Assembly (NCBI GenBank): GCA_013359135.1
Contig: JABWCN010000022.1
Coordinates: 1-64,000, forward strand
Direction: 5' to 3'
DNA: 64,000 nt
Origin: Pseudobdellovibrionaceae bacterium
Lineage (GTDB): Bacteria > Bdellovibrionota > Bdellovibrionia > Bdellovibrionales > Bdellovibrionaceae
Shown here one piece after another: positions 1 through 64,000 of the stretch; position 1 is the stretch's first letter, and each line of letters begins with the position of its first letter. A program made the translations under genes and the position numbers. The notes below the pieces were generated by a model. The model was not told the DNA's origin, did no database searches, and saw nothing but the letters and a program-made list of their open reading frames with translations.

Positions 1-54
1 TAATGACCTCTTTCTTCGCCTATTTTAAGAAGAGTTTCAGTATTAAAACATCTC

Positions 55-801
55 TTAAATTATTGCGTCAAAAGTCTGATTAACAAAAAAGCGGGACACT
101 ATGGCTCCGACCCACGCTAAGGGAGTCGTCAGCTGGTCTGGGCTAAGAGCATAAACCTTGTCTGCTATGTGACCAAAAGGATTTGAAATTAATATTTTAA
201 ATGTCAAGCCCCAGACAAAACGGCGAAGTCCATAGGAAATATCGTGATGAGAAATCGCTCGAACTGTCATTTGTGTGGCTATATCTTTATATCTGACAAT
301 GGGACCTGCAATCAATTGAGGAAAGAAGCTTTTATAAAGCCCCATTTTAAAAATATTTTTTTGCGCTGAGATTTGCCCACGATAGATATCAATCAAATAA
401 GAAATGATTTGAAAAATGAAGAAAGAAACACCAATAGGTAGATGGACAGGAGATTTCTTGATTGGTTCAGCCCAATTTGTGGCAATTAAAACCTGATTCC
501 AGTTTTCTAAGAGGAAATTAAAATATTTATAGTAAAGTAAAACTCCAAGAGAAACGCTGACACCTAAAAATAAAATTGTCTTGTTATGTTGACGATATTT
601 CTCTAGCAAAATTCCAAAAATCCATCCAAGGAAAATAGAGCCTATCATAACCTTGACGTATTCGTGCTCTCCCCAAGCATAAAAAAACAAACTACTAACC
701 AAGAGCACTCCATTACGAATTCTTGATGAAGGTGTTAGAAAGTAGAGAAAGCAGGTCAGCGGTAGAAACAGAAAAATAAAAAGACTAGAGCTAAATACCA
801 T
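55..801 (-). pseudogene. Truncated MBOAT-family O-acyltransferase (AlgI-like), C-terminal half missing
   Basis: The 248 residues match the N-terminal half of membrane-bound O-acyltransferases that acetylate exported polysaccharides: repeated hydrophobic segments, then HLPIGVSFFIFQ (about 120-131) and a PQLIAGPIVRY signature (about 161-171). Family members are usually about 450-500 residues, and the catalytic His lies in the missing half. After the conserved LAWVGAI near residue 233 the family sequence should continue into a FQIYxDFSGYSD-like segment. Instead an unrelated tail (SRFFVNQTFDAII) and a stop follow, so the gene looks broken by an insertion or rearrangement whose other side lies beyond the window. 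Its start overlaps the lhgO stop by 11 bases, so it is the last gene of the 4260-to-55 operon. The break is clear, its cause is not. Confidence 0.72.
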
Positions 802-2089
802 GGATTAAATCTCCAGCTTTGGTTTCTGTATCCGCCGTTGGCGATGAATTCATAGGTGAGGAAAGATGTTGCTCTATTTTCTCTAGCATCAATCGGGCGA
901 AAGGAATAGAGCATGTGAATGCCGGTGAAACAGCATTCAATACATGGAATGAATGACTATCACCCTGATAGCAGAAGTCCATAACAAGAGCTTGTTTTTT
1001 TAAATCAAAAAGTTGAGCTCTGATTCCTGGTTTTCCCCAGTGTTTGTAATCATTAAGATGAACCTCTTTGGCCATGCTTTGGGCTTCATGAACGAGGTTA
1101 GGTTTGTAATATTTTTTAAACTCTGTCAGTGCAAGTTCACGAAAATTAAAGTTAGAATTTAAAAATAGTTTTAGTTCTTGAGTGGAAATTTCAACTAATT
1201 CTTTGGCATTGAAACGAGACAAGCCTGAGTACTGCTCTCGCCAAAAAGCAGGGATTGCAGTAGGTCCAATTTTAGATTTTCCGTCGACTGTGATAGTGTG
1301 ATGAACACCTAAAAAAGGATTGTTTAAGTTGGGGACAGGATAGATATGCCTCTTTAGAGGAGAAACTGTGGGGTTTTGATCTGAATAAAGATAAATACCT
1401 TTAAATGGAATGATTGTCATATCTTTGCAGAAACCATACTGTTTAGCAATTTGGTCTGCGTAGAGGCCAGCACAGTTAATGATATAGCCTGCAGTGATTT
1501 CTTGTTTGCTGGTGAGAACCTTTTGTTGGCCTAAATTTTTAATGAAGGCTGTATCTGCTTGAAAAAGGACTCCCATTTTTTGGGCTTGCTCAAGTAAATG
1601 ATTTAAGACTTCTTTTGGATCGATCACTGATGTTTTTGGTGAGTACAGGGCTCTTTGGTGGGTCTTTACTCTAGGTTCTAGCTCCAAAGCTTCTTTTTCG
1701 GTGATTTCATGTAATGTCACTCCATTGACTTGAGCTCGCTTGGATAGAGTGTTTAGGCCTTCCAGTTCAGACTCATTTTTAGCTACCACAAGCTTGCCAC
1801 ATTGATTAATTCGTAACTTCATTGTTAGGCAGTAATCGGTTAAAATTTCATTCCCCTGTCTGCAAAGAAGGGCCTTTAAGCTATCTGCTGTGTAATAAAA
1901 TCCAGCATGTAAAACACCACTGTTTCTGCCGCTAGAATGATAGGCAGTTTGTTTTTCTTTATCAATTAAAAGAACACTCCTTTGCGGGTATTTCTTTTTT
2001 ATTTCAATACTCAGGGCGGTACCAATAATTCCGGAGCCGATAATTAAAAAATCAACATTGTTTTTTTGTAGAGATTCAGATTTAGACAT
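791..2089 (-). CDS. lhgO: FAD-dependent L-2-hydroxyglutarate oxidase/dehydrogenase (LhgO family)
   Basis: A 432-residue DAO-type flavoprotein. The N-terminal FAD-binding motif GSGIIG is at residues 18-23, followed by the acidic end of the second strand (LLIDKE) and the family motif SSGRNSGVLHAGFYY (about 53-67). Length and motifs fit LhgO/YgaF, which oxidises L-2-hydroxyglutarate to 2-oxoglutarate and passes electrons to the respiratory chain. It sits inside a polysaccharide operon, between an SDR epimerase gene (25-base gap) and a truncated acyltransferase gene (11-base overlap). That context raises the alternative that it oxidises a sugar-derived 2-hydroxyacid. Family assignment is confident; the substrate here is inferred from the family. 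Confidence 0.85.
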   Translation of the reverse strand: MSKSESLQKNNVDFLIIGSGIIGTALSIEIKKKYPQRSVLLIDKEKQTAYHSSGRNSGVLHAGFYYTADSLKALLCRQGNEILTDYCLTMKLRINQCGKLVVAKNESELEGLNTLSKRAQVNGVTLHEITEKEALELEPRVKTHQRALYSPKTSVIDPKEVLNHLLEQAQKMGVLFQADTAFIKNLGQQKVLTSKQEITAGYIINCAGLYADQIAKQYGFCKDMTIIPFKGIYLYSDQNPTVSPLKRHIYPVPNLNNPFLGVHHTITVDGKSKIGPTAIPAFWREQYSGLSRFNAKELVEISTQELKLFLNSNFNFRELALTEFKKYYKPNLVHEAQSMAKEVHLNDYKHWGKPGIRAQLFDLKKQALVMDFCYQGDSHSFHVLNAVSPAFTCSIPFARLMLEKIEQHLSSPMNSSPTADTETKAGDLIHGI

Positions 2090-2113
2090 AATAATCTTTC
2101 TTGTATTTAAGTG

Positions 2114-3079
2114 TTAAGAAGTGTGACGGTATTTCTCTTGATAATCTGAAGCAATTTGATCCCAGGCTTTTTTTTCATCCCAATCAGTGATCAGATGAGT
2201 AGCAGGATCTGTGTTAATTCTCATGTAAGGTTCAGTGAACTGACTTTGCTTAGCTATTGTGACGGAGCATTTTTTTTGCAAACGCGAAGTCATTTCATTA
2301 GCAAAGCGCAGGGTGAAACTTCCCTGGGATTCAACGTATCCACTAGGATTTATTTTAAGATAAGAACTCTCACTTGACTTGAGTTGAAGGCAAAAATGAG
2401 CATAGACTTTTGCTAGAAGCTCAACATGAATGTTGTCCCGAATATAATCTGGAAAACTCATCGTTGGCGTCTGATCTTGGATCCACGAGCGCATAAGGTA
2501 AGTAGTTAGTTTTTCCTCTTCAAAGGTTCCAAAGGGATTTGCTAAAACAAATTTACCCATTTTAATTCTATGGCGTTCGCAATAGAACTTGATGACTTCA
2601 TTTGTTAGGTTTTTTGATAACCCATAAGGAGAAGCGGCCTTTAACGGAGCATTGCCAACACCTTCATTGCTTTCAAAAACAGTTCCGGTGTGTATCAGGT
2701 GTTGTCCCTGATTTTGAGTAAAGGTCTTAATCACTTCCTCTAGATTTTCTATGTTGTTTTTTAGGGCGCTTAGAAAGTCAAAATCCTGGCTTTTATAATT
2801 GGTGACAAAAGCCCCGTGAAGTCCCAAAAAATCCCAATGTTTTTTTTCTTTTAAAAGGGCTATGGTTTTTGAGCTTCCCAAAGGACAGTCAAAAACAAGT
2901 TCAATTCCTAAATTTTTATCGCTTAGGTTTTCAATTCTTTGCTTGCGGACTCCAGAGTAGTCAGCAAGTTGTTTTTTTTGTAATAGGGCGGTCACTTGAA
3001 AGCCTTGTTCTGCTAAGACTTTGGCAAACCAGAAACCAGAGAAGGAGCTAGCTCCCGTAAGAAGTATTCTGGGACTCAT
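2114..3079 (-). CDS. NAD(P)-dependent epimerase/dehydratase (extended SDR family)
   Basis: A 321-residue extended SDR with the N-terminal nucleotide-binding motif TGASSFSG (8-15) and a downstream active-site block SPYGLSK that supplies the Tyr and Lys of YxxxK (about residues 152-156). Such enzymes epimerise, dehydrate or reduce nucleotide sugars in the cytoplasm. Its start overlaps the stop of the upstream glycosyltransferase by four bases (ATGA), so the two are translationally coupled. The exact sugar cannot be read from the sequence. A role in making a donor sugar for the surrounding polysaccharide locus is the natural inference. Confidence 0.8.
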   Translation of the reverse strand: MSPRILLTGASSFSGFWFAKVLAEQGFQVTALLQKKQLADYSGVRKQRIENLSDKNLGIELVFDCPLGSSKTIALLKEKKHWDFLGLHGAFVTNYKSQDFDFLSALKNNIENLEEVIKTFTQNQGQHLIHTGTVFESNEGVGNAPLKAASPYGLSKNLTNEVIKFYCERHRIKMGKFVLANPFGTFEEEKLTTYLMRSWIQDQTPTMSFPDYIRDNIHVELLAKVYAHFCLQLKSSESSYLKINPSGYVESQGSFTLRFANEMTSRLQKKCSVTIAKQSQFTEPYMRINTDPATHLITDWDEKKAWDQIASDYQEKYRHTS

Positions 3080-4260
3080 GGTTGTAGACCTTGCTCGGTG
3101 AACACTTCAGTGTAGCTTTCAGCAATTTTGGCCCAGCTATAGGAATCAGCAATTTTTTGACTTTCTTGGCCCATTTTTTCGATCTGCTCTTCAGGAAGTG
3201 ATAGGAAGTGAAGAAGGGCTTGCTTCAAGTCCTCTACTTTAGCCTCATCGATCAAATAGCCATTCACGCGGTCCTTTACAAAGGTGGTATTTCCTGGGTG
3301 GTTTGTTGCAAATACGGGAAGTCCGTAAGCAACAGCTTCAATCATTGCTAGTGAAGAGCCTTCCCGTTTGCCATAAAAAATGTAAGCATCAGATTTTAAA
3401 TAATAGTTTTTAAGATCTTCATATTCCACACGTCCAGTAAAGGTTACATGCTCTTCAAGTCCTGTTTCCTGGAGAACTTTCATAATTTCTGCGTCTTCTT
3501 TGCCGTACCCAATGATGGTGAGGTGAAAGTCAGAGGTGACTTCCTTTAAAGATTTTAAAGCGCGTAAAATATCTTGAAAACCTTTTCTTAAAACCATGCG
3601 ACCAATCGACAAAAGTTCTATTTTTCGCTGGGGCTTTTGATTTCGTCCTTTTCCAGGAGTGGCTTTTTGAGGCGGAATCACAGTGCCGTTGGGAATTACT
3701 TTTACAATTTTATTGTCAACAAAGGGAGCTGCTAAGTCTTGCAGTCCATCAAGAATCACAACGGAATCTGATTTTTTAGTGACCCACTGAAACAAAAAGA
3801 CCAAGTACTTAACTAGGCCTTTCATAGAAGAATCAACACCTGGAGTGTCGGCAGCATCAACAAAAACACAGGTCTGAATGTTTAAAATTTTTCCTACGAT
3901 CAAACCTAAAAAACCAGTGGGGATGACAAAAACAGATAGAATCAGTTGGGGTTTGTATTTTAGGGCATATTTTATTAACTGAGGAAAACCTAAAATTAGA
4001 AATAATATGTGCTCAAAATAGGAAGCACCTTTAGTTGTTTGACGGCGCGTGAAGAAGCGAAAAACTTTGTAGTTTTCTCGAGTTTCCTCTTTGATAAAGT
4101 TTTTACCAATGCCAGAGGTGCAGACGTGCACTTCGTAACCCAGATGGGTTAACTCTAGAGCCATTTTATCAGTGAAAATAGTGCCTCCGCAGAGAATCGG
4201 AAAAAACTCTGGAGTCAGCAGGCAAATTATTTTTTTCTTCGAAAGAGAGGTCTCAGTCAT
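3076..4260 (-). CDS. GT4-family glycosyltransferase
   Basis: A 394-residue GT-B fold glycosyltransferase. The N-terminal domain starts with CLLTPEFFPILCGGTIF and an HVCTSGI strand. The C-terminal donor-binding domain begins near residue 220 (SIGRMVLRKGFQDIL). The retaining-GT4 acidic motif is in EGSSLAMIEAVAYGLPVFA near residue 300. It is the first gene of the minus-strand operon that runs to position 55. A Shine-Dalgarno (AAGGA) lies six bases before the ATG. It faces the 4466 gene across a 205-base divergent intergenic region. It probably adds a sugar during O-antigen assembly; donor and acceptor are unknown. Confidence 0.88.
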   Translation of the reverse strand: MTETSLSKKKIICLLTPEFFPILCGGTIFTDKMALELTHLGYEVHVCTSGIGKNFIKEETRENYKVFRFFTRRQTTKGASYFEHILFLILGFPQLIKYALKYKPQLILSVFVIPTGFLGLIVGKILNIQTCVFVDAADTPGVDSSMKGLVKYLVFLFQWVTKKSDSVVILDGLQDLAAPFVDNKIVKVIPNGTVIPPQKATPGKGRNQKPQRKIELLSIGRMVLRKGFQDILRALKSLKEVTSDFHLTIIGYGKEDAEIMKVLQETGLEEHVTFTGRVEYEDLKNYYLKSDAYIFYGKREGSSLAMIEAVAYGLPVFATNHPGNTTFVKDRVNGYLIDEAKVEDLKQALLHFLSLPEEQIEKMGQESQKIADSYSWAKIAESYTEVFTEQGLQP

Positions 4261-4388
4261 TTCATTACGTCCTTCATTTTGCAGTCAAAAATTAGCGTTA
4301 GAATTTTAGTTCTACGCAAAAAAAAATAACTTAACAATCACTCAAAAAGATATTTGTCGCGGCGTTGTAAAAAACCCATTTCTAGGGG

Positions 4389-4417
4389 TTGCCAAAGAAT
4401 ATTTGGATAAGTATAGT
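4389..4417 (+). promoter_or_regulatory. Sigma-70-type promoter for the nucleotide-sugar operon
   Basis: TTGCCA (4389-4394) and TATAGT (4412-4417) are separated by 17 bases. This gives a start site near 4424, some 40 bases before the ATG at 4466, which has its own GAGAGG ribosome site. A short AACCC/GGGTT inverted repeat overlaps the -35 box. It is the best promoter match in this divergent gap. Confidence 0.55.
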
Positions 4418-4465
4418 CGACGAGAATGTTTTAATTAAAGTTAATATTTATGAGAGGAATAGCCT

Positions 4466-5680
4466 ATGTCATGTCTTGTTTGTAAGTCAGAAATAAAGCC
4501 GGTGATTTCGTTTGGTCAGCAACCTATTGCTAACGGTTTTTTGACTCCTGAAAAATTCAAAGAAGAATATTTTTTTGAATTAAAAATTGGCTGGTGTCCA
4601 AAATGTGCTATGGTTCAACTTCTAGAGCAACCTAAACCGGAAATGATGTTCAATGAAAATTATGCATTTTTTTCTGGCACCTCTAAATACATGGCAGTTC
4701 ATTTCGAAAAATTTGCTCACACTATGATGGATCGTTATGTTAAAGGCCCTAACGCTTTTGTTGTTGAAATTGGTAGTAACGATGGAATCATGTTAAGACA
4801 TTTTAAAAATGCCGGTATTAAACATCTTGGTATTGAGCCTTCGGCTAATGTTGCAGCGGTGGCTAAAAAAGAAGGCATTAATACCTGGGTAAGGTTTTTT
4901 AATGCAGAAACGGCAAAAGAAATTGTTAAAGAATATGGTCAAGCCGATGGTTTTCAAGCAGCCAATGTGATGTGCCATCTTCCTGATTTACACAGTATTG
5001 CTGAAGGAATTAAGATTTTACTTAAACCCACAGGTGTGGTGGCTTTTGAAGATCCTTATTTGGTGGATGTATTGGAAAAAGTTTCCTATGATCAGGTTTA
5101 TGATGAGCATATGTGCTTGTTTTCAGCGACCTCAATCCAGTACTTGTTTAATCAGTACGGCATGGAGTTGATCGACTTGGAGCCACAAGTGACTCACGGT
5201 GGATCTATGCGTTATTATATAGGTCATAAAGGTCAGCATAAAGTATCTAAGAATGTCACACATTATTTAACTATGGAAAGAGAAAAGGGTCTCCTGAAGG
5301 CTGAAACTTTTGAAAAATTTTATCATGATTGTGAAAAATCAAAAACAGATTTAATGAATTTGCTAAAATCATTAAAAGAACAGAAGAAGAGGGTTGTAGG
5401 TTATGCTGCTACTTCTAAGAGTACTACAGTGATTAATTATTGTGGTATTACTCCAGATCTTGTGGAGTTTATCAGTGACACGACTCCTATTAAGCAAGGG
5501 AAATACAGTCCTGGAAAACATATTCCTGTTCTTTCCAGCGAGAAGTTTTCTTCAAATCCTCCGGACTATGCTCTTTTATTTGGTTGGAATCATAAGGCAG
5601 AAATCATGGAAAAAGAGAAAAAATTTACTCAAGGTGGTGGCAAGTGGATCACCTATGTTCCTAAAGTTGAGATCATCTAA
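4466..5680 (+). CDS. SAM-dependent nucleotide-sugar C-methyltransferase (TylCIII/EvaC type)
   Basis: This 404-residue protein has the three-part architecture of sugar C-methyltransferases. An N-terminal zinc site uses CLVC (3-6) and CPKC (44-47). A Rossmann methyltransferase domain carries the SAM motif EIGSNDG (101-107), and a C-terminal second Rossmann-like domain contains GYAATSKSTTVINY (about 309-322). Known relatives (TylCIII, EvaC) methylate carbon 3 of a dTDP-4-keto-6-deoxyhexose. It begins the plus-strand run whose next genes encode an aminotransferase, an epimerase, a ketoisomerase and a reductase. This suggests a C-methyl-branched amino sugar. The family is confident; the methylated carbon and the nucleotide are inferred. 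Confidence 0.85.
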   Translation: MSCLVCKSEIKPVISFGQQPIANGFLTPEKFKEEYFFELKIGWCPKCAMVQLLEQPKPEMMFNENYAFFSGTSKYMAVHFEKFAHTMMDRYVKGPNAFVVEIGSNDGIMLRHFKNAGIKHLGIEPSANVAAVAKKEGINTWVRFFNAETAKEIVKEYGQADGFQAANVMCHLPDLHSIAEGIKILLKPTGVVAFEDPYLVDVLEKVSYDQVYDEHMCLFSATSIQYLFNQYGMELIDLEPQVTHGGSMRYYIGHKGQHKVSKNVTHYLTMEREKGLLKAETFEKFYHDCEKSKTDLMNLLKSLKEQKKRVVGYAATSKSTTVINYCGITPDLVEFISDTTPIKQGKYSPGKHIPVLSSEKFSSNPPDYALLFGWNHKAEIMEKEKKFTQGGGKWITYVPKVEII

Positions 5681-5713
5681 TTTTTAAAAATTATAATAAT
5701 GAGCGAGGTATAA

Positions 5714-6819
5714 ATGATTTTATGTGCCAACCCCAAAGTGCAATATTTAGCCTACAGTCAAGAAATCAATAAGGCTGTTCAATCGGTTTTTGAAAGTGGT
5801 TATTATATCAATGGTCCACAGGTGAAAGCTTTCGAGGAGGATTTTGCAAAGTACATAGGGGTGGCTCATTGTGTGGGTGTTGCGAATGGAACAGATGCTA
5901 TTGAGTTGGCATTAAGAGCCATGGAAATAGGAAGTGGTGACGAAGTTTTGACAGTAGCGCATACCGCAAGTGCGACGGTCTCTGCTATTGAAAGAGCCGG
6001 GGCAACTCCTGTGCTTTTGGATGTGGATCCAGTAACATATACTTTGGATGTGAAATCTTTAGCAAAGGCATTAACATCTAAAACTAAAGCGGTTGTGGCG
6101 GTACATTTGTATGGTCATCCAGTTGACGTAGAAGCCGTAAAATCTTTTTGTAAGCAGAATCTTTGAAGTTTATTGAAGACTGCGCTCAAGCTCATGGTGC
6201 TAAATATCAAGGGAAAAATATTGGTTCATTGGGTGATATTTCTTGTTTTAGTTTTTATCCCACAAAAAACTTGGGAGCTATTGGCGATGGTGGTGCAGTA
6301 GCTACAAATGATGCTGCTATTTTTGAGAAACTAATGCAGATCAGAGAGTATGGCTGGAAGGACAAGTATATTTCTATTCGTCAGGGAGTTAACTCCAGGT
6401 TAGATGAAGTTCAGGCTGCTATTTTAAAAGCAAAATTACCTCATTTGAACAAAATGAATCAACGCCGCCAGGAAATTGCAAGTATTTACCTCAAAGAACT
6501 TAGTGGCTTACCAATTACTTTACCGCAACTGAAAGTAGGTTGCGAACACGTATACCATCTTTTTGTTATCAGATTGAAAAATAAAGCTGTCAGGGATCAA
6601 CTAAAAACCTATTTGGCAGATAATCAAGTTCATTGCTTGATTCATTATCCGGTGCCAATACATGAACAACCCAACTATTTAAATAAAGTTAGAACTGCTG
6701 GAGAACTCAAGGAAACGAGTGCTCTTTCTCAGGAGATATTGTCTTTACCTATGTATCCTGAACTTACGAATGAAGAAGTTTTAAAAGTGGTAGATTTGAT
6801 TAAGTCTTTTAAGTTTTAA
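5714..6819 (+). pseudogene. DegT/DnrJ/EryC1 (FdtB-like) sugar aminotransferase, interrupted by one frameshift
   Basis: Two adjacent frames encode the halves of one PLP-dependent sugar aminotransferase. Frame A (5714-6166) ends in [10 protein letters not shown] and a TGA. Frame B, from 6163, resumes with [15 protein letters not shown], the expected continuation, and carries the PLP lysine in [10 protein letters not shown] (lysine codon 6265-6267). Restoring one base between about 6158 and 6163 would give a normal 368-residue enzyme. No classical slippery heptamer is visible, so recoding is unlikely. A real mutation or a base-call error is the likely cause. With the FdtA-like isomerase at 7345, the natural role is transamination of a 3-keto-6-deoxyhexose to a 3-amino sugar. 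Family confident; whether the gene is dead is uncertain. Confidence 0.82.
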
Positions 6820-6862
6820 TATAGGGTAATTAAAGAGCAATATAAAAAAATGGATTATTAAA

Positions 6863-7345
6863 ATGGAATTAGGAAAAGATATTCTGGAAACAGAAATCAA
6901 AGGTCTAAGAGTTAAAACTTTGAAGCGATTTGTGGACGAGCGTGGTGATTTTCGCGAAATTGTCAGAACTACGGATCCTGGTTTTCAAGGCTTTAGCCAG
7001 TTAAGTACTTCAGTAGTGTACGAGGGGATTGCTAAAGCATGGCATCTACATTGGGATCAAACCGAATCAATGACCTGTTTTATTGGTATTGTTAAGTTTG
7101 CTTTTTGTGATCGTCGTAAAGAATCTTCGACGTATAATAAAGTTATTGATTTTGTTGTCGACTCTAGAGCCAATCCTATGTTGTTTACCTTTGAGCCGGG
7201 GATTGCTCATGGTTACAGAGTCATTCATGGCCCGGCAGTTATAGGTTATTTAACAAATAGAATTTATGATCCAAAGGATCAGTTCAGGGTAGATCCTAAT
7301 TCTCCAGATATTAATTATTACTGGGGACCCCCAGCGGTGGTGTGA
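6863..7345 (+). CDS. RmlC-like dTDP-4-dehydro-6-deoxysugar 3,5-epimerase family protein
   Basis: A 160-residue cupin of RmlC type. It starts with an ETEIKGLRVKTLKRFVDERGDF strand pattern and carries the HLHWDQTE block with catalytic-type His. Then come FEPGIAHGYRVIHG and the C-terminal DPNSPDINYYWG tail, which resembles the family's D-P-x-x-x-I-x-W-P ending. RmlC relatives epimerise C3 and/or C5 of dTDP-4-keto-6-deoxyglucose. It is slightly shorter than typical RmlC, so it may epimerise one centre only, as EvaD-type enzymes do. The stop overlaps the next start (TGATG), showing tight coupling in the nucleotide-sugar operon. Confidence 0.82.
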   Translation: MELGKDILETEIKGLRVKTLKRFVDERGDFREIVRTTDPGFQGFSQLSTSVVYEGIAKAWHLHWDQTESMTCFIGIVKFAFCDRRKESSTYNKVIDFVVDSRANPMLFTFEPGIAHGYRVIHGPAVIGYLTNRIYDPKDQFRVDPNSPDINYYWGPPAVV

Positions 7346-7884
7346 TGAGTGAAGTCATGAACCAAAATCAAATAAGTAAGAACGAAATTATTAAAACTCA
7401 GTCATCGGATGTTTACACAACAACTAATCAAGTAAAGAGTAGGATCATGGATCAGAAACTTCATTCGTTAGAGGATGTTAAAATATTGAAACTTGCCAAA
7501 CACACCTCATTGGCTGTTGGTACATCTCAGGGAACATTGATCGTTGCTGAAGAAGGTAAAAATATTCCTTATTCTTGTCCTAGAATTTTTTTTGTACTCG
7601 ATTTAGAGCCTGGAGAAATTCGTGGAGATCACGCTCACCGTTATTGTTCACAGATTTTAATCTGTGTTCGGGGTGAAATTGAAGTTAAATGTACAGATGG
7701 AGCTCAGGAGCGAAAATTTGTTTTGAATTCTCCAGATCAAGCTTTATTGATCCCAAATTCTATCTGGGCCTCTCAGAAATATATGACAACTGAAAGTATT
7801 TTGTTAGTATTAACAGACAATCATTTTGATGAAAAAGATTATATTCGGAAGTTTGAAGATTACAAAGAGTTCAGAAAAGGATAA
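7345..7884 (+). CDS. FdtA/QdtA-like dTDP-6-deoxyhexose 3,4-ketoisomerase (WxcM-like cupin)
   Basis: The cupin core has RIFFVLDLEPGEIRGDHAHR, with the paired His of FdtA/QdtA in GDHAHR, followed by SQILICVRGEIEVKC and LIPNSIWAS. FdtA-type enzymes move the keto group of dTDP-4-keto-6-deoxyglucose from C4 to C3 so that a DegT enzyme can aminate C3. That partner is encoded two genes upstream. The ATG at 7345 overlaps the previous stop. It gives a 34-residue polar extension (rich in N, Q, T, S) before MDQKLHSLEDV, which is where a standard family member would begin. The internal ATG at 7447 is therefore an alternative start. Family assignment is confident. Confidence 0.83.
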   Translation: MSEVMNQNQISKNEIIKTQSSDVYTTTNQVKSRIMDQKLHSLEDVKILKLAKHTSLAVGTSQGTLIVAEEGKNIPYSCPRIFFVLDLEPGEIRGDHAHRYCSQILICVRGEIEVKCTDGAQERKFVLNSPDQALLIPNSIWASQKYMTTESILLVLTDNHFDEKDYIRKFEDYKEFRKG

Positions 7885-7887
7885 AAT

Positions 7888-8832
7888 ATGAAAATTTGTG
7901 TATTAGGAGCTTTAGGTCACATTGGATCTCAGTTGATTCGTTCTTTACCAGAGGCATTTCCCAATGCTGAAATTGTTATGGTTGATAATTTTTTAGTGCA
8001 GCGGTATCCTTCTCTTTTTAATTTACCGAAAAATGGTAAGTATCATTTTGTTGAGAAAGATGTGACTAAAACTGATTTAACTGAAGAAATTAAAAATGCT
8101 GATGTGGCGATTCACTTAGCTGCTATCACTAATGCAGCTGAAAGTTTTGATATCAAAGATCATTTAGAAAAACATAATTTTTCTGCGACAAAAAATATTG
8201 CTGATCATTGTGTGAAATTAAATGTTCCAATGATTTTTATTTCAACTACCTCCGTTTATGGAACTCAAAGTCAGAGAGTCGATGAAAATTGTACAGAACA
8301 AGAATTACAACCTCAAAGCCCCTATGCCGAAACCAAATTAAGGGAAGAAAAGTTATTATCTGAAATGGGTAAAAACCAAGGTCTTAAGTATATTGCTTGT
8401 AGATTTGGAACCATTTTTGGAACCTCAGCAGGAATGAGATTTCATACAGCCGTTAATAAATTTTGCTGGCAGGCTGTTATGGGACAACCGATCACAGTTT
8501 GGAAGACTGCACTAGATCAAGTACGTCCTTACCTGGATTTGAATGATGCCGTTAGGTTTTTTGAATTTGCGATTAAAAATAAAACTTTCACTAACGAAAT
8601 ATACAACGTGGTAACTATGAATGCCTCAGTGAGAAATATAGTAGATACAATTAAGTATTTCGTGCCACAAGTTTCTATTAATTATGTGGATTCTAAAATC
8701 ATGAATCAGCTTTCCTATGAAGTGGATGCAAGTAAGTTAGCTAAGTTGGGTTTTACGCCTCAAGGTGATTTGAAATCTCAAATAGGTAAAACTGTAGAGT
8801 GGCTATCTCAATGTCAATCAGCGAAAAGGTAA
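7888..8832 (+). CDS. NAD(P)-dependent sugar epimerase/reductase (extended SDR)
   Basis: A 314-residue extended SDR with the start motif GALGHIGSQL (8-17), a HLAAITNAAES strand, and the catalytic Tyr/Lys in QSPYAETKLREE. It lies three bases after the ketoisomerase gene and ends immediately before the next gene. It closes the five-gene nucleotide-sugar set, so the likely job is the final 4-ketoreduction or an epimerisation of the branched amino sugar. Substrate specificity cannot be read from the sequence. Confidence 0.8.
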   Translation: MKICVLGALGHIGSQLIRSLPEAFPNAEIVMVDNFLVQRYPSLFNLPKNGKYHFVEKDVTKTDLTEEIKNADVAIHLAAITNAAESFDIKDHLEKHNFSATKNIADHCVKLNVPMIFISTTSVYGTQSQRVDENCTEQELQPQSPYAETKLREEKLLSEMGKNQGLKYIACRFGTIFGTSAGMRFHTAVNKFCWQAVMGQPITVWKTALDQVRPYLDLNDAVRFFEFAIKNKTFTNEIYNVVTMNASVRNIVDTIKYFVPQVSINYVDSKIMNQLSYEVDASKLAKLGFTPQGDLKSQIGKTVEWLSQCQSAKR

Positions 8833-8834
8833 AG

Positions 8835-9863
8835 ATGGCTTCAGGAAAAACTCTGAAGAAAAGTCTTGGTTTACTTTTTGTTATTTTATCATTTTGGTAT
8901 TTATTAGAACATCTGATCACTCACTTTGATCAACTTAAAGAGTTGAAGGTGAGTGTATTTTTTTTGGGAATTCTTTTTTTGTCTTTGCTTTTGTTTATTC
9001 TTTCTCATGCGATGAATGTGGCTTCTTGGTGGCTACTTCAGCCCAACAAGAAAAGCCAAGGACTTTCCTTCCTAATGAGTTCTGAAATTCATTTCAGGTC
9101 ACAAATTGCAAAGTATTTACCTGGAAACGTTTTTCATGTGATAAAGCTTGTTCAGGGTGCCACCGAGAAGGGGCTTAATTTAAAGCGAGTTTTATTTGTG
9201 TCTACTTTGCAAATAATCCTTACTTTAATTATGGGTTTTATTTTCGGATTGTTTACGTTGTTTTTTCGTTTTGAAGAACTTGCTAAGGTTTTGGAATTAC
9301 AAAAATTATGGTCTGAATTTGAATTTAGCTTTAAAGCAAAAGGTTATATGATTTTGGTTTTACTTGCTTTGCTAGTTGCAAGTTACGGTTTTTTATTTCT
9401 TTTCTTTAAGAAATCATTAAGTCATTTAAAAGAAAAGATTTTTAGTTTTCTTCAAGAACTAAAGGCTTTTTCCATTAGAGATATTATTTTTTCTCTTTTT
9501 GTATTATTCGTTGATTATTTATTAATGGGTTATATCTTTTATTTGGTTCTAAATTACTTTCCTGGTGTTAATTCTGAAATCAGTTATGGCTATTTGACAG
9601 GAAGTTTTGCTATTGCTTGGGTATTGGGTTCTATAGTTCCAGGAGCACCTGGCGGGATGGGTGTTAGGGAAGCTATTTTACTAAAGCTACTACTTCCATT
9701 TGGAGTGAGCGCTCCGATCTTGGTTGTTTTTTTATTAACGATACGTTTGGTGAATGTGCTTGCTGATGTGAGTGTGTTTTTTATAAGTTTTATGCCTTTT
9801 TTAAGTTTAACCAAATTAGAAGGCTCAGCAAAGTTAGAAAAATTGACCGAGGAAAATCCATGA
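8835..9863 (+). CDS. Flippase-like integral membrane protein (LPG synthase TM / UPF0104 family)
   Basis: A multi-spanning inner-membrane protein with the family signatures FRSQIAKYLPGNVFHVIKL near the N-terminus and GSIVPGAPGGMGVREAILL near residue 270. This is the lysylphosphatidylglycerol synthetase-type transmembrane domain without the soluble transferase domain. Standalone members are found next to polyprenyl-linked glycosyltransferases and are thought to act on lipid-linked sugars. I chose the ATG at 8835, just after the preceding stop, because AAGG lies five bases upstream. Starts at 8799 (GTG) and 8811 would overlap the previous gene. The stop overlaps the next gene's ATG. Confidence 0.78.
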   Translation: MASGKTLKKSLGLLFVILSFWYLLEHLITHFDQLKELKVSVFFLGILFLSLLLFILSHAMNVASWWLLQPNKKSQGLSFLMSSEIHFRSQIAKYLPGNVFHVIKLVQGATEKGLNLKRVLFVSTLQIILTLIMGFIFGLFTLFFRFEELAKVLELQKLWSEFEFSFKAKGYMILVLLALLVASYGFLFLFFKKSLSHLKEKIFSFLQELKAFSIRDIIFSLFVLFVDYLLMGYIFYLVLNYFPGVNSEISYGYLTGSFAIAWVLGSIVPGAPGGMGVREAILLKLLLPFGVSAPILVVFLLTIRLVNVLADVSVFFISFMPFLSLTKLEGSAKLEKLTEENP

Positions 9864-10567
9864 AGAAATGCGCCATCGTCATACCTTCTTTCAATGAAGG
9901 TCTTAGAGTTACAAAGACTATTTTGGATCTGTCACAGGTATTACAAGAAGTCAGCCAAGAATTTAGATTTGAGCTAGTGGTTGTAGATGATTGCTCTAGC
10001 GAGCCAGTGAATGTAACTCAACAGGGAATAGGTTTTCCTATCTATATACTTAGGCACACGATCAATCTTGGACAAGGGGCTGCTTTAGAAACGGGGTTTG
10101 CTTTTTGTCGTAAAAATTTAAAACCTGACTATGTGGCGACTGTGGATGCCGATGGTCAGCACAATGCTAAAGATATTATTCGTTTTCTAAGACATCTAGA
10201 AAAGGAGAATTTAGATATTCTTTTTGCTACACGTTTTAAGAAAAGCCCACATATTCCTTGGATGAGGAAAGTTATTTTAAAAATGGCTTCACGGTTTGAG
10301 TTGTTCATTACGGGTCTTAATTTAAGTGATGCACATAACGGATTTCGAGTCTTTAACTATAAGTGTTTAGAACAGTTAAAGTTGACTCAGAATCGTATGG
10401 CTCATGCGACAGAAATTAAACAAATAGTAGCCAGTAAAAAGTTAAACTATGCAGAACTTGAAAATAGCATTACTTATTCGCAAGAGAGTTTGCAAAAAGG
10501 GCAGTCCAATTTGGGTGCCTTATTAATTTTAAAAGATTTATTAAACAGCTATTTATTTGATCGATAA
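9860..10567 (+). CDS. GT2-family glycosyltransferase (DPM1/polyprenyl-phosphate sugar synthase-like)
   Basis: A 235-residue GT-A enzyme starting with CAIVIPSFNEG. It has the nucleotide-binding DDCSS (about 48-52), LGQGAALETGF, and the metal-binding DADGQH. The short soluble form resembles dolichyl-phosphate mannose synthase, which loads a sugar onto a polyprenyl phosphate. It overlaps the flippase-like gene by four bases and precedes a DUF2304 gene and a GT-C transferase. That arrangement is typical of a lipid-linked sugar donor pathway: charge the lipid, flip it, then transfer the sugar on the periplasmic side. Confidence 0.87.
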   Translation: MKKCAIVIPSFNEGLRVTKTILDLSQVLQEVSQEFRFELVVVDDCSSEPVNVTQQGIGFPIYILRHTINLGQGAALETGFAFCRKNLKPDYVATVDADGQHNAKDIIRFLRHLEKENLDILFATRFKKSPHIPWMRKVILKMASRFELFITGLNLSDAHNGFRVFNYKCLEQLKLTQNRMAHATEIKQIVASKKLNYAELENSITYSQESLQKGQSNLGALLILKDLLNSYLFDR

Positions 10568-10580
10568 TTAAGGGGGGAGA

Positions 10581-10913
10581 ATGAAATTATTTAGTTTGGT
10601 TTCTGTTGTTTTCATTTTTTTGTTGGTCCTATTAGATAGTTTATTTGTTCCAAAGCGAGCTAGAAAAGCACTAAAGTGGATGACTGGCTTTTATTTATTT
10701 TTACTTATTTTTGTAGTCTTTCAAGAGCCCTTTGATTCTTTGGCTAAATTTTTAGGAGTTGGCCGACCAGTAGATATTATTTTATACTTTTCAACCGTTA
10801 TCCTATTCAGAGAGTTTTTCTTATCAAGACAACGCCATTATCTTATGATGCAGCAGTTGACTTTACTCACCAGAGAAAATGCTTTGAATCAGGTAACTCA
10901 TTGGCAAGGATAA
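10581..10913 (+). CDS. DUF2304 small membrane protein
   Basis: A 110-residue protein with about three predicted membrane helices, the motif GVGRPVDIILYFSTV, and a charged C-terminal tail (EFFLSRQRHYLMMQQLTLLTREN). Length and the GxGRxxD pattern fit DUF2304, a family usually encoded directly after a DPM1-like GT2 gene, as here. Function is unproven; an accessory role in the lipid-linked glycosyl donor step is inferred from context. A GGGGGAG ribosome site precedes the ATG. Confidence 0.75.
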   Translation: MKLFSLVSVVFIFLLVLLDSLFVPKRARKALKWMTGFYLFLLIFVVFQEPFDSLAKFLGVGRPVDIILYFSTVILFREFFLSRQRHYLMMQQLTLLTRENALNQVTHWQG

Positions 10914-10914
10914 A

Positions 10915-12294
10915 ATGGAAAAAGTAAAAAAGATATTTGGTTTGCTAGCGACCCTGGTTTTAGTGGTAGTGCTTGGTTATTTAGGCCTATGCTCTTTATA
11001 TAATTTTGATTTATCATGGGATTATCTTTCTTATCATTTGCCTCATATTTTACATATTTTAGGTAAAACTACATTTACCGAGGCAGCGAAGCTAGTTGAG
11101 GTGAATAAAGGTTTCCCTCCACTAACTCATTATCTACAAGCATTGTTATTAAAGCTTACTGGCAAGTTCAGTGCGACTAATCTCATTAATTATTTATCCA
11201 TCATTGGGTTATTGAGTTATTTACGCTTTCGCCAAGGAGTAAAGGGTTTTCCCTTTTTGATTTCTAGTTTTTTAGTTTTAAGCGTACCTATGGTTTTTAT
11301 TCAAATGACTCATTCTTACGTGGATCTCTGGGCAAATACGCTTTTAACATTACTATTTGCTGAAGCTGTACTGACTGAGGAAAAAAATCAGAGTCTCTCT
11401 TTGAGAAGTGTGAGTGTATTTGTATTTTTGTTTGCATTAGCTATTTTTTCTCGTTACCAGATGTGGCCAGCAGCACTGATTGTTTGTGCCTTTTTTCTGT
11501 TTAAAAGAAAAGACGCTTTGTTGAAAGCTCCAAAGAAATTCTTTTTATTGTTGTTGTTGCTTGCAAGCATTTTTTGTTTTTGGCCTTTACGTAATATTTA
11601 TAAATTTAATAATCCTGTATATCCTCTACAGTCTCCAGTTTTTAAGAGTTATTTTAATAACGTGCGGATGGATCCAAAAAGTCATCTCCATGTTCCTGCT
11701 TATATTAAGCCCTATCCTGGAGTATTTAAATTTTTAGCTTCTGCTTTTGAAATTAGCCGTTTTTTGACTGCAGAACCTTTTTCGTGGTCCATTGACCAAG
11801 GACATCCCAAGGGTGTTGATAGTCCTCATCATCGAATGGGGGGATGGTCAATCTATACCATGATACTTTTAGTTCTATTGGTGATTATAGTTTATTCGAA
11901 TATTAAAGAAAAGATGAATTATTTTTTTATTCTTATCTTATTAACTAGTTTTTTTCCTCAGTCACATGAATTGCGATATTGGCTTTATCTCCCTTTGATT
12001 GCTTCGCTATTTATTGGAATTGGTTTCATGGGTAATGAAAAAATAAAATCGTCATTAGCTTTATTTTTACTCGTAGTTATAGTTAATTTTTCCTACGTAT
12101 TCTATGAACTTTTTCCTAAACTTGTTAGACAGCCAATAGAAATGTATGCACCAAAAGAGGCTGAGGATTTTTGGTTAGAAGCAAGTAAGAATTCTGTAGA
12201 TAAAGAATATATGATTTGCAAAATGCCTTACACTCTTTTTTTTGCAGGTAAAAACTTTAATCAATTCAAAGTAACCGAGTGTCCTATTGATTAG
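10915..12294 (+). CDS. GT-C membrane glycosyltransferase (ArnT/GT39-like)
   Basis: A 459-residue protein of about ten to twelve hydrophobic segments. After the first helix an external loop carries the acidic motif LSWDYLSYHLPH (about 28-39), the kind used by GT-C enzymes to bind lipid-linked sugar donors. A positively charged periplasmic stretch (PLQSPVFKSYFNN) follows the middle helices. It starts one base after the DUF2304 gene and ends the plus-strand run. It probably transfers a polyprenyl-phosphate sugar onto lipid A, core or O-antigen in the periplasm. Family placement rests on topology and motif, so exact specificity is unknown. Confidence 0.7.
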   Translation: MEKVKKIFGLLATLVLVVVLGYLGLCSLYNFDLSWDYLSYHLPHILHILGKTTFTEAAKLVEVNKGFPPLTHYLQALLLKLTGKFSATNLINYLSIIGLLSYLRFRQGVKGFPFLISSFLVLSVPMVFIQMTHSYVDLWANTLLTLLFAEAVLTEEKNQSLSLRSVSVFVFLFALAIFSRYQMWPAALIVCAFFLFKRKDALLKAPKKFFLLLLLLASIFCFWPLRNIYKFNNPVYPLQSPVFKSYFNNVRMDPKSHLHVPAYIKPYPGVFKFLASAFEISRFLTAEPFSWSIDQGHPKGVDSPHHRMGGWSIYTMILLVLLVIIVYSNIKEKMNYFFILILLTSFFPQSHELRYWLYLPLIASLFIGIGFMGNEKIKSSLALFLLVVIVNFSYVFYELFPKLVRQPIEMYAPKEAEDFWLEASKNSVDKEYMICKMPYTLFFAGKNFNQFKVTECPID

Positions 12295-12362
12295 TTCATT
12301 CATTTTATCAGCATTCTTTAATACAAAATTTTTAATATCATCGAAATATTTTTATCTTACTA

Positions 12363-14129
12363 CTAGTGACAGAGATTTCCATAACTCATTCGTTCCTTAG
12401 ATATTGTTAAAGGTAATAACCCAAAAGATAACAATCGATCGTTGAAACATTTAAGACGAAATTGTTCTCCTAAGCGTTTTTTAGCATCATCATGTATTTC
12501 TTTTACTAGAAGATATCCTTCATAATAGGAAGGAGCTTGACCTATATCATCGTATTTATATCTTCTCAGCTCTAGATTCGCCATGGTTGTTGATACACCA
12601 AGCTCTTTAGTAAAAACATCAATAACTCGTTGATCAGAGATTTGGCCTAATTGAAGCTGAGGATCTAAAAACATACGTGCTATGCGCCAAAGTCTTGTTT
12701 GAATGGCGAATAGTTGCTCTTCACTTGTTAAATAAGGATAGACTAAGTCTTCAGCATAGAGTGCCCATCCTTCAATATTTACATTATTGGCAGCGTAGCG
12801 ACTACGAATAGCAGAGACACCTTTGTCAAGTATATGACTAAATTGCATATCATGACCTGGACGACCTTCATGAGCTGTTAACACTATAGCTGCATAAGAT
12901 GAAGAAAAGTCATCAAAAGGAATTCCAACAGAAGAGTTTGGTACTACAAACTCAGGTCTAGTGCCATGGTTATTAATCAAAGGGGGAGGGATCAGATGGG
13001 GAACTGGAACAGCTTTTGACTCTGCCTCACTAGCAATTCTTATTCTTAGGGCAGAAGTGGGTACGGAAATTAAGTCATTTTCTATCATGATTTTCTCAAG
13101 TCGTTTGTCAGCATTTCTGTAAAGTACTTCGACTTCATTAACTGATTTTACAGGCTGTGACTTTAGAATTTTAATAACTTCAGCCGGTGTAGTTTTTTTA
13201 AATCCATTCTTATTTGCAACCATTCTAGCTTGTTCATAAAACTTTTGATAGAGTTTTTGGTAATCATTAAGGCCAGTCGAAATCAACTCTTCTGGACTTC
13301 TTACGATTCCGCGTCTTTTCAGTATCTGAGTATAAATATTAATAGGTACTCGTGGGTCTTTCCTTGAGTGACTTAGAATTTCTTTTTTTATAAACTTATT
13401 ATAGGCAAAACTTTGTTTTTTAAATTTTTTTAGGTCAGTATTCCAGTCTGATCTTCCTGACGATTTCAGAAGTTTTTCAATCCCAGCAACGTAAGTGTCT
13501 GTATCTTTCAAATATTGCTGCACTTCTCCTATGTATGGGAGAAGTGGATTCAGTCCTTTGTATTTCTTTAAACGAGCTTGAAAGTTTTTTCTTATGGCTT
13601 CTAGAAGAGGTAGATGTTGATTATCTCCTTGAACATAAATTTTGAATCGATCAACGCTCGCTTGTTTTCGTTCAATTGAAGTTTGTGGGTTGATAAGAGT
13701 CTGAAGACTTTGGTAGATGAATTTGACAGCTGGAACAAATTCAACTTCTTGAGCAGATTTGGAATTATCAATATTGTTGATTTGATTTTGAAGCCAGTTT
13801 TTTAAGACGCTTAAATCGGTTTTAAGATCTTCGTCAAAAGTCTGAGTTATTTCTTTATTCAGTCTTTCAATCCATTGGATAAAAAGTTTTCGATTTAGTT
13901 CTTCAGTTTGGTAACTCAAAAGAAGTCCAAAGCGATCAAACTCGGTGTACCCCATTTCACTTCCCAATTCAGGTTGTAGAGCGGATAAAGATTTTGTAAA
14001 CTCTTCAGCAAGCTTATCAGATTGTTGAATCCATAAAGGTTTCTGAAGGTAGCTATTAGTCGTTTGTTGTGAGTAGTGGGCACAATTTGAAAGAAATAAA
14101 AATAGAACTATAAAAAGATTAAATTTCAT
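12363..14129 (-). CDS. DUF885 family lipoprotein (probable metallopeptidase-like)
   Basis: A 588-residue protein with a lipoprotein signal (hydrophobic stretch ending LFLSNC, Cys16). The DUF885 hallmark HEGRPGHDMQ lies near residue 430, followed by EGWALYAEDL, which supplies the second metal-site-like Glu. DUF885 proteins are distant relatives of zinc metallopeptidases, so an envelope peptidase is plausible but unproven. It is convergent with the GT-C gene and sits 29 bases after the CxxCH protein gene, with which it may be cotranscribed. Confidence 0.8.
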   Translation of the reverse strand: MKFNLFIVLFLFLSNCAHYSQQTTNSYLQKPLWIQQSDKLAEEFTKSLSALQPELGSEMGYTEFDRFGLLLSYQTEELNRKLFIQWIERLNKEITQTFDEDLKTDLSVLKNWLQNQINNIDNSKSAQEVEFVPAVKFIYQSLQTLINPQTSIERKQASVDRFKIYVQGDNQHLPLLEAIRKNFQARLKKYKGLNPLLPYIGEVQQYLKDTDTYVAGIEKLLKSSGRSDWNTDLKKFKKQSFAYNKFIKKEILSHSRKDPRVPINIYTQILKRRGIVRSPEELISTGLNDYQKLYQKFYEQARMVANKNGFKKTTPAEVIKILKSQPVKSVNEVEVLYRNADKRLEKIMIENDLISVPTSALRIRIASEAESKAVPVPHLIPPPLINNHGTRPEFVVPNSSVGIPFDDFSSSYAAIVLTAHEGRPGHDMQFSHILDKGVSAIRSRYAANNVNIEGWALYAEDLVYPYLTSEEQLFAIQTRLWRIARMFLDPQLQLGQISDQRVIDVFTKELGVSTTMANLELRRYKYDDIGQAPSYYEGYLLVKEIHDDAKKRLGEQFRLKCFNDRLLSFGLLPLTISKERMSYGNLCH

Positions 14130-14158
14130 ATATGTAATAAACTTTGGCTATTTTAAAG

Positions 14159-15355
14159 TTAGTGAGCACCGCGTATTTTTATAGAACTCAGAGGGATTCG
14201 GCTTCCATAAATGGTCTCAAGGGTGTCTGCTGTTTCATTAATGACTCTTTGGCTCCACATAGGTGTGTTTAATCCGTAACCAAATGCTATTGTGAAATTG
14301 CTACTTTGAACGGGATTCAAGTTTTGCAAATTGTATTGCTTAGATGTGAATACCATACGGTCGGCAAATTTTACGAAGGGTATATTGGGGCGTATTTTAA
14401 ATGTCACCATTCTGACTTGTTGAGCGAAGTGACAACTTAAGCATTCAGTTTGAACAACTCCTGGAATAACTCTAGGGTTCTCTACCATGTATACACGACC
14501 CATCATTTCTAAAAGTTCGCGTTCTGAAAGTGTGCTGGCAACATCCACATTTTCAATTAAGGGCTGAAAGTTCTTGGTTGCGTAGGGAGGAAAGCCTCCT
14601 ACAGTTTTAATGTTAGAATAAAGTTTATTTATAACTTGTAGATAAGTGAACGGTAAGTAAGTTTGCCAGTTATTGAATGGCTCTTCTCCACGTTGATACT
14701 CTGGTATTAACGAGAACTGATTGATTGAAGGTTGATTTAAATTGATTGGTAATTCCCAACCAGCAAAACCACTCATACCATCGTTATGACGGGAAGTTCT
14801 AAATGTGACTTTAAACGCAGGACTAATATGAGCCATGACTATTTTTTTTAGTTCTTGATAGTAAGGACCCTTTAAACCTTCGGCTTTTATCGTTGGATTT
14901 ACTTGTAAAGGTAGTCTATCTTGTGAAAAGCGGCGACGATTTTTACGATTCAGCTCTTCTAGCTTACTTAAAAAAATGGGTAACTCGAAAATGGTATGTG
15001 TCGAGTGAATTGCGGTAAGCTTATTAATTTTGCCACCTTCAAGTTTTTGCCAAACAAGGTTAATATACAATTGTCTAAGGAAATTATCGACGCGAATGCC
15101 AATAACACGAAAGTCTTCGGTTTGAGTTGACCTTGTTCTGCGCGCTTGAACATCTAGCTCAAAACCGACAAATAATTTTTGAGACGGAAATAAAAGCTCT
15201 CCATAGCGCGTTAGATCTGAGGGCTTAATCAAAAGATTCTCTTCTCCAGTTTTTGGCAGCGGAAGTAAAACAGTGATATCATTCATATCAAGATATTGAG
15301 ACCAAGAAAAAGATGAAAACAGAACTATTACGAGAATTGTATTGAAGAATCTCAT
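14159..15355 (-). CDS. Secreted protein with a single CxxCH (cytochrome-like) motif, function unknown
   Basis: The coding frame is open further upstream, but the ATG at 15355 is preceded by a strong AGGAGG and begins a clear signal peptide (MRFFNTILVIVLFSSFSWSQ), so I chose it. The mature protein of about 380 residues is not a family I recognise. Near the C-terminal third it has CLSCH in VVQTECLSCHFAQQVR, a possible single c-type heme site or a structural disulfide. Its signal peptide places it in the periplasm. The DUF885 gene follows on the same strand. Confidence 0.6.
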   Translation of the reverse strand: MRFFNTILVIVLFSSFSWSQYLDMNDITVLLPLPKTGEENLLIKPSDLTRYGELLFPSQKLFVGFELDVQARRTRSTQTEDFRVIGIRVDNFLRQLYINLVWQKLEGGKINKLTAIHSTHTIFELPIFLSKLEELNRKNRRRFSQDRLPLQVNPTIKAEGLKGPYYQELKKIVMAHISPAFKVTFRTSRHNDGMSGFAGWELPINLNQPSINQFSLIPEYQRGEEPFNNWQTYLPFTYLQVINKLYSNIKTVGGFPPYATKNFQPLIENVDVASTLSERELLEMMGRVYMVENPRVIPGVVQTECLSCHFAQQVRMVTFKIRPNIPFVKFADRMVFTSKQYNLQNLNPVQSSNFTIAFGYGLNTPMWSQRVINETADTLETIYGSRIPLSSIKIRGAH

Positions 15356-15705
15356 AGCCCCTCCTGAATTTGGCTTCAAAATACAAACTCGCTTCTGAAA
15401 TGTCATCTTTAATTTCAAATTTATATGCTGATACAATAGAGATATCTGTGGATATGAAAAATTATCAAAAAATGATTCCAATGATGTAGTAATATAAAGA
15501 AGGCATTATATTTTCTTGTTGACTCAATTGTCGGTTGTGCAATGATGTTTGGTACAAAAGATTTTATAAGCTTAATTTTCTGAGCTCTAGCTTTCAGTAT
15601 TTAAGTTCAGACAACCGGGTAATTCTTTTCTAGACACTCAGATTTTAGTTTGTTTTTATTAATAAAAATTCAAGATTAGAAACAAGGTCTTGATTGGAGG
15701 TTTTT

Positions 15706-16749
15706 ATGAAAGCACTAGTTTATCGTGGACCTGGAAAAAAAGAATGGACTGAAGTTGAGAAACCAAAAGTTTTGAAACCTACGGATGCGATTATTAGAAT
15801 AACTAAAACGACAATTTGTGGAACAGATTTACATATTCTAAAAGGAGATGTACCCGCTGTAACTCCTGGAAGAATATTGGGGCACGAGGGATTGGGGATA
15901 GTTGAAGACGTTGGTGAAGGAGTTTTTAATTTTAAAAAAGGAGATTCTGTTTTAATTTCTTGTATTACTTCTTGCGGTAAGTGTACTTATTGTAAAAAAC
16001 AACTCTATGCTCATTGTACCGATGGTGGATGGATTTTAGGTCATAAAATTGATGGTACTCAAGCTGAGTATGTACGTATTCCTCATGCTGATAATAGTTT
16101 GCATAAGATTCCACCTGGAGTGAAAGATGAAGCTCTACTAATGTTAAGTGATATTTTACCTACTGGATTTGAAATTGGTGTACTCTCAGGCCAGGTTAAA
16201 CCAGGTGATTCAGTAGCTATCATTGGAGCTGGTCCTGTGGGAATGGCAACTTTATTGACAGCTCAGTTTTATTCTCCAGCTAAAATAATTTTAGTCGATA
16301 TTGATCCTTCAAGATTACTTGCTGGGCAGAAATTGGGAGCTACAGATCTTGTAGATTCAAGTAAAGTAAATGCTGTTGAAGCTATCAAAAAAATGACTAA
16401 TGGACTAGGTGTTGATGTTGCCATAGAAGCGGTAGGGGTCCCAGCTACTTTTGATATTTGTCAGAAAATTATAGCACCTGGTGGACACATTGCTAATGTG
16501 GGTGTTCATGGGAAAAGTGTTGAGTTTCATCTTGAGGATTTGTGGATTAAGAATATCACTATCACTACAGGCTTAGTTTCAACTTACAGTACACCAATGT
16601 TGCTAGAAACTTTAAAATCAGGCAAGGTAGAGGCCGATAAGCTAGTGACTCACAGATTTAAAATGAGTGAAATGATTAAGGCTTACGAAATTTTTGCAAA
16701 TGCTGGTAAAGAGCAGGCTATGAAAATGTGTATAAGCGCTGAAATTTAG
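15706..16749 (+). CDS. Zinc-dependent medium-chain alcohol dehydrogenase
   Basis: A 347-residue MDR enzyme. Catalytic zinc ligands appear in TICGTDLH and GHEGLG. The structural zinc site is CGKCTYCKKQLYAHC (about 92-106), and the NAD-binding motif is GAGPVGMA (about 172-179) with an acidic strand end LVDID. This is the class that oxidises primary or secondary alcohols. GGAGG at 15696-15700 fixes the ATG at 15706. It is a single gene in a 224-base divergent gap after the CxxCH gene and is convergent with 16782. The substrate is unknown. Confidence 0.88.
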   Translation: MKALVYRGPGKKEWTEVEKPKVLKPTDAIIRITKTTICGTDLHILKGDVPAVTPGRILGHEGLGIVEDVGEGVFNFKKGDSVLISCITSCGKCTYCKKQLYAHCTDGGWILGHKIDGTQAEYVRIPHADNSLHKIPPGVKDEALLMLSDILPTGFEIGVLSGQVKPGDSVAIIGAGPVGMATLLTAQFYSPAKIILVDIDPSRLLAGQKLGATDLVDSSKVNAVEAIKKMTNGLGVDVAIEAVGVPATFDICQKIIAPGGHIANVGVHGKSVEFHLEDLWIKNITITTGLVSTYSTPMLLETLKSGKVEADKLVTHRFKMSEMIKAYEIFANAGKEQAMKMCISAEI

Positions 16750-16781
16750 TTTTTAGTATGTTATTAATATAGATCCATTTT

Positions 16782-18125
16782 TCAGTGGTAAGATTTCATC
16801 TTGGTTTGAAGTTGAAAGTAATTCCCCATGGTTTCTCTTATATATGGAGAGAGCTCGTTGTTTAAGTCTTTTGAGGAACAAAGAGCTCCTTGATTATCAA
16901 AACAGTGCTGTGGGAATCTTGTTACTGGATGTCTTTGTGAGTAATCTATTGAAAAGCCTTTACCCCATGTCAGTGAACTTAGACTTGGTTGCCACTCATT
17001 GTCAGGGTAAGATAAAAAACATTGAAGAAATAAAAAGAAAATAAAAAAAACAGTAGAAAATTTATTTTTTAGAAAATTATTTTCAAAAATGAAATTGAAC
17101 AGAAGAATAATAAAATAGGGCCAAAATAAAAAACTAAACCGACTCTCTGGCCATTGATAAAAAAACACAAGAAGAAGATGCGCTCCGATGATAAGAAATA
17201 AAATTTTGTTTTGATCTGAAAGTCTAATGAAGATTTCTTTTCTGCATTTAAAAAGCAGATAAAAAATACTTAAAAATGGGAAAAAATAGTAACTCCAAGT
17301 GTCCTTGTAAAATGTAAACATGTTAAAGTTAATTTTTATCAATGAGAAATTCATCGGTGTTCGTTGATGTGGGATCGATTGCTGCCAGGACCAAAGAGCT
17401 AGAACGAAGATTACGCCAGTAGTAACTACTAGTTTCAGTAGTTCCATCAATGGCCGTTTTTTTTGAAGCCAAGAACCCAGGCTCCAGGAAGATTCTTTAG
17501 TAAGCATTATTTTTAAAAATAAAAAACCAATTGATAATAGTGCTGGAATCATTGCATAGGTTTGGCAGAGGCCAGCTAAAACTATAGATAAAGCAATTAA
17601 AGTTGAAATAAGTAAAGACGGTTGTTGATTTTTTGTCACAATGAAATTGTTAACTCCATAGAAGGCAACTAATCCGAGGAAAACAGCTAGGCAATCTGAG
17701 AGTAGCCAAAAACGAACATAGTTGATGGGTGTATAAAAGAGAGCGACTACTAAAAGCAAGACTTCAAGAAAATTTAATGATTTCTTTTTTAAAAGTAAAA
17801 AAGAAATTATACCAGTTCCAAGTGTTGCTAAGACATTTACTATGGCGACAAAAAGTCCATTCATTTTAAAAAAACTATCAACAGCAGTGATAAAAACATA
17901 AACCGGTGGTCTAACTACAGCAAGATTTTGTTCATCTGTCAGTAGGCCCAGAAACTTGCTTTTCAGATAAATACCTTCTGTGATCCAATCATAACCATCG
18001 TCTGAAATAAAAGGATAAGTATTCAATAAAGGGGATTGACTGTTTTTTAGAAAAAGACCTAGGTAGCATACTGTTAATGGAATTAAAAGACCTATTAAAT
18101 ATAAGTACTTAAAATTATTTTTCAT
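16782..18125 (-). CDS. Multi-spanning membrane protein, probable GT-C glycosyltransferase
   Basis: About 447 residues with ten or more hydrophobic segments. The first external loop has an acidic motif PFISDDGYDWITEG, and VRPPVYVFI follows, a layout typical of GT39/ArnT-like GT-C enzymes. I start at the ATG at 18125, which overlaps the preceding gene's stop by 11 bases; the frame is open to 18170. The C-terminus is a soluble tail with four Cys. It is the last gene of the Wzm-Wzt export operon, so it probably modifies the exported glycan. Family placement is by topology only. Confidence 0.6.
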   Translation of the reverse strand: MKNNFKYLYLIGLLIPLTVCYLGLFLKNSQSPLLNTYPFISDDGYDWITEGIYLKSKFLGLLTDEQNLAVVRPPVYVFITAVDSFFKMNGLFVAIVNVLATLGTGIISFLLLKKKSLNFLEVLLLVVALFYTPINYVRFWLLSDCLAVFLGLVAFYGVNNFIVTKNQQPSLLISTLIALSIVLAGLCQTYAMIPALLSIGFLFLKIMLTKESSWSLGSWLQKKRPLMELLKLVVTTGVIFVLALWSWQQSIPHQRTPMNFSLIKINFNMFTFYKDTWSYYFFPFLSIFYLLFKCRKEIFIRLSDQNKILFLIIGAHLLLVFFYQWPESRFSFLFWPYFIILLFNFIFENNFLKNKFSTVFFIFFLFLQCFLSYPDNEWQPSLSSLTWGKGFSIDYSQRHPVTRFPQHCFDNQGALCSSKDLNNELSPYIRETMGNYFQLQTKMKSYH

Positions 18126-20397
18126 TTTTATTCCTGAAATAAGAAAGGTAATTTTCAAAATAAAAATCAAAGTGGTGAATTTTAATTTCTTGAATTGATG
18201 AAGTATATGAAGGTAATTGAGGTAGCTTTCTTGTTAAAAAATTATCATGATAGATTTTCTCTATAAAATTAAGGAGATCTTCAGCGCTAATATTTGCAGG
18301 AAAAAGCCATGTCCATGAACGACCTTGTAAGCGTTCTGGGAAAGCTCCGAGTTCAGGAGCTGCGATGGGGCGTCCTTCCGCAAGAGCAGAAGAAAGAGTA
18401 AAGCTATAAGTTTCTGGGCAACGAGATAGAAATAAAATTAAATGAGGGTCATAAGATTTTATAAGTTGAGGAAGTTCTTGGTTTTTATATTTACCACTTG
18501 TTGTGAAAATTTTAGATGAAAAGGATTTCCAAGGGCCATGAATATCCCCAATTAAATGAAAATGTAGTGGGGATTTTTTGTGTTTTAATATGGTCAATAG
18601 GTCTTTGAGGATATTTAACCCCTTATGCTGAATGAGGGAGCCTAGTATTGCGATTCTGAAATAGTCTTCTTTAGTTGAGGGAGTGTTGATTTTTACTTCT
18701 GGCGAGTTAATATTTAAATTGGTTAAAGAATTATCGTGGTAAACCATTGTGAAGTTAGCTTTTGGAAAGTATTTTTGATATCTTGCTAGGGTGTCAACTG
18801 ATGGGCAAAAAATAGTTTGAGCATTTTGGAAAAACCAAGAGTAAGAGTCTCTCCATAATGAGATGTCTTTGGCTCCGTGGGGGTATGACTTAGCTATACA
18901 TTGATTACATGAAGAAGGGTTAGGTTCTTCGCAATAGTTATCACCTTGAGTAAGGGTAAAGTAAGGACAAATGTAAAAATAATCGTGTGTAGTCATTACA
19001 AATGGAAGATTTAATTTCTGAATTAGTTGTTTAGCATTAAATTGAAGTCCCAATTGATGGTGAATGTGAATACCTGAGGGGCTAATTGAGCTTAGCAAAC
19101 TAGTGATGAAGTCTATATCGGTGGTTGGGAATTTAAGATCAAAACCCAGTACTTCATCAATAAATTTAACTCGAGATACTTGTACGCCATAGTCTGTGAT
19201 TTCTGTTGAAATCAAAAGGCTGAGAGCTTGTGATTTTAGATTTTGAACTAAATTTGAAACGTGTTGCTCGGTACCTCCACCCAGAGAATGCAAAATAGAA
19301 ATGATTTTAGGGCGTCGGTCATTCTTTAAAATATTAAGTATTGCTGCTATTCGAAAAGGAGCCGCAGGGTCTTGAATTGAAAAATCTTTTACTTCATTTT
19401 GATATTCAGGATAGCGTTTGGCAATGATTTCTAGCGCTTTTTGTTTACGTGGATTGCTAGTTTCTTGAAAACTAACTTCTCCCTCATGAAAGACAAAAGT
19501 GTCACAAGCAAGCAAATTACGCCATTTTTTGAGGTAAGCCCGCTGGCAAAAATCATTCTCTTCACCATAGCCTTTTCCAAAAGTTTCCACATCAAATAAC
19601 CCAACATCATCAAGACAACCACGTTGAATGTATAAACAAAAACCAACTCCTGATGGTATGGTAACGGAACGTCCATAATTTGCCTGTGTAAAATACTGAT
19701 CTATGGAAGAAACACTTAAGTTAAAAGGAATTTGTTTACAGCCTGAAAAATCAGGAAAACTACAAATAGTTGCATTATTAGAAAAAGGGGTTACCGTGCC
19801 GATTCTTTTTTGAGAATAGCAGTGAGTTTTTAATTTATCTAGCCATTCTCCTGCAACTTGGGTGTCACTATTAAGTAAAACCACATCATTAGAGTCAGAT
19901 AAGCTCATGCCTTTATTAACCGTTGCTGTAAAGCCAAGATTGGTTGAATTTTCTAGTAATAAAATTTCTGAGTGTTTTACAGTGAGTTCACGTAAGTAGT
20001 TGGTCAATTCTATTTCAGGACTACAATCATTAATTAAAATTAAACGGTATAAAGTTTTAAAATGGGAGTTGAGGACGCTTTCAATACAATTTTTAGTTTG
20101 CTGTAATCCTCTATAAATAGGGATAATAATATCAACTTGAATCTTTTCTGCAGAAACTCTATCCGCTCTAGTGGTTTTACTTGGCAGATAAAGTGGGAGT
20201 TCGTCTACAGTCATAGTGATTTTATTATTTTTTTCCCAACTTTTAAAAGCTCTTGTTGATTTAAAAAGAAATGGTATTGTCTCAAATAATTTTTTCTTTG
20301 TTTTGTTTTTCAGCTCTTGTGAGACGGGAAGATGGTGGTATATGACTCCTAGAACAGAGTTAAAAAACTTTTTAAAAAGTGAAATAAAAAAAACCAT
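18115..20397 (-). CDS. Two-domain glycosyltransferase (GT2 + GT4-like)
   Basis: A 760-residue protein joining two catalytic modules. Residues about 80-340 form a GT2 domain: VDIIIPIYRG, NDCSP, NLGFTATVNKG and the metal-site region LLNSDTQVAGEW. Residues about 365-750 form a GT-B domain with SILHSLGGGTEQHV, a central Cys cluster (CPYF, CEEP, CNQCIAK), ILGSLIQHKGLNIL and the donor-site block CPETYSFTLSSALAEGRPIAAPE. Such fused enzymes often build O-antigen repeats processively. It lies between the wzt-like gene and the GT-C gene, about 100 bases from wzt. The export-operon context supports a polymerising or capping role. Confidence 0.85.
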   Translation of the reverse strand: MVFFISLFKKFFNSVLGVIYHHLPVSQELKNKTKKKLFETIPFLFKSTRAFKSWEKNNKITMTVDELPLYLPSKTTRADRVSAEKIQVDIIIPIYRGLQQTKNCIESVLNSHFKTLYRLILINDCSPEIELTNYLRELTVKHSEILLLENSTNLGFTATVNKGMSLSDSNDVVLLNSDTQVAGEWLDKLKTHCYSQKRIGTVTPFSNNATICSFPDFSGCKQIPFNLSVSSIDQYFTQANYGRSVTIPSGVGFCLYIQRGCLDDVGLFDVETFGKGYGEENDFCQRAYLKKWRNLLACDTFVFHEGEVSFQETSNPRKQKALEIIAKRYPEYQNEVKDFSIQDPAAPFRIAAILNILKNDRRPKIISILHSLGGGTEQHVSNLVQNLKSQALSLLISTEITDYGVQVSRVKFIDEVLGFDLKFPTTDIDFITSLLSSISPSGIHIHHQLGLQFNAKQLIQKLNLPFVMTTHDYFYICPYFTLTQGDNYCEEPNPSSCNQCIAKSYPHGAKDISLWRDSYSWFFQNAQTIFCPSVDTLARYQKYFPKANFTMVYHDNSLTNLNINSPEVKINTPSTKEDYFRIAILGSLIQHKGLNILKDLLTILKHKKSPLHFHLIGDIHGPWKSFSSKIFTTSGKYKNQELPQLIKSYDPHLILFLSRCPETYSFTLSSALAEGRPIAAPELGAFPERLQGRSWTWLFPANISAEDLLNFIEKIYHDNFLTRKLPQLPSYTSSIQEIKIHHFDFYFENYLSYFRNKNEK

Positions 20398-20498
20398 TTT
20401 TATTCTTTCTAAGGCCTACTTGCTACCTCTATCTATGTTTCCTAGCTTAACTTGTGAGTTTAATCTTTGCTAGAGGGGATATCTAGTCTGAGTATCGT

Positions 20499-21230
20499 TC
20501 ATAGATTTAAATATTTATCTACGGCCTGATTAGGATCACCGTCAAAAACTAACTCTCCCTTGTCAATAACTACAGCTCTAGTTGCAAACTCTCTGACAAG
20601 TTGAAGATCATGGCTAACTATAACCACGCCTTTAGCTCGTTTAACTAAGGATTCCATGCGTGATCTTGCTTTTTTTATAAATCCAGCATCTCCAGCTGAA
20701 ATCATTTCATCTAAAAGGAGAATTTCTGGTTCTACAGAGGTCGCAATAGTAAAAGCCAGACGAACAGACATTCCAGAGGAATAGTATTTAACAGGAACAT
20801 CTATAAAATTTTCAAGTTCTGAAAAATCGATAATCTCTTTTTCTTTGGCCTTTAACTGTTCACGAGAGAAGCCTAGCATGTAGCCATTGAGGTAGATATT
20901 TTCCCTTCCAGAAAATTCAGGATTGAAGCCAGCTGCAATTTCGATAAGAGGTTGGATACTACCATTAACTTCTACAGAACCCTTGGTTGGTTTTAGAATT
21001 CCAGAAATTACTTTCAATAAAGTACTTTTCCCTGCCCCATTTTTACCGATAATGGCAAATTGTTCCCCTTCATGAACGGAGAAATTCAAATTTTTTAAAG
21101 CCCAAAAAGTTTCTTCACTTTGTTCAACGTATTTTCTTTTATGAAAAAGATTAATCATCTTTTCCTTAAGGGAGTGAGATCTTTCATGATGGATAGTATA
21201 TGCTAAAGAGACGTTATTGATATTTATCAT
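20499..21230 (-). CDS. wzt: O-antigen ABC exporter ATP-binding subunit (Wzt/KpsT-like)
   Basis: A 243-residue ABC ATPase. It shows Walker A GKNGAGKST, the Q-loop-region segment GSIQPLIEIAAGFNPEFSGREN typical of polysaccharide exporters, signature YSSGMSVRLAF, Walker B ILLLDEM and the His switch VIVSHD. It lacks the extra C-terminal glycan-binding domain of some Wzt proteins, so export may be less tied to chain-end recognition. It overlaps the permease gene by four bases. The pair should move lipid-linked polysaccharide across the inner membrane. Confidence 0.9.
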   Translation of the reverse strand: MININNVSLAYTIHHERSHSLKEKMINLFHKRKYVEQSEETFWALKNLNFSVHEGEQFAIIGKNGAGKSTLLKVISGILKPTKGSVEVNGSIQPLIEIAAGFNPEFSGRENIYLNGYMLGFSREQLKAKEKEIIDFSELENFIDVPVKYYSSGMSVRLAFTIATSVEPEILLLDEMISAGDAGFIKKARSRMESLVKRAKGVVIVSHDLQLVREFATRAVVIDKGELVFDGDPNQAVDKYLNL

Positions 21231-22027
21231 AGTTTAAAAATTATTTTATTATCGAAAAGTTTAAGAACAATTAGTCCAATGACGAAGGAAAGTAAAGAAA
21301 GTCCAATAACAATTCCAAGATCTGATAAAGGTGGCAGTTGACCTAAAAATATGGGTGAACGAAAAGTTTCAACAAAGTAATAAAAAGGATTTAGTCTGAC
21401 TAACTTCTGATAGTTTTCAGGAAGCGCTTCCACTGCATAAAGGATAGGTGTTGCAAAAAAACTTGCCTGCATGACTAGAGGTAGAATGTGATTAATATCT
21501 CTAAAGTAGACGCAGGTAACGCCAAGGATGCAAGCTAGACCAAATACAAAAAGAATAGCAAACAGGACAACAAAGGGCAGTATCAGCCAAGAAAGGCTAA
21601 GTTCATATTGGTTGAAGATCAATCCCAACAAGAGTAAGGTGCCAACGCTGAACATAAAGTTAATGGTTTCCATGAGCACGAGGTTTACAACAAAGAGTGA
21701 TTTGGGAAGGTATATTTTTTTAATATATCCTTCGTTATGAATAAAAACATAGGGACCGTTATTGATCACGGCAGCCATAAGATTGTAAAAAGCAGCTCCA
21801 GAGAATAAATAAGCAAAATAATTAGGCATACTGTTTTTTGCTAAAAGAGAAAAAACAAGACCCATAATTAAGTAGTTTAAAGCTGGGCCTAACATGGACC
21901 AAAAAATGCCAATGACTGATCGTTTATATCGCATTTTCAGGTTAGAACTTACAAAACTGTAGGTCACCCAGCGAAATTTATAAAGAACTAAGAACTCTTT
22001 TTTCACCGTTTGTGCAAAACTATACAA
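21227..22027 (-). CDS. wzm: O-antigen ABC exporter permease (Wzm/ABC-2 type)
   Basis: A 266-residue ABC-2 permease with six hydrophobic segments. The N-terminal amphipathic region LKMRYKRSVIGIFWSMLGP is diagnostic of Wzm/KpsM-type exporters, and the C-terminal motif RLNPFYYFVETFRSPI is also characteristic. It is first in the export operon, and an AAGGGTG ribosome site lies upstream. Its upstream 188-base gap is divergent with the SNF2-helicase gene. Confidence 0.9.
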   Translation of the reverse strand: MYSFAQTVKKEFLVLYKFRWVTYSFVSSNLKMRYKRSVIGIFWSMLGPALNYLIMGLVFSLLAKNSMPNYFAYLFSGAAFYNLMAAVINNGPYVFIHNEGYIKKIYLPKSLFVVNLVLMETINFMFSVGTLLLLGLIFNQYELSLSWLILPFVVLFAILFVFGLACILGVTCVYFRDINHILPLVMQASFFATPILYAVEALPENYQKLVRLNPFYYFVETFRSPIFLGQLPPLSDLGIVIGLSLLSFVIGLIVLKLFDNKIIFKL

Positions 22028-22251
22028 GCAACACCCTTAAAATTTAGCTATCGTTTTAGCCGTTATACTAGCAGTTATATTTCAAGAAAATAGCACCATA
22101 TTCTCCAATGAGCTATACTTTTTTTAAAAGAGAGGTGCCGGATTCTAACGCATGTTCATGTTAAGCTCAACTTAAATTTTTTGAAGCTAGAAAAAGTCCA
22201 ATTTCTATTTAGGCTTTGATTTTTAGGGGGTTTTTATATAATTCAATAAGG

Positions 22252-25200
22252 ATGAAGATTTCAGAATTGGTTGTTAAAGAGTTTGATCCTAATGTTAGAT
22301 CTAAAGGTTACAGTTTTTATATCCGTAAGCAGTTTAAGTTAACTGAGATTAATGCGAATGATGTAACTTCTGAAGTCTACGGTGTTCATAAGTACAATGT
22401 AAACCTGAAGCTTGATTCTACCCAAAAGGTAATTAAGTTTGAGTGCACCTGCAATCATTTTAAGCAGGGTTTCAACTGTCCTCACATTTGGGCCAGCCTT
22501 TTAGCCGTTGAAAAAAATGCTAAAGCAGAGGATTTTTCATCTAAAGCCTTTTTTTTCTACGATGAGAAAATGAAAGAGGAATCGCAAATTAAAGAATCTG
22601 CAGCTATTCAAGCTAAAGATATAAAGAATTCACAAGAACCCTATTGGAAACGTTCTTTGGATAAAGCTAAGGATACGTTTCAGAGCAAAAAGGTGATTTC
22701 TGAGTTTAGAGCCCCTCAGAATGAGTTTTTAAAGAAGGGTTTTTATATTTTAGATATTCCCTCTAGTCTTAGTTATCGGCAATTGGTCCTGCACTTTCGC
22801 ATTCAAGAACGTAAATACAATGGTGAGTTTGGCTTACTCAAGAAGTCAGATCTTAATCAGGAAAAAATTCCATTTTTCGAAAGTCACGATGAACAAGAAA
22901 TTTTATGGGATTTGATCGGCAGGGTAGAGAAAAATTATTTTTCCAAGTCTCAATCAGCGTCTTTCAATGAGTTTTTGATTAATCCTGACCAAAGTGAGAG
23001 TATTATTGGTAGAATTGCAGAGATCAACCAACTCTATCGTTTGAAAAAAAGTAAAACTGGTATGTATATTGACTTTCAACAAGGGGATGTTGCCACTTAT
23101 CCATTGATCAATGAAACTTGGTACCTAGATTTACATTTATTTGAATTCGATAAGGAAGATTACAAATTAACAGCTAGTTTAAAGAACGATCGAAATGAGA
23201 TCAAAGATATCAAAGAGGTCATTGGTTATCTTGATAAGTATATCTTTTTTGAAGATAGCATGGCCTATTTTGACTCCCAAAAATATGGGATGTGGTATGA
23301 GGCTTTGAATTTAAAGCCGATGATAATCTCTAAAGACGAAGCTTATGATTTTTTAAATACTTATTGGTTAAATTATACAAACACTCCGAATATTTATTTG
23401 CCGCCGGAGTTAAAATTTGAAGAGATCAGTCATATTTTTCCAAAATGTAAGGTCATTTTGCATGTCACGGAAGAGTCCACGTCACAAATTGCCGAAGTTC
23501 AATTTCTTTATGAGAACTATCAAGTTGATGGTAACTATCAAGAGTACATTTTGGATTTAAATAAAAAAATCCGTATTAAACGTCATCATGACAAAGAGAT
23601 TCATTTTTTAAATGAATTCTTTAATATCAGCCCAAATAAAAAATCTGGTTTTAGATCAGAATTTCGCTTTTTTAATTCTCAACTCACCGAGGTAATAGAA
23701 AAAATTAATGCCCATGATTGGGAAATTTTCTTGAATAAGAGTCAATTGAAAAAAGCCAAAGATTTGCAAATCAAAGTCAGCCATCAAGTGGACTGGTTAG
23801 ATTTAAAAGTAGATTTAAAAATTGGAGAAACTTCTGTTGAGTGGACGCAGATTTTGACAGCATTAAAGAATAACTCCAATTTAGTGCAATTAAGTGATGG
23901 AACTAAAGGCTATCTGACGCAGGAAATTATTAACAAAATTAAGCCCTATTTTGAGGTGGGTGCACTTCAAGGTGATGGGATTCGATTAAATAGAATCCAG
24001 ACTTTATTTTTAAAATCTTATATTGAACAAGATTTTGTGATTCCATCTGATAATAAATTGGAGCAAATTTTAAAAGATTTGTCAGAACTAAAACCGGTTA
24101 AATTAAGCAATCAATTCAAGGGTGAGCTTAGAGATTATCAAAAAAAGGGAGTCTCTTGGTTAACAACACTGAGTGAAAACTCCTTGGGTGGTATCCTTGC
24201 TGATGATATGGGTCTAGGAAAAACTATTCAAATGTTAGCTGTTCTTTCGCAACCGTTTAAAAAAGTGGCGTCTTTGGAAAAAAAGATCTCTGACAAAAAG
24301 ATAGTTGTTAAAGAGGATGATGTAGAAATTGAACAAAAAGTGGAGAAGACTAAAGTTTTGAATTTAGTTGTAGCTCCTAAAAGTTTGGTGTTTAACTGGA
24401 AAAATGAGATCGAAAAGTTTGCTCCTAATTTGAAGGTATTTACTTATTTTGGACCAGATCGTAAAGACGAACTTAAAAATATAAAAAAGTATGATGTGAT
24501 GTTAACGACCTATCATACACTGAGAAATGATATTGATGTTCTGAAAGATTTAAACTTTTATCATTTTATCCTTGATGAAGCTCAAAATATAAAAAATCCG
24601 AAATCACAAGTTACAGTAAGTACTAAGTTAGTTCAGGCAACAAAACGCTTTGCTCTTACGGGAACACCTATTGAAAACTCTATTGGAGATTTAATTTCGA
24701 TTTTATCAGTTGTGACACCTGGGCTTATTACGGAAAGTTTGGGCCAAAAGTTTATGAGATTAAGTGAAAATGAAGACTTGAGAAGAGTGTCTAAAGCTCT
24801 AGCTCCATTTATCTTAAGGAGAACTAAGGATCAAGTTCTTAAAGATTTACCTCAGAAAACAGAACAAATTTTGTACTGTGAGTTGAGTGATGAGGAAAGA
24901 GTAAAGTATGATGAAGTTAGAAATTTCTATTGGCAGAAACTCAATCCCCGGATTAAAGACGGTGGGGTCAATCATTCTAAGATTGAAATTCTTGGTGCTT
25001 TACTACGTTTAAGACAAATTTGTTGTCATGTAGGACTCGTAGAAAAAAATAAAGACGTAGCGTCTTCTGCTAAGTTAGATTTATTGATAGAACAGCTTCA
25101 AACTATTATAAAAGAAGGTCATAAAGCACTTGTATTTTCTAGCTTCACTTCTTTGTTAAAATTGTTAACTCAGCAGTTACATCAAAAAGGAATTTCTTTT

Positions 25201-25572
25201 GAATACCTTGATGGGCAAACAAAAGACAGAGAGGAGCGTGTTAATAATTTTCAGACTAATGCAGATGTTCCTTTGTTTCTTTTGAGTTTAAAGGCTGGAG
25301 GAGTGGGATTGAATTTAACCGCTGCTGACTATGTTTTTATTATCGATCCATGGTGGAATCCTGCCGCAGAATCTCAGGCTATTGATCGTTGTTATCGTAT
25401 TGGTCAAACCAAAAAAGTTTTTGCTTATAAATTGATTGCTAAAAACACAGTAGAAGAAAAAATTCTTAAACTTCAAGAACGTAAAAAGAATCTGGCTAAC
25501 CAAATTATTAGTTCTGATGCCAGTATTTTGAAGGAATTAAGTGTTGATGATTTAGCAGATCTTTTTAGCTAG
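22252..25572 (+). CDS. SNF2-family DEAD/DEAH helicase with N-terminal SWIM zinc finger
   Basis: About 1106 residues. A SWIM zinc finger near the N-terminus is visible as CTCNHF plus NCPH (CxCx..CxH pattern). A long unassigned middle follows, then a full SNF2 ATPase: DDMGLGKT (motif I), DEAQ (motif II) and LTGTPIENS (motif III). The C-terminal helicase half has FSSFTSLLKLL, LKAGGVGLNLTAADYV and DRCYRIGQTKKV. Bacterial members of this RapA-like class remodel protein-nucleic acid complexes or help transcription recycling, but no specific role can be given here. The ATG at 22252 is preferred over a TTG at 22216 because the sequence MKISELVVKEF starts the conserved region. Confidence 0.85.
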   Translation: MKISELVVKEFDPNVRSKGYSFYIRKQFKLTEINANDVTSEVYGVHKYNVNLKLDSTQKVIKFECTCNHFKQGFNCPHIWASLLAVEKNAKAEDFSSKAFFFYDEKMKEESQIKESAAIQAKDIKNSQEPYWKRSLDKAKDTFQSKKVISEFRAPQNEFLKKGFYILDIPSSLSYRQLVLHFRIQERKYNGEFGLLKKSDLNQEKIPFFESHDEQEILWDLIGRVEKNYFSKSQSASFNEFLINPDQSESIIGRIAEINQLYRLKKSKTGMYIDFQQGDVATYPLINETWYLDLHLFEFDKEDYKLTASLKNDRNEIKDIKEVIGYLDKYIFFEDSMAYFDSQKYGMWYEALNLKPMIISKDEAYDFLNTYWLNYTNTPNIYLPPELKFEEISHIFPKCKVILHVTEESTSQIAEVQFLYENYQVDGNYQEYILDLNKKIRIKRHHDKEIHFLNEFFNISPNKKSGFRSEFRFFNSQLTEVIEKINAHDWEIFLNKSQLKKAKDLQIKVSHQVDWLDLKVDLKIGETSVEWTQILTALKNNSNLVQLSDGTKGYLTQEIINKIKPYFEVGALQGDGIRLNRIQTLFLKSYIEQDFVIPSDNKLEQILKDLSELKPVKLSNQFKGELRDYQKKGVSWLTTLSENSLGGILADDMGLGKTIQMLAVLSQPFKKVASLEKKISDKKIVVKEDDVEIEQKVEKTKVLNLVVAPKSLVFNWKNEIEKFAPNLKVFTYFGPDRKDELKNIKKYDVMLTTYHTLRNDIDVLKDLNFYHFILDEAQNIKNPKSQVTVSTKLVQATKRFALTGTPIENSIGDLISILSVVTPGLITESLGQKFMRLSENEDLRRVSKALAPFILRRTKDQVLKDLPQKTEQILYCELSDEERVKYDEVRNFYWQKLNPRIKDGGVNHSKIEILGALLRLRQICCHVGLVEKNKDVASSAKLDLLIEQLQTIIKEGHKALVFSSFTSLLKLLTQQLHQKGISFEYLDGQTKDREERVNNFQTNADVPLFLLSLKAGGVGLNLTAADYVFIIDPWWNPAAESQAIDRCYRIGQTKKVFAYKLIAKNTVEEKILKLQERKKNLANQIISSDASILKELSVDDLADLFS

Positions 25573-25595
25573 ATAATTAATTGTTGTTTATGGTT

Positions 25596-25634
25596 ACTAC
25601 CACCAGACAGGTTTAGTCGGATTTTGGTGGTAGT
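25596..25634. terminator. Bidirectional hairpin between two convergent genes
   Basis: A perfect 10-bp inverted repeat ACTACCACCA / TGGTGGTAGT spans a 19-base loop, between the stops at 25572 (plus) and 25649 (minus). It is placed to end both transcripts, although the flanking T-runs are short. Confidence 0.6.
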
Positions 25635-25648
25635 CCTAAAATTTGTGA

Positions 25649-26707
25649 TTAGTTTTCGGGGAAAAAAGATTTGTCCTCTAAGTCTTTTTCATAGATAGCT
25701 TCCATTTTCTGAATAACTTCATTTCTTTCGTTAGTGCATGTCAGATTTTTTGGACTCATCTTTAGACGACAAAAAGAAATTGGGTTGAGTAAATCTAAAT
25801 TTCCAGAATAAAATTCAAACTGAGATTTCCCCTGAATGTAAATTTTTTTACTGTCTTTATTATGATTTTTGAAGCCATGTTCTGTAAAAAAATCACTTTT
25901 TTTAATTTCTATAAAAGGTAAAAATAAATTTTTTTCTTCCTTTATTTGAGCAGAAAGTGATTCACAATTTTCAGTCAGTTTTCTCCAGATGAGCGTTTCA
26001 GGAATTAAGAAATTAGGGATGCCCTCTTTAGTTTTTACTTGAGTATAGTCATAACCATCTTCTTGTTCAAAAGGCTCACATTTTAAGCGATAGTTGATTT
26101 CTTTGTAATCACCTTCTAGGGACAGTTTAAGGCGGGCATGTTTTTTAAAACTAGATCCATCATTCCAGTGTTGGATCTTAACTTTTCTTTCATTATCAAC
26201 AGGAATTTGCCAGGGTAGTAATTGCGAGGAAAAATGTTCGTCACGTCCCCAGTAATTAAAACTAAGAGGAAGGGCTTCTCTGTAGGGAACTGCAAAACGA
26301 AAACTTACTTCTTCTCCATAGCCAGCGGAAATTCGGTATTGATCAGGATAGTCAATAAGAATATGACTATTTTGAAGAACTTGAAAAGTATCATTGTAAA
26401 AATTTTGTTTTAACAATGACATTCCAGGCTCTGTGAAGACGTCAGTTCTGTCATTATCAACGTCTTTAGCCCAGAGATTCATTTTTACCCACTTTCCATT
26501 ACGGACACATCTTTTAAGTCCTTGATAATGGGTCGGGCGATGACAAAGTTTTAAAGGTACTGGTTTTAAAGCTATAGATTGTAAGGTTCCTGAGGTTTGG
26601 GAAATGGTTTCTTGGGTAAGGTTTTGGTTAGTTTTCTTTTTTTGAATTTTTAAGCAGCCTGAAGTTAGTAGAAAGACTGCAGCTAGGATGATGGTTAAAT
26701 TTTTCAA
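25649..26707 (-). CDS. Predicted lipoprotein of unknown function
   Basis: A 352-residue protein with a lipobox (MKNLTIILAAVFLLTSGC, Cys18) followed by a Lys/Gln/Thr-rich linker. I recognise no domain. Several Cys recur in the mature part (CHRPTHYQGLKRC, LKCEPFEQ, FCRLKMSPKNLTC), suggesting disulfides in the periplasm or at the cell surface. It is monocistronic: convergent with the SNF2 gene and divergent from gmhA. Confidence 0.65.
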   Translation of the reverse strand: MKNLTIILAAVFLLTSGCLKIQKKKTNQNLTQETISQTSGTLQSIALKPVPLKLCHRPTHYQGLKRCVRNGKWVKMNLWAKDVDNDRTDVFTEPGMSLLKQNFYNDTFQVLQNSHILIDYPDQYRISAGYGEEVSFRFAVPYREALPLSFNYWGRDEHFSSQLLPWQIPVDNERKVKIQHWNDGSSFKKHARLKLSLEGDYKEINYRLKCEPFEQEDGYDYTQVKTKEGIPNFLIPETLIWRKLTENCESLSAQIKEEKNLFLPFIEIKKSDFFTEHGFKNHNKDSKKIYIQGKSQFEFYSGNLDLLNPISFCRLKMSPKNLTCTNERNEVIQKMEAIYEKDLEDKSFFPEN

Positions 26708-26825
26708 GTAAAAGCTCCTTTTTAGTATTAAAAATTAAGAACTAAAACTGATTGCAAATGACGAAGCAGCGAGAATGGGTTTTAAAGAGAGATTGAGTTC
26801 CTAAAGGGACGGATAATTCCAAAGC

Positions 26826-26854
26826 TTGGAAACTTAATAAAAAAGGTGTATAGT
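26826..26854 (+). promoter_or_regulatory. Promoter of gmhA with an overlapping inverted repeat
   Basis: TTGGAA (26826-26831) and TATAGT (26849-26854) are exactly 17 bases apart and upstream of the GAGG ribosome site at 26871. The -35 box forms the right arm of TTCCAA-AGC-TTGGAA (26817-26831), a perfect 6-bp inverted repeat that could be an operator. Confidence 0.5.
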
Positions 26855-26879
26855 TCAAAGTGTAAAGTAAGAGGTGTTT

Positions 26880-27488
26880 ATGAAATCATTTATCGATCAG
26901 GCTTTTCAAAAATCTTATGACAATATTCACTTGTTAACTCAGTCAGAAGAGCTAAAGCAAAGTCTTGTGAGGGCTACCGAGTCAATCATTGTAAGTTATC
27001 AAAATGGGGGACAGTTATTGGCGGCTGGTAATGGAGGGTCTGCCTCTGATGCTCAGCATTTGATTGCTGAGCTAGTTGTTAAGTTAGGTCCTGATAGAAG
27101 CCCTATCAGAGGCATAGCCCTGTCAACTGACACTTCTATTCTCACCGCTGTTGGAAATGATTATGGCTATGATTATATTTTTAGTCGTCAGATTTTTGCT
27201 CATATGCGAGCGCAAGATGTGTTTTTGGGAATTACAACTTCAGGTAATTCACCTAATATTATTCAAGCTTTAAAAGCAGTTAAAAACATTGGTGGAAAAT
27301 CTATTCTTCTTTCTGGTAAAGATGGAGGTAAGTGTAAAGATCTTGCCGACATTTGTATTTTAGCTCCAGGGGATGTGACTAATAGAATCCAAGAGTGCCA
27401 TATTATTATTTATCACACTCTTTGTTTTTTAATAGAAAAAGGTCTTGCGGAAAAAGGGATCATTAAATTTTCAGATAAGAAAATTTAA
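26880..27488 (+). CDS. gmhA: Phosphoheptose isomerase (SIS domain, GmhA-like)
   Basis: A 202-residue SIS-domain protein with GNGGSASDAQHLIAELV and LGITTSGNSPNIIQALK, the sugar-phosphate binding loops of sedoheptulose-7-phosphate isomerase. The family makes D-glycero-D-manno-heptose 7-phosphate for the LPS inner core. ATG at 26880 follows GAGG at 26871. A small chance remains that it is a DiaA-like SIS protein, but its neighbours (manC, O-antigen ligase) favour a role in LPS synthesis. It is convergent with manC, with only five bases between stops. Confidence 0.82.
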   Translation: MKSFIDQAFQKSYDNIHLLTQSEELKQSLVRATESIIVSYQNGGQLLAAGNGGSASDAQHLIAELVVKLGPDRSPIRGIALSTDTSILTAVGNDYGYDYIFSRQIFAHMRAQDVFLGITTSGNSPNIIQALKAVKNIGGKSILLSGKDGGKCKDLADICILAPGDVTNRIQECHIIIYHTLCFLIEKGLAEKGIIKFSDKKI

Positions 27489-27493
27489 TGGAA

Positions 27494-28918
27494 TTATTCT
27501 CGTTGGTATTCATCTTGGTATCTGATGATGTCATCCTCACCAAGATAGTCCCCTAGTTGAACTTCAACAAACTCAAGGATTCCGGTCCCAGTGTTTTTGA
27601 TTCTGTGTTTTGCTTGTTGAGGAATTTTGATATAGCTACCTCGGTTAATAGGAATTATTTCTTCATTGAGAGTGATTTCTCCAGATCCTTGAGTGATAAT
27701 CCAATGTTCTTCCCGATGATTATGAGATTGGTAGGAGAGTTGTTGTTGAGAAAGAACATGAATCACTTTAGATTTAAATGAATTTTCTTCACGCAAAACT
27801 TCATAACGTCCCCAAGGTCGATCCTCAAAAATGTGTTCCCTGACGGCCTTGTGATTTTCTTTTTTTAACAAATCCACAGCTGTTTTTACTTCTTGAGTCA
27901 GGCCTTTTTGTGATATTAAAAGAGCATCTGCTGTATCAACAATAATCAAATTATGGATTCCAATAGTGGCATAGATTTTTTGTTTAAGTCCATGAATGTA
28001 GTTATTAGAAGACATAACTTCAACTGGTAAAAAATCGGTGTGTGGACTTTTAAAAAGAGAACTGACAGCGTCCCAAGAACCAACGTCACTCCAGCCAATA
28101 TCACAAGGGATACACTTTAGCTTATCAGGACTTAATTTTTCCATAATTGCGTAGTCAATAGAGATATTAGGAAACTGATTATATATATTTTTCAGATTTT
28201 TATTATCTATTTTTTTGGTATTGGTTTCTGTGGTGTAAGGTTGTGAAACTAAAAAATCTGAATTAACAATAGTCTCGGCTGTTTTCCAAATATTGGGAGC
28301 TAGATTTTTAAATAGCTCAATCATTGTAGCTACTTTGAATACAAAAATTCCAGCATTCCAAAAATAGGTTCCAGATTTTACAAAGTGAGTAGCCGCACTC
28401 AATGCGGGTTTTTCTAGGAAGCGCAATACTTTGTGGGGCGCATTGAGCTTTTGAGATTCAAGTTGTATATAGCCGTAACCAGTAGAAGGAAACGTTGGTT
28501 TAATTCCTAGGGTAACAACAAAGCCTTTTTTTGCCTCTTCTGTGGCTTGCTCGATCACACTAAGAAAGGTAGTTTCATTTTCTATTAAATGGTCTGAAGG
28601 AAAAATAGAAATCACTTCTTGATTTTTTCCATTAAGCTCTAAATAGCGACAAAGATAGGCAATAGCTGGAGCTGTGTTTTGCGCCATAGGCTCATACAAA
28701 GCTTGAGCTTTTGAATTCATTTTTTTTATATTTTGTTCCGTCAAAGATTTTAATTCTTGATTTGTTAAAATTAAAGGAGTGCCTAACTTTTCAGCGCGTT
28801 CAAGACTTAAATTTTGAAGTGAGTTATCGAATAAATCACAAAATTGTTTCGGCATTTTAACTCTAGAAACAGGCCATAGGCGTGTTCCACTGCCTCCAGA
28901 AAGTATAACAGGAATCAT
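27494..28918 (-). CDS. manC: Mannose-1-phosphate guanylyltransferase / mannose-6-phosphate isomerase
   Basis: A 474-residue bifunctional type II enzyme. The nucleotidyltransferase motif SGGSGTRLWPVSR lies at residues 7-19 and FLEKP near 166. The C-terminal cupin isomerase domain has EDRPWGRYEVL, QSHNHREEHWIITQGSG and IPQQAKHRIKN. It makes GDP-mannose for LPS or capsule sugars. It is coupled to the upstream ligase gene by an ATGA overlap (28915-28918). Confidence 0.92.
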   Translation of the reverse strand: MIPVILSGGSGTRLWPVSRVKMPKQFCDLFDNSLQNLSLERAEKLGTPLILTNQELKSLTEQNIKKMNSKAQALYEPMAQNTAPAIAYLCRYLELNGKNQEVISIFPSDHLIENETTFLSVIEQATEEAKKGFVVTLGIKPTFPSTGYGYIQLESQKLNAPHKVLRFLEKPALSAATHFVKSGTYFWNAGIFVFKVATMIELFKNLAPNIWKTAETIVNSDFLVSQPYTTETNTKKIDNKNLKNIYNQFPNISIDYAIMEKLSPDKLKCIPCDIGWSDVGSWDAVSSLFKSPHTDFLPVEVMSSNNYIHGLKQKIYATIGIHNLIIVDTADALLISQKGLTQEVKTAVDLLKKENHKAVREHIFEDRPWGRYEVLREENSFKSKVIHVLSQQQLSYQSHNHREEHWIITQGSGEITLNEEIIPINRGSYIKIPQQAKHRIKNTGTGILEFVEVQLGDYLGEDDIIRYQDEYQRE

Positions 28919-30312
28919 GAGTTCTCTCCCTTTGTATTAACATTGAGTTGTAAATCTTTGGTTTGATACTTTTGTATCAAAGCCAAGGTGAGGGCACAAA
29001 AAAATAAATAAACAAGGCGGACTTTGGAGCGCTCGAAATTACATTCGGTGATGGCGCCAACATGAAAACTGATTTGAGCGGCTAAAGAAGCAAGAAAAAA
29101 TGCATTCTTTGTTTTTCTAAAAGCCCTATATGAGAAGTAAATCATCAAAAAAATAAAACACATGTAAAATAAAAAACCTATCAAGCCTGTATTGGAAAGT
29201 GCCTGTAAGTATTGATTGTGGGCATGGCTTTGAAAATGGTCAGCAGGAATATTAAGTTTCTCAAAGTAGTAAGGTAAGTATTGTTTATATTGCCCATGAC
29301 CTACCCCTAGAAAGGGATGGTCTAAAAACATTTGCCAGTTACTCTTCCATAAAACAAGACGTTCGCTATCATAGCTCTGTCCTGGATTTAGACTTTGAAG
29401 AATTCGCTCGTGAAAACTATGCCAAAATTGAAATAGCAGTGCAAAAATACTGGTTAGACCTACTAAAAAAAAGAATCCCATTCTTAGGTTGGCGACGAAA
29501 ACTACAACTAAAAGACTAACGGCTACGCCCATCCAAGCACCGCGAGTCAACGATAACAGAATAGAAAGTCCTGTCAGTAGAATCACTAACCAAAAGAAAA
29601 AATCTATTTTTAACAACTTGGAGGATAATTTAATTTTGAAATCTCCAATAGCTATTGCCGATTTTTGTAGCATGGAAGGTTGAAGCCAAGGATAAACAAG
29701 TAAAATGAGCAAAAAAACGAAATACATTCCATAGATGTGGGCAAAATTCATAGGGTCATCAAATGGGCCCGCAAAACGGGCTCCGTGGGTTAGTGGGGCT
29801 TGTTTAAAGAGATCTATATTTAAGAAAAGACTTAGGGAGCCATATGAAAAACAGATTAAAAGAACAATAAATAGAGGGTAAAAACGATAGATCAAAAGAC
29901 TGTAGCCATTTCTAGAGAAGTTATTTTTATTTTCTTTCTTGAGATCTGCAAAACGAGAAGTTAATGGAAATATAAGAGTGCTTTGTTTTAAAAAATCAAT
30001 TTGTTGCAAAAACCAATATAGAGAATAAAGATTGAGAACCCATTTCCACTCGAAAAAAGCTTGGAAAAAAGTTTCTTTTCCAAGCAAACCTAGAGCTATC
30101 ACTCCTATCCAGGATAGAAAAAAAACAAGCCATAAGTTTTTTTGTGAAGATTGTAAACTGAGAGAAGTCGTTTTTAAAAATGGCAAGTCTCTACGAATTT
30201 GTTTTTTAAAAAAACTAAAAAGACTCACAATCAAAACAATTACTGAGATGGCATCCATGAAAGACTGCGAAATAAGTGTACTACTTAGAAATAAAAAAAA
30301 CAAAAAACTCAT
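28915..30312 (-). CDS. O-antigen ligase family protein (WaaL/Wzy_C)
   Basis: A 465-residue inner-membrane protein with about twelve hydrophobic segments. A periplasmic loop contains HPFLGVGHGQYKQYLPYYF and, after it, HAHNQYLQALSNTGLIGF, the conserved His-containing block of the Wzy_C/WaaL superfamily. Given the ABC-type exporter in the window, a WaaL-type ligase joining O-antigen to lipid A-core fits better than a Wzy polymerase, but the two cannot be separated by sequence inspection. It overlaps manC by four bases and is divergent from the WbaP-like gene. Confidence 0.82.
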   Translation of the reverse strand: MSFLFFLFLSSTLISQSFMDAISVIVLIVSLFSFFKKQIRRDLPFLKTTSLSLQSSQKNLWLVFFLSWIGVIALGLLGKETFFQAFFEWKWVLNLYSLYWFLQQIDFLKQSTLIFPLTSRFADLKKENKNNFSRNGYSLLIYRFYPLFIVLLICFSYGSLSLFLNIDLFKQAPLTHGARFAGPFDDPMNFAHIYGMYFVFLLILLVYPWLQPSMLQKSAIAIGDFKIKLSSKLLKIDFFFWLVILLTGLSILLSLTRGAWMGVAVSLLVVVFVANLRMGFFFLVGLTSIFALLFQFWHSFHERILQSLNPGQSYDSERLVLWKSNWQMFLDHPFLGVGHGQYKQYLPYYFEKLNIPADHFQSHAHNQYLQALSNTGLIGFLFYMCFIFLMIYFSYRAFRKTKNAFFLASLAAQISFHVGAITECNFERSKVRLVYLFFCALTLALIQKYQTKDLQLNVNTKGENS

Positions 30313-30379
30313 TTTATCAAAGTATCTCTAAAATCAAATTTTTGCTACTCTTTGTTTTAAAAAAAGGTTATGGTTTGGC

Positions 30380-31729
30380 ATGATTAAATCTACCATAACG
30401 CCCCGTCATAAACTTTTGATGATGGGATTTGATTTGTTGCTTTTTATCTGTAGTTTTTTTGCGGTCATTGTGATTCGATTTTCTGATTTTTCTCTTAACT
30501 TTGTTAACGCATTTGGTTTTTGGTTTATGGCAGCGGTGCTGCTGGTTACTTCCTACATTTTAGGTGTGTATGACATGGAGGCTACAAAGAAAAAGGAAGT
30601 TTTTATACGAAATTTTCTTTCAGTATTGGGGGCTTTGGCTAGTGTTTTAGTTGTGAACTATCTTTTTGGTAAAGAAAGAGCCGGGATTTTTGGACGAGGT
30701 GTCTTAGTCGGGGCCTTTAGTTTTTTTTGGCTAATGAGTTCGTCCTATCGCTATATGATCTGGTTGCATTTTCAAAAGGTATTAACTCAGTTAAATTACT
30801 TGTTTCTTTGTCATGATAATAATTTAGCTATGCTTAAGAGTGAGTTCTTAACAAAGACACAATCCCGATCAGAGGTCTTTTTACCTAAGATAAATAAAGA
30901 CGTCGTGGTACTTGAAAGTCTCTTGCGAGACAAATTAAAATGTGCTTGGACCGCTGTCATTCTTGCTGTGCCTCAAAAATATTGGAGTGATGAGTTTTCA
31001 GATCTATTGATGCAAGTGAGGTTTCAAGGTACTCAGATTATTTCTGTAAGTGATTTTTTAGAAAATCAACTGCAAAAAATTCCCGTCGATTTTTTGAATC
31101 AAGAGTGGTTTATTTTTGAAAAAGGTTTTACTCTCATTAATAATCCCATTGGTCTGAGAGTAAAGAGGTTGGCTGATTTAATGCTAGCTTTGATTTTATT
31201 AAGTCTTACTTGGCCGTTGATTTTAGTCGCAGCTATATTGATAAAATTAGAAAGCCCTGGTGAAGTATTTTATCGTCAAGTCAGAACAGGTCTTAATGAT
31301 CAGGATTTTACAATTTTTAAATTACGGTCAATGAAAAAAAATGCAGAAATGAATGGTGCCCAGTGGGCATCTCAAGGTGATACTCGTGTGACCCTGGTAG
31401 GAAAATGGATTAGGCTTACACGAATTGATGAACTACCTCAACTATGGAATGTCATTCGTGGAGATATGAGTTTTATAGGGCCTCGTCCTGAGCGGCCAGA
31501 GTTTAATGTGGATCTGGAAAAGAAAATTCCATTTTATCGTTTAAGACATATGGTTCGTCCTGGTATTACAGGTTGGGCCCAGGTTATGTATCCTTACGGA
31601 GCTAGTGTTGAAGACTCTAAGCAAAAGTTGCAATTTGATATGTATTATATCAAAAATTTTAGTTTTTTGCTCGATTTTATCATTGTACTTAAAACTATTA
31701 GAGTAGTTATTTTTGGAAAGGGTCGTTAA
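30380..31729 (+). CDS. Polyprenyl-phosphate sugar phosphotransferase (WbaP/WcaJ type)
   Basis: A 449-residue polyprenyl glycosylphosphotransferase. Four N-terminal membrane helices and a cytoplasmic Rossmann-like segment precede the catalytic Bac_transf domain from about residue 258. The catalytic domain has KRLADLMLALILLSLTWPLI, VFYRQVRTGLN, FTIFKLRSM, RIDELPQLWNVIRGDMSFIGPRPE and a final membrane-proximal helix. It starts glycan synthesis by moving a sugar-1-phosphate onto undecaprenyl phosphate in the inner membrane. Which sugar is transferred is not visible. Confidence 0.9.
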   Translation: MIKSTITPRHKLLMMGFDLLLFICSFFAVIVIRFSDFSLNFVNAFGFWFMAAVLLVTSYILGVYDMEATKKKEVFIRNFLSVLGALASVLVVNYLFGKERAGIFGRGVLVGAFSFFWLMSSSYRYMIWLHFQKVLTQLNYLFLCHDNNLAMLKSEFLTKTQSRSEVFLPKINKDVVVLESLLRDKLKCAWTAVILAVPQKYWSDEFSDLLMQVRFQGTQIISVSDFLENQLQKIPVDFLNQEWFIFEKGFTLINNPIGLRVKRLADLMLALILLSLTWPLILVAAILIKLESPGEVFYRQVRTGLNDQDFTIFKLRSMKKNAEMNGAQWASQGDTRVTLVGKWIRLTRIDELPQLWNVIRGDMSFIGPRPERPEFNVDLEKKIPFYRLRHMVRPGITGWAQVMYPYGASVEDSKQKLQFDMYYIKNFSFLLDFIIVLKTIRVVIFGKGR

Positions 31730-31830
31730 GATCTTTTAATAGATTTTATTTATTCAATGAGATTTAAATAAATTATAATGTAAACAAAGTAAGTTAGAAA
31801 ATTCATTGTTATGAAATTGAGGAAAACATA

Positions 31831-32793
31831 ATGAAAGTTATTGAGCATATTTTAAAAACGAATGCTAAAAATACAGGACCAGAATTTAGTTATGAAATTG
31901 TGCCACCGCCAAGAGGTCGATCAGTAAAAGATATTATCGATATTACAGAAAAATTATCAGGTCTATCTCCCCAATGGATAGATGTCACAAGTCATGCATC
32001 AAGTGCCTATTACCACGAAAATCCTGATGGAACGATTCATAAAAAGACTTATAGAAAACGACCTGGGACATTGGGTATTTGTGGTATTATTCAAAATCGG
32101 TTTCGTATTGATACGGTGGCACATATTCTGTGTCAGGGATTTACTAAAGAAGAGACTGAAGATGCGCTCATTGAACTTAATTTCTTAGGAATTCATAATG
32201 TCCTGGCTTTGCGAGGGGATACTTTAAATTACCATAAAGAAGTATCAAAGAATCGATCGGTAAATTTATTTGCCTCTGATTTGGTAGAGCAAATAAAAGA
32301 CTTAAATCAAGGAAGGTTTATTGAAGATATTTCAAATTCAGCTCCCCTTGATTTTGGCATTGGAGTTGCTGGGTATCCTGAAAAACATTTTGAAGCTGCC
32401 AATTTTAAAACGGATATCCAATTCTTAAAAAAGAAAGTCGATGCGGGAGCTGATTATATTGTCACGCAAATGTTTTTTGATAATGAAAAATACTTTCAAT
32501 TTAAAAAATCATGTCTGGAAGCTGGAATTACTATACCTATAGTTCCTGGGCTTAAGGTGATTAAAAATACTACGCAGTTAAAGACGATACCTAAAACCTT
32601 CAGTGTAGACTTACCTGAAGTTTTAGTAGATGAAATTATTGAAAATCCAGAACACGTTGAAGAGATTGGTTCAAAGTGGGCGTACAAACAAGTGGAAGAA
32701 CTAGTTAGTCATGGTGAGAAGAATATTCATTTTTACATCATGAATGATGCTAATTTAGTGGTTGATTTGGTTAAAAAGTTTAAAGCCTTATAG
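31831..32793 (+). CDS. metF: 5,10-methylenetetrahydrofolate reductase
   Basis: A 320-residue TIM-barrel flavoprotein with FSYEIVPPPRG near the N-terminus, where the catalytic Glu lies. It also has ALRGDTLNY, the GIGVAGYPEKHFEA block and AGADYIVTQMFFDN, all MetF hallmarks. It supplies 5-methyl-THF to methionine synthase, encoded 25 bases downstream, and the two are clearly one operon. A weak TATAAT lies at about 31776; no riboswitch-like structure was seen in the 101-base leader. Confidence 0.93.
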   Translation: MKVIEHILKTNAKNTGPEFSYEIVPPPRGRSVKDIIDITEKLSGLSPQWIDVTSHASSAYYHENPDGTIHKKTYRKRPGTLGICGIIQNRFRIDTVAHILCQGFTKEETEDALIELNFLGIHNVLALRGDTLNYHKEVSKNRSVNLFASDLVEQIKDLNQGRFIEDISNSAPLDFGIGVAGYPEKHFEAANFKTDIQFLKKKVDAGADYIVTQMFFDNEKYFQFKKSCLEAGITIPIVPGLKVIKNTTQLKTIPKTFSVDLPEVLVDEIIENPEHVEEIGSKWAYKQVEELVSHGEKNIHFYIMNDANLVVDLVKKFKAL

Positions 32794-32818
32794 TTAGACG
32801 ATAAAAGGACACAGGGTC

Positions 32819-35800
32819 ATGATAAAAACGGCACAGTTACTAGAACTTCAAGAGAGACTTAAAAAAGAAATTTTAATTTTAGATGGTGCTATGGGCACAA
32901 TGATTCAGCAATACAAACTACAAGAGTCTGATTTTAAGAGAAATCATTTTGAGTCTATTTCAAGGGACTTAAAAGGTAATAATGACTTATTGAGTTTGAC
33001 TCGTCCGGATGTAATAGAAGAAATTCACCTAGAGTATTTGCGAGCTGGTGCTGATATTATAGAAACCAATACTTTTAATGCTAATAGTCTTTCGCAATCT
33101 GATTATGGACTTGAAAAGGAAGTTATCAAGATTAACCAAGCTGCAGTAGCTGTTGCTAAATCAGCACGTGATAAATTTTTTAAAGAGACAGGAAAGAAAA
33201 CTTATATAGCTGGGGCCTTAGGGCCAACTAGTAAGACGGCATCGTTATCTCCTGATGTTCAGAAACCAGAATTTCGTGCCGTCACTTTTGATGAATTAGT
33301 GGAATGTTATGAGGAGCAAGCTAGATCTCTGATGGATGCCGGAGTTGATATCCTTTTGCCAGAGACAACATTTGATACTTTAAATTTGAAAGCATGTTTA
33401 TTTGCTATTGATAAACTAGAGAGAGAACAACATAAAAAATGGCCTCTAATGATTTCTGTAACGATTACTGATTTGTCGGGAAGAACTCTTTCTGGTCAAA
33501 CAATTAAGGCTTTTTGGTATAGTGTTAGGCATGCACGTCCTTTGAGCGTTGGAATTAATTGTGCTTTAGGCGCTAGAGAGATGAAACCCTATATTCAAGA
33601 GTTGAGTCAAATGGCTGATGTTTTTATCAGCTGCTATCCGAATGCAGGTTTACCAAATCCATTATCTCCGACAGGTTATGATGAAACTCCAGAGTCCATA
33701 GCTTTAGAGTTGAGTCATATGTCAAAGGCTCGTTTGGTAAATATAGTTGGTGGTTGTTGTGGTACTACACCAAAGCATATTGCTGCTATTGCCAAAAAAA
33801 TTAAAGCAGATCTTGGCCATGTTCCTAAGGTGGTCAAGCCCAGTTTAAAACTTTCGGGTATAGAAGCTTTGGAGTCTCCAGTTGACGGGGTTAGATCTTT
33901 TTTAATGGTAGGAGAAAGAACAAATGTAACTGGATCTCCAAAATTTTCCAAGTTGATTAAGGAAGCTCGATTAAGTGAGGCTATTGAAGTTGCAAGGCAG
34001 CAAGTGGAAAGTGGGGCTAACATTCTGGATGTGAACTTTGATGAAGGATTGTTAGACTCAAAGGCGTTCATGAAGAACTTTTTGAATTTATTGATGTCTG
34101 AACCAGAGATTGCTAAAATTCCTATTATGATAGACTCTTCCAAATGGGAAGTTTTGGAAGAGGGGCTTAAATGTTTACAGGGTAAAAGCGTTGTAAATTC
34201 TATTTCACTAAAAGAGGGAGAAGTTAAATTCCTAGAGCAGGCCACGTTAATTAAGAAATATGGAGCAAGTGTTGTTGTCATGGCATTTGATGAAAAAGGT
34301 CAGGCCGTGACTGTTGAAGAAAAAGTGGCTATTTGTAGGCGTGCCTATGATCTTCTTGTGAATAAACTAGATTTTTTACCTGAAGATATTATTTTTGATC
34401 CGAATGTTTTAACTGTTGCAACAGGTATGGAAGAGCATAATAGCTATGCCTATAATTTTATTGAAGCTGTCCGTGAAATTAAATTGCAATGTCCTGGATG
34501 TTTGATTTCAGGAGGAATTTCAAATCTTTCATTTGCTTTTAGAGGAAATAATCTGATTCGTGAGGCTCTGCATAGCGTGTTTTTGTATCATGCTATTAAA
34601 GCAGGTTTAGATATGGGGATTGTGAATGCAGGAATGCTTGAGGTTTATGAAAATATTGAGCCTGAATTAAAATCTCTATGTGAGGCTGTGATTCTAAATA
34701 CAGATCCAGAGGCCTCTGAAAAATTAATTCAATTTGCTGAAAAATTAAAAAGTTTGAATTTACCCCAGCAGATTAAAGAAAAGAAAGAGGAGGATTGGAG
34801 GAGTTTGCCTTTAGAGGAAAGACTGACTTATTCTTTGGTGAAAGGTATTGATTCTCATATAGAAAAGGATACTGAGGATTTACGCCAAAAATTAGTGACT
34901 CCGTTAAAAGTTATTGAAGGTCCTTTGATGGATGGAATGAAGGTCGTTGGTGAGTTATTCGGCCAAGGTAAAATGTTCTTACCCCAAGTTGTTAAAAGCG
35001 CTAGGGTGATGAAAAAAGCCGTGGCATTTCTGCAACCCTTTATGGAAAAGAGTTTAGAAACAGACAAAAAGCAAGGGGCTCAAAATAAGGCTCCGGTATT
35101 TGTGATTGCTACAGTTAAGGGAGATGTTCATGATATCGGAAAAAATATCGTTGGGGTTGTACTAGCTTGTAATGGTTATAAAGTAATTGATTTGGGTGTT
35201 ATGGTTTCCATACAAAAAATTATGGAAGAAGCAAAAAAACATCAAGCCGATATTATTGGTCTTTCAGGATTAATTACCCCCTCATTAGAGGAAATGATTT
35301 TTAATGCAGATCAACTTAAAGACAATTTTTTTGATGTTCCTTTACTCATTGGTGGTGCTACAACATCGAAAGTTCATACTGCGGTGAAAATAGATCCTCA
35401 TTATTTAGGAGCTGTAGTTCATGTCAGTGATGCTTCATTAGTTATAGAAGCTTGTTCCTTATTATTGGGATCGCAGAAAGAACTTCATCGTAAAAAAATA
35501 AAAGATGAGTACCGGCAGATCAGAGAAGCTTATTTGGCAAATCAGAGTCAGAATGAGTTTTTAAACTTAGAGTCATCACGTGCTTTGAAATATCAATGGA
35601 AGCAAGAAAGTGCAATACTTGAAAAACCTAACTTTCTTGGAGTAAGAGTCTTAACTCCAAGTCTTGAAGAAATCATACCCTATATTGATTGGTCACCTTT
35701 TTTCTGGTCTTGGAATTTAAAAGGAGTTTTTCCTCAAATTTTTGATAAAGAGGGAGTTGGAGAGGAGGCTAAGAAACTTTATGACCATGGAATGCAAATT

Positions 35801-36610
35801 TTGAAGTCATGGGCAGAGAATAAAGTTCTTTCCTTAAGGGTTATGCAAGGTTTATTTAAAGCTTGTAGTTTTCATGAGTCTTTATTTTTAAGTCATCAGG
35901 GAGAAATTTGGCATTATCCTTTTTTAAGGCAACAACGACTTAAGGAGATAACTAAAGAGACTCACTATTGCTTAAGTGACTTTATTAAACCTTTAGAGAT
36001 CAAAAAATTAGATACTAAATTTGAAGACAAGAGTATTGATTTTAAAACAGTAATGCAAGCCTTGAAATCTTATTCTCCATCAGCAAGAGAAGACGAGTTA
36101 TTTGAAGACTATTTTGGTGCCTTTGTGGTGACGGCAGGAGAGCAAATTGAAAAAATCGCTAAAGATTACGAGATTAAAAGTGATGATTATCATTCTATAT
36201 TGGTAAAATCCCTAGGTGATAGGATTGCCGAAGCCTTAGCTGAGTGGGCTCATAAGGAAATTAGACGTGAATTTTACTTTGGAGTGAATGAAAAATTAAC
36301 TACTCAGGATTTAATCAAAGAAAACTATCGAGGAATTAGGCCAGCTCCAGGTTATCCTGCGTGTCCTGACCATTCGTCAAAACTGGAGCTTTGGAAGATG
36401 CTAGGTGTAGATGAACTTATCGGTGTTCACTTAACAGAATCTGCTGCTATGACGCCGGCTAGCTCTGTGAGTGGATTTTATTTTTTCCATCCAGAAGCCA
36501 AATACTTTCATATTGGTAAGATTTCGCAGGATCAGATAGAATATCAAACTGAGATAAGAAATTTTTCTCAGGATCAGGCAAGAAAATGGTTTTCAGCATT
36601 GATCGTCTGA
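32819..36610 (+). CDS. metH: Cobalamin-dependent methionine synthase
   Basis: A full-length 1263-residue MetH with all four modules in order. The homocysteine domain carries zinc-site [11 protein letters not shown] near 311. The pterin domain starts [16 protein letters not shown]. The B12 domain carries the cobalt-binding DVHDIGK (768-774) plus [13 protein letters not shown]. The C-terminal SAM-reactivation domain has [16 protein letters not shown]. It transfers methyl from 5-methyl-THF to homocysteine, so the cell needs cobalamin for this route. A strong hairpin follows the stop. Confidence 0.96.
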
Positions 36611-36631
36611 AGTAAAAGAAATTTTACTATT

Positions 36632-36655
36632 GAGTCTTACTTTTAAGTAAGGCTC
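36632..36655 (+). terminator. Rho-independent-type terminator after metH
   Basis: GAGTCTTACTT and AAGTAAGGCTC pair over 11 positions (one T-G wobble) with a two-base loop, which would open to a larger loop in vivo. The sequence GATTTTATC follows. It lies 22 bases after the metH stop. Confidence 0.65.
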
Positions 36656-36816
36656 GATTTTATCAATAATTCGCCGTTTAAAACCGCATCAATATATAAA
36701 AAATCTTAATAAACTAGTTTTTTAAATACTTTAGATTCATGTTTTAATTTTTTTACCGAAATAAATTTTAGCTAATAAATTCTTACGATATGGACTTTGT
36801 AATGAAGGAGAGCGTT

Positions 36817-38523
36817 ATGTTTAGTCGAGTGAGTCTTAAAACTAAAATGACTTTAACTGTTCTTATGTCTTGTTTGCTGTGTTCCTTATCAGCACTGACA
36901 ATTTCCTATTTTGCCAATCAGTTACAGCTTCAAGATGGTATTATAGGTAAATCAAGAACTATTTTATCTCGTTTAGATAAGGCACGAAGTTTTGTGGCAA
37001 CCCAAGGAGGATTGAAGCAAACTATGGAGTTGATTGTTAGTAAATACAATTCAGACTCCCAATTAACAGAACAAGATAAAAGTGATATCATGAAACAAGT
37101 TCCTATTGTTGCATCAATGAAAATAGGATCTGATGAAGCAGATAAGGAATTTTATCAATTTAGAATTTTCTCTGATGAACCAAGACGAAAAGAGAACCAG
37201 GCTAATACAGAAGAAATGAAAATTTTTAGACAGTTTGAAATGGATCCTAACTTAAAAGAGATAGTAACTAATGATGGTAAAGTTTTAAGTGTTTTTAAAC
37301 CAGTATATTTAAAAGAAAAAGAAGGTTGCCTGATTTGTCATGGTAGTCCTGAAAAAAGTCCATGGAAAAATGGCAAAGATATTCTCGGTTTTAAAATGGA
37401 AAATTGGAAAGATGGAAAGCTTCATGGTGTTTTTGGAATAATCTCTAATATCAGTGTTGTTTCAAAAGCCCAAACGGAAGGTCAGTTTTTCACTCCAACA
37501 ATGATGTTGTTGGTGGGAATTATAATAGCAACTCTTTTCTCATTGACTTTTGGTTATTCCATTTCTCATAAAATTTGTAATACATTCAATGTGATTTCTA
37601 GAACAATTTCAGAACGTGCTGTGGAAGTGACTCGAGTGGCTAATGCTGTTTCTGATGCTGGTATAAAACTAAATGATATCACTTCTAAGCAAGCCTCTGC
37701 TTTACAGCAAACTAGTTCTGCTGTTGAACAAACAAATGCTATGGTGAATAAAAACTCAGAGAATGCTAAACGGTCTAGAGAAATATCTATTGAAAGTAAA
37801 AGTACGGTTGAAAAAGGAACTAAAGCCGTAGTTGAGGTTATCACTTCAATAGAGCAAATTGCCAACGGTAATGAAAAGATTGTAAATCAAATTCAAGAAA
37901 GCAATAAAGAGATAGGCGAGATTGTTACCTTGATTTCAGAGATAGGAAATAAAACTAAGGTAATCAATGATATTGTTTTTCAGACAAAGCTTTTAAGTTT
38001 TAATGCCTCTGTAGAAGCTGCAAGAGCTGGAGAACATGGTAAGGGCTTTTCTGTGGTTGCTGAAGAGGTTGGTAATTTAGCACATATGAGTGGAAATTCG
38101 GCTAAAGAGATAACTCAGTTGTTAGAATCTAGTATTAATAGAGTGAACGAGATCGTTAATAATACAAAGCAAAGAGTTGAGCGTCACATTATGGAAGGGA
38201 AGGCGCGGATTCAAGAGGGCACTAAAACAGCCAATGCTTGTGGAACTATTCTAACAATTATTGTTGATCAAGTTTCTGAAGTTACAGAAAAAGTAAATGA
38301 GATATCTATTGCGAGTGAGGAACAAAGTCGAGGTATTTCGGAAATTAATAAAGCTATGGGTGAATTAGATTCTTCAGGGCAAGTGAATAGATCTCAAACT
38401 GCTCAATTAACTAGTGAAGCTGAGTTTTTAAAAACCCAAGCTGATGAACTAAAAAAACTAATTCAGGAATTAGATGGTTATGTTGATGGTCAAACTCATA
38501 AGGATGATTCAATAGCTTCATAG
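36817..38523 (+). CDS. Methyl-accepting chemotaxis protein with Tll0287-like (DUF3365) heme-type sensor domain
   Basis: About 568 residues. A short N-terminal membrane helix (about residues 10-28) is followed by a periplasmic domain with CLICHGSPE (CxxCH, Cys171), the mark of DUF3365/Tll0287-like sensors. A second helix (TMMLLVGIIIATLFSLTFGY) precedes the cytoplasmic signalling domain, whose hairpin tip is FQTKLLSFNASVEAARAGEHGKGFSVVAEEV. It should bind a c-type heme or a redox ligand outside and signal through CheA/CheW inside. ATG 36817 is chosen because AAGGAG lies just upstream; ATGs at 36790 and 36802 are possible. It is monocistronic. Confidence 0.88.
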   Translation: MFSRVSLKTKMTLTVLMSCLLCSLSALTISYFANQLQLQDGIIGKSRTILSRLDKARSFVATQGGLKQTMELIVSKYNSDSQLTEQDKSDIMKQVPIVASMKIGSDEADKEFYQFRIFSDEPRRKENQANTEEMKIFRQFEMDPNLKEIVTNDGKVLSVFKPVYLKEKEGCLICHGSPEKSPWKNGKDILGFKMENWKDGKLHGVFGIISNISVVSKAQTEGQFFTPTMMLLVGIIIATLFSLTFGYSISHKICNTFNVISRTISERAVEVTRVANAVSDAGIKLNDITSKQASALQQTSSAVEQTNAMVNKNSENAKRSREISIESKSTVEKGTKAVVEVITSIEQIANGNEKIVNQIQESNKEIGEIVTLISEIGNKTKVINDIVFQTKLLSFNASVEAARAGEHGKGFSVVAEEVGNLAHMSGNSAKEITQLLESSINRVNEIVNNTKQRVERHIMEGKARIQEGTKTANACGTILTIIVDQVSEVTEKVNEISIASEEQSRGISEINKAMGELDSSGQVNRSQTAQLTSEAEFLKTQADELKKLIQELDGYVDGQTHKDDSIAS

Positions 38524-38563
38524 AAGTTTTATAGTTGTTGTTTGTATTTTTTTATTTTAGCCT

Positions 38564-39076
38564 ATGGATATGAAAATACTTATTATTTTATTCTATACTT
38601 TATTTTACACTTTTTTATCAAAGGCTGAAAAAGAAATAAAAATGTTACAAATCAAGGATTCTATTCCAAGGGTCTCATTACAGTATAAAGCAGATTTTAT
38701 TCTTCAACAAGTAGCACAAATGATGAGAGTTAGTCTAAAAGATATTTATCCTCTACCTGAGGTAATACTTCAAAAAAATGCTGATTTAGCATTGTACTCA
38801 TCAGAGTTAACAGAGCAATGGGGTTTTGATCCAAAGGTACTAACAAACGTTTATGTGGTCAAAAAAAATAAAATTTATCTTATCGATGAAAAAGCTTATT
38901 ATGAAAAGGCAGGTCGTTGCATTGATGATTCTTTGGCCCATGAACTAGTTCATTATATCCAAGTTAAATACCAAAAAATTGATGTTTCAGATTTCGATGA
39001 CAGTATGGAGATGACGGCAATTGAGATACAAACACAGTTTCGAGAGAAATTTTGTTTTAAAATGAGAAAAAAATAG
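38564..39076 (+). CDS. Secreted HExxH protein, putative zinc metalloprotease-like
   Basis: A 170-residue protein with a signal peptide (MDMKILIILFYTLFYTFLSKA) and a zinc-protease-type motif HELVH in SLAHELVHYIQVKYQ. Two Cys flank the active helix. No wider family is recognised with confidence. It is 40 bases downstream of the chemoreceptor gene without an obvious ribosome site and is the first of three small exported proteins. A peptidase role is inferred from the motif alone. Confidence 0.55.
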   Translation: MDMKILIILFYTLFYTFLSKAEKEIKMLQIKDSIPRVSLQYKADFILQQVAQMMRVSLKDIYPLPEVILQKNADLALYSSELTEQWGFDPKVLTNVYVVKKNKIYLIDEKAYYEKAGRCIDDSLAHELVHYIQVKYQKIDVSDFDDSMEMTAIEIQTQFREKFCFKMRKK

Positions 39077-39124
39077 AAAGTCTATTTTTTTTTTATCTTA
39101 TAGCCGATAGAGTAAGGGAAACCG

Positions 39125-39778
39125 ATGAAGAAAATCACTTTTTTTTTATTTTTTTGTAGTATTATCGTTTTTTCAAAAGAGTATTGTGAGAATAATTTAA
39201 GATATGATTATGTATGGAATGCAGATAAGAGTGAGTGTTACCCAAGATTAAATCTTAAATATCAATTGGCAATCCAAATGACTCCACGTGGAATTGAAAT
39301 CATTAATCGCAAGTCAGTCAGTTTCAAACCTTATGAGGTACGAATTAAAGATATGATGATTTCAGAACAGGCACAAAGCAAAAAAATAAATTTATTCAGT
39401 AATGGTGGGGTGTTTCTTTTTACCCCATCTCAAGATATTTCAAAGAAAAAAGTAGAAAAAGTGGTTTTTGAAAATAAAGAAGAAAATTTAGATGATTATA
39501 ACTGGTATCAAGACATTCATGGAGTGAACGAAGTCAAATCACCTTATGAATTAGAAGTGAAGACGATATCGTGTTTAAATGGTAAGAGTCAGCCAATTAA
39601 ACGGTTCCACATAACAAATAAAGCTCAGTTAGTGAGTTATGCAATAGATCCTGACTATTATTTTCGTTCTGGAGTTTATAATATAGTGACTAAAGAGCAA
39701 TGTTTGGGATTGAATAAAGAAAAAACTAATAAGGAGACAAGAGGATCCAATCCAGAGAATAAATCAAGTCAGCGCTAA
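39125..39778 (+). CDS. Secreted protein of unknown function
   Basis: A 217-residue protein with a signal peptide (MKKITFFLFFCSIIVFS) and an AAGGGA ribosome site before the ATG. The mature part has Cys pairs (YCENN, SECYPR, ISCLNG, EQCLG), suggesting a disulfide-bonded periplasmic or exported fold. The tail is polar (KEKTNKETRGSNPENKSSQR). I do not recognise it. It follows the HELVH gene by 48 bases and may be cotranscribed with it. Confidence 0.6.
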   Translation: MKKITFFLFFCSIIVFSKEYCENNLRYDYVWNADKSECYPRLNLKYQLAIQMTPRGIEIINRKSVSFKPYEVRIKDMMISEQAQSKKINLFSNGGVFLFTPSQDISKKKVEKVVFENKEENLDDYNWYQDIHGVNEVKSPYELEVKTISCLNGKSQPIKRFHITNKAQLVSYAIDPDYYFRSGVYNIVTKEQCLGLNKEKTNKETRGSNPENKSSQR

Positions 39779-39992
39779 CTTGTGGAGTGATTACATTCAA
39801 TAGTTTTAGAGGTCATTAATATAAAAAAAAGATGACAATTTTTGTAGTTTTAAAGGTCTTCCTGTGGTGATAAATTTATAATATTTTTCAGTAACTTATA
39901 GAAAATAATGTCTAAACAGAAAACAGTATGAAAAAATTATTTATATCTTTTCCAACATAGTCCAACTCGTTTAAAAAGGTTAATATAAATCC

Positions 39993-40400
39993 ATGAAAAA
40001 AATTATATTATCACTGAGTCTTTTGTTATCATCACTTTATATGGAAAAATCTGAGGCTATTTATTTAGATTCTTCTTGCGAACAAGCTAAGAAACGTCTG
40101 TCTAGTTTAGTCTCAAGTACGCTTTCGGACCAAGTGAAGTTACAAATTTTAATTGCAATGAATACTGCATATAAAATTCAGTTTAATCCGCTTGATTCTT
40201 TTGTTGAACTTCATATGAATAGGATAGTTACTGCTAAACTACAGTATCAAAATAAAAAAAGTACAGAAATGGATAAAAATAATTCTTATGCGGTAGTAAC
40301 TCAAAGTCTACAGGCTTTGCTTTCTTCAGTCAGAAAAGTAGCATCTCCTGCAGATATTCACAATATTGCTTTAGAGATTCTATATTGTGCCAACAATTAA
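39993..40400 (+). CDS. Small secreted protein of unknown function
   Basis: A 135-residue protein with a signal peptide (MKKIILSLSLLLSSLYMEKSEA) and a mature all-helical-looking region with one N-terminal Cys (DSSCEQ) and one C-terminal Cys (ILYCANN), which may form a disulfide. No family is recognised. A 214-base AT-rich gap before it contains no other gene that I can see. It is convergent with the CLC gene, 13 bases away. Confidence 0.55.
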   Translation: MKKIILSLSLLLSSLYMEKSEAIYLDSSCEQAKKRLSSLVSSTLSDQVKLQILIAMNTAYKIQFNPLDSFVELHMNRIVTAKLQYQNKKSTEMDKNNSYAVVTQSLQALLSSVRKVASPADIHNIALEILYCANN

Positions 40401-40413
40401 TTTGTTATATCAG

Positions 40414-41610
40414 CTAGGGAGTTGAATAGATCCCTTTCTTTCCAGAGAATGCTGAGCTAAGCAGGCAACAAATTAAGGCATAAGGTAAAATATCTTTTCC
40501 GAAATACTCGAAAGCAAGTACAGAGCAAGTTATTGGCAGTCGTGCAGCGCCAGCAAATAAAGACACAAAACCTAGAGAGGCTAAAAAAGAAGTTGTAAAA
40601 TCCATATAGGGAGCCAAACTATTTCCAAGGGTACTGCCAATAAAAACAAGGGGTACAAATTCTCCACCTTTAAATCCTGTTGATAAAGTGAGAAGTGTAA
40701 AAATAAATTTTAACAGGGGTAAATCCCAAGAATTAACTTTTGAAAAACTATCTTGAATTAAAGGTAATCCCAAACCATTAAAACGAAACGAACCCTCCCA
40801 ATAGGTTAATGTTAAAATTAGCAGCCCTCCTAAAAAGGCCACTAGTTCTGGAGAGGGTAAAGCTCTTCTAAAAAACTCGGACATTTTATTTTGAAAAAAA
40901 ATAAAACTTCTTGCTGTCAAACCAAATAGAATTCCACAAAAAATAACTTTAAGAATAGTCTCGATAGAGAGTTCGGGAATAGGTGTGTTTGAAAAAAAAG
41001 TTCTATGCGGAGGTAGTAGTCGAGTCATTATAAAAGCAAGAGTGCAACTTAAAAAAACGGTAAGATAGTTTTGTAAATTTAACTTATTGAACTTACTATT
41101 AAGCTCTAAAGTAAAGCAAATTCCAGCAAAAGGCACACCAAGTGCAGACGCAAAACTAGCCCCCATAGATGGGATCAATAGAGTAGACAAGGAGATATTA
41201 GTTTTAGAAAAAAAAACTTTAAACTTTTCATAAAAATTAGCCACCAAACAGGAACCAATTTGAACTGCAGCTCCTTCTCTACCTGAGGAGCCCCCTGTGA
41301 GATGAGTCAGAAGAGTGCCCAAAAAAACCAAAAAGCCTAAAGACCCTGGAATTTTCTTTTCACTCCAGTGAATACTACTTAAAATCAACTTTGTTTCTTT
41401 AATATCGGAGAGCTGTTTTTTTTTATAAATCTTTGCGATTAGAAATCCAACTGCTGGTATTAAAAACATCCACCAGGGATATTTATATCTCAAGAGTGTG
41501 ACCTGATCTAATGAAAAAAGAAAAACACTGACGGAGAGTGCGGAAATCAATGATGTGATAAAAGTAATAATGAGACTTTGGATCGTGAAAAGTTGAATAT
41601 TTTTAAACAC
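40414..41610 (-). CDS. CLC-family anion transporter with CLC-F-like motifs
   Basis: A 398-residue CLC protein with about ten hydrophobic segments. The gating-Glu loop reads GGSSGREGAAVQIG, lacking the Pro of the usual GREGP, and the later anion-site loop reads GFKGGEFVPLVFIGSTLGN. Both patterns resemble the fluoride/proton antiporter branch (CLC-F) rather than chloride-type EriC. The gating Glu is present, so proton-coupled exchange is likely. It is shorter than ClcA and lacks cytoplasmic CBS domains. No fluoride riboswitch is visible in the 169 bases upstream. Family sure; fluoride specificity is inference. Confidence 0.82.
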   Translation of the reverse strand: MFKNIQLFTIQSLIITFITSLISALSVSVFLFSLDQVTLLRYKYPWWMFLIPAVGFLIAKIYKKKQLSDIKETKLILSSIHWSEKKIPGSLGFLVFLGTLLTHLTGGSSGREGAAVQIGSCLVANFYEKFKVFFSKTNISLSTLLIPSMGASFASALGVPFAGICFTLELNSKFNKLNLQNYLTVFLSCTLAFIMTRLLPPHRTFFSNTPIPELSIETILKVIFCGILFGLTARSFIFFQNKMSEFFRRALPSPELVAFLGGLLILTLTYWEGSFRFNGLGLPLIQDSFSKVNSWDLPLLKFIFTLLTLSTGFKGGEFVPLVFIGSTLGNSLAPYMDFTTSFLASLGFVSLFAGAARLPITCSVLAFEYFGKDILPYALICCLLSSAFSGKKGIYSTP

Positions 41611-41779
41611 CGTTTAAGGACATCATTAACTTAAGTTTTAGTCAACTTTGGTAACTATTAAAATGCAATCCATTTTAACGCCTGATTTCATGATAGTGAT
41701 CATAGATTGGTTTTTAAAATCTTTTAGAATTTCATCGATCCAGAAAGAAGAGAGGAACTTCGGGGTCAAGAAGGTAGTT

Positions 41780-42001
41780 ATGAATAAATTCCAAACTTGT
41801 TTTAGGCTTTTTTCTATGTTTGTTTCTAAAAGAAGGGATCAGCATGGTATTATTGAAGAACAAAATCAGGCTGCTGTGGATATATCTAAAGACAGCTTAA
41901 ATGAAAAACAAAGTAGGAATAAGAATTTATTTCAAAATGAAACAAAGATAACGCATGAATTTGATCAAGAGTTTAAAAACTTAGACTGCAGAAATCTTTA
42001 G
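41780..42001 (+). CDS. Doubtful small ORF, 73 residues
   Basis: A polar protein starting MNKFQTCFRLFSMFVSKRRDQ, preceded by AAGGT. It is rich in N, Q, K and E with no recognisable domain. The frame is open to 41648 but the upstream part has no ribosome site. It lies in the gap between the divergent CLC gene and the convergent phosphatase gene; it may not be expressed. Confidence 0.25.
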   Translation: MNKFQTCFRLFSMFVSKRRDQHGIIEEQNQAAVDISKDSLNEKQSRNKNLFQNETKITHEFDQEFKNLDCRNL

Positions 42002-42015
42002 ATAAAAGAATTAGA

Positions 42016-43422
42016 CTACTTTTTAATCTTCAATTGTTTTTGGAAGTAAGCCTCGTTCTTTAACCCCCAGGAACTAGCATTGACTTCCAGTTGTTGTGGA
42101 GCTTCAGATTTTGTTACCTCGAGGAGGACAAAATTAAATTCATTAACAAAGGTCCCTTCAAGTCGGTGCGGATTATCCCATCCTTGGCGATGGTGTGAAT
42201 GCATGGAGCTCGATGTAATCTCATAGGTGTTGTAATTCAGTGATTGGAAGGGAATCTGAGTTATTTCAGTAAAGTGAACATCGCCAGATAACAAAACAAA
42301 AGGCTGAGAAAAGGTTTTCAACTCATTTAAAAGAGTCTCGAACTCGGCAGGGTGATTCATTTGCATAGCTTCTTTATAATCTAGTTTTTTAAAGCTAAAA
42401 AACTGATCACCATTAATGATCCACGATGGTTCTGGGTTTTTCTGAGCTTTCTGAAGAAGCCATTGGTGTTGGGTTTTCCCCCAGTGGCCATAAGGGTCTT
42501 GGTCAAAACCTTTATTGGGTCTGCGTTCGAAACGATCATCCATAAAGTAAAAGTTTTGCCCAAAGATCTTTGCATGAGAAGAAACGCCCATGGGTGCCAT
42601 TTCATAAGTGTTAGGAACCTCTTTTCCCCAGAAAAGAGCTCTGAATAGGGCTTGAGAATCTTTTTTTGCAGAAAAAGTTTCGTCGCCATCATTTGTCCCA
42701 AAATCGTGATCATCCCAAGTGGCAAAAATGGGTTTTAAATGATACCAGTGATACAGTGGAATTCGCTCCATCGAATCAATATAGCGCTGCCAAATATCTT
42801 TTCCTGTTGCTGATTGTCTGGCAACAAAATCAAATCCATCAACATAGACAACATCACCATTTAAGATAATAAAATCCACATTTTTTGAAGCTAGTTGTTC
42901 CCACATTTTACCAATATATGGACGATAGCGATAGTCATCCGACATACACGATAAAAGTGCAAATTTAGCTTTAGAGGAGGTGATATTCAGAGTTTTGAAT
43001 TCTCTAGTATCAACTGTAATTCGATAACCTCTGAAATTATCGATGACTTCTAATTTGTAATTATCTGAAGGCGATAAATCAGAGAGGTAGATCTTTTCTA
43101 CCTTCCAAAAGAGTGATTCTTTTTCAAGGGTTTTTTCTTTTTGGAAGGAGATTTGTTCATTTTTTTGATTGGTTACTTTGAATTCATAATTTTTTAGCCT
43201 AGGAACAAAAAGAGCAATAGAAGTGCTTTTGTCAGTGGTTGGTCCTTGAACTACGGAGAGATAACCAGGAGTATAAACTTTTTGAAGGAATAACTCTTGA
43301 GCAGAAATAAACTGTAAGCTGTCGTTTTGGCTAACTTTAGAAGTTTGGCAAGAACTAAGTAGTAAAGAAAAAGAAAGCATAAATAGGAAGCGAGCCAAGT
43401 AAGCAAATAAATTATTAATCAT
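42016..43422 (-). CDS. PhoD-like phosphatase/phosphodiesterase lipoprotein
   Basis: About 468 residues from the ATG at 43422, which opens a lipoprotein signal ending SFSLLLSSC. A Fn3-like N-terminal region precedes the metallophosphatase core: LLSCMSDDY, LNGDVVYVDGFD, ATWDDHDFGTNDGD, NGDQFF and LLSGDVHFTE. These Asp, Asn and His residues form the metal site of PhoD-type alkaline phosphatases, which cleave phosphodiesters such as teichoic acid or phospholipid in other bacteria. It is probably anchored in the envelope to scavenge phosphate. No Pho-box was identified. Confidence 0.85.
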   Translation of the reverse strand: MINNLFAYLARFLFMLSFSLLLSSCQTSKVSQNDSLQFISAQELFLQKVYTPGYLSVVQGPTTDKSTSIALFVPRLKNYEFKVTNQKNEQISFQKEKTLEKESLFWKVEKIYLSDLSPSDNYKLEVIDNFRGYRITVDTREFKTLNITSSKAKFALLSCMSDDYRYRPYIGKMWEQLASKNVDFIILNGDVVYVDGFDFVARQSATGKDIWQRYIDSMERIPLYHWYHLKPIFATWDDHDFGTNDGDETFSAKKDSQALFRALFWGKEVPNTYEMAPMGVSSHAKIFGQNFYFMDDRFERRPNKGFDQDPYGHWGKTQHQWLLQKAQKNPEPSWIINGDQFFSFKKLDYKEAMQMNHPAEFETLLNELKTFSQPFVLLSGDVHFTEITQIPFQSLNYNTYEITSSSMHSHHRQGWDNPHRLEGTFVNEFNFVLLEVTKSEAPQQLEVNASSWGLKNEAYFQKQLKIKK

Positions 43423-43638
43423 GAGCACTCCGTAGAATTTTTTTCTGAAAATAAGGCTTTTCATTGCAGCCATCAGCCTTTTGCTTTAAGTTATCCAGAA
43501 ATATGATCCTAGCTTTCCATATGGAACTTTGTCCATTATTTTGTTGTTCTATAGAATTTCAGTGACTTTGAAGAAGGAATGACTCGGCAGTATAAAAAAT
43601 AGATTGATGTCAGAAAAGACCTAAGAAGAGAAGAAAAA

Positions 43639-44673
43639 ATGATATTAAAAACAAATTTTAACTTGAAACATCTGAACACCTTTAAGCTTGAAAGTAGTTG
43701 CGATTTTTACAGCGAGATCAATCAGATTGATGAAGTCAAAGAACTTAGTGGTATTGTATCTCAAAAGCCTCAGTTGGTATCTTTGCTTAGTGCTAATCAA
43801 AAAGTTTTTTTTATTTTAGGTGGTGGTTCTAATTTGATTTTTAGAGAACATATTCATGGATTTGTGGTAAAAAACAATCTTAAGTCTATTAAGGAAATTG
43901 CTCGTGATTCTGTTAATACCTACGTGCAGGTGGCTAGTGGCGAGGTATGGCATGATTTTGTATTGTGGGGGCTAGATCATGGGTATTTTGGTTTGGAAAA
44001 CTTGGCTTTAATCCCTGGAACCGTTGGTGCTGCACCAATTCAAAATATTGGAGCCTATGGTGTGGAAGTTAAAAAATTCATCCATTCGGTTAAAGGAGTC
44101 GATCTTTCAACCTCGAAAATGAGGGTTCTTAGTTCTGACGAGTGTCAGTTTTCTTATCGAGATTCGATTTTTAAAAAATCAGGATATAAAAATTTTTTTA
44201 TCACCGAAGTCATTTTTAAATTTCCTTTATTTTATCAACCTGAATGTTCTTATGGTGAGTTGAAGGATTTTTTTAAAAGTCATGAAATTTCACCCAGGGC
44301 GATAGCTAATAAAGTGATTGAGATCAGGCGGGAAAAACTGCCAAGTCTTGAGTTATATCCTAATGTGGGTAGTTTTTTTAAAAATCCCCTAATTACTCAA
44401 GAACAGTTGAATGTTTTGAAAAAAAGAACTCCTCACTTAGTTTCCTACCCTCATGGAGAAAAAATCAAACTATCCGCGGGGCAGTTAATAGAATTAGCTG
44501 GGTTTAAAGGACTGCTTCATGGGAACTTTATGATGTACTCTCGTCAAGCTCTGGTGATGGTTAATCAGGGTGGGGGAAGTTTTGAGGGGGCAATAGCCTT
44601 GGCGGAAAAGGTGAGATTCAAGGTGTTAAACGATTTTGGAGTTAGCCTTGAGATTGAACCTGATATTTGGTGA
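43639..44673 (+). CDS. murB: UDP-N-acetylmuramate dehydrogenase (type I MurB)
   Basis: A 344-residue FAD enzyme with NTFKLESSCDF, the FAD loop GGGSNLIF, NLALIPGTVGAAPIQNIGAYGVEV, the active-site YRDSIFK, and a C-terminal SAGQLIELAGFKG. Length and motif spacing match the E. coli-type (type I) form. It reduces UDP-GlcNAc-enolpyruvate to UDP-MurNAc for peptidoglycan. An AAGAAGAGAAG purine run precedes the ATG. Confidence 0.93.
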   Translation: MILKTNFNLKHLNTFKLESSCDFYSEINQIDEVKELSGIVSQKPQLVSLLSANQKVFFILGGGSNLIFREHIHGFVVKNNLKSIKEIARDSVNTYVQVASGEVWHDFVLWGLDHGYFGLENLALIPGTVGAAPIQNIGAYGVEVKKFIHSVKGVDLSTSKMRVLSSDECQFSYRDSIFKKSGYKNFFITEVIFKFPLFYQPECSYGELKDFFKSHEISPRAIANKVIEIRREKLPSLELYPNVGSFFKNPLITQEQLNVLKKRTPHLVSYPHGEKIKLSAGQLIELAGFKGLLHGNFMMYSRQALVMVNQGGGSFEGAIALAEKVRFKVLNDFGVSLEIEPDIW

Positions 44674-44737
44674 TATTTTTTGAATTGCCTTTAAAAAAGG
44701 CTAAATTGAAATTTATAAAAAATATTTTATTTTTTTG

Positions 44738-44766
44738 TTGAAAACTAGTCTCAGACTCATTATAAC
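44738..44766 (+). promoter_or_regulatory. Promoter of tRNA-Asp
   Basis: TTGAAA (44738-44743) and TATAAC (44761-44766) are separated by exactly 17 bases and lie 26 bases before the tRNA 5' end. This is one of the clearest sigma-70 promoters in the window. Confidence 0.7.
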
Positions 44767-44791
44767 TTGTTTAAGTACTTTGTATGATAAC

Positions 44792-44868
44792 GGGGTGGTA
44801 GTTAAGTTGGTTATAACGTCCGCCTGTCACGCGGAAGGCCGAGGGTTCGAGTCCCTTCCACCCCGCCA
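44792..44868 (+). tRNA. tRNA-Asp (GTC), CCA encoded
   Basis: A full cloverleaf is visible. The acceptor stem is GGGGTGG/CCACCCC with discriminator G and encoded CCA. The anticodon stem TCCGC/GCGGA holds loop CTGTCAC (anticodon GTC at 44826-44828). The T arm is GAGGG-TTCGAGT-CCCTT. It is a single tRNA with its own promoter and stands at the left edge of the accessory region. Confidence 0.97.
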
Positions 44869-44887
44869 TTTTTCTAACGAAAAATGG
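44866..44887 (+). terminator. Hairpin immediately after tRNA-Asp
   Basis: A perfect 9-bp inverted repeat CCATTTTTC / GAAAAATGG with a TAAC loop begins at the encoded CCA. It is AT-rich and has only a short T-run after it, so it may act in 3' processing as much as in termination. Confidence 0.5.
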
Positions 44888-45253
44888 GTTTAATGCCTCC
44901 AAAAAAAGTGACAGTTTCTACCCAAATTCGCGGATAAGCTGCATCAATTGAGTGAGTTTTCGATTTCAAAATAATTTCAAAAAAGATTTTTATCCGAAGC
45001 TGCACTTTTGCAGTCGGAGGCCTAGTCATGCCCAAAATTTTTGACTGGTAACCTCGTGTGATGAGTGAACTTACGAGCGGAGTGCCCACCGTCAGGTCCG
45101 CGCGAGTGGTGTTGCGATAATAGAGTCCACTGAACTCCTATTGAGATGGTGTTGTTGTATCTGGCTTGTGGTTCAAATCCACTGCAATTTCCTCTAGTTT
45201 TCACTACATCTAGTAGCTTCTACTATTAAAATTTCAGTGAACTCGATTGTTAT
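44888..45253 (+). other. Hairpin-rich noncoding region, candidate structured RNA
   Basis: No convincing gene is seen in these 366 bases, but inverted repeats are dense and nested. GCCTCC (44895-44900) pairs with GGAGGC (45016-45021), and CGGATAA (44931-44937) with TTATCCG (44990-44996). Then come CTGCA-CTTT-TGCAG (45000-45013), AGTCA/TGACT (45024-45046), CTCGT/ACGAG (45053-45077) and GCGGA/TCCGC (45077-45101). Near 45167-45183 a T-arm-like GTGG-TTCAAAT-CCAC occurs. Two short minus-strand frames overlap it but look like chance. The 3' part may be the noncoding end of the IS1380 element. Whether it is transcribed is unknown. Confidence 0.35.
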
Positions 45254-45270
45254 CCACAGTTACGCTGTGG
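45254..45270 (-). terminator. Hairpin over the transposase stop codon
   Basis: CCACAG-TTACG-CTGTGG is a perfect 6-bp stem with a five-base loop, covering the stop of the IS1380 transposase. It is a plausible terminator or a block to read-through for the insertion sequence. Confidence 0.4.
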
Positions 45271-46744
45271 AAAAGATTCGAGAAGAACTAAATCCGGGGA
45301 ACTTCCAACCCTCTATCTTTCTTAACACCTCCTTTACTGATTGATTCACTCGAAGAATTATTGTTCTTCCTCCGTGAGCTAATTTTCCTGGTATAAATAA
45401 AAAATCATCTCTGATTTTTTTTGCAAAACTCGGACGATCAGGATTATCAAGGATCGCCATCCAACGAATTAAATTATGAGCAATTTGCGCAAAGCAAGCC
45501 CAAGCTTGATTGTGAACTAATTTATGACAAGGAAATCCTTTTAAATTAAAATTATATTTTCCTTCTCTGATAAAATTCTCACAGTTACCGCGCTTTTTAT
45601 GGTGTTCAAACACTTCCTGTAAACTAGTTCTAGACAAATCTATATTGGTCACTATAGCGTAGTATTCCCAGTCGCCTTCCTCTTTCACAGTATCAAGTTC
45701 AAAGAAGTTTTTTTGTCCATATTTTTTTTCTTTATCTTTGAGCTTGGAATAACTCATCCAGGTTCTTCTCACAATCACCGGTAGTTTTAGAGTTCCCTCA
45801 CTCCAACTGGGTTCCCAGTGAAACCTGGCTATCTGTGATGCCGGTAAAACTTGTCCTGATTTTTTTGATTTTTCTAAATCCGATTTTGAATACTCCCAGT
45901 CCTTCCAATCTAGTCCTACTTTGGAAATATTACGATCCCACTGGGTGGTGGCTTTATGAGCTGTCAGGGTAAACTGTATACCTAGCTCTAAGCATTTTTT
46001 TATAACAGATTGATTGCAATAAGCACTATCAGCTCTTAGAAAATCTTTTCCTTCTAGTTTTCTGAGTCTTTGATTCCTGTGATCTTTAAAGATTTTATCT
46101 ATAAACTCTATAGCCCCAGTTCCTGGTTTACAGCTTCCTGACATGAGCTCTATACCATGACAAAGCCCCAGTTGATCAAAAGCTATTTGGCTTTGTAAAC
46201 ACCACTGGTTTTTGTAATTGTAAGCCACGCCCTCAACAGCTTCGCCGTAGCTAGTATGAAAAGTAGAGTCCATGTCGATAATAAAATCCTCGGGAGCTTT
46301 GTTTTTGGGTAATTGCTTATGCAGCTGTTCAAAGATGGCTTTGGCCATATTGTTTAGAAATAGATTTAACTTTTCTACATGTTCTAATTTAAAATCATGC
46401 AAAAAATCACCTAAGGTTCTAATGGCTGCGACTTCGTCATAGAAGAGTTCTTCTAGATAGCCATCATTACGAACTCGGTTCATGGAGGAGATATTTTCTA
46501 CACCACGGATATGACCTGCAAGCATTAATAATCCTAACATATACGACCCTACGGATCTATGGGACTTACGTTCTGGAAGGCACTGGGAAAACTCTTTAGC
46601 TAATGGACTCTGATCAAAAATCTCTAGGAAAATACCAAGCCCTGTTTGAGCAGTAAGCTTGGTATCACTAGGAATAATTTTAATTTTCCTGAGCTTTCGC
46701 TCTGTGGAGCGTCTCATTTGGCGTGGGATTTTATTGCTACTCAT
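45260..46744 (-). mobile_element. IS1380-family transposase
   Basis: An intact 494-residue DDE transposase of the IS1380 family. First Asp region is FIIDMDSTFHTSYG, second is LRADSAYCN, and the Glu region is KKRGNCENFIREGKYNF, with the family-typical NQAWACFAQIAHNLIRW afterwards. There is no frameshift or stop, so it may be active. I could not identify its terminal inverted repeats with confidence; the 3' end of the element probably lies in 45090-45253 and the 5' end in 46760-46884. It stands between tRNA-Asp and the metal-resistance genes. Confidence 0.9.
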
Positions 46745-46884
46745 AAAGCAGGTTATAAATCAAAAAAATAAAATTGAAAATTAGAAGAATTATTTAAAAA
46801 ATAACATTCACTTTTTAAATGAAGCGTTATTCTTTATATAATCAGTTCATACTCAGACCAACAGCTAGAAACAATAAATCTCAC

Positions 46885-46908
46885 TTATTTTTATCCGCTA
46901 GTTAGCAT
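46885..46908 (+). repeat. 24-bp direct repeat, left copy
   Basis: An exact copy of 59262-59285 in the same orientation; it contains TATCCGCTAGTTAGCAT. The core GCTA-GT-TAGC is a small inverted repeat. Sequence similarity stops sharply at both edges of the repeat. It lies between the IS1380 element and the first metal operon promoter. Confidence 0.85.
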
Positions 46909-46994
46909 AGATGCAGTTCAATTTAAAAAATTAACTTGGATAAAGCTAATAATTTTAGGCAGTTGTAACTATTATGAGGTTTTTATTTGCACTA

Positions 46995-47023
46995 TTGACC
47001 CTTAAGTTAAAAGAATGTAAAAT
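46995..47023 (+). promoter_or_regulatory. Promoter of the plus-strand metal-efflux operon
   Basis: TTGACC (46995-47000) and TAAAAT (47018-47023) are spaced by 17 bases. The start site would be near 47030, only about 11 bases before the first start codon, so the leader is very short. Confidence 0.6.
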
Positions 47024-47028
47024 TTTAC
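47017..47028. promoter_or_regulatory. Candidate operator overlapping the -10 box
   Basis: A perfect 12-bp palindrome GTAAAATTTTAC covers the TAAAAT box. Its position suits a repressor that blocks the operon until metal is present, but no regulator gene lies nearby. Confidence 0.4.
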
Positions 47029-47040
47029 TAGTAAGAGTAG

Positions 47041-47415
47041 GTGTTTTTGAGATCTATTTGTAAATTTGTTATTGTTTTTATTACGTTAATTTGCTCAGTA
47101 GAAGTCCACGAGACTTCTTATGCTGCTGTATTAAAGCAGACTGAGGCGAATGCGAATGTTATAGAGTTGAAATCAGAAAAAATGACTGAGATGCTTATGA
47201 AGGAATCGAGTTCTGATAACACTAATACAGATATTCATTACCACTCTGGTCTCTTTTGTCATAATTGCTGTTTGGGTCATTGCCCTTTTCCTTTTGGATC
47301 TTTTGTCTTTTTTGATTTTAAAAATAGAGAGCTAAATCTTATTTCATTTAAAGAAAAATTATTTTTATTTGATTACCATTCGCAGCTTTTTAGGCCACCG
47401 ATATATCAGTCTTAA
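47041..47415 (+). CDS. CzcI-like small periplasmic metal-associated protein
   Basis: A 124-residue protein beginning with GTG and a signal peptide (about residues 1-29). The mature part has a metal-ligand cluster HYHSGLFCHNCCLGHC (about 74-89) and ends in a short tail with RPP (FRPPIYQS). A His/Cys cluster plus terminal RPP and a place at the head of an RND efflux operon fit the CzcI-like group, which is thought to modulate efflux. The 109-residue gene at 58275 has the same plan. The match is by pattern, not by close similarity. Confidence 0.55.
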   Translation: MFLRSICKFVIVFITLICSVEVHETSYAAVLKQTEANANVIELKSEKMTEMLMKESSSDNTNTDIHYHSGLFCHNCCLGHCPFPFGSFVFFDFKNRELNLISFKEKLFLFDYHSQLFRPPIYQS

Positions 47416-47484
47416 ACTCTATCAAATGTTGCTTCAAAATTTGTGTGTACTTTATTGCTATCCTTAGTTGGAAGGCAAGTAAAG

Positions 47485-47522
47485 TAGTCTGTCTTCTCTG
47501 GAGAAGTCCTTAGGACGGGCTA
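47485..47522 (+). promoter_or_regulatory. Structured RNA hairpin between the CzcI-like and adaptor genes
   Basis: TAGTCTGTC (47485-47493) pairs over nine positions with GACGGGCTA (47514-47522), two of them G-T. The enclosed segment contains TTCTC-TG-GAGAA, and GTCCTTAGGAC is an alternative hairpin. Competing folds in a 157-base gap suggest an attenuator or processing site; no poly-T follows. Confidence 0.35.
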
Positions 47523-47572
47523 AATACCACAGATTCACTACTTCTAATAAAACAATAACTATAAAGGTTGTT

Positions 47573-48160
47573 ATGAAAATATTTTTACTTTTACTTGTGT
47601 CAATTTCTCTCTTCTTTTTGAATAGCACGTTTGCCGAAAAAACTCATAAAGAGGGAGATGAGCATCATCATGAGAACGAGAATGACAGCGATCATTCGGA
47701 GCATACTGATTATGATAAAAAAGAAGGCAAGCATAAACAAGATGAAGCCCAAGAGAAAACTCACGATCATAAGCATGAAGATTCAGATCATGAAGAAGAA
47801 AATTCTCAAGTAGGTCCTGGAAAAGGAATTTTGGAAGCCAATGAGAATCAGGGGATTCGTTTGGCTCCACAGGTCGAAATTAATTTTGAGATCAAAAAAA
47901 TCAAATGGAATGGGAAGGCTCCTTTGGAAGTACCCAAGTCAGCGATTGTGACTTCAGGTATGGAGGTCAACGTTTACAGATTTAGAGAGGGATTTTATAA
48001 GCGTATAGATTTTAAGGAAATCAAAAAAGAAAAAAACAATATCACCATCAGTTCAGTGGATTTAAGCGCGGGGGATGACGTCGTCACTCAAGGCACCGGA
48101 TTTTTACGTATTGCTGAAATTGCCGCTTTTGGTGGTGCCCCTGAAGGTCATTCACATTAA
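47573..48160 (+). CDS. Miniature His-rich RND adaptor-like protein (CzcB C-terminal domains only)
   Basis: A 195-residue exported protein with a signal peptide (MKIFLLLLVSISLFFLNSTFA). Residues about 23-77 are extremely rich in His, Asp, Glu and Lys, a likely metal-binding buffer. From VGPGKGILEA onward (about residue 80) it resembles the C-terminal barrel and membrane-proximal parts of CzcB-type adaptors: VPKSAIVTSGMEVNVYRFREG, then LSAGDDVVTQGTGFLRIAEIAAFGG and a terminal GHSH. The lipoyl and alpha-hairpin domains that normally reach the outer-membrane factor are absent, and no full-length adaptor is encoded in the window. It lies 20 bases before the RND gene, so it is surely cotranscribed with it. 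Confidence 0.7.
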   Translation: MKIFLLLLVSISLFFLNSTFAEKTHKEGDEHHHENENDSDHSEHTDYDKKEGKHKQDEAQEKTHDHKHEDSDHEEENSQVGPGKGILEANENQGIRLAPQVEINFEIKKIKWNGKAPLEVPKSAIVTSGMEVNVYRFREGFYKRIDFKEIKKEKNNITISSVDLSAGDDVVTQGTGFLRIAEIAAFGGAPEGHSH

Positions 48161-48180
48161 TTCATATATTGGAGTCATAA

Positions 48181-51100
48181 ATGATAAATAGAATTATTCA
48201 CTTTTCAGTTTATAATCGAGGGCTAATACTTTTTTTAACCCTTATGCTTGTTGTTGCGGGAATTTATAGTTTTCAGCATCTTCCTATTGATGCTGTTCCT
48301 GATATTACCAACAATCAGGTGCAAATTAATACCGTTATCGAAGGACTTGCACCTGAAGAGATCGAGCGGACAGTGACCTTTCCTGTAGAGTCGTCCATGC
48401 GAGGTATTGCAGGAGTCGAGCAAGTCAGATCCATTACTCGCTTTGGTCTTTCCCAAGTCACAGTGGTTTTTAAAGATGGCGTTGATATCTACAGAGCGCG
48501 ACAACTAGTGACTGAAAGATTACAAAATGTTGCCGCAGATTTACCTAAAGGAGCCAAGCCACAGTTGGGACCTATTTCGACGGGGTTGGGAGAGATCTAT
48601 CAGTATGTTTTGGACTTTAAAGAGAAAAAAAAGGGTGACGCTCGAACTGAGCAATTGATGGAAATCAAAGCCCTTCAAGATTGGTTCATCAAACCACGGC
48701 TTTTAACCGTTGAAGGTGTGGCAGAGATCAATACTTCTGGAGGTTTTGAGAAACAATACCATGTTCAGCCAGATCCTAAAAAAATGGTAGCCTATGGAAT
48801 TCATTTTGATGAGATCAAAGAAGCGCTTGAGAATGTCAATAAAAACGTGGGTGGTGGCTATGTTGAGCAGACGGCAGAACAGTTTTTGATTCAAGGCGTG
48901 GGTCTTCTTAAAACCGCCAAAGAAATTGAAAATGTTCCCGTGAAAAGACTCGAGTCTTTTAAGACTATCAAAATCAAAGATGTCGCAAAAGTAGCACTGG
49001 GTAAGGAACTTCGAACAGGTGCTGCTACTTATGATGGTTATGAAGTGGTTTTAGGAACCGTTATGATGCTTCTTGGAGAAAATTCACGATCGGTTTCTAC
49101 ACGGGTTCATGAAAAAATGGAGGAGATTAAAAAAACTTTGCCTAGTCATGTGGAGCTTACGACAGTCTACAACCGTTCAGATTTAGTAAACCAAACCTTA
49201 GGGACTGTTGAGCACAACCTCATTATGGGGGCGCTCTTGGTGACAGTAATTCTTTTGATTTTCCTTGGGAATATTCGGGCGGCTGTTATTACGGCAATCA
49301 CAATTCCTTTGTCATTACTAGCAACTTTTTTATTGATGAAGCCCTTGGGCTTGTCAGGAAACTTGATGAGTTTGGGCGCTTTGGATTTTGGAATTATAGT
49401 GGATGGAACAGTGATTGTGCTGGATAACTGTGTTCGTTATATCCAACTGAAGTATCAAAAATTAGGACGACGATTAAGCGCTGAAGAGTTAAAACAAGCT
49501 GTTTACGAAGCCACTGTGGAAATAAGAACAGCCGCAGGATTTGGAGAATTGATTGTTATCATGGTTTTCCTACCGGTATTTGCCTTAACAGGAGTGGAGG
49601 GGAAGATGTTTACTCCCATGGCGGCGACTTTTATTTTAGCTGTGTTTGCTGCTTTGGTGTTTTCGTTTACTACGGCACCAGCTTTAGCAAGTTTGTTTTT
49701 ATCAGGTAAAGCTCAAGACAAAGAACCAAAATTGATGCTTTTCTTTAGAGGATTGTATGTTCCCTTCTTTGAGATAGCTTACCGTTTTAAAAAGACGACG
49801 ATTTTAATTTCGCTTTTTTCTGTTGTGTTAGGAGTTTTCCTATTTAAATCTCGAGGGGCCGAGTTTCTGCCACAATTAAGTGAGGGTTCTTTTGCCTTTC
49901 ATATGATCAGACCTGTGAATGCCTCTCTTTCTCAGTCTATCGAGTTTCAGAAAAAAGCGGATAAAGTTGTAGAAAGTTTTACCGAGGTAGATCATGTTTT
50001 CTCTAGAATTGGTACGAGTGAAGTCGCTACAGATCCTATGGGGGTTAACGTTTCAGATACTTATATCATGTTGAAATCTAGAGATGAGTGGACGCCTGTT
50101 AATGGGAAAAAAAGAACCTACCAAGAACTCACTTCTGAAATCGTTGCTAAACTTGAAAGTGAAGTTCCAGGGCAAACTTATCTAGCTTCGCAACCTATTC
50201 AGATGCGTTTTAATGAATTGCTTGAAGGCACAAGAGCCGATGTTTCCATCAAAATATTCGGACCTGATCTAGAGAAATTGGTAGAAATTGCTAAAAGCAC
50301 TCAAGCCCTTGTTTCTAAAGTGCCAGGGGCGGGAGACGTGGAAATTGATTTGGCGGGAACTTCTCCAGTTTTAAGAATTGAACCCAAAGAAGAAAAGCTA
50401 TTAGGTTATAATGCTTCTTTAAAAGACGTTCTAGATACTGTTTCTATTGCCCTTGGCGGTGAAGAGGCGGGGATGATTTTTGAGGGTGAGAAAAGATTTC
50501 CTATTGTCGTCAGGCTTGAAGATGAGCAACGAGCTGACTTGTCGGCAATTAAAAATTTACCTGTAGGGATCGGGGCGAATGTCACAGTGCCTTTGCAAAA
50601 TCTAGCTTCGGTTTCTTTTAAGGAAACATATGGCTCTATTAATAGAGAAAATTCAAATCGTCGAACAGCGGTTCTGGTGAATCTTAGAGGAAGAGATACG
50701 GAATCTTTTGTTTTAGAAGCACAAAAGAAAGTTCAAGAGCAACTGAAGTTACCCGAGGGATATTATTTTGAATGGGGTGGTAATTTTAAAAATTTGGAAC
50801 AAGCACGAACGCGCTTACTTATTTTAGCACCGATAGCTTTGGTGATTGTTTTAATGATGGTGTATGCAGCCTTTGGAAGTATCGGGGAGACTCTACTTAT
50901 TTTTGGTTGTATTCCCATGGCCTTAGTTGGAGGTGTTTTGGGCTTAATTCTAAATGACTTGCCTTTCAGTATTTCTGCCGGAGTCGGGTTTATTGCCCTT
51001 TCTGGAATCGCCGTACTGAATGGGGTTGTCTTAGTGAGCTTTTTTAACAAACTAAAAGCCGAGGGGAAAAGAGGAAAGGAATTAGTATTGTCTGGGACTT

Positions 51101-51315
51101 TGATCAGACTTCGTCCTGTTCTGATGACAGCTTTGGTAGCCGTGTTTGGTTTTATTCCGATGATGATGTCTACAGGAGTGGGCGCGGAAGTTCAAAGACC
51201 ACTGGCCTCTGTGGTTATCGGTGGAATTATCTCGTCGACATTATTAACTCTGATTGTTCTTCCTTTATTGTTTTCTGTCTTTGAATCTAAAATGAATGGG
51301 AAAGTGGCCCATTAA
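48181..51315 (+). CDS. czcA: Heavy-metal efflux RND pump (CzcA/CusA family)
   Basis: A complete 1044-residue HME-RND transporter. There are an N-terminal helix, two large periplasmic loops and two blocks of membrane helices. The TM4 motif is DFGIIVDGTVIVLDN starting at Asp402. The Asp residues support divalent-cation export rather than Cu/Ag, because CusA-type pumps lack this DFG...D pattern. The last acidic position is DN where most CzcA proteins have EN. It uses proton-motive force to drive metal from periplasm or cytoplasm outward. GGAG precedes the ATG. Assignment to CzcA is confident at family level; Co/Zn/Cd/Ni choice is not resolved. Confidence 0.9.
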   Translation: MINRIIHFSVYNRGLILFLTLMLVVAGIYSFQHLPIDAVPDITNNQVQINTVIEGLAPEEIERTVTFPVESSMRGIAGVEQVRSITRFGLSQVTVVFKDGVDIYRARQLVTERLQNVAADLPKGAKPQLGPISTGLGEIYQYVLDFKEKKKGDARTEQLMEIKALQDWFIKPRLLTVEGVAEINTSGGFEKQYHVQPDPKKMVAYGIHFDEIKEALENVNKNVGGGYVEQTAEQFLIQGVGLLKTAKEIENVPVKRLESFKTIKIKDVAKVALGKELRTGAATYDGYEVVLGTVMMLLGENSRSVSTRVHEKMEEIKKTLPSHVELTTVYNRSDLVNQTLGTVEHNLIMGALLVTVILLIFLGNIRAAVITAITIPLSLLATFLLMKPLGLSGNLMSLGALDFGIIVDGTVIVLDNCVRYIQLKYQKLGRRLSAEELKQAVYEATVEIRTAAGFGELIVIMVFLPVFALTGVEGKMFTPMAATFILAVFAALVFSFTTAPALASLFLSGKAQDKEPKLMLFFRGLYVPFFEIAYRFKKTTILISLFSVVLGVFLFKSRGAEFLPQLSEGSFAFHMIRPVNASLSQSIEFQKKADKVVESFTEVDHVFSRIGTSEVATDPMGVNVSDTYIMLKSRDEWTPVNGKKRTYQELTSEIVAKLESEVPGQTYLASQPIQMRFNELLEGTRADVSIKIFGPDLEKLVEIAKSTQALVSKVPGAGDVEIDLAGTSPVLRIEPKEEKLLGYNASLKDVLDTVSIALGGEEAGMIFEGEKRFPIVVRLEDEQRADLSAIKNLPVGIGANVTVPLQNLASVSFKETYGSINRENSNRRTAVLVNLRGRDTESFVLEAQKKVQEQLKLPEGYYFEWGGNFKNLEQARTRLLILAPIALVIVLMMVYAAFGSIGETLLIFGCIPMALVGGVLGLILNDLPFSISAGVGFIALSGIAVLNGVVLVSFFNKLKAEGKRGKELVLSGTLIRLRPVLMTALVAVFGFIPMMMSTGVGAEVQRPLASVVIGGIISSTLLTLIVLPLLFSVFESKMNGKVAH

Positions 51316-51343
51316 TATTATAATTATACGAAAGGTTAAGTTT

Positions 51344-51691
51344 ATGAAAAAAATTATTTTAATATCAATAAGTTCTCTATTTTTAGGATTGGGATGTTCC
51401 CACTTTCATCAAGTTGAAGGAAGACAAGAATCGTCGGTGATTCCAGAGGGAGTCCGAGTAAAAATCGGTTCTTCTGAAGTCGCAGAAGGAGAAAATGTTC
51501 AAATATATAAGAAAAAATGCACTAAACAGCAAAATAAAGGTCAGGGTGAGAGCTGTGCTGAAGTTTGTAATACGGTTAATGTGGGAAAAGCTAAAGTGTT
51601 AAAAATTCTTACCAAAGATACAGCCATTGTAAGTCCCGATGCGGGCATAGCAATGGATACTGAAATGTATGTCGAGAAAATAAATAATTAA
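51344..51691 (+). CDS. Small lipoprotein with Cys cluster, island-encoded
   Basis: A 115-residue lipoprotein (lipobox LFLGLGC) beginning at ATG 51344 with AAGG upstream; a longer frame to 51296 would overlap the RND gene. After CSHFHQVEG comes a beta-rich domain with EVAEGENVQIYKKKC, SCAEVCN and a C-terminal AMDTEMYVEKI. The layout resembles the lipoprotein at 51961, so the two seem to be diverged paralogues. Function is unknown; location suggests a metal-binding accessory in the periplasm. Confidence 0.6.
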   Translation: MKKIILISISSLFLGLGCSHFHQVEGRQESSVIPEGVRVKIGSSEVAEGENVQIYKKKCTKQQNKGQGESCAEVCNTVNVGKAKVLKILTKDTAIVSPDAGIAMDTEMYVEKINN

Positions 51692-51726
51692 TAACCAGGC
51701 ATTTTGCCTATAAACAAGGAGTACTA

Positions 51727-51951
51727 ATGAAACAAATGATTTTAACAATAGCAATGCTTTCTATTTTAACTGCTGGAAATTCTTTTGCTGGAGACAAGCA
51801 TTCTCATAAGGAAAAAGATAAGCAAGGTTCACATGAGCATAAAGATAATAAATGTGAAAAATGTAAAAAAGATGAAAAAAATTGTAAGTGTGATCATAAA
51901 GACGAACATAATGATAAAGATGGTCATGAGCATAAAGAAGATAAAAAATAA
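51727..51951 (+). CDS. Small His/Lys/Asp-rich exported metal-binding-like peptide
   Basis: A 74-residue protein: signal peptide (MKQMILTIAMLSILTAGNSFA), then a low-complexity mature part dominated by His, Lys, Asp and Glu with CEKCKK and NCKCDH Cys pairs. AAGGAG precedes the ATG. Composition suits a periplasmic metal sponge. It sits between the two related small lipoprotein genes in the efflux operon. Confidence 0.65.
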   Translation: MKQMILTIAMLSILTAGNSFAGDKHSHKEKDKQGSHEHKDNKCEKCKKDEKNCKCDHKDEHNDKDGHEHKEDKK

Positions 51952-51960
51952 GATGTAATT

Positions 51961-52308
51961 ATGAAAAATTACATTTTTATATTCTCAATTATTTTTTTAC
52001 AACTGGGCTGTCAGAACTTGCCTAGGCACTCTCATCGTGTAGGTGATGTAAGCTCTGTGACTTCGGACAACGAGATTGTTGTTTGTTTGGAAGGAAAGAA
52101 CTATAAAGTTGGTGAGACGGCTGAGTTCTTTAGAAGCAATTGTCAAAGAAAATTGCAACAGAAAAGATGGAATAATGTTTCAGCTGTTGAGTGTTTAGAT
52201 CAAAAAACTGGAGAGGGAGTTGTTATTTTTAATAGTGATTCACATTCGGTTAAATTTAAAAACATTGGCAATTCAAAAATTTCAGTTGGAGATTATATCA
52301 AGCTCTAA
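51961..52308 (+). CDS. Small lipoprotein, paralogue-like partner of 51344
   Basis: A 115-residue lipoprotein (lipobox ending FLQLGC, Cys17) followed by a His-containing NLPRHSHRVGD linker and a beta-rich domain: YKVGETAEFFRSNCQRK, SAVECLDQKTGEGVV and a final ISVGDYIKL. The order of features (VGE, Cys, second Cys region, terminal hydrophobic strand) parallels the lipoprotein at 51344. No known family is recognised. Confidence 0.6.
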   Translation: MKNYIFIFSIIFLQLGCQNLPRHSHRVGDVSSVTSDNEIVVCLEGKNYKVGETAEFFRSNCQRKLQQKRWNNVSAVECLDQKTGEGVVIFNSDSHSVKFKNIGNSKISVGDYIKL

Positions 52309-52356
52309 TAGCAAAGGCTTCTTGGGGAATATAACCCCAAGGAGAATTAAAAAATT

Positions 52357-54567
52357 ATGACAGAAATAAAACACGACCATTGCTGTGATAAAGATAGCGA
52401 AAAAGAACAAACTATTTTGCTTCATGAACTTTCGCAAAGTGAAACCTCTACTTTTTTAGTAAGTGGAATGGACTGTGCCGATGAAATTGAAGCCATTAAA
52501 AAAGCTCTATCTAGCCCACGCATAGGTAAAATTTCAGCAAATCTAATGTCGTCGCAAGTGGTGGTGGAGCATGATCCGTCCTTAACAAAAAATGAGATTG
52601 AGTTCTTAATTAACAGTGCGGGTGTAAAAGTAAAAAAATCTCACGAACTGGCTTCCTTTCTTGTTGATAATAAATCAAGAGTTTTCTTGGTAGGCTTATC
52701 AGGATTTTTCTTGTTATGGGGCTTAATTATTCAGTGGTTTTTTCCAATTCATGAAAAGTTACTTTTATTTATTTTTTCAATAGCCACTTTGGCAGGTGGT
52801 ACTTTAGTTTTTCCTAAAGCGCTCAGGGCCTTAAAACAGAAATATCTGGATATGAATGTCTTGATGACTTTTGCTGTCCTAGGGGCTTTTGCTATTAAAG
52901 AATATTCTGAAGGCTCTGTTGTTGTTTTCCTTTTTTCTTTGGCAGAAATGTTAGAAGCTTTTAGTGTGGCAAGGGCAAGAAAAGCGATCCGCGAAGTTTT
53001 GTCCATTACTCCTCAAGTAGCCATGCTAGAGATAGGCCAAGAAACGAAAGTCGTTTTTGTTGAGGAGATTCAAATCGGACAAAGCATTGTCGTTCTTGCA
53101 GGGGATCGTATTCCTCTTGATGGTATTGTTTTACAAGGAAACTCTTCTGTGAACCAAGCTCCTTTGACTGGGGAGTCTCAGCCTGTAGGCAAACAGGAGG
53201 GTGATGTTGTTCTGGCAGGAACTATTAATGAGTCTGGAACTTTAAAGATCAAAGTCACTCATAGATTCAAAGATTCCAAAATTTCTAATGTGATCCGACT
53301 TATTGAAGAGGCCCAAAGTAAGAAAGCCCCAGCACAATTATTTGTGGATCAGTTTTCTAAAATATACACTCCTGTTGTGACCGTGGTGGCTATCTTAGTT
53401 GCCATAATTCCCCCATTTTTATTTGATGGAGATGCAAGTCTTTGGTTTTATAGATCCTTGGTGTTCTTAGTGATAGCATGTCCTTGTGCACTTGTTATTG
53501 CGACCCCTGTTTCTATCGTCTCTTCGTTGACCGCTCTTGCAAAAATAGGAGTTCTGGTTAAAGGGGGTGTATTTTTAGAATCTTTAGGAAAGCTTCGTTC
53601 TCTTGCCGTTGATAAGACTGGGACTATTACCGAAGGTTCTCCTAAAGTGGTGTCTTTTAAAAACTTCAATCAAGAAAGTGAACAGCAAATCTTAGAAATT
53701 GCTTATTCTCTAGAAAAAGAATCAACGCATCCCTTAGCTAAAGCCGTTATTAAGTATTGTGAAGAAAAAAATATTTCTGTGTCTAAAGTTTTAGATTTTA
53801 AAGTGCTTCAAGGTAAAGGGGTTCAAGGCCGCATAAATAATCACTCTTATTTTGCCGGAAATCATAAACTTGCTCACGAGTTGGGTGTGTGCACTCCGGA
53901 AATTGAAGCTTATTTAAGTCAACTAGAAGCCCAGGCTTATTCTGTTTTGATTGTTGGTCATCAACCCCACGAAGGTTGTTCTGGTGAAGTCATAGCTATT
54001 TTAGGTTTGGCTGATGAGCCTAGAGCTCATATTAAGACATCGATTCAATGGTTGCACGATGTGGGAATTAGAGAAATCACTATTCTTAGTGGTGATAATC
54101 AAAGGACAGTTGATGCTATTGCTAAACGCGTTGGAATTGATAAAGCTTTAGGAGATCTCTTACCCGAAGATAAAGTCAAAGAGCTACAAAAACTATTAGA
54201 ACGTCATCAGTTTGTAGGGATGATTGGTGATGGAATCAATGACGCTCCGGCATTGGCTCAAGCTACTATTGGAATCGCCATGGGAGCTGTAGGAACTGAT
54301 GCTGCTATTGAAACTGCCGATGTCGCTTTGATGACGGATGATTTGAGTCGAGTATCTCAAGCTGTTGATCATGGACGAAAGACTTTGCGAATTATTCACT
54401 TTAATATCGCCTTTGCTTTACTGACAAAGGCGATATTTATTGTTCTGGGGATTTTTGGATATTCAAGTCTGTGGTTAGCCGTGGCTGCCGATATGGGAGC
54501 CACTTTGCTAGTGATTACTAATTCGTTACGGCTGTTGAAAATTGATACCACATTCTCTAGTCAGTAG
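52357..54567 (+). CDS. Zn2+/Cd2+/Pb2+-type heavy-metal P1B ATPase (CadA/ZntA-like)
   Basis: A 736-residue P-type ATPase. An N-terminal HMA-like domain has GMDCADE (37-43), so only one of the usual two metal Cys is present. A preceding HDHCCDKD stretch could compensate. Core features are TGES in APLTGESQPVG, the membrane metal site CPC (375-377), the phosphorylation motif DKTGT (419-423), HP in STHPLAKA, GDGINDAPAL, and a last-helix ADMGATLLV whose Asp is typical of the Zn/Cd class. It pumps cytoplasmic metal into the periplasm, where the RND system can take over. It ends the plus-strand operon and overlaps the convergent lipoprotein gene by 42 bases. Confidence 0.92.
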   Translation: MTEIKHDHCCDKDSEKEQTILLHELSQSETSTFLVSGMDCADEIEAIKKALSSPRIGKISANLMSSQVVVEHDPSLTKNEIEFLINSAGVKVKKSHELASFLVDNKSRVFLVGLSGFFLLWGLIIQWFFPIHEKLLLFIFSIATLAGGTLVFPKALRALKQKYLDMNVLMTFAVLGAFAIKEYSEGSVVVFLFSLAEMLEAFSVARARKAIREVLSITPQVAMLEIGQETKVVFVEEIQIGQSIVVLAGDRIPLDGIVLQGNSSVNQAPLTGESQPVGKQEGDVVLAGTINESGTLKIKVTHRFKDSKISNVIRLIEEAQSKKAPAQLFVDQFSKIYTPVVTVVAILVAIIPPFLFDGDASLWFYRSLVFLVIACPCALVIATPVSIVSSLTALAKIGVLVKGGVFLESLGKLRSLAVDKTGTITEGSPKVVSFKNFNQESEQQILEIAYSLEKESTHPLAKAVIKYCEEKNISVSKVLDFKVLQGKGVQGRINNHSYFAGNHKLAHELGVCTPEIEAYLSQLEAQAYSVLIVGHQPHEGCSGEVIAILGLADEPRAHIKTSIQWLHDVGIREITILSGDNQRTVDAIAKRVGIDKALGDLLPEDKVKELQKLLERHQFVGMIGDGINDAPALAQATIGIAMGAVGTDAAIETADVALMTDDLSRVSQAVDHGRKTLRIIHFNIAFALLTKAIFIVLGIFGYSSLWLAVAADMGATLLVITNSLRLLKIDTTFSSQ

Positions 54568-54990
54568 GTCCGAACCTAGCATTGTATTAAGGACGGACAT
54601 AGTTGATAGATAGTTTTGCATTTCAGGAGAGCATAGGTAGTAATTTCCTGTTGTGCAGATGCGATTCAAGTTTTGCCAATGAGCGGTTGGCAAAATGTAA
54701 GAACTGCAAAAAGACTTAAAGCCTTCTTTTTGAACCAAAGCAAGAAGGTTTTTTTCAGCTTCAGGAGTCATTTTTAAGAGATAGATTTTTTCTGTAATAT
54801 CGAAAAAGTATTCTTGCATACTTAGTAGTGCCTCGAGACTGAAGTCTTTTTTATTGATTAGATCTTCAGCTATAGTTTTTTTCTCTGCAAGACCTGTTAG
54901 CTCATAAGCTACTTGAGTTTTAGTTTCATTTTCATCTAGACAGCCCAAAGTAAAATTTAAAACAAACGCGATTAATAAAATTTTTTTCAT
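54526..54990 (-). CDS. Small lipoprotein of unknown function
   Basis: A 154-residue lipoprotein (MKKILLIAFVLNFTLGC, Cys17) with AAGGAGAG before its ATG, inside the end of the outer-membrane factor gene. The mature protein is helical with four further Cys (FCSSY, RICTTGNYYLCSPE, RECG), so it is probably disulfide-bonded. It is last in the minus-strand operon, and its 3' end overlaps the ATPase gene by 42 bases on the opposite strand. No family is recognised. Confidence 0.6.
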   Translation of the reverse strand: MKKILLIAFVLNFTLGCLDENETKTQVAYELTGLAEKKTIAEDLINKKDFSLEALLSMQEYFFDITEKIYLLKMTPEAEKNLLALVQKEGFKSFCSSYILPTAHWQNLNRICTTGNYYLCSPEMQNYLSTMSVLNTMLGSDLLTRECGINFQQP

Positions 54991-54991
54991 T

Positions 54992-56245
54992 TTACTCTCC
55001 TTTTAATGAACTCATGACAGGAGGAAGTTTAGAGTAGTCTCTGTCAAAGGTTAAGCGATTAAGTTTATCTTGAGAGTTAATAACTCGGTACCAGACAGTG
55101 AAGATAGCTGTTTGTGCCTGAATTTCGTTTTTTGATGCTTCTACAAGCTCTAAAACATCTAAATTTTCACCAAGTTGGAGTCTGCGATAAATGGATTCTT
55201 TGCTTTCTTTTGCCAGTACCTGACGGCGTTGATAGTTTTTATAATTTTTAATATCAGAATTATAGACTGTAACAGTGGCTTTTAGTTGACGCTTTAGAGT
55301 TTCCTCGATACCACGCTTTTGAACTTTAAGTATTTCTTTTTGAGCATCAATAATTTTCTCTGAAGCCTCAGCTGAATTCCCAACTCCATTACTAATGGGC
55401 AAGGAATCAAAAATGCCTCCAGCAACGCCTCGGCTTATAGAGCTGACTCCCCAAAAATTATACTGCTGTTCTTTCTTAATTTGCTTAATTACAGAAAGAA
55501 AGTGATCAAACTGTCTTCGCTCTGGACTAGTTGAAAGCATTTTAAACTCAAAAGTTCTTTTGTCGAGTTCTTTTAAAGTTTCAATCTTAGGGATATCAAT
55601 TGATGAGAGTCTCAAGTTAGTTTCTGCTGGATACCCCAAGGCATAGGATAGTTCATCTTTTTCAAGGCTTATCAATACTTTTAAATTCACTTCATCTTCT
55701 TTTAACCCTAAGATACGAACTTCAACATTTCTTGCTGTTCCTGGTTTTGCTCCACCAAAAAGTTCTTTTGTTTTCACAACAAGTAGAATTTTCTCTAAAT
55801 CTTTGATGCTCTGCTGGATATGAAGAAGCAATTGTTGATCATAAAGCGTGTGACGATAAAGAGCTTTGGCAGCAAAAACTTCATTTCCCCATAAGGCTCT
55901 GTAGCCTTCTTTTTCAGCCAGAGACAAGATTTTAATCTCTTCAAGACGAAACCAGTTAGCCGGGATTAAAAAGGGAGCCGCATCAGATATTTTATCAACT
56001 AAAGAAGTTGGATCTAAAATAACACCCACAATATTCCATAGATTAAGTCGCGGTAACAGATCGGCACGAGCTTTTTCAATGTTTTCTTTGGCTTGGTAGA
56101 CTTTGTAAGCATTTTCTTTTAGGTTGTAATTTTGCTCGCTAACGATTTTCACAACATCATTAAGTTTAATATTTTTATTGACTGCTGAAAGTGCTATTTG
56201 GGAAAAAATAATGAAAGAACTTAGATATATTATAGATATTTTCAT
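54992..56245 (-). CDS. TolC-family outer-membrane efflux protein (second of two)
   Basis: About 417 residues from ATG 56245, preceded by GAGGAC, with a signal peptide ending in QIALSA. Long amphipathic helices with heptads cover most of the mature part: NYNLKENAYKVYQAKENIEKARADLLPRLNLW near the start and RRLQLGENLDVLELVEASKNEIQAQ near the end. These are the duplicated OEP patterns of TolC-type channels. It is the second outer-membrane factor in the same operon. It diverges more from CzcC than the gene at 56971. Confidence 0.75.
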   Translation of the reverse strand: MKISIIYLSSFIIFSQIALSAVNKNIKLNDVVKIVSEQNYNLKENAYKVYQAKENIEKARADLLPRLNLWNIVGVILDPTSLVDKISDAAPFLIPANWFRLEEIKILSLAEKEGYRALWGNEVFAAKALYRHTLYDQQLLLHIQQSIKDLEKILLVVKTKELFGGAKPGTARNVEVRILGLKEDEVNLKVLISLEKDELSYALGYPAETNLRLSSIDIPKIETLKELDKRTFEFKMLSTSPERRQFDHFLSVIKQIKKEQQYNFWGVSSISRGVAGGIFDSLPISNGVGNSAEASEKIIDAQKEILKVQKRGIEETLKRQLKATVTVYNSDIKNYKNYQRRQVLAKESKESIYRRLQLGENLDVLELVEASKNEIQAQTAIFTVWYRVINSQDKLNRLTFDRDYSKLPPVMSSLKGE

Positions 56246-56252
56246 TTTGTCC

Positions 56253-56918
56253 TCACTTAATTCTTTTTGCATAAAAAGTATATTTTATGGCATTGTTAGC
56301 AGGTTGAATTTGACCCATGATAAAAGGAATACTGTCTAAAGAACCATTCTTAACCTTGTAGCTTATGATTTTTGCTTGATCCATAGTTTGTTGTTGAGAA
56401 AGTGCTTTATCGTCAGGTTGGTTTTCTGAAAAATATATTTGATAAAAGTTAGAGCACTCCGTGGAGGATAAGGTCATGATACCTGTTTCCATATTAGGAC
56501 GTGAGCCCGTAATTTGACAGCCAACGGCACTAGATAAATCAGCAGGGTGCCATTGAACAATTTTGGTATTGAAATACAAACTATTCAGTTCAGTTTCTAT
56601 TTCACTGAGTTGTCTTGTTCTCTCTCCATTGTAGGCAGGAATACTTCTGGCAAAGATCAACTTGATTTTATAGGATTGATTGGAAATCTTAATAGTACCT
56701 TCATACTCTCCTTCGAGGGCGCTATAAAATTTATTTCTAGATGCCAATTCACTTTCCATAGCTTGTGATTTTTGCGACAAGTTTTTATTTTCAACTTCTT
56801 TTTGAGCTTCGCCTTCAGCAGCAGCTCTGGCTTTAGCCTTTTCAGGAGAGCTTGTTTTATCGCAAGCCGATTGCAGGGAAAATAAAAATAGAATAAATGT
56901 ATATAAAATATATTTCAT
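56253..56918 (-). CDS. Lipoprotein with coiled N-terminal region, unknown function
   Basis: From ATG 56918 the protein is about 221 residues with a lipobox (FLFSLQSAC). A short Ala/Glu/Lys-rich stretch (PEKAKARAAAEGEAQKEVENKN) could form a coiled coil. A beta-rich domain follows (YEGTIKISNQSYKIKLIFARS). The frame is open to 56996, but there is no signal there. It lies between the two outer-membrane factor genes, so it may be an accessory of the efflux channel. I do not recognise a family. Confidence 0.6.
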   Translation of the reverse strand: MKYILYTFILFLFSLQSACDKTSSPEKAKARAAAEGEAQKEVENKNLSQKSQAMESELASRNKFYSALEGEYEGTIKISNQSYKIKLIFARSIPAYNGERTRQLSEIETELNSLYFNTKIVQWHPADLSSAVGCQITGSRPNMETGIMTLSSTECSNFYQIYFSENQPDDKALSQQQTMDQAKIISYKVKNGSLDSIPFIMGQIQPANNAIKYTFYAKRIK

Positions 56919-56970
56919 ATTGTTTCTTATATTTAAGGTTGTTAAATTTTTGAGATGAGTTTTATTATTT

Positions 56971-58206
56971 TTAAAATAATTCATCGATATCACCACCGCT
57001 GAGGGTTTTTATTTCTAGAAAAGAATCAATGGCTGTATTTTCATTTTTATGCTGCGAACTGATAAATTCATTTATTTGTCTATGGACTTCAATGATAAGG
57101 GTTCCTGACGCAAGACCTTGTTTAAATAAACTATCAACGCGAGTATGCTTTTTCTTTATTTCATCCTGAGAAGTGGCTCTTTTTAAAGATTCTATAGAGG
57201 AATTATATTTGTTCACTAGAATTTCTTTTTCCGTTGTGGATCTTTTTATGGCGTAGTCTGAGATCAGTTTTGACTGCTGCACTTTAGAATTTGCAAGTCG
57301 GCGACTCCCCCCGTTGATAGTTAGTATGGGAAGGCTGATGTTGGCATTAACTCCATAAGAATAGTACTGTTTTGGTCCATCAGTTGTTCTTTCAATAGTA
57401 GGTCCGATATTCACATTGGGCCAAGACTCACTTCTTGCGAGCTTAAGTCCAGCCTCGGCTTTTTCTGTTTCAGCAAGCATCTTTTGAACTTCAAGACTAG
57501 CATTGACAGAGTTTTTATCGTTGCTCTGTAAATTGATAAGTGGCCAAGACTTTCTTTTTGGTGGAAGTTGATTATTAGTTATCTCAAAGGATTGTCCCCA
57601 TAGCGCTTTTAATTGGGAAACAATTACAGATCTTTCTGTGAGCAAAGAATTCTTCTTCAAGTTATAATCACCTGTAGCTAGTTCCACTAAGCTTTGTGTG
57701 ATTTCCTGTTCAGGCCCCTTGGCTAATCGGGATTTGAACTGTTTTTGAATCGCTTCAAAGGTGGTGAGAGTCTCGGTAATTAATTCTAGCTCATCATTTA
57801 TTTGACGTAATCTGTATAAGTCTTTTATGAGCGTCTTCTTAACCTCTAAAAGAGTTTGGTTAGACTCAATTTTAGTGATCTTTTTTTCAGCTTCAGCCAT
57901 TTCGATGATAGGACCGCGTTTCCAAATTTGCGAAGCAGAAATGTTCAATGATAACTCGGTAGACCCAATGTTTTCCCCAGCATAGCTTCCAGATATAGAT
58001 TTAATACTGATATCAGGATTTTCAAATTGGGAAGCTTTTTCCACAATGGCATCAGCCTCGTTAAGTTTTAAATTTGAAATTTCGAATTTAGGATGTTTTT
58101 GAAGTGTGCAAAAATAGAATTCTTTAAAAGAGTTCACTTTTTCACATTGAGTTGCAGCATGGGTGTTTATATTAACTGCTAAGAGCAGTGATAGAAATAG
58201 AACCAA
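56971..58206 (-). CDS. TolC-family outer-membrane efflux protein (CzcC-like)
   Basis: A 411-residue exported OEP-type channel protein. It begins with TTG, placed five bases after GGAGG, the best start for the signal peptide (LFLSLLLAVNINTHAA). The CzcC-like order is LNEADAIVEKASQFENPDISIKSISG, SLNISASQIWKRGPIIEMAEAEKKI and a second repeat with SRRLANSKVQQSKLISDYAIKRS. It should be the outer-membrane exit for the RND pump encoded on the other strand. It follows the CzcI-like gene by 68 bases. Confidence 0.8.
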   Translation of the reverse strand: MVLFLSLLLAVNINTHAATQCEKVNSFKEFYFCTLQKHPKFEISNLKLNEADAIVEKASQFENPDISIKSISGSYAGENIGSTELSLNISASQIWKRGPIIEMAEAEKKITKIESNQTLLEVKKTLIKDLYRLRQINDELELITETLTTFEAIQKQFKSRLAKGPEQEITQSLVELATGDYNLKKNSLLTERSVIVSQLKALWGQSFEITNNQLPPKRKSWPLINLQSNDKNSVNASLEVQKMLAETEKAEAGLKLARSESWPNVNIGPTIERTTDGPKQYYSYGVNANISLPILTINGGSRRLANSKVQQSKLISDYAIKRSTTEKEILVNKYNSSIESLKRATSQDEIKKKHTRVDSLFKQGLASGTLIIEVHRQINEFISSQHKNENTAIDSFLEIKTLSGGDIDELF

Positions 58207-58274
58207 AATTTCCTCCAGTAAGTTTTTGAATAATGAAAACCATAGAATAAAAATAAAAATAGCTTCTAGAAATT

Positions 58275-58604
58275 CTATGATTTGAAAGAAGGAGGTCTTT
58301 TGAGATTTGTAATGGAAGGGGGAGAGTAGCTGAAAGTATATAAATCATACTCAATAGAAGAGCTTTCTAAAAACTCAACTAGGGCCTTTGATTGGGATAT
58401 GACTTTGCTATGTAGACAATGCTCATCATGATGGGGAAGGTCAGTATTTCCTTCAGAATTACGATCATGAGATGATGTTTTTGAAATGTGAAAACCTTTA
58501 GCCAGGAGGTTGCTTTTTGTGCCTTCATTGCAGCTAGAAACTTCTTGGCAGAGGATGAAGGAAAAAAGGAAGCAGGTAGCTAGTATTAAATGAAGGATTT
58601 TCAT
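58275..58604 (-). CDS. CzcI-like small periplasmic protein (second copy)
   Basis: A 109-residue exported protein (signal MKILHLILATCFLFSFILC). It has a His/Cys cluster HHDEHCLHS (about 58-66) and a C-terminal RPP tail (LKRPPSFKS). This is the same plan as the protein at 47041: signal, His/Cys cluster, hydrophobic stretch, RPP end. It heads the minus-strand efflux operon as the other heads the plus-strand one. CzcI-like identity is by pattern and context. Confidence 0.5.
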   Translation of the reverse strand: MKILHLILATCFLFSFILCQEVSSCNEGTKSNLLAKGFHISKTSSHDRNSEGNTDLPHHDEHCLHSKVISQSKALVEFLESSSIEYDLYTFSYSPPSITNLKRPPSFKS

Positions 58605-58612
58605 CAGGATTA

Positions 58613-58641
58613 TGGATAACTTTAATTGTTATGATTGTCAA
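58613..58641 (-). promoter_or_regulatory. Possible promoter of the minus-strand efflux operon
   Basis: On the minus strand a consensus TTGACA (58641-58636) is followed after 17 bases by TATCCA (58618-58613). The -10 is weak and the start codon lies only nine bases further, so the transcript would be almost leaderless; a metalloregulator-dependent promoter with different spacing is possible. Confidence 0.35.
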
Positions 58642-58744
58642 TTTATAGTTCAGACTTCCAAATGAAGTTTTTACAATGAATCGCAAACGATTTCATCGTG
58701 ATAAAATTAAGAAAACTTGCCAATACAGAAAAATGACATCCCGA

Positions 58745-59261
58745 TGATCTGGCCCCCTAGAACAGATCCAAAACATATGAGAGTATTTAGACAACAGAAA
58801 GGGGCCTAAAATGGCATGAAGGACATATCAAGTAGATGATATTATAAAACATCTACGCACCGTAGAAATAGAAACAGCACGGGGTTTATCAGTAGAGGAT
58901 GCCTGTCGCAAGATTGGTGTTCCTCATCAAAGTTATTATCGCTGGAAAAAAGAATACGGTGGGATGCAGTTAGATCAAGTAAAGCGATTAAAAGAAATCG
59001 AGTTAGAAAATCAACGTCTTCGTAAGTTAGTGAGTGATTTATCAATAGATAATTTAATCTTGAAAGAAATCAGCGCAAAAAACTATTAAGCCCTGCAAAA
59101 CGTCGCGAAGCCATAGAATTTGTGGTTATGAAATTAAGGATTAGCGAACGCAGAGCTTGTAGGGCTATAAACCAATCCAGATCAACACAGCGCTATAAAA
59201 TAATAATAACAGATGATGAAATAAAAATCAGGAATCGCGTTATAGAGCTTGCAAAAGTGAT
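58745..59261 (+). mobile_element. IS3-family element remnant (orfA with nonsense codon, truncated orfB)
   Basis: The left end looks like TGATCTGGCCCCCT (58745-58758). orfA starts at ATG 58811 but its third codon is TGA (58817-58819). The rest reads as a normal IS3 helix-turn-helix and leucine-zipper protein: DACRKIGVPHQSYYRWKKEYGG, then RLKEIELENQRLRKLVSDLSIDN, stopping at TAA 59087-59089. orfB is entered in the next frame (KLLSPAKRREAIEF, SERRACRAINQSRSTQRYK) and breaks at RVIELAKV, exactly where the 24-bp repeat begins. The catalytic core is gone, so it cannot transpose itself. Confidence 0.85.
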
Positions 59262-59285
59262 TTATTTTTATCCGCTAGTTAGCAT
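59262..59285 (+). repeat. 24-bp direct repeat, right copy
   Basis: Identical to 46885-46908 over 24 bases in the same orientation. It truncates the IS3 orfB on its left. On its right an open frame related to the FGE-domain gene begins within the repeat (after TAG at 59276-59278). Confidence 0.85.
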
Positions 59286-59404
59286 TTAAAATTGCTGATG
59301 AAATACAAAGATGGTCAGCTTTTCCACTTGGAACTGATAAAAGAACTATAGCTGATATATTATCTGAGGAGTGGAGTTTAGGAATTGCTGCAGGGGATAT
59401 TAAG

Positions 59405-60568
59405 TTGATAATTAAGTTTATATCTCTTGGTTTTTTTAATGTTAATTCAAAGTGTTTTAGTGGCAATTCAACTCTATTGACGACCATCTGGGAGCATCGA
59501 ATAGAGTTAGTTGAACCACCTAAGTTGTCGCTTGTAGAAACATTAAAATCAAAGTTAAAGATACAATCAAATGAAACACATAAAGCTATAAATGATTTTA
59601 AAATTATAAATAATATTGAAGGCAGTTTACTTGGCTGGATTTTACGGCAACCAAATTTAGACCTTACAAGTAGAGATACTGAAGGATACACAGATCTAGA
59701 GAAAGCAAGATTAATGGGCAAAGGAGATTTGGTTGACTTGATTGAAAACCATATTAGGTCTCAACGAAAAGATATAACATTAACACCATCAAGAAAATTC
59801 AGCTTAAAAGAGAGAAATGAAGATGGTTCTCCTATTATTGCCTTTGTTAAAATTGATCCTGGAACATATAGAAAGGGAGACGAACGAGAAGAAAGTAGTC
59901 GAAATACGGTAACCCTTAAAAAACCTTTTAAAATAATGTCAGTACCAACGACAAAAAGAATGTGGAAAGAAGTTGTTTTACTTGCACAGGAAAAGTTAAA
60001 AAAATCTAACAAAAGTGTTATGGAGCTAGATCCATATCCATCTAAAATAAAAGAAGATGAACAGCACCCGGTTGTAAAAATTAAAGATTCAGAAATTATA
60101 GATTGGATTAAAGTTTTAAATGAGCTCTCTAAATTAAATATTGAAACAGTACAAAATAAACTTAAAATATTGTTTCCAGGGCATTCTTTGGGACAACAAT
60201 ATAGGCTTCCTACTTCTGATGAATGGGAATATGTAGCAAGAGTAAGAGGTGTTTCAGTAGGTCGTTATACTCATTCATTTAAGCATGTTGATCACTATGC
60301 CTGGTATAATAAAAACTCAGGGTATTCAACTCAATCTGTAGGGTTGAAGAAACCAATTTTAATAAAGGGAAATCCAATTTATGATATATTTGGAAATGTT
60401 TTTGAAGTAGTTCAGAATACAAATGAAACAAAACCAGAGCCTCACTATATATATCGTGGAGGTTCAGCCCGTTATCCAAAAGAGTACTTACCATCAGGTA
60501 AATACGTAGAATACCCTCTGAATAAAAGTAATCACAAAGGATTTCGGATAGTGAGTGATATTCCTTAA
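59405..60568 (+). CDS. FGE-sulfatase-domain protein, probably 5'-truncated
   Basis: From TTG 59405 there are 387 residues, but the same frame is open without a normal start from 59279, inside the repeat, encoding FKIADEIQRWSAFPLGTDK and more. So the original gene was probably longer and lost its 5' end. An ankyrin-like stretch RDTEGYTDLEKARLMGKGDLVDLI (about 97-120) precedes the formylglycine-generating-enzyme fold. That fold shows IDPGTYRKGDEREESS, YRLPTSDEWEYVARVRG, YDIFGNVFEVVQNT, YRGGSAR and KGFRIV. Without the catalytic Cys pair of true FGE visible, it is likelier a ligand-binding or toxin-like FGE-domain protein. Expression is doubtful. Confidence 0.65.
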   Translation: MIIKFISLGFFNVNSKCFSGNSTLLTTIWEHRIELVEPPKLSLVETLKSKLKIQSNETHKAINDFKIINNIEGSLLGWILRQPNLDLTSRDTEGYTDLEKARLMGKGDLVDLIENHIRSQRKDITLTPSRKFSLKERNEDGSPIIAFVKIDPGTYRKGDEREESSRNTVTLKKPFKIMSVPTTKRMWKEVVLLAQEKLKKSNKSVMELDPYPSKIKEDEQHPVVKIKDSEIIDWIKVLNELSKLNIETVQNKLKILFPGHSLGQQYRLPTSDEWEYVARVRGVSVGRYTHSFKHVDHYAWYNKNSGYSTQSVGLKKPILIKGNPIYDIFGNVFEVVQNTNETKPEPHYIYRGGSARYPKEYLPSGKYVEYPLNKSNHKGFRIVSDIP

Positions 60569-60676
60569 TGGGTATTATTGAGTTTTTTGGTTGAGTGATT
60601 GGAAAACGCTTGTGTAAATTATTATTATAGAGATGAGAATGCTTTAAAAATGCAATTGCTATGATTCAAAAAATGA

Positions 60677-62014
60677 CTATAAAGATATTATTTTTTCTCC
60701 TGTTACAATACAGGCGTTATCTATTTCGATGAAAATTTTTTTTGTTTTAAAGTTTTTAGAGCAACGAACAGGACTTTGACTATTTCTAAGGAATATATAC
60801 TCTTGTCTTCTATCTCTATTTTTTTGATTAAGGATGTATTCCATAAAATCACATTCCCGATTAACCTCATTTTCTATGTAGGTTTCAGCAAGTTGGCAGT
60901 TTACTTCTTTGTTAGAATCTAAATTGACGTAAACCCATTTATTGATAGGGTAGCTGACAATTTTTTCTTCTTGATCGATAATATCCTTTTGTCCTGAAAC
61001 TTTCAAAAGCAAGGGATTTATATCACTAGGAACCTTTTTATATTTAATATAAGTATTAGAGAAGGAAAAATCAGGTTTTAGACGATCATTACGGAAAAAG
61101 TTAAATGTAATTTTGATTTCATCATTATCCATAAAAAATATTTCACTAGAGACATAGGCTTTGAAGTTTTCATCCAAATAAAAGTCGGACTTACAATTTC
61201 TATATAAGGAGTGCTGGAGAATTTTGAAATTCACACCATCTGATATAAAATTTAAGGGTTCGCAATGGATTATAAAAAGATCTGGAATTGTTTTAAGGTG
61301 AGAATCGTTAAAAAAATTAGATAAATTATTTATATCAGTTTTCCCCATGCACTCCATAGATGATTGTGGATTTTGAAAACCTAGCATAATTTCCATTTTG
61401 AGGCTGCTTAAGAAGTCTAAACTGTTAGATAAAGAAAGAGTTATGGCACAAGAATTTCCTAAGTAAAAACCTAGATCAGCAGTGGCTTGCTTTTGTAAAT
61501 AAACAAAAGCTCCTGAATTTAAATCTTTTTTAGGCAGTTCAATAAGGTTTAGCCACTCGTAAAGACCATATGAATTTTCAAATAGAGGATCACTTTTTTT
61601 TATGTAATAAGGAATCGCTTCGTGGTGTATAATTTTGAAGATAGCCATCATATCTTTTGAAGAAAAAAAATTAGAATCATATTTATTCTTGAATGCCTCC
61701 CAAGTGGGTTTATACAACTGAAGCCATTTTTTATCAGGGTAAGCGTTAGCTGCATCTTTTTTTTCACCATTGATAATTATCGGAGTATTAGTTACTGTAA
61801 TGCAAGTAGATTGATAAAGCTTTAGTAGTTCTAAAGGAGTATAAGGTAGATTTGCTTTAATTTTTTGATTTGCTAAAAAAGAGGAATAGGCTGACACCAT
61901 TTTTAAGTAAAATTCGGTGATAGGTGTTTTGGAAGAACAATTATTGTTTATTTGAGCATCAGCACTCAAAGTGTAAAAGATTAAAAAATGAAGAATGATA
62001 ATATATTTTTTCAT
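60677..62014 (-). CDS. Large secreted protein of unknown function
   Basis: A 445-residue exported protein (signal MKKYIIILHFLIFYTLSADA). The N-terminal half is helical and contains YKPTWEAFKNKYDSNFFSSKDMMAIFKIIHHEAIPYYIKK. The C-terminal half is beta-rich with scattered Cys. I recognise no family. It is the last gene of the TIGR02147 operon, two bases after the preceding stop, so its expression should follow that regulator. Confidence 0.6.
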   Translation of the reverse strand: MKKYIIILHFLIFYTLSADAQINNNCSSKTPITEFYLKMVSAYSSFLANQKIKANLPYTPLELLKLYQSTCITVTNTPIIINGEKKDAANAYPDKKWLQLYKPTWEAFKNKYDSNFFSSKDMMAIFKIIHHEAIPYYIKKSDPLFENSYGLYEWLNLIELPKKDLNSGAFVYLQKQATADLGFYLGNSCAITLSLSNSLDFLSSLKMEIMLGFQNPQSSMECMGKTDINNLSNFFNDSHLKTIPDLFIIHCEPLNFISDGVNFKILQHSLYRNCKSDFYLDENFKAYVSSEIFFMDNDEIKITFNFFRNDRLKPDFSFSNTYIKYKKVPSDINPLLLKVSGQKDIIDQEEKIVSYPINKWVYVNLDSNKEVNCQLAETYIENEVNRECDFMEYILNQKNRDRRQEYIFLRNSQSPVRCSKNFKTKKIFIEIDNACIVTGEKIISL

Positions 62015-62016
62015 TT

Positions 62017-62427
62017 TTAATGACGTAACTCTCTAATTGCCTCATTGATGATTAAGATTGTTTCCATGTCGCTTTTTTTGCAAACTTCAGGATGTATGCA
62101 CATAGTATATGAAGATTTGATGTGATTAGATGAACTAAATATTTTGATAGTTAGTAGCGGAATTTGTTCACATTTCTTTTTATCACTGGCTAACAACAAT
62201 TTATAGAGCTCATTTGTCTGATGATCAAATTCCTCTTTTTGATCGAAATAGATCCCACGAGAGGGCGATGAATGAAGAGACAAACTAGTCAGAATACTTG
62301 TAATTTTATCTTCACAAAAATCACCGCCATTAAGTCGTCCTTGAGAAAACGATTTAATAGATATACAAAATCCTAGAAGAGAAAATATTAATGCTTTGTG
62401 TATAAAATTCTCATGATATTTTTTCAT
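62017..62427 (-). CDS. Small secreted protein of unknown function
   Basis: From ATG 62427 (AAGGG just upstream) a 136-residue protein with a signal peptide (FIHKALIFSLLGFCISIKSFS). The mature part begins QGRLNGGDFCEDKI and has further Cys (KKCEQIP, MCIHPEVCKKS). The start overlaps the regulator gene by 17 bases, so translation is coupled. A mature start with GGDFCED resembles other exported proteins of this operon type, but no function is known. Confidence 0.6.
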   Translation of the reverse strand: MKKYHENFIHKALIFSLLGFCISIKSFSQGRLNGGDFCEDKITSILTSLSLHSSPSRGIYFDQKEEFDHQTNELYKLLLASDKKKCEQIPLLTIKIFSSSNHIKSSYTMCIHPEVCKKSDMETILIINEAIRELRH

Positions 62428-63175
62428 AAGCCCTTCGTTTTTTTGTTCTAGGGTATAACTGAATAGCAAGTTCATAGACCTCTGAAGTTTCAGCATTTTC
62501 TACAAGCTCACGAATTTCTAAATGAAAATTGCGAATTTTTTCTTTAATCAGTTCCATTTGATTCATGTCAAAGGGAATACATATTGAGGTAAAATCTCTC
62601 TCAAGAACAGGGTCTGATAAAAGAGAATTTCTAGCTTGTTTTAATGATTCACAATGAGCTCTTTGGATTGACAAATCGGTCTTATCATCAGTTGTACAAA
62701 TAAAGTCTTTTATCTTTATAAGTTTTCCATCTTTTTCTTGTATAAGTTCAAGAGTTTTAAGTCTTGTGATGACCAGTTTTATTTTTTCCTCTGTCACTCC
62801 AAGTTTCCCTGCGATCCATGAAATATCATTACGGAAGTATTTAGTCTGTATCAATGCTAATAAATCAAAATAAATAGCTTCAGATAAAAAATCAAAATTT
62901 TTTGAAGATAAAAAGCTGACTTTACGAATTTTTATTTTGTTATCATCTTCGGTTTCATTCAGTAGGGCATTTCTTTCTGTTGGATTTAGTTTTAAGTTTT
63001 TTGATATTTTTATACATTGCTTTTTTGTTAGAGTTCTTTTTCCATTAAAAATTTCAGATAAAGCTCCAGAGCTGATTCCACACTTGATAGCAAAAGAGCG
63101 CAGAGAAAATTGAGGATTCATCAGTTTTATTTCATCATATTTATGTCTTAACAGGAGGTATGCTTTTCTATTCAT
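62411..63175 (-). CDS. TIGR02147/DUF4423 family regulator
   Basis: About 254 residues from ATG 63175 (the frame is open to 63211). The N-terminus is a Cro/C1-type helix-turn-helix: FSLRSFAIKCGISSGALSEIFNGKRTLTKKQCIKISKNLKL. The characteristic second half has DFLSEAIYFDLLALIQTKYFRNDISWIAGKLGVTEEKIKLVITRLKTLELIQEKDGK and a C-terminal DMNQMELIKEKIRNFHLEI. This architecture is the TIGR02147 family, repeatedly found in Bdellovibrio-group genomes. It heads an operon with two secreted proteins and probably controls them. Confidence 0.85.
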   Translation of the reverse strand: MNRKAYLLLRHKYDEIKLMNPQFSLRSFAIKCGISSGALSEIFNGKRTLTKKQCIKISKNLKLNPTERNALLNETEDDNKIKIRKVSFLSSKNFDFLSEAIYFDLLALIQTKYFRNDISWIAGKLGVTEEKIKLVITRLKTLELIQEKDGKLIKIKDFICTTDDKTDLSIQRAHCESLKQARNSLLSDPVLERDFTSICIPFDMNQMELIKEKIRNFHLEIRELVENAETSEVYELAIQLYPRTKKRRAYEKIS

Positions 63176-63402
63176 ACTAATAGGTTTTTGCATTTTATGG
63201 GCCAAATACATAAAAAAACGCAGTGACTAAGCCTTTTTTCTCAGATCTAAGTACTTGAAAAAGTAATGATTTATGTTTTTAATTTGAAGAGCGAAGATGT
63301 TTTTTGAACTTTGCTGTCAAAAGGTCATATTTGGTGTCATTAATTGAGACAGAATTTTCTTTAGATAGTAACTTCAAAATGAACTAAAAAGGATAGAATA
63401 TA

Positions 63403-64000
63403 ATGGCGAAATTATTTACCCCCTTGAGGATCCGTGATTTAGAAATAAGAAATAGAGTTTTTATGGCACCTATGTGTCAGTATTCAGCTATCGAAGGAGT
63501 TCCAAATAGTTGGCATCAAGTCCATCTTGCAAGTCGTGCTGTGGGTGGAGTTGGGCTAGTCATTGTTGAAGCCACAGGTGTTTCTCCAGAGGGAAGAATT
63601 AGTGATCATTGTCTAGGGCTTTATAACCAGCAACAAGAAGAGGCATTTAAACCCATCGTTGAGATAGTTAAGAGAAATGGTGCTAAAATTGCTGTTCAGT
63701 TAGCTCATTCAGGAAGAAAAGGTGTTGGTAGTTTTGATGTTGTCGCACCAAGTTCTATTCCTTTTGACTCAAGTTATAAAATGCCAAAAACCCTGAGTAA
63801 AAAAGAGATTGAAGAGGTGGTTGAGTCCTATTTCAAAGCGGCAAAGCGAGCATTAAATGCAGGATTTGATGTGGTAGAAATCCATATGGCCCATGGGTAT
63901 TTATTACATCAGTTTCTTTCGCCTTACTCAAATAAAAGAACCGATGATTTCGGAAGTTCCTTAATAAACAGAATGAGATTGCCCTTAATGGTTGCTAAAG
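63403..64000 (+). CDS. Old Yellow Enzyme family NADH:flavin oxidoreductase (YqjM/NamA-like), partial
   Basis: The gene starts at ATG 63403 after AAAAAGGAT and runs past the window edge, so 199 codons are visible. The start reads MAKLFTPLRIRDLEIRNRVFMAPMCQYSA, with the YqjM-type Cys in APMCQYS. WHQVHLASRAVGGVGLVIVEAT, VQLAHSGRKG (substrate-binding His) and GFDVVEIHMAHGYLLHQFLSPYSNKRTDDFG follow. These are FMN-binding OYE-barrel signatures. Such enzymes reduce activated C=C bonds of enones using NADPH; the natural substrate is usually unknown. Confidence 0.9.
   Translation, partial: MAKLFTPLRIRDLEIRNRVFMAPMCQYSAIEGVPNSWHQVHLASRAVGGVGLVIVEATGVSPEGRISDHCLGLYNQQQEEAFKPIVEIVKRNGAKIAVQLAHSGRKGVGSFDVVAPSSIPFDSSYKMPKTLSKKEIEEVVESYFKAAKRALNAGFDVVEIHMAHGYLLHQFLSPYSNKRTDDFGSSLINRMRLPLMVAK

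Follow-up and report, generated by a model that had tools for sequence, protein, structure and literature searches.

A candidate gene set for a C-methyl-branched 3-amino-3,6-dideoxyhexose in a member of the Pseudobdellovibrionaceae

C-methylated 3-amino sugars are best known from actinomycete antibiotics, in which the ketone needed for methylation arises from 2-deoxygenation. The gene roles of the vancosamine set (EvaA-E) include those of a 2,3-dehydratase, an aminotransferase, a C-methyltransferase, an epimerase, and a reductase, and the C3-methyltransferases of the kijanose and tetronitrose pathways (KijD1 and TcaB9) act on 3-amino-4-keto sugars that are 2-deoxy and are made via a 2,3-dehydratase. 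After the action of FdtA and a 3-aminotransferase, C4 bears a hydroxyl group, whereas a methyltransferase of this kind needs a 4-ketone. C-methyl-branched sugars also occur on cell surfaces, one of them being kansosamine, which likewise carries the methyl branch (at C3) but is a 4-amino and not a 3-amino sugar. Kansosamine is found in the LOS of M. kansasii (PMC4403928), and virenose in Coxiella LPS (PMC3539893) and 3-C-methylmannose in the H. pylori O-antigen (PMC12961483) are, in the portions of these two sources that were available, branched in the same manner but free of nitrogen. Oxidation of a sugar nucleotide at C4 is described in the accessible part of a report on C. jejuni heptoses (PMC10680097), according to which Cj1427 is a C4-dehydrogenase whose NADH is reoxidised with α-ketoglutarate, giving L-2-hydroxyglutarate; a parallel is WbpB of P. 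aeruginosa, which makes D-2-hydroxyglutarate (PMC8651671, available in part).

The DNA analysed here (the window) is a stretch of 64,000 nucleotides from a Pseudobdellovibrionaceae bacterium (contig JABWCN010000022.1). On its + strand, genes for a C-methyltransferase, a DegT aminotransferase, an RmlC-like protein, an FdtA-like ketoisomerase, and a short-chain dehydrogenase/reductase (SDR) follow one another in the order given by an earlier, sequence-only reading, and the intergenic gaps of -4 to +43 bp mean that the five genes fit a single operon. The genes that follow on the same strand look like a polyprenyl-phosphate-sugar transfer set, judging by their family matches: an LPG-synthase-TM/flippase-like membrane protein belonging to that operon (8799..9863; PF03706, 1.1e-14), a GT2 protein resembling polyprenyl-phosphate-sugar synthases (9860..10567; NF058614, 162.5 bits, below the cut-off of 370), a DUF2304 protein (10581-10913; PF10066), and a 459-aa membrane protein (10915-12294; NF047510, 25.7 bits, below the cut-off). 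That the sugar ends in an O-antigen, as the sequence-only reading had it, is an assumption. An MBOAT-like ORF near the start of the contig looks short (248 aa).

The gene set is a genuine module, which is rare and widely scattered over several bacterial groups. The five-gene arrangement is not a product of chance, because related sets were found in 16 other genomes; the sample of 17 comprises seven among the 368 genomes of the phylum and ten from elsewhere that were found through the SDR, referred to below as SDR-A. Homologs of SDR-A scoring at least 469 bits (the next scores 147.6) and C-methyltransferases of at least 57% identity (the next, 43%) are confined to the same seven of the 368 phylum genomes, and all ten of the further genomes hold a C-methyltransferase, nine at 48-64% and one at 40%. 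In 12 of the 17 genomes, the C-methyltransferase gene adjoins an aminotransferase gene of the type seen in the window, with a spacing of -85 to +33 bp. FdtA exceeds the Pfam cut-off in 13 genomes and scores at least 79 bits in 12, no protein at that score being found in G063, G066, G067, G311, or G337; within the phylum, it is present in five of the seven module genomes versus 34 of the 361 others (Fisher p 1.9e-4). The arrangement is variable: in G059, G068, G142, and G311, one contig carries SDR-A and another the C-methyltransferase, and in G043, G142, and G196 the genes for FdtA and the aminotransferase form a pair away from that of the C-methyltransferase. G363 carries all five gene types, and its aminotransferase gene is unbroken.

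The C-methyltransferase (4466..5680; 404 aa) shows the PF08421-PF13489-PF08484 architecture, which it shares with KijD1 and TcaB9 together with 45-46% identity over the full length. Its best PDB chains are 5t64 ("Sugar 3-C-methyl transferase," 2.1e-119), which we take to be KijD1, TcaB9 (3.3e-116), and 4rv9 ("D-mycarose 3-C-methyltransferase," 1.5e-82), presumably TylC3. The Tyr and Glu that are altered in the TcaB9 mutant entries 4e31 and 4e2y, respectively, are conserved as Y66 and E214, and the adjacent H215, also aligned with TcaB9, corresponds to a His that we assume to be catalytic in these enzymes. In a tree, the module C-methyltransferases form a set of 24 rows with KijD1 and TcaB9 (support 100/100), apart from the other 31 C-methyltransferases. 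The enzyme had been called TylCIII/EvaC-like, and its class is borne out; the grouping with KijD1/TcaB9 comes from a tree that does not contain TylC3, EvaC, or NovU themselves. The product class put forward by the sequence-only reading, a C-methyl-branched 3-amino-6-deoxyhexose with its 2-OH kept, is a likely one.

The assignment of an FdtA-like 3,4-ketoisomerase (7342..7884) agrees with a PF05523 score of 129.8 bits (cut-off, 23) and with the conservation of both His residues altered in PDB entries 2pae and 2pak, which are presumably the catalytic pair; translation from an in-frame ATG (7447) would yield a protein of the usual length. The set thus shares with FdtA/FdtB and QdtA/QdtB, which serve Fuc3N and Qui3N, a ketoisomerase with both His and a DegT enzyme matching QdtB among others, but here these are joined to a C-methyltransferase and SDR-A, and the aminotransferase is broken. 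The RmlC-like cupin (6863..7345), a likely sugar epimerase, belongs to PF00908 (63.8 bits), but at 47 bits it falls below the curated RmlC cut-off of 155.75. Of the three catalytic residues of RmlC, whose roles are set out in the part of PMC7949155 that was available, His and Tyr are kept and Lys is replaced by Glu; the counterpart in G363 has lost the Tyr as well as the Lys.

SDR-A (7888..8832; PF01370), an extended SDR, had been read as a reductase. In a profile search, its closest solved relative is instead the C4-dehydrogenase Cj1427, matched over the full length (2.7e-36) by a small margin of 12 bits (128.7, versus 116.6 for UDP-GlcA 4-epimerase), and the two proteins share a G-x-S-P-x-M-R / VNxF stretch. 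A single-sequence search reverses the order (UDP-GlcA 4-epimerase, 82.6 bits; Cj1427, 77.9 bits), and in a fold comparison with the AF2 model (pLDDT 90.4) the Z-scores of the two are tied (35.7 and 35.5). Assignment as RmlD was rejected (45.8 bits; cut-off, 224), the protein being GalE/Cj1427-like. From these comparisons, we infer that SDR-A may be a C4 dehydrogenase of the Cj1427 type, with tightly held NADH that would be reoxidised by α-ketoglutarate to give L-2-hydroxyglutarate.

The sequence-only reading had proposed a vancosamine-type EvaBCDE pathway with the ketoisomerase in place of the 2,3-dehydratase. The enzyme classes stand, since an aminotransferase, a C-methyltransferase, an RmlC-like epimerase, and an SDR are common to both sets, whereas the window adds a ketoisomerase and a Cj1427/GalE-like SDR, and its product is expected to keep the 2-OH. 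A search for the NDP-hexose 2,3-dehydratase of the vancosamine and KijD1/TcaB9 pathways (PF03559) was silent in all 17 genomes but also in the control genomes; with the same profile, a plasmid protein of Serratia scores 300.5 bits. As written, the route itself fails, because the C4 ketone on which KijD1/TcaB9-type methyltransferases depend is lost through FdtA and amination; an extra C4 oxidation is therefore needed. A feasible model, to which we give an even chance, is that the five genes form one dTDP-sugar pathway leading, via re-oxidation at C4, to a 3-amino-3-C-methyl-3,6-dideoxyhexose with a 2-OH, destined for a surface glycan. RmlA and RmlB, whose genes are present on another contig, would supply dTDP-4-keto-6-deoxyglucose; going by their families, FdtA would shift the ketone to C3, where the DegT enzyme would introduce the amino group, giving a dTDP-3-amino-3,6-dideoxyhexose. 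SDR-A would then re-oxidise C4 with tightly held NAD+, regenerated by conversion of α-ketoglutarate to L-2-hydroxyglutarate as in Cj1427, an LhgO-type oxidase would turn this by-product back into α-ketoglutarate, and the KijD1/TcaB9-type methyltransferase would methylate C3 of the 3-amino-4-ketose. Finally, and these are the weakest steps, the RmlC-like cupin may epimerise C5 before some further enzyme reduces C4. The dTDP origin of the sugar is possible: the genome does contain a dTDP-glucose 4,6-dehydratase (G000:C5:5823-6827; 427 bits versus 365), the absence of which would have spoken against the earlier proposal, and beside its gene are RmlC and genes that inspection by eye assigns to RmlA and RmlD. 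The Cj1427-Cj1430-Cj1428 route follows a similar logic of C4 dehydrogenase, RmlC-like epimerase, and C4 reductase, but it concerns a GDP-heptose and not a dTDP-deoxyhexose, lacks a C-methyl step, and is described without mention of LhgO in the accessible part of its report (PMC10680097).

Were SDR-A a 4-ketoreductase or 4-epimerase with an EvaE-like role, in line with the sequence-only reading, the 4-ketone would have to arise otherwise. The GalE-type fold, the tie in the fold comparison, and the single-sequence search are in keeping with this, but no other gene of the set can be named as a source of the ketone after FdtA and amination, the profile search favors Cj1427, and G311 shows a linkage of LhgO with SDR-A, so that we hold such a role to be distinctly unlikely. 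Also unlikely is the production of two separate sugars, in which the C-methyltransferase, the RmlC-like protein, and the SDR would make a nitrogen-free 3-C-methyl-6-deoxyhexose of the virenose or evalose type, and FdtA and the aminotransferase would make Fuc3N or Qui3N. Non-amino 3-C-methyl sugars have the precedents in Coxiella and H. pylori given above, the FdtA-aminotransferase pair is detached in three genomes, and the G066 contig carries the C-methyltransferase, RmlC-like, and SDR-A genes with no aminotransferase match, FdtA appearing only below the cut-off elsewhere in that genome; but this contig stops some 700 bp past the gene, the C-methyltransferase adjoins the aminotransferase in most of the sample, and it groups with KijD1/TcaB9, whereas Coxiella CBU_0691 is 44% identical to TylCIII in the available text of PMC3539893. 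Methylation could instead precede amination, at C4 or C2 of the 3-ketose formed by FdtA, giving a 3-amino-4-C-methyl or 2-C-methyl sugar. On chemical grounds, the 3-ketose too has acidic α-hydrogens and no re-oxidation would be required, but the closest solved enzymes are sugar 3-C-methyltransferases, and SDR-A would be left without a role despite its strict co-occurrence; this order of steps is very improbable.

Compatible with any of these is that the locus is a decaying remnant. The DegT family assignment (PF01041) was right, but the gene is not one open frame: an ORF at 5714..6166 (150 aa; PF01041 positions 5-137, 1.3e-47) stops at a TGA, and the remainder, in another frame, runs from 6163 to 6819 (218 aa; positions 141-359, 1.4e-64), with about one residue also missing at the join when alignments with relatives are compared by eye. 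The enzyme may be of the 3-amino type, acting at C3 and not at C4; the best PDB chains of the C-terminal piece are 7b0d, 7n63, 2oga, and, fourth, QdtB (3frk, 3.3e-54). With the frame interrupted as assembled, this strain may lack a working route. We lean against a real frameshift with no finished sugar made, but only to a degree: the break at about 6163 is away from any long single-base run and the neighboring MBOAT-like ORF looks short, whereas the remaining genes of the module have open frames and lie close together, a consensus error is possible in an assembly of 94 contigs, and the genome has another intact DegT gene (C56), beside a gene named by eye as KdsA-like, which may serve a different pathway.

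The LhgO-type L-2-hydroxyglutarate oxidase (791..2089, - strand; NF008726, 318.6 bits against a curated equivalog cut-off of 299), the putative recycler of the SDR-A by-product, is encoded 2.4 kb from the C-methyltransferase gene, on the opposite strand and with two genes between. Of the 17 genomes, three have LhgO near the module; in G311 its gene overlaps that of SDR-A and has the same orientation, and in G337 it lies near SDR-A. No LhgO appeared among the loci that were read in the other 14. It is tempting to speculate, somewhat short of even confidence, that the module forms a self-contained redox loop, in which C4 is re-opened after amination by a Cj1427-like enzyme via α-ketoglutarate for C3 methylation, a dedicated LhgO clears the L-2-hydroxyglutarate, and the shared 4-ketose is then reduced by a second SDR or re-aminated by a second aminotransferase to yield a family of 2-hydroxylated 3-amino-3-C-methyl sugars. 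If the proposed pathway is true, it would constitute a second route to C-methylated 3-amino sugars, with the 2-OH kept, in several bacterial groups and probably for surface sugars; it would explain the presence of an L-2-hydroxyglutarate oxidase gene in or near some such clusters; and C4 re-oxidation with an α-ketoglutarate sink, described for GDP-heptose in the text available, would be a more general device. For the last C4 step, a candidate is a second, GalE-like SDR in ten of the 17 genomes, of which the window's genome has no clear ortholog (best, 29%); there, a divergent SDR (2114..3079, - strand; PF01370, 1.9e-10), for which a PDB sequence search gave no meaningful match, is a weak candidate. 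A second aminotransferase, 60-66% conserved, is present in four of the 17 genomes (G043, G063, G067, and G311).

The five gene types recognized in the sequence-only reading lie consecutively on the + strand at 4466-8832, separated by gaps of -4 to +43 bp, and the enzyme classes proposed for them (a C-methyltransferase, a DegT aminotransferase, an RmlC-like protein, an FdtA ketoisomerase and an SDR, here SDR-A, 7888-8832) were matched by Pfam assignments. That observation was right in outline, and three of the proteins differ from it in detail. The aminotransferase is interrupted: ORFs 5714-6166 and 6163-6819 are in different frames, one matching the first half of the DegT profile and the other the second. 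The RmlC-like protein is not RmlC, scoring 47 bits against a cut-off of 155.75, and has Glu in place of the catalytic Lys, with the His and Tyr kept. SDR-A, which had been taken as a reductase, is of the GalE/dehydratase type and falls far under the RmlD cut-off. The window is bases 1-64000 of contig 43 of a nearly complete 3.84 Mb genome in 94 contigs, which encodes the dTDP-glucose 4,6-dehydratase on which the proposed pathway had been made to depend (above the curated cut-off); its gene is adjoined on contig 5 by rmlC and by genes that were recognized by eye as encoding RmlA and RmlD. The FdtA in the window is the only one found in the genome, and the one other intact full-score DegT gene is on contig 56, beside a gene that looks like KdsA.

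Because the aminotransferase is broken, this strain may not complete the route. The break contains CTT TGA, which resembles the +1 site of prfB; a programmed frameshift was rejected, as a +1 shift at this point would, by eye, read only three codons before a stop and would not reach the second frame. Amination at C3 by the DegT enzyme is what we infer from its family, and QdtB, a 3-aminating enzyme, is only fourth among the PDB matches of the aminotransferase.

Enzymes of this 3-C-methyltransferase family take a proton from C3, which lies beside a ketone at C4. FdtA shifts the ketone to C3, where the aminotransferase swaps it for an amine; C4 is then an alcohol, and an oxidation at C4 is therefore needed. 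The vancosamine route escapes this problem because its 2,3-dehydratase yields a 3,4-diketone. Consequently, the suggestion that a ketoisomerase simply replaces the 2,3-dehydratase does not hold, since the methyltransferase could not be fed without C4 oxidation, and the mechanism needs one step more than was first seen. The product class then proposed, a C-methyl-branched 3-amino-6-deoxyhexose, is still plausible. No 2,3-dehydratase was matched in any of 17 module genomes (that of the window, six of its phylum and ten found elsewhere via SDR-A), but control genomes gave no match either, and its absence from the 17 is not proven; the profile does match a protein of a Serratia plasmid.

A feasible model may be that SDR-A re-oxidizes C4 after 3-amination, as Cj1427 does with its own substrate, and thereby enables methylation at C3, followed by epimerization and a C4 step. 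Among solved structures, a profile of 12 SDR-A sequences matched Cj1427 best, over the full length (128.7 bits), ahead of UDP-glucuronate 4-epimerase (116.6 bits), a small lead that is reversed in a single-sequence search and does not appear in a fold comparison (AF2 model, pLDDT 90.4). The alignment with Cj1427 is free of gaps around G-x-S-P-x-M-R and VNxF. According to one report, Cj1427 oxidizes C4 of GDP-heptose via tightly bound NADH/NAD+, regenerated by conversion of alpha-ketoglutarate to L-2-hydroxyglutarate, after which RmlC-like epimerases and C4 reductases act (PMC10680097). It is tempting to speculate that the L-2-hydroxyglutarate formed by SDR-A would be handled by a nearby oxidase of the LhgO type. 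In the window such a gene (791-2089, - strand; over the curated cut-off) belongs to the divergently oriented operon; 2.4 kb, with a glycosyltransferase gene and an SDR gene, separate it from the start of the C-methyltransferase gene. An LhgO homolog (1770-3017) overlaps SDR-A (835-1791) on the same strand in genome G311, and G337 has another close to SDR-A, an SDR gene on the opposite strand lying between the two. LhgO was not seen in the loci read from the other 14 module genomes, including the ten close loci L045-L054, or, among the matches listed, in any of the 42 control loci L055-L096 (31 of them 10 kb or longer). From its position in 3 of the 17 genomes, we infer that LhgO belongs to the pathway. 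A parallel for the D-enantiomer is documented in P. aeruginosa, where WbpB produces D-2-hydroxyglutarate and LPS O-antigen decreases when the breakdown of this compound is lost (PMC8651671).

For the last C4 step, the window has no clear enzyme. A second SDR (SDR-B), GalE-like in appearance, occurs in 10 of the 17 genomes (at least 142 bits to either reference, the two genomes that supplied the references counted); it is absent from the window, and its best match in the window genome has only 29% identity. The divergent SDR at 2114-3079 gave no useful PDB match.

The five gene types are a genuine module. Among 368 genomes of the phylum, SDR-A (at least 469 bits; next 147.6) and the C-methyltransferase (at least 57% identity; next 43%) pick the same seven genomes, with the best five or six candidates per genome scored at thresholds of 1e-40 and 1e-60; the chance of both sets coinciding if drawn at random is 6e-15, a figure that kinship and transfer make only a guide. 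A profile search of genome contigs with an alignment of the window and G043 SDR sequences gave at least 52 loci, of which ten, among the matches listed, are close (42-58% identity), nine of them labelled as Magnetovibrio, gamma- and alphaproteobacteria, SAR86, Francisellaceae, Nitrospinaceae, Flavobacteriales and Pelagibacteraceae; the 42 distant loci (35% identity or less) were not counted towards the module. All ten close genomes carry the C-methyltransferase, with 40-64% identity to that of the window. The presence of SDR-A in the 17 genomes is a matter of selection, so that only the phylum comparison is independent both ways, and several of the genomes are fragmentary, which makes absences weak. 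At the thresholds set, neither SDR-A nor the C-methyltransferase had a match in the five further genomes sampled from the genus of the window; the module is thus patchy, for which transfer is a likely candidate cause. No relative was found in viral contigs searched with the SDR alignment, and SDR matches in phage and plasmid records were below about 31% identity (best 5 of 137 and best 15 of 478, respectively). The openly licensed papers listed gave no description of the pathway under its gene combination, 3-C-methyl sugars of LPS or O-antigen, or branched amino sugars, which is weak evidence of absence.

An alternative is that two sugars are made, a non-amino 3-C-methyl sugar and a separate Fuc3N or Qui3N. 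To be set beside it is the arrangement of the genes. The C-methyltransferase is present in 17/17 genomes (the G068 copy at only 40%) and adjoins a window-type aminotransferase in 12, with a spacing of -85 to +33 bp (the window, G059, G060, G061, G062, G063, G064, G065, G067, G311, G337 and G363), and FdtA ends directly before SDR-A in eight (the window, G060, G061, G062, G064, G065, G068 and G363). The C-methyltransferase and SDR-A are on different contigs in G059, G068, G142 and G311; an FdtA-aminotransferase pair stands apart from the C-methyltransferase in G043, G142 and G196; and five genomes have no clear FdtA, which is over the Pfam cut-off in 13 and reaches at least 79 bits in 12. In G363 all five types of the window are present, the aminotransferase is intact, and there is one extra small methyltransferase. 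The RmlC-like protein lacks the Lys in six genomes (the window, G043, G066, G067, G142 and G363), and in G363 the Tyr is missing as well. Four genomes, G043 included, have a second aminotransferase with 60-66% identity to the G043 copy (loci L041 8425-9591, L049 13304-14407, L053 6816-7937 and L201 681-1799); that of L041 is LegC/PseC-like by NCBIfam, under the cut-offs.

The relationships of the C-methyltransferase bear on the same choice. It shares 46% identity with KijD1 and 45% with TcaB9, conserves the Tyr and Glu altered in TcaB9 mutant entries, and prefers KijD1 over TylC3 by 121 bits (entries 5t64 and 4rv9, which we take to be KijD1 and TylC3, respectively). In a careful tree of 55 rows, several of them (KijD1 and TcaB9 included) of unusual letter make-up, the 16 closest module sequences, six of the KijD1/TcaB9 group, G068 and L161 form one set at 100/100 that excludes the remaining 31 rows. 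The 16 also grouped with KijD1/TcaB9 in a first FastTree (support 0.92; the 16 alone 0.62), where G068 fell outside. This is a placement relative to KijD1/TcaB9; EvaC, EvaD, EvaE and TylC3 are not among the rows of either tree. The virenose enzyme of Coxiella is reported to be 44% identical to TylCIII (PMC3539893). Because the window enzyme, by contrast, prefers KijD1, sequence comparison favours, without proving, an amino sugar as its substrate.

Several further observations were made at these loci. A TIGR04325-family methyltransferase recurs in or near the module (L041 10022-10843, with relatives in L050 and L051), a PglD-like acetyltransferase (named by eye) is near the second aminotransferase in L049 and L053, and a distant second relative of SDR-A (26%; L152 12550-13464) lies 2 kb from SDR-A in G142. 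The module contig G196:C11 (L200/L204) holds two FdtA-aminotransferase pairs, and one of the FdtA matches is interrupted by a stop codon. A KijD1/TcaB9 group member on Serratia proteamaculans plasmid NZ_MT039191.1 (L207 7959-10546) is beside a 2,3-dehydratase gene and near aminotransferase and ketosynthase genes, which may be a sugar cluster of the antibiotic type carried by an enterobacterial plasmid. On Streptomyces atratus plasmid NZ_CP109382.1 (L205 9492-10694), ltrA (group II intron reverse transcriptase) is just downstream of the C-methyltransferase.

Downstream of the module, one operon (8799-12294) encodes a flippase-like membrane protein, a PpgS-like GT2, a DUF2304 protein and a 459-aa membrane protein. 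The GT2 is related to polyprenyl-phosphate-sugar synthases, under the cut-off, and the genes may be a polyprenyl-phosphate-sugar transfer set, which they look more like than a plain O-antigen operon. At the contig edge, an MBOAT-like ORF (55-801, - strand; PF03062 under the cut-off) of 248 aa, shorter than usual for the family, is possibly truncated.
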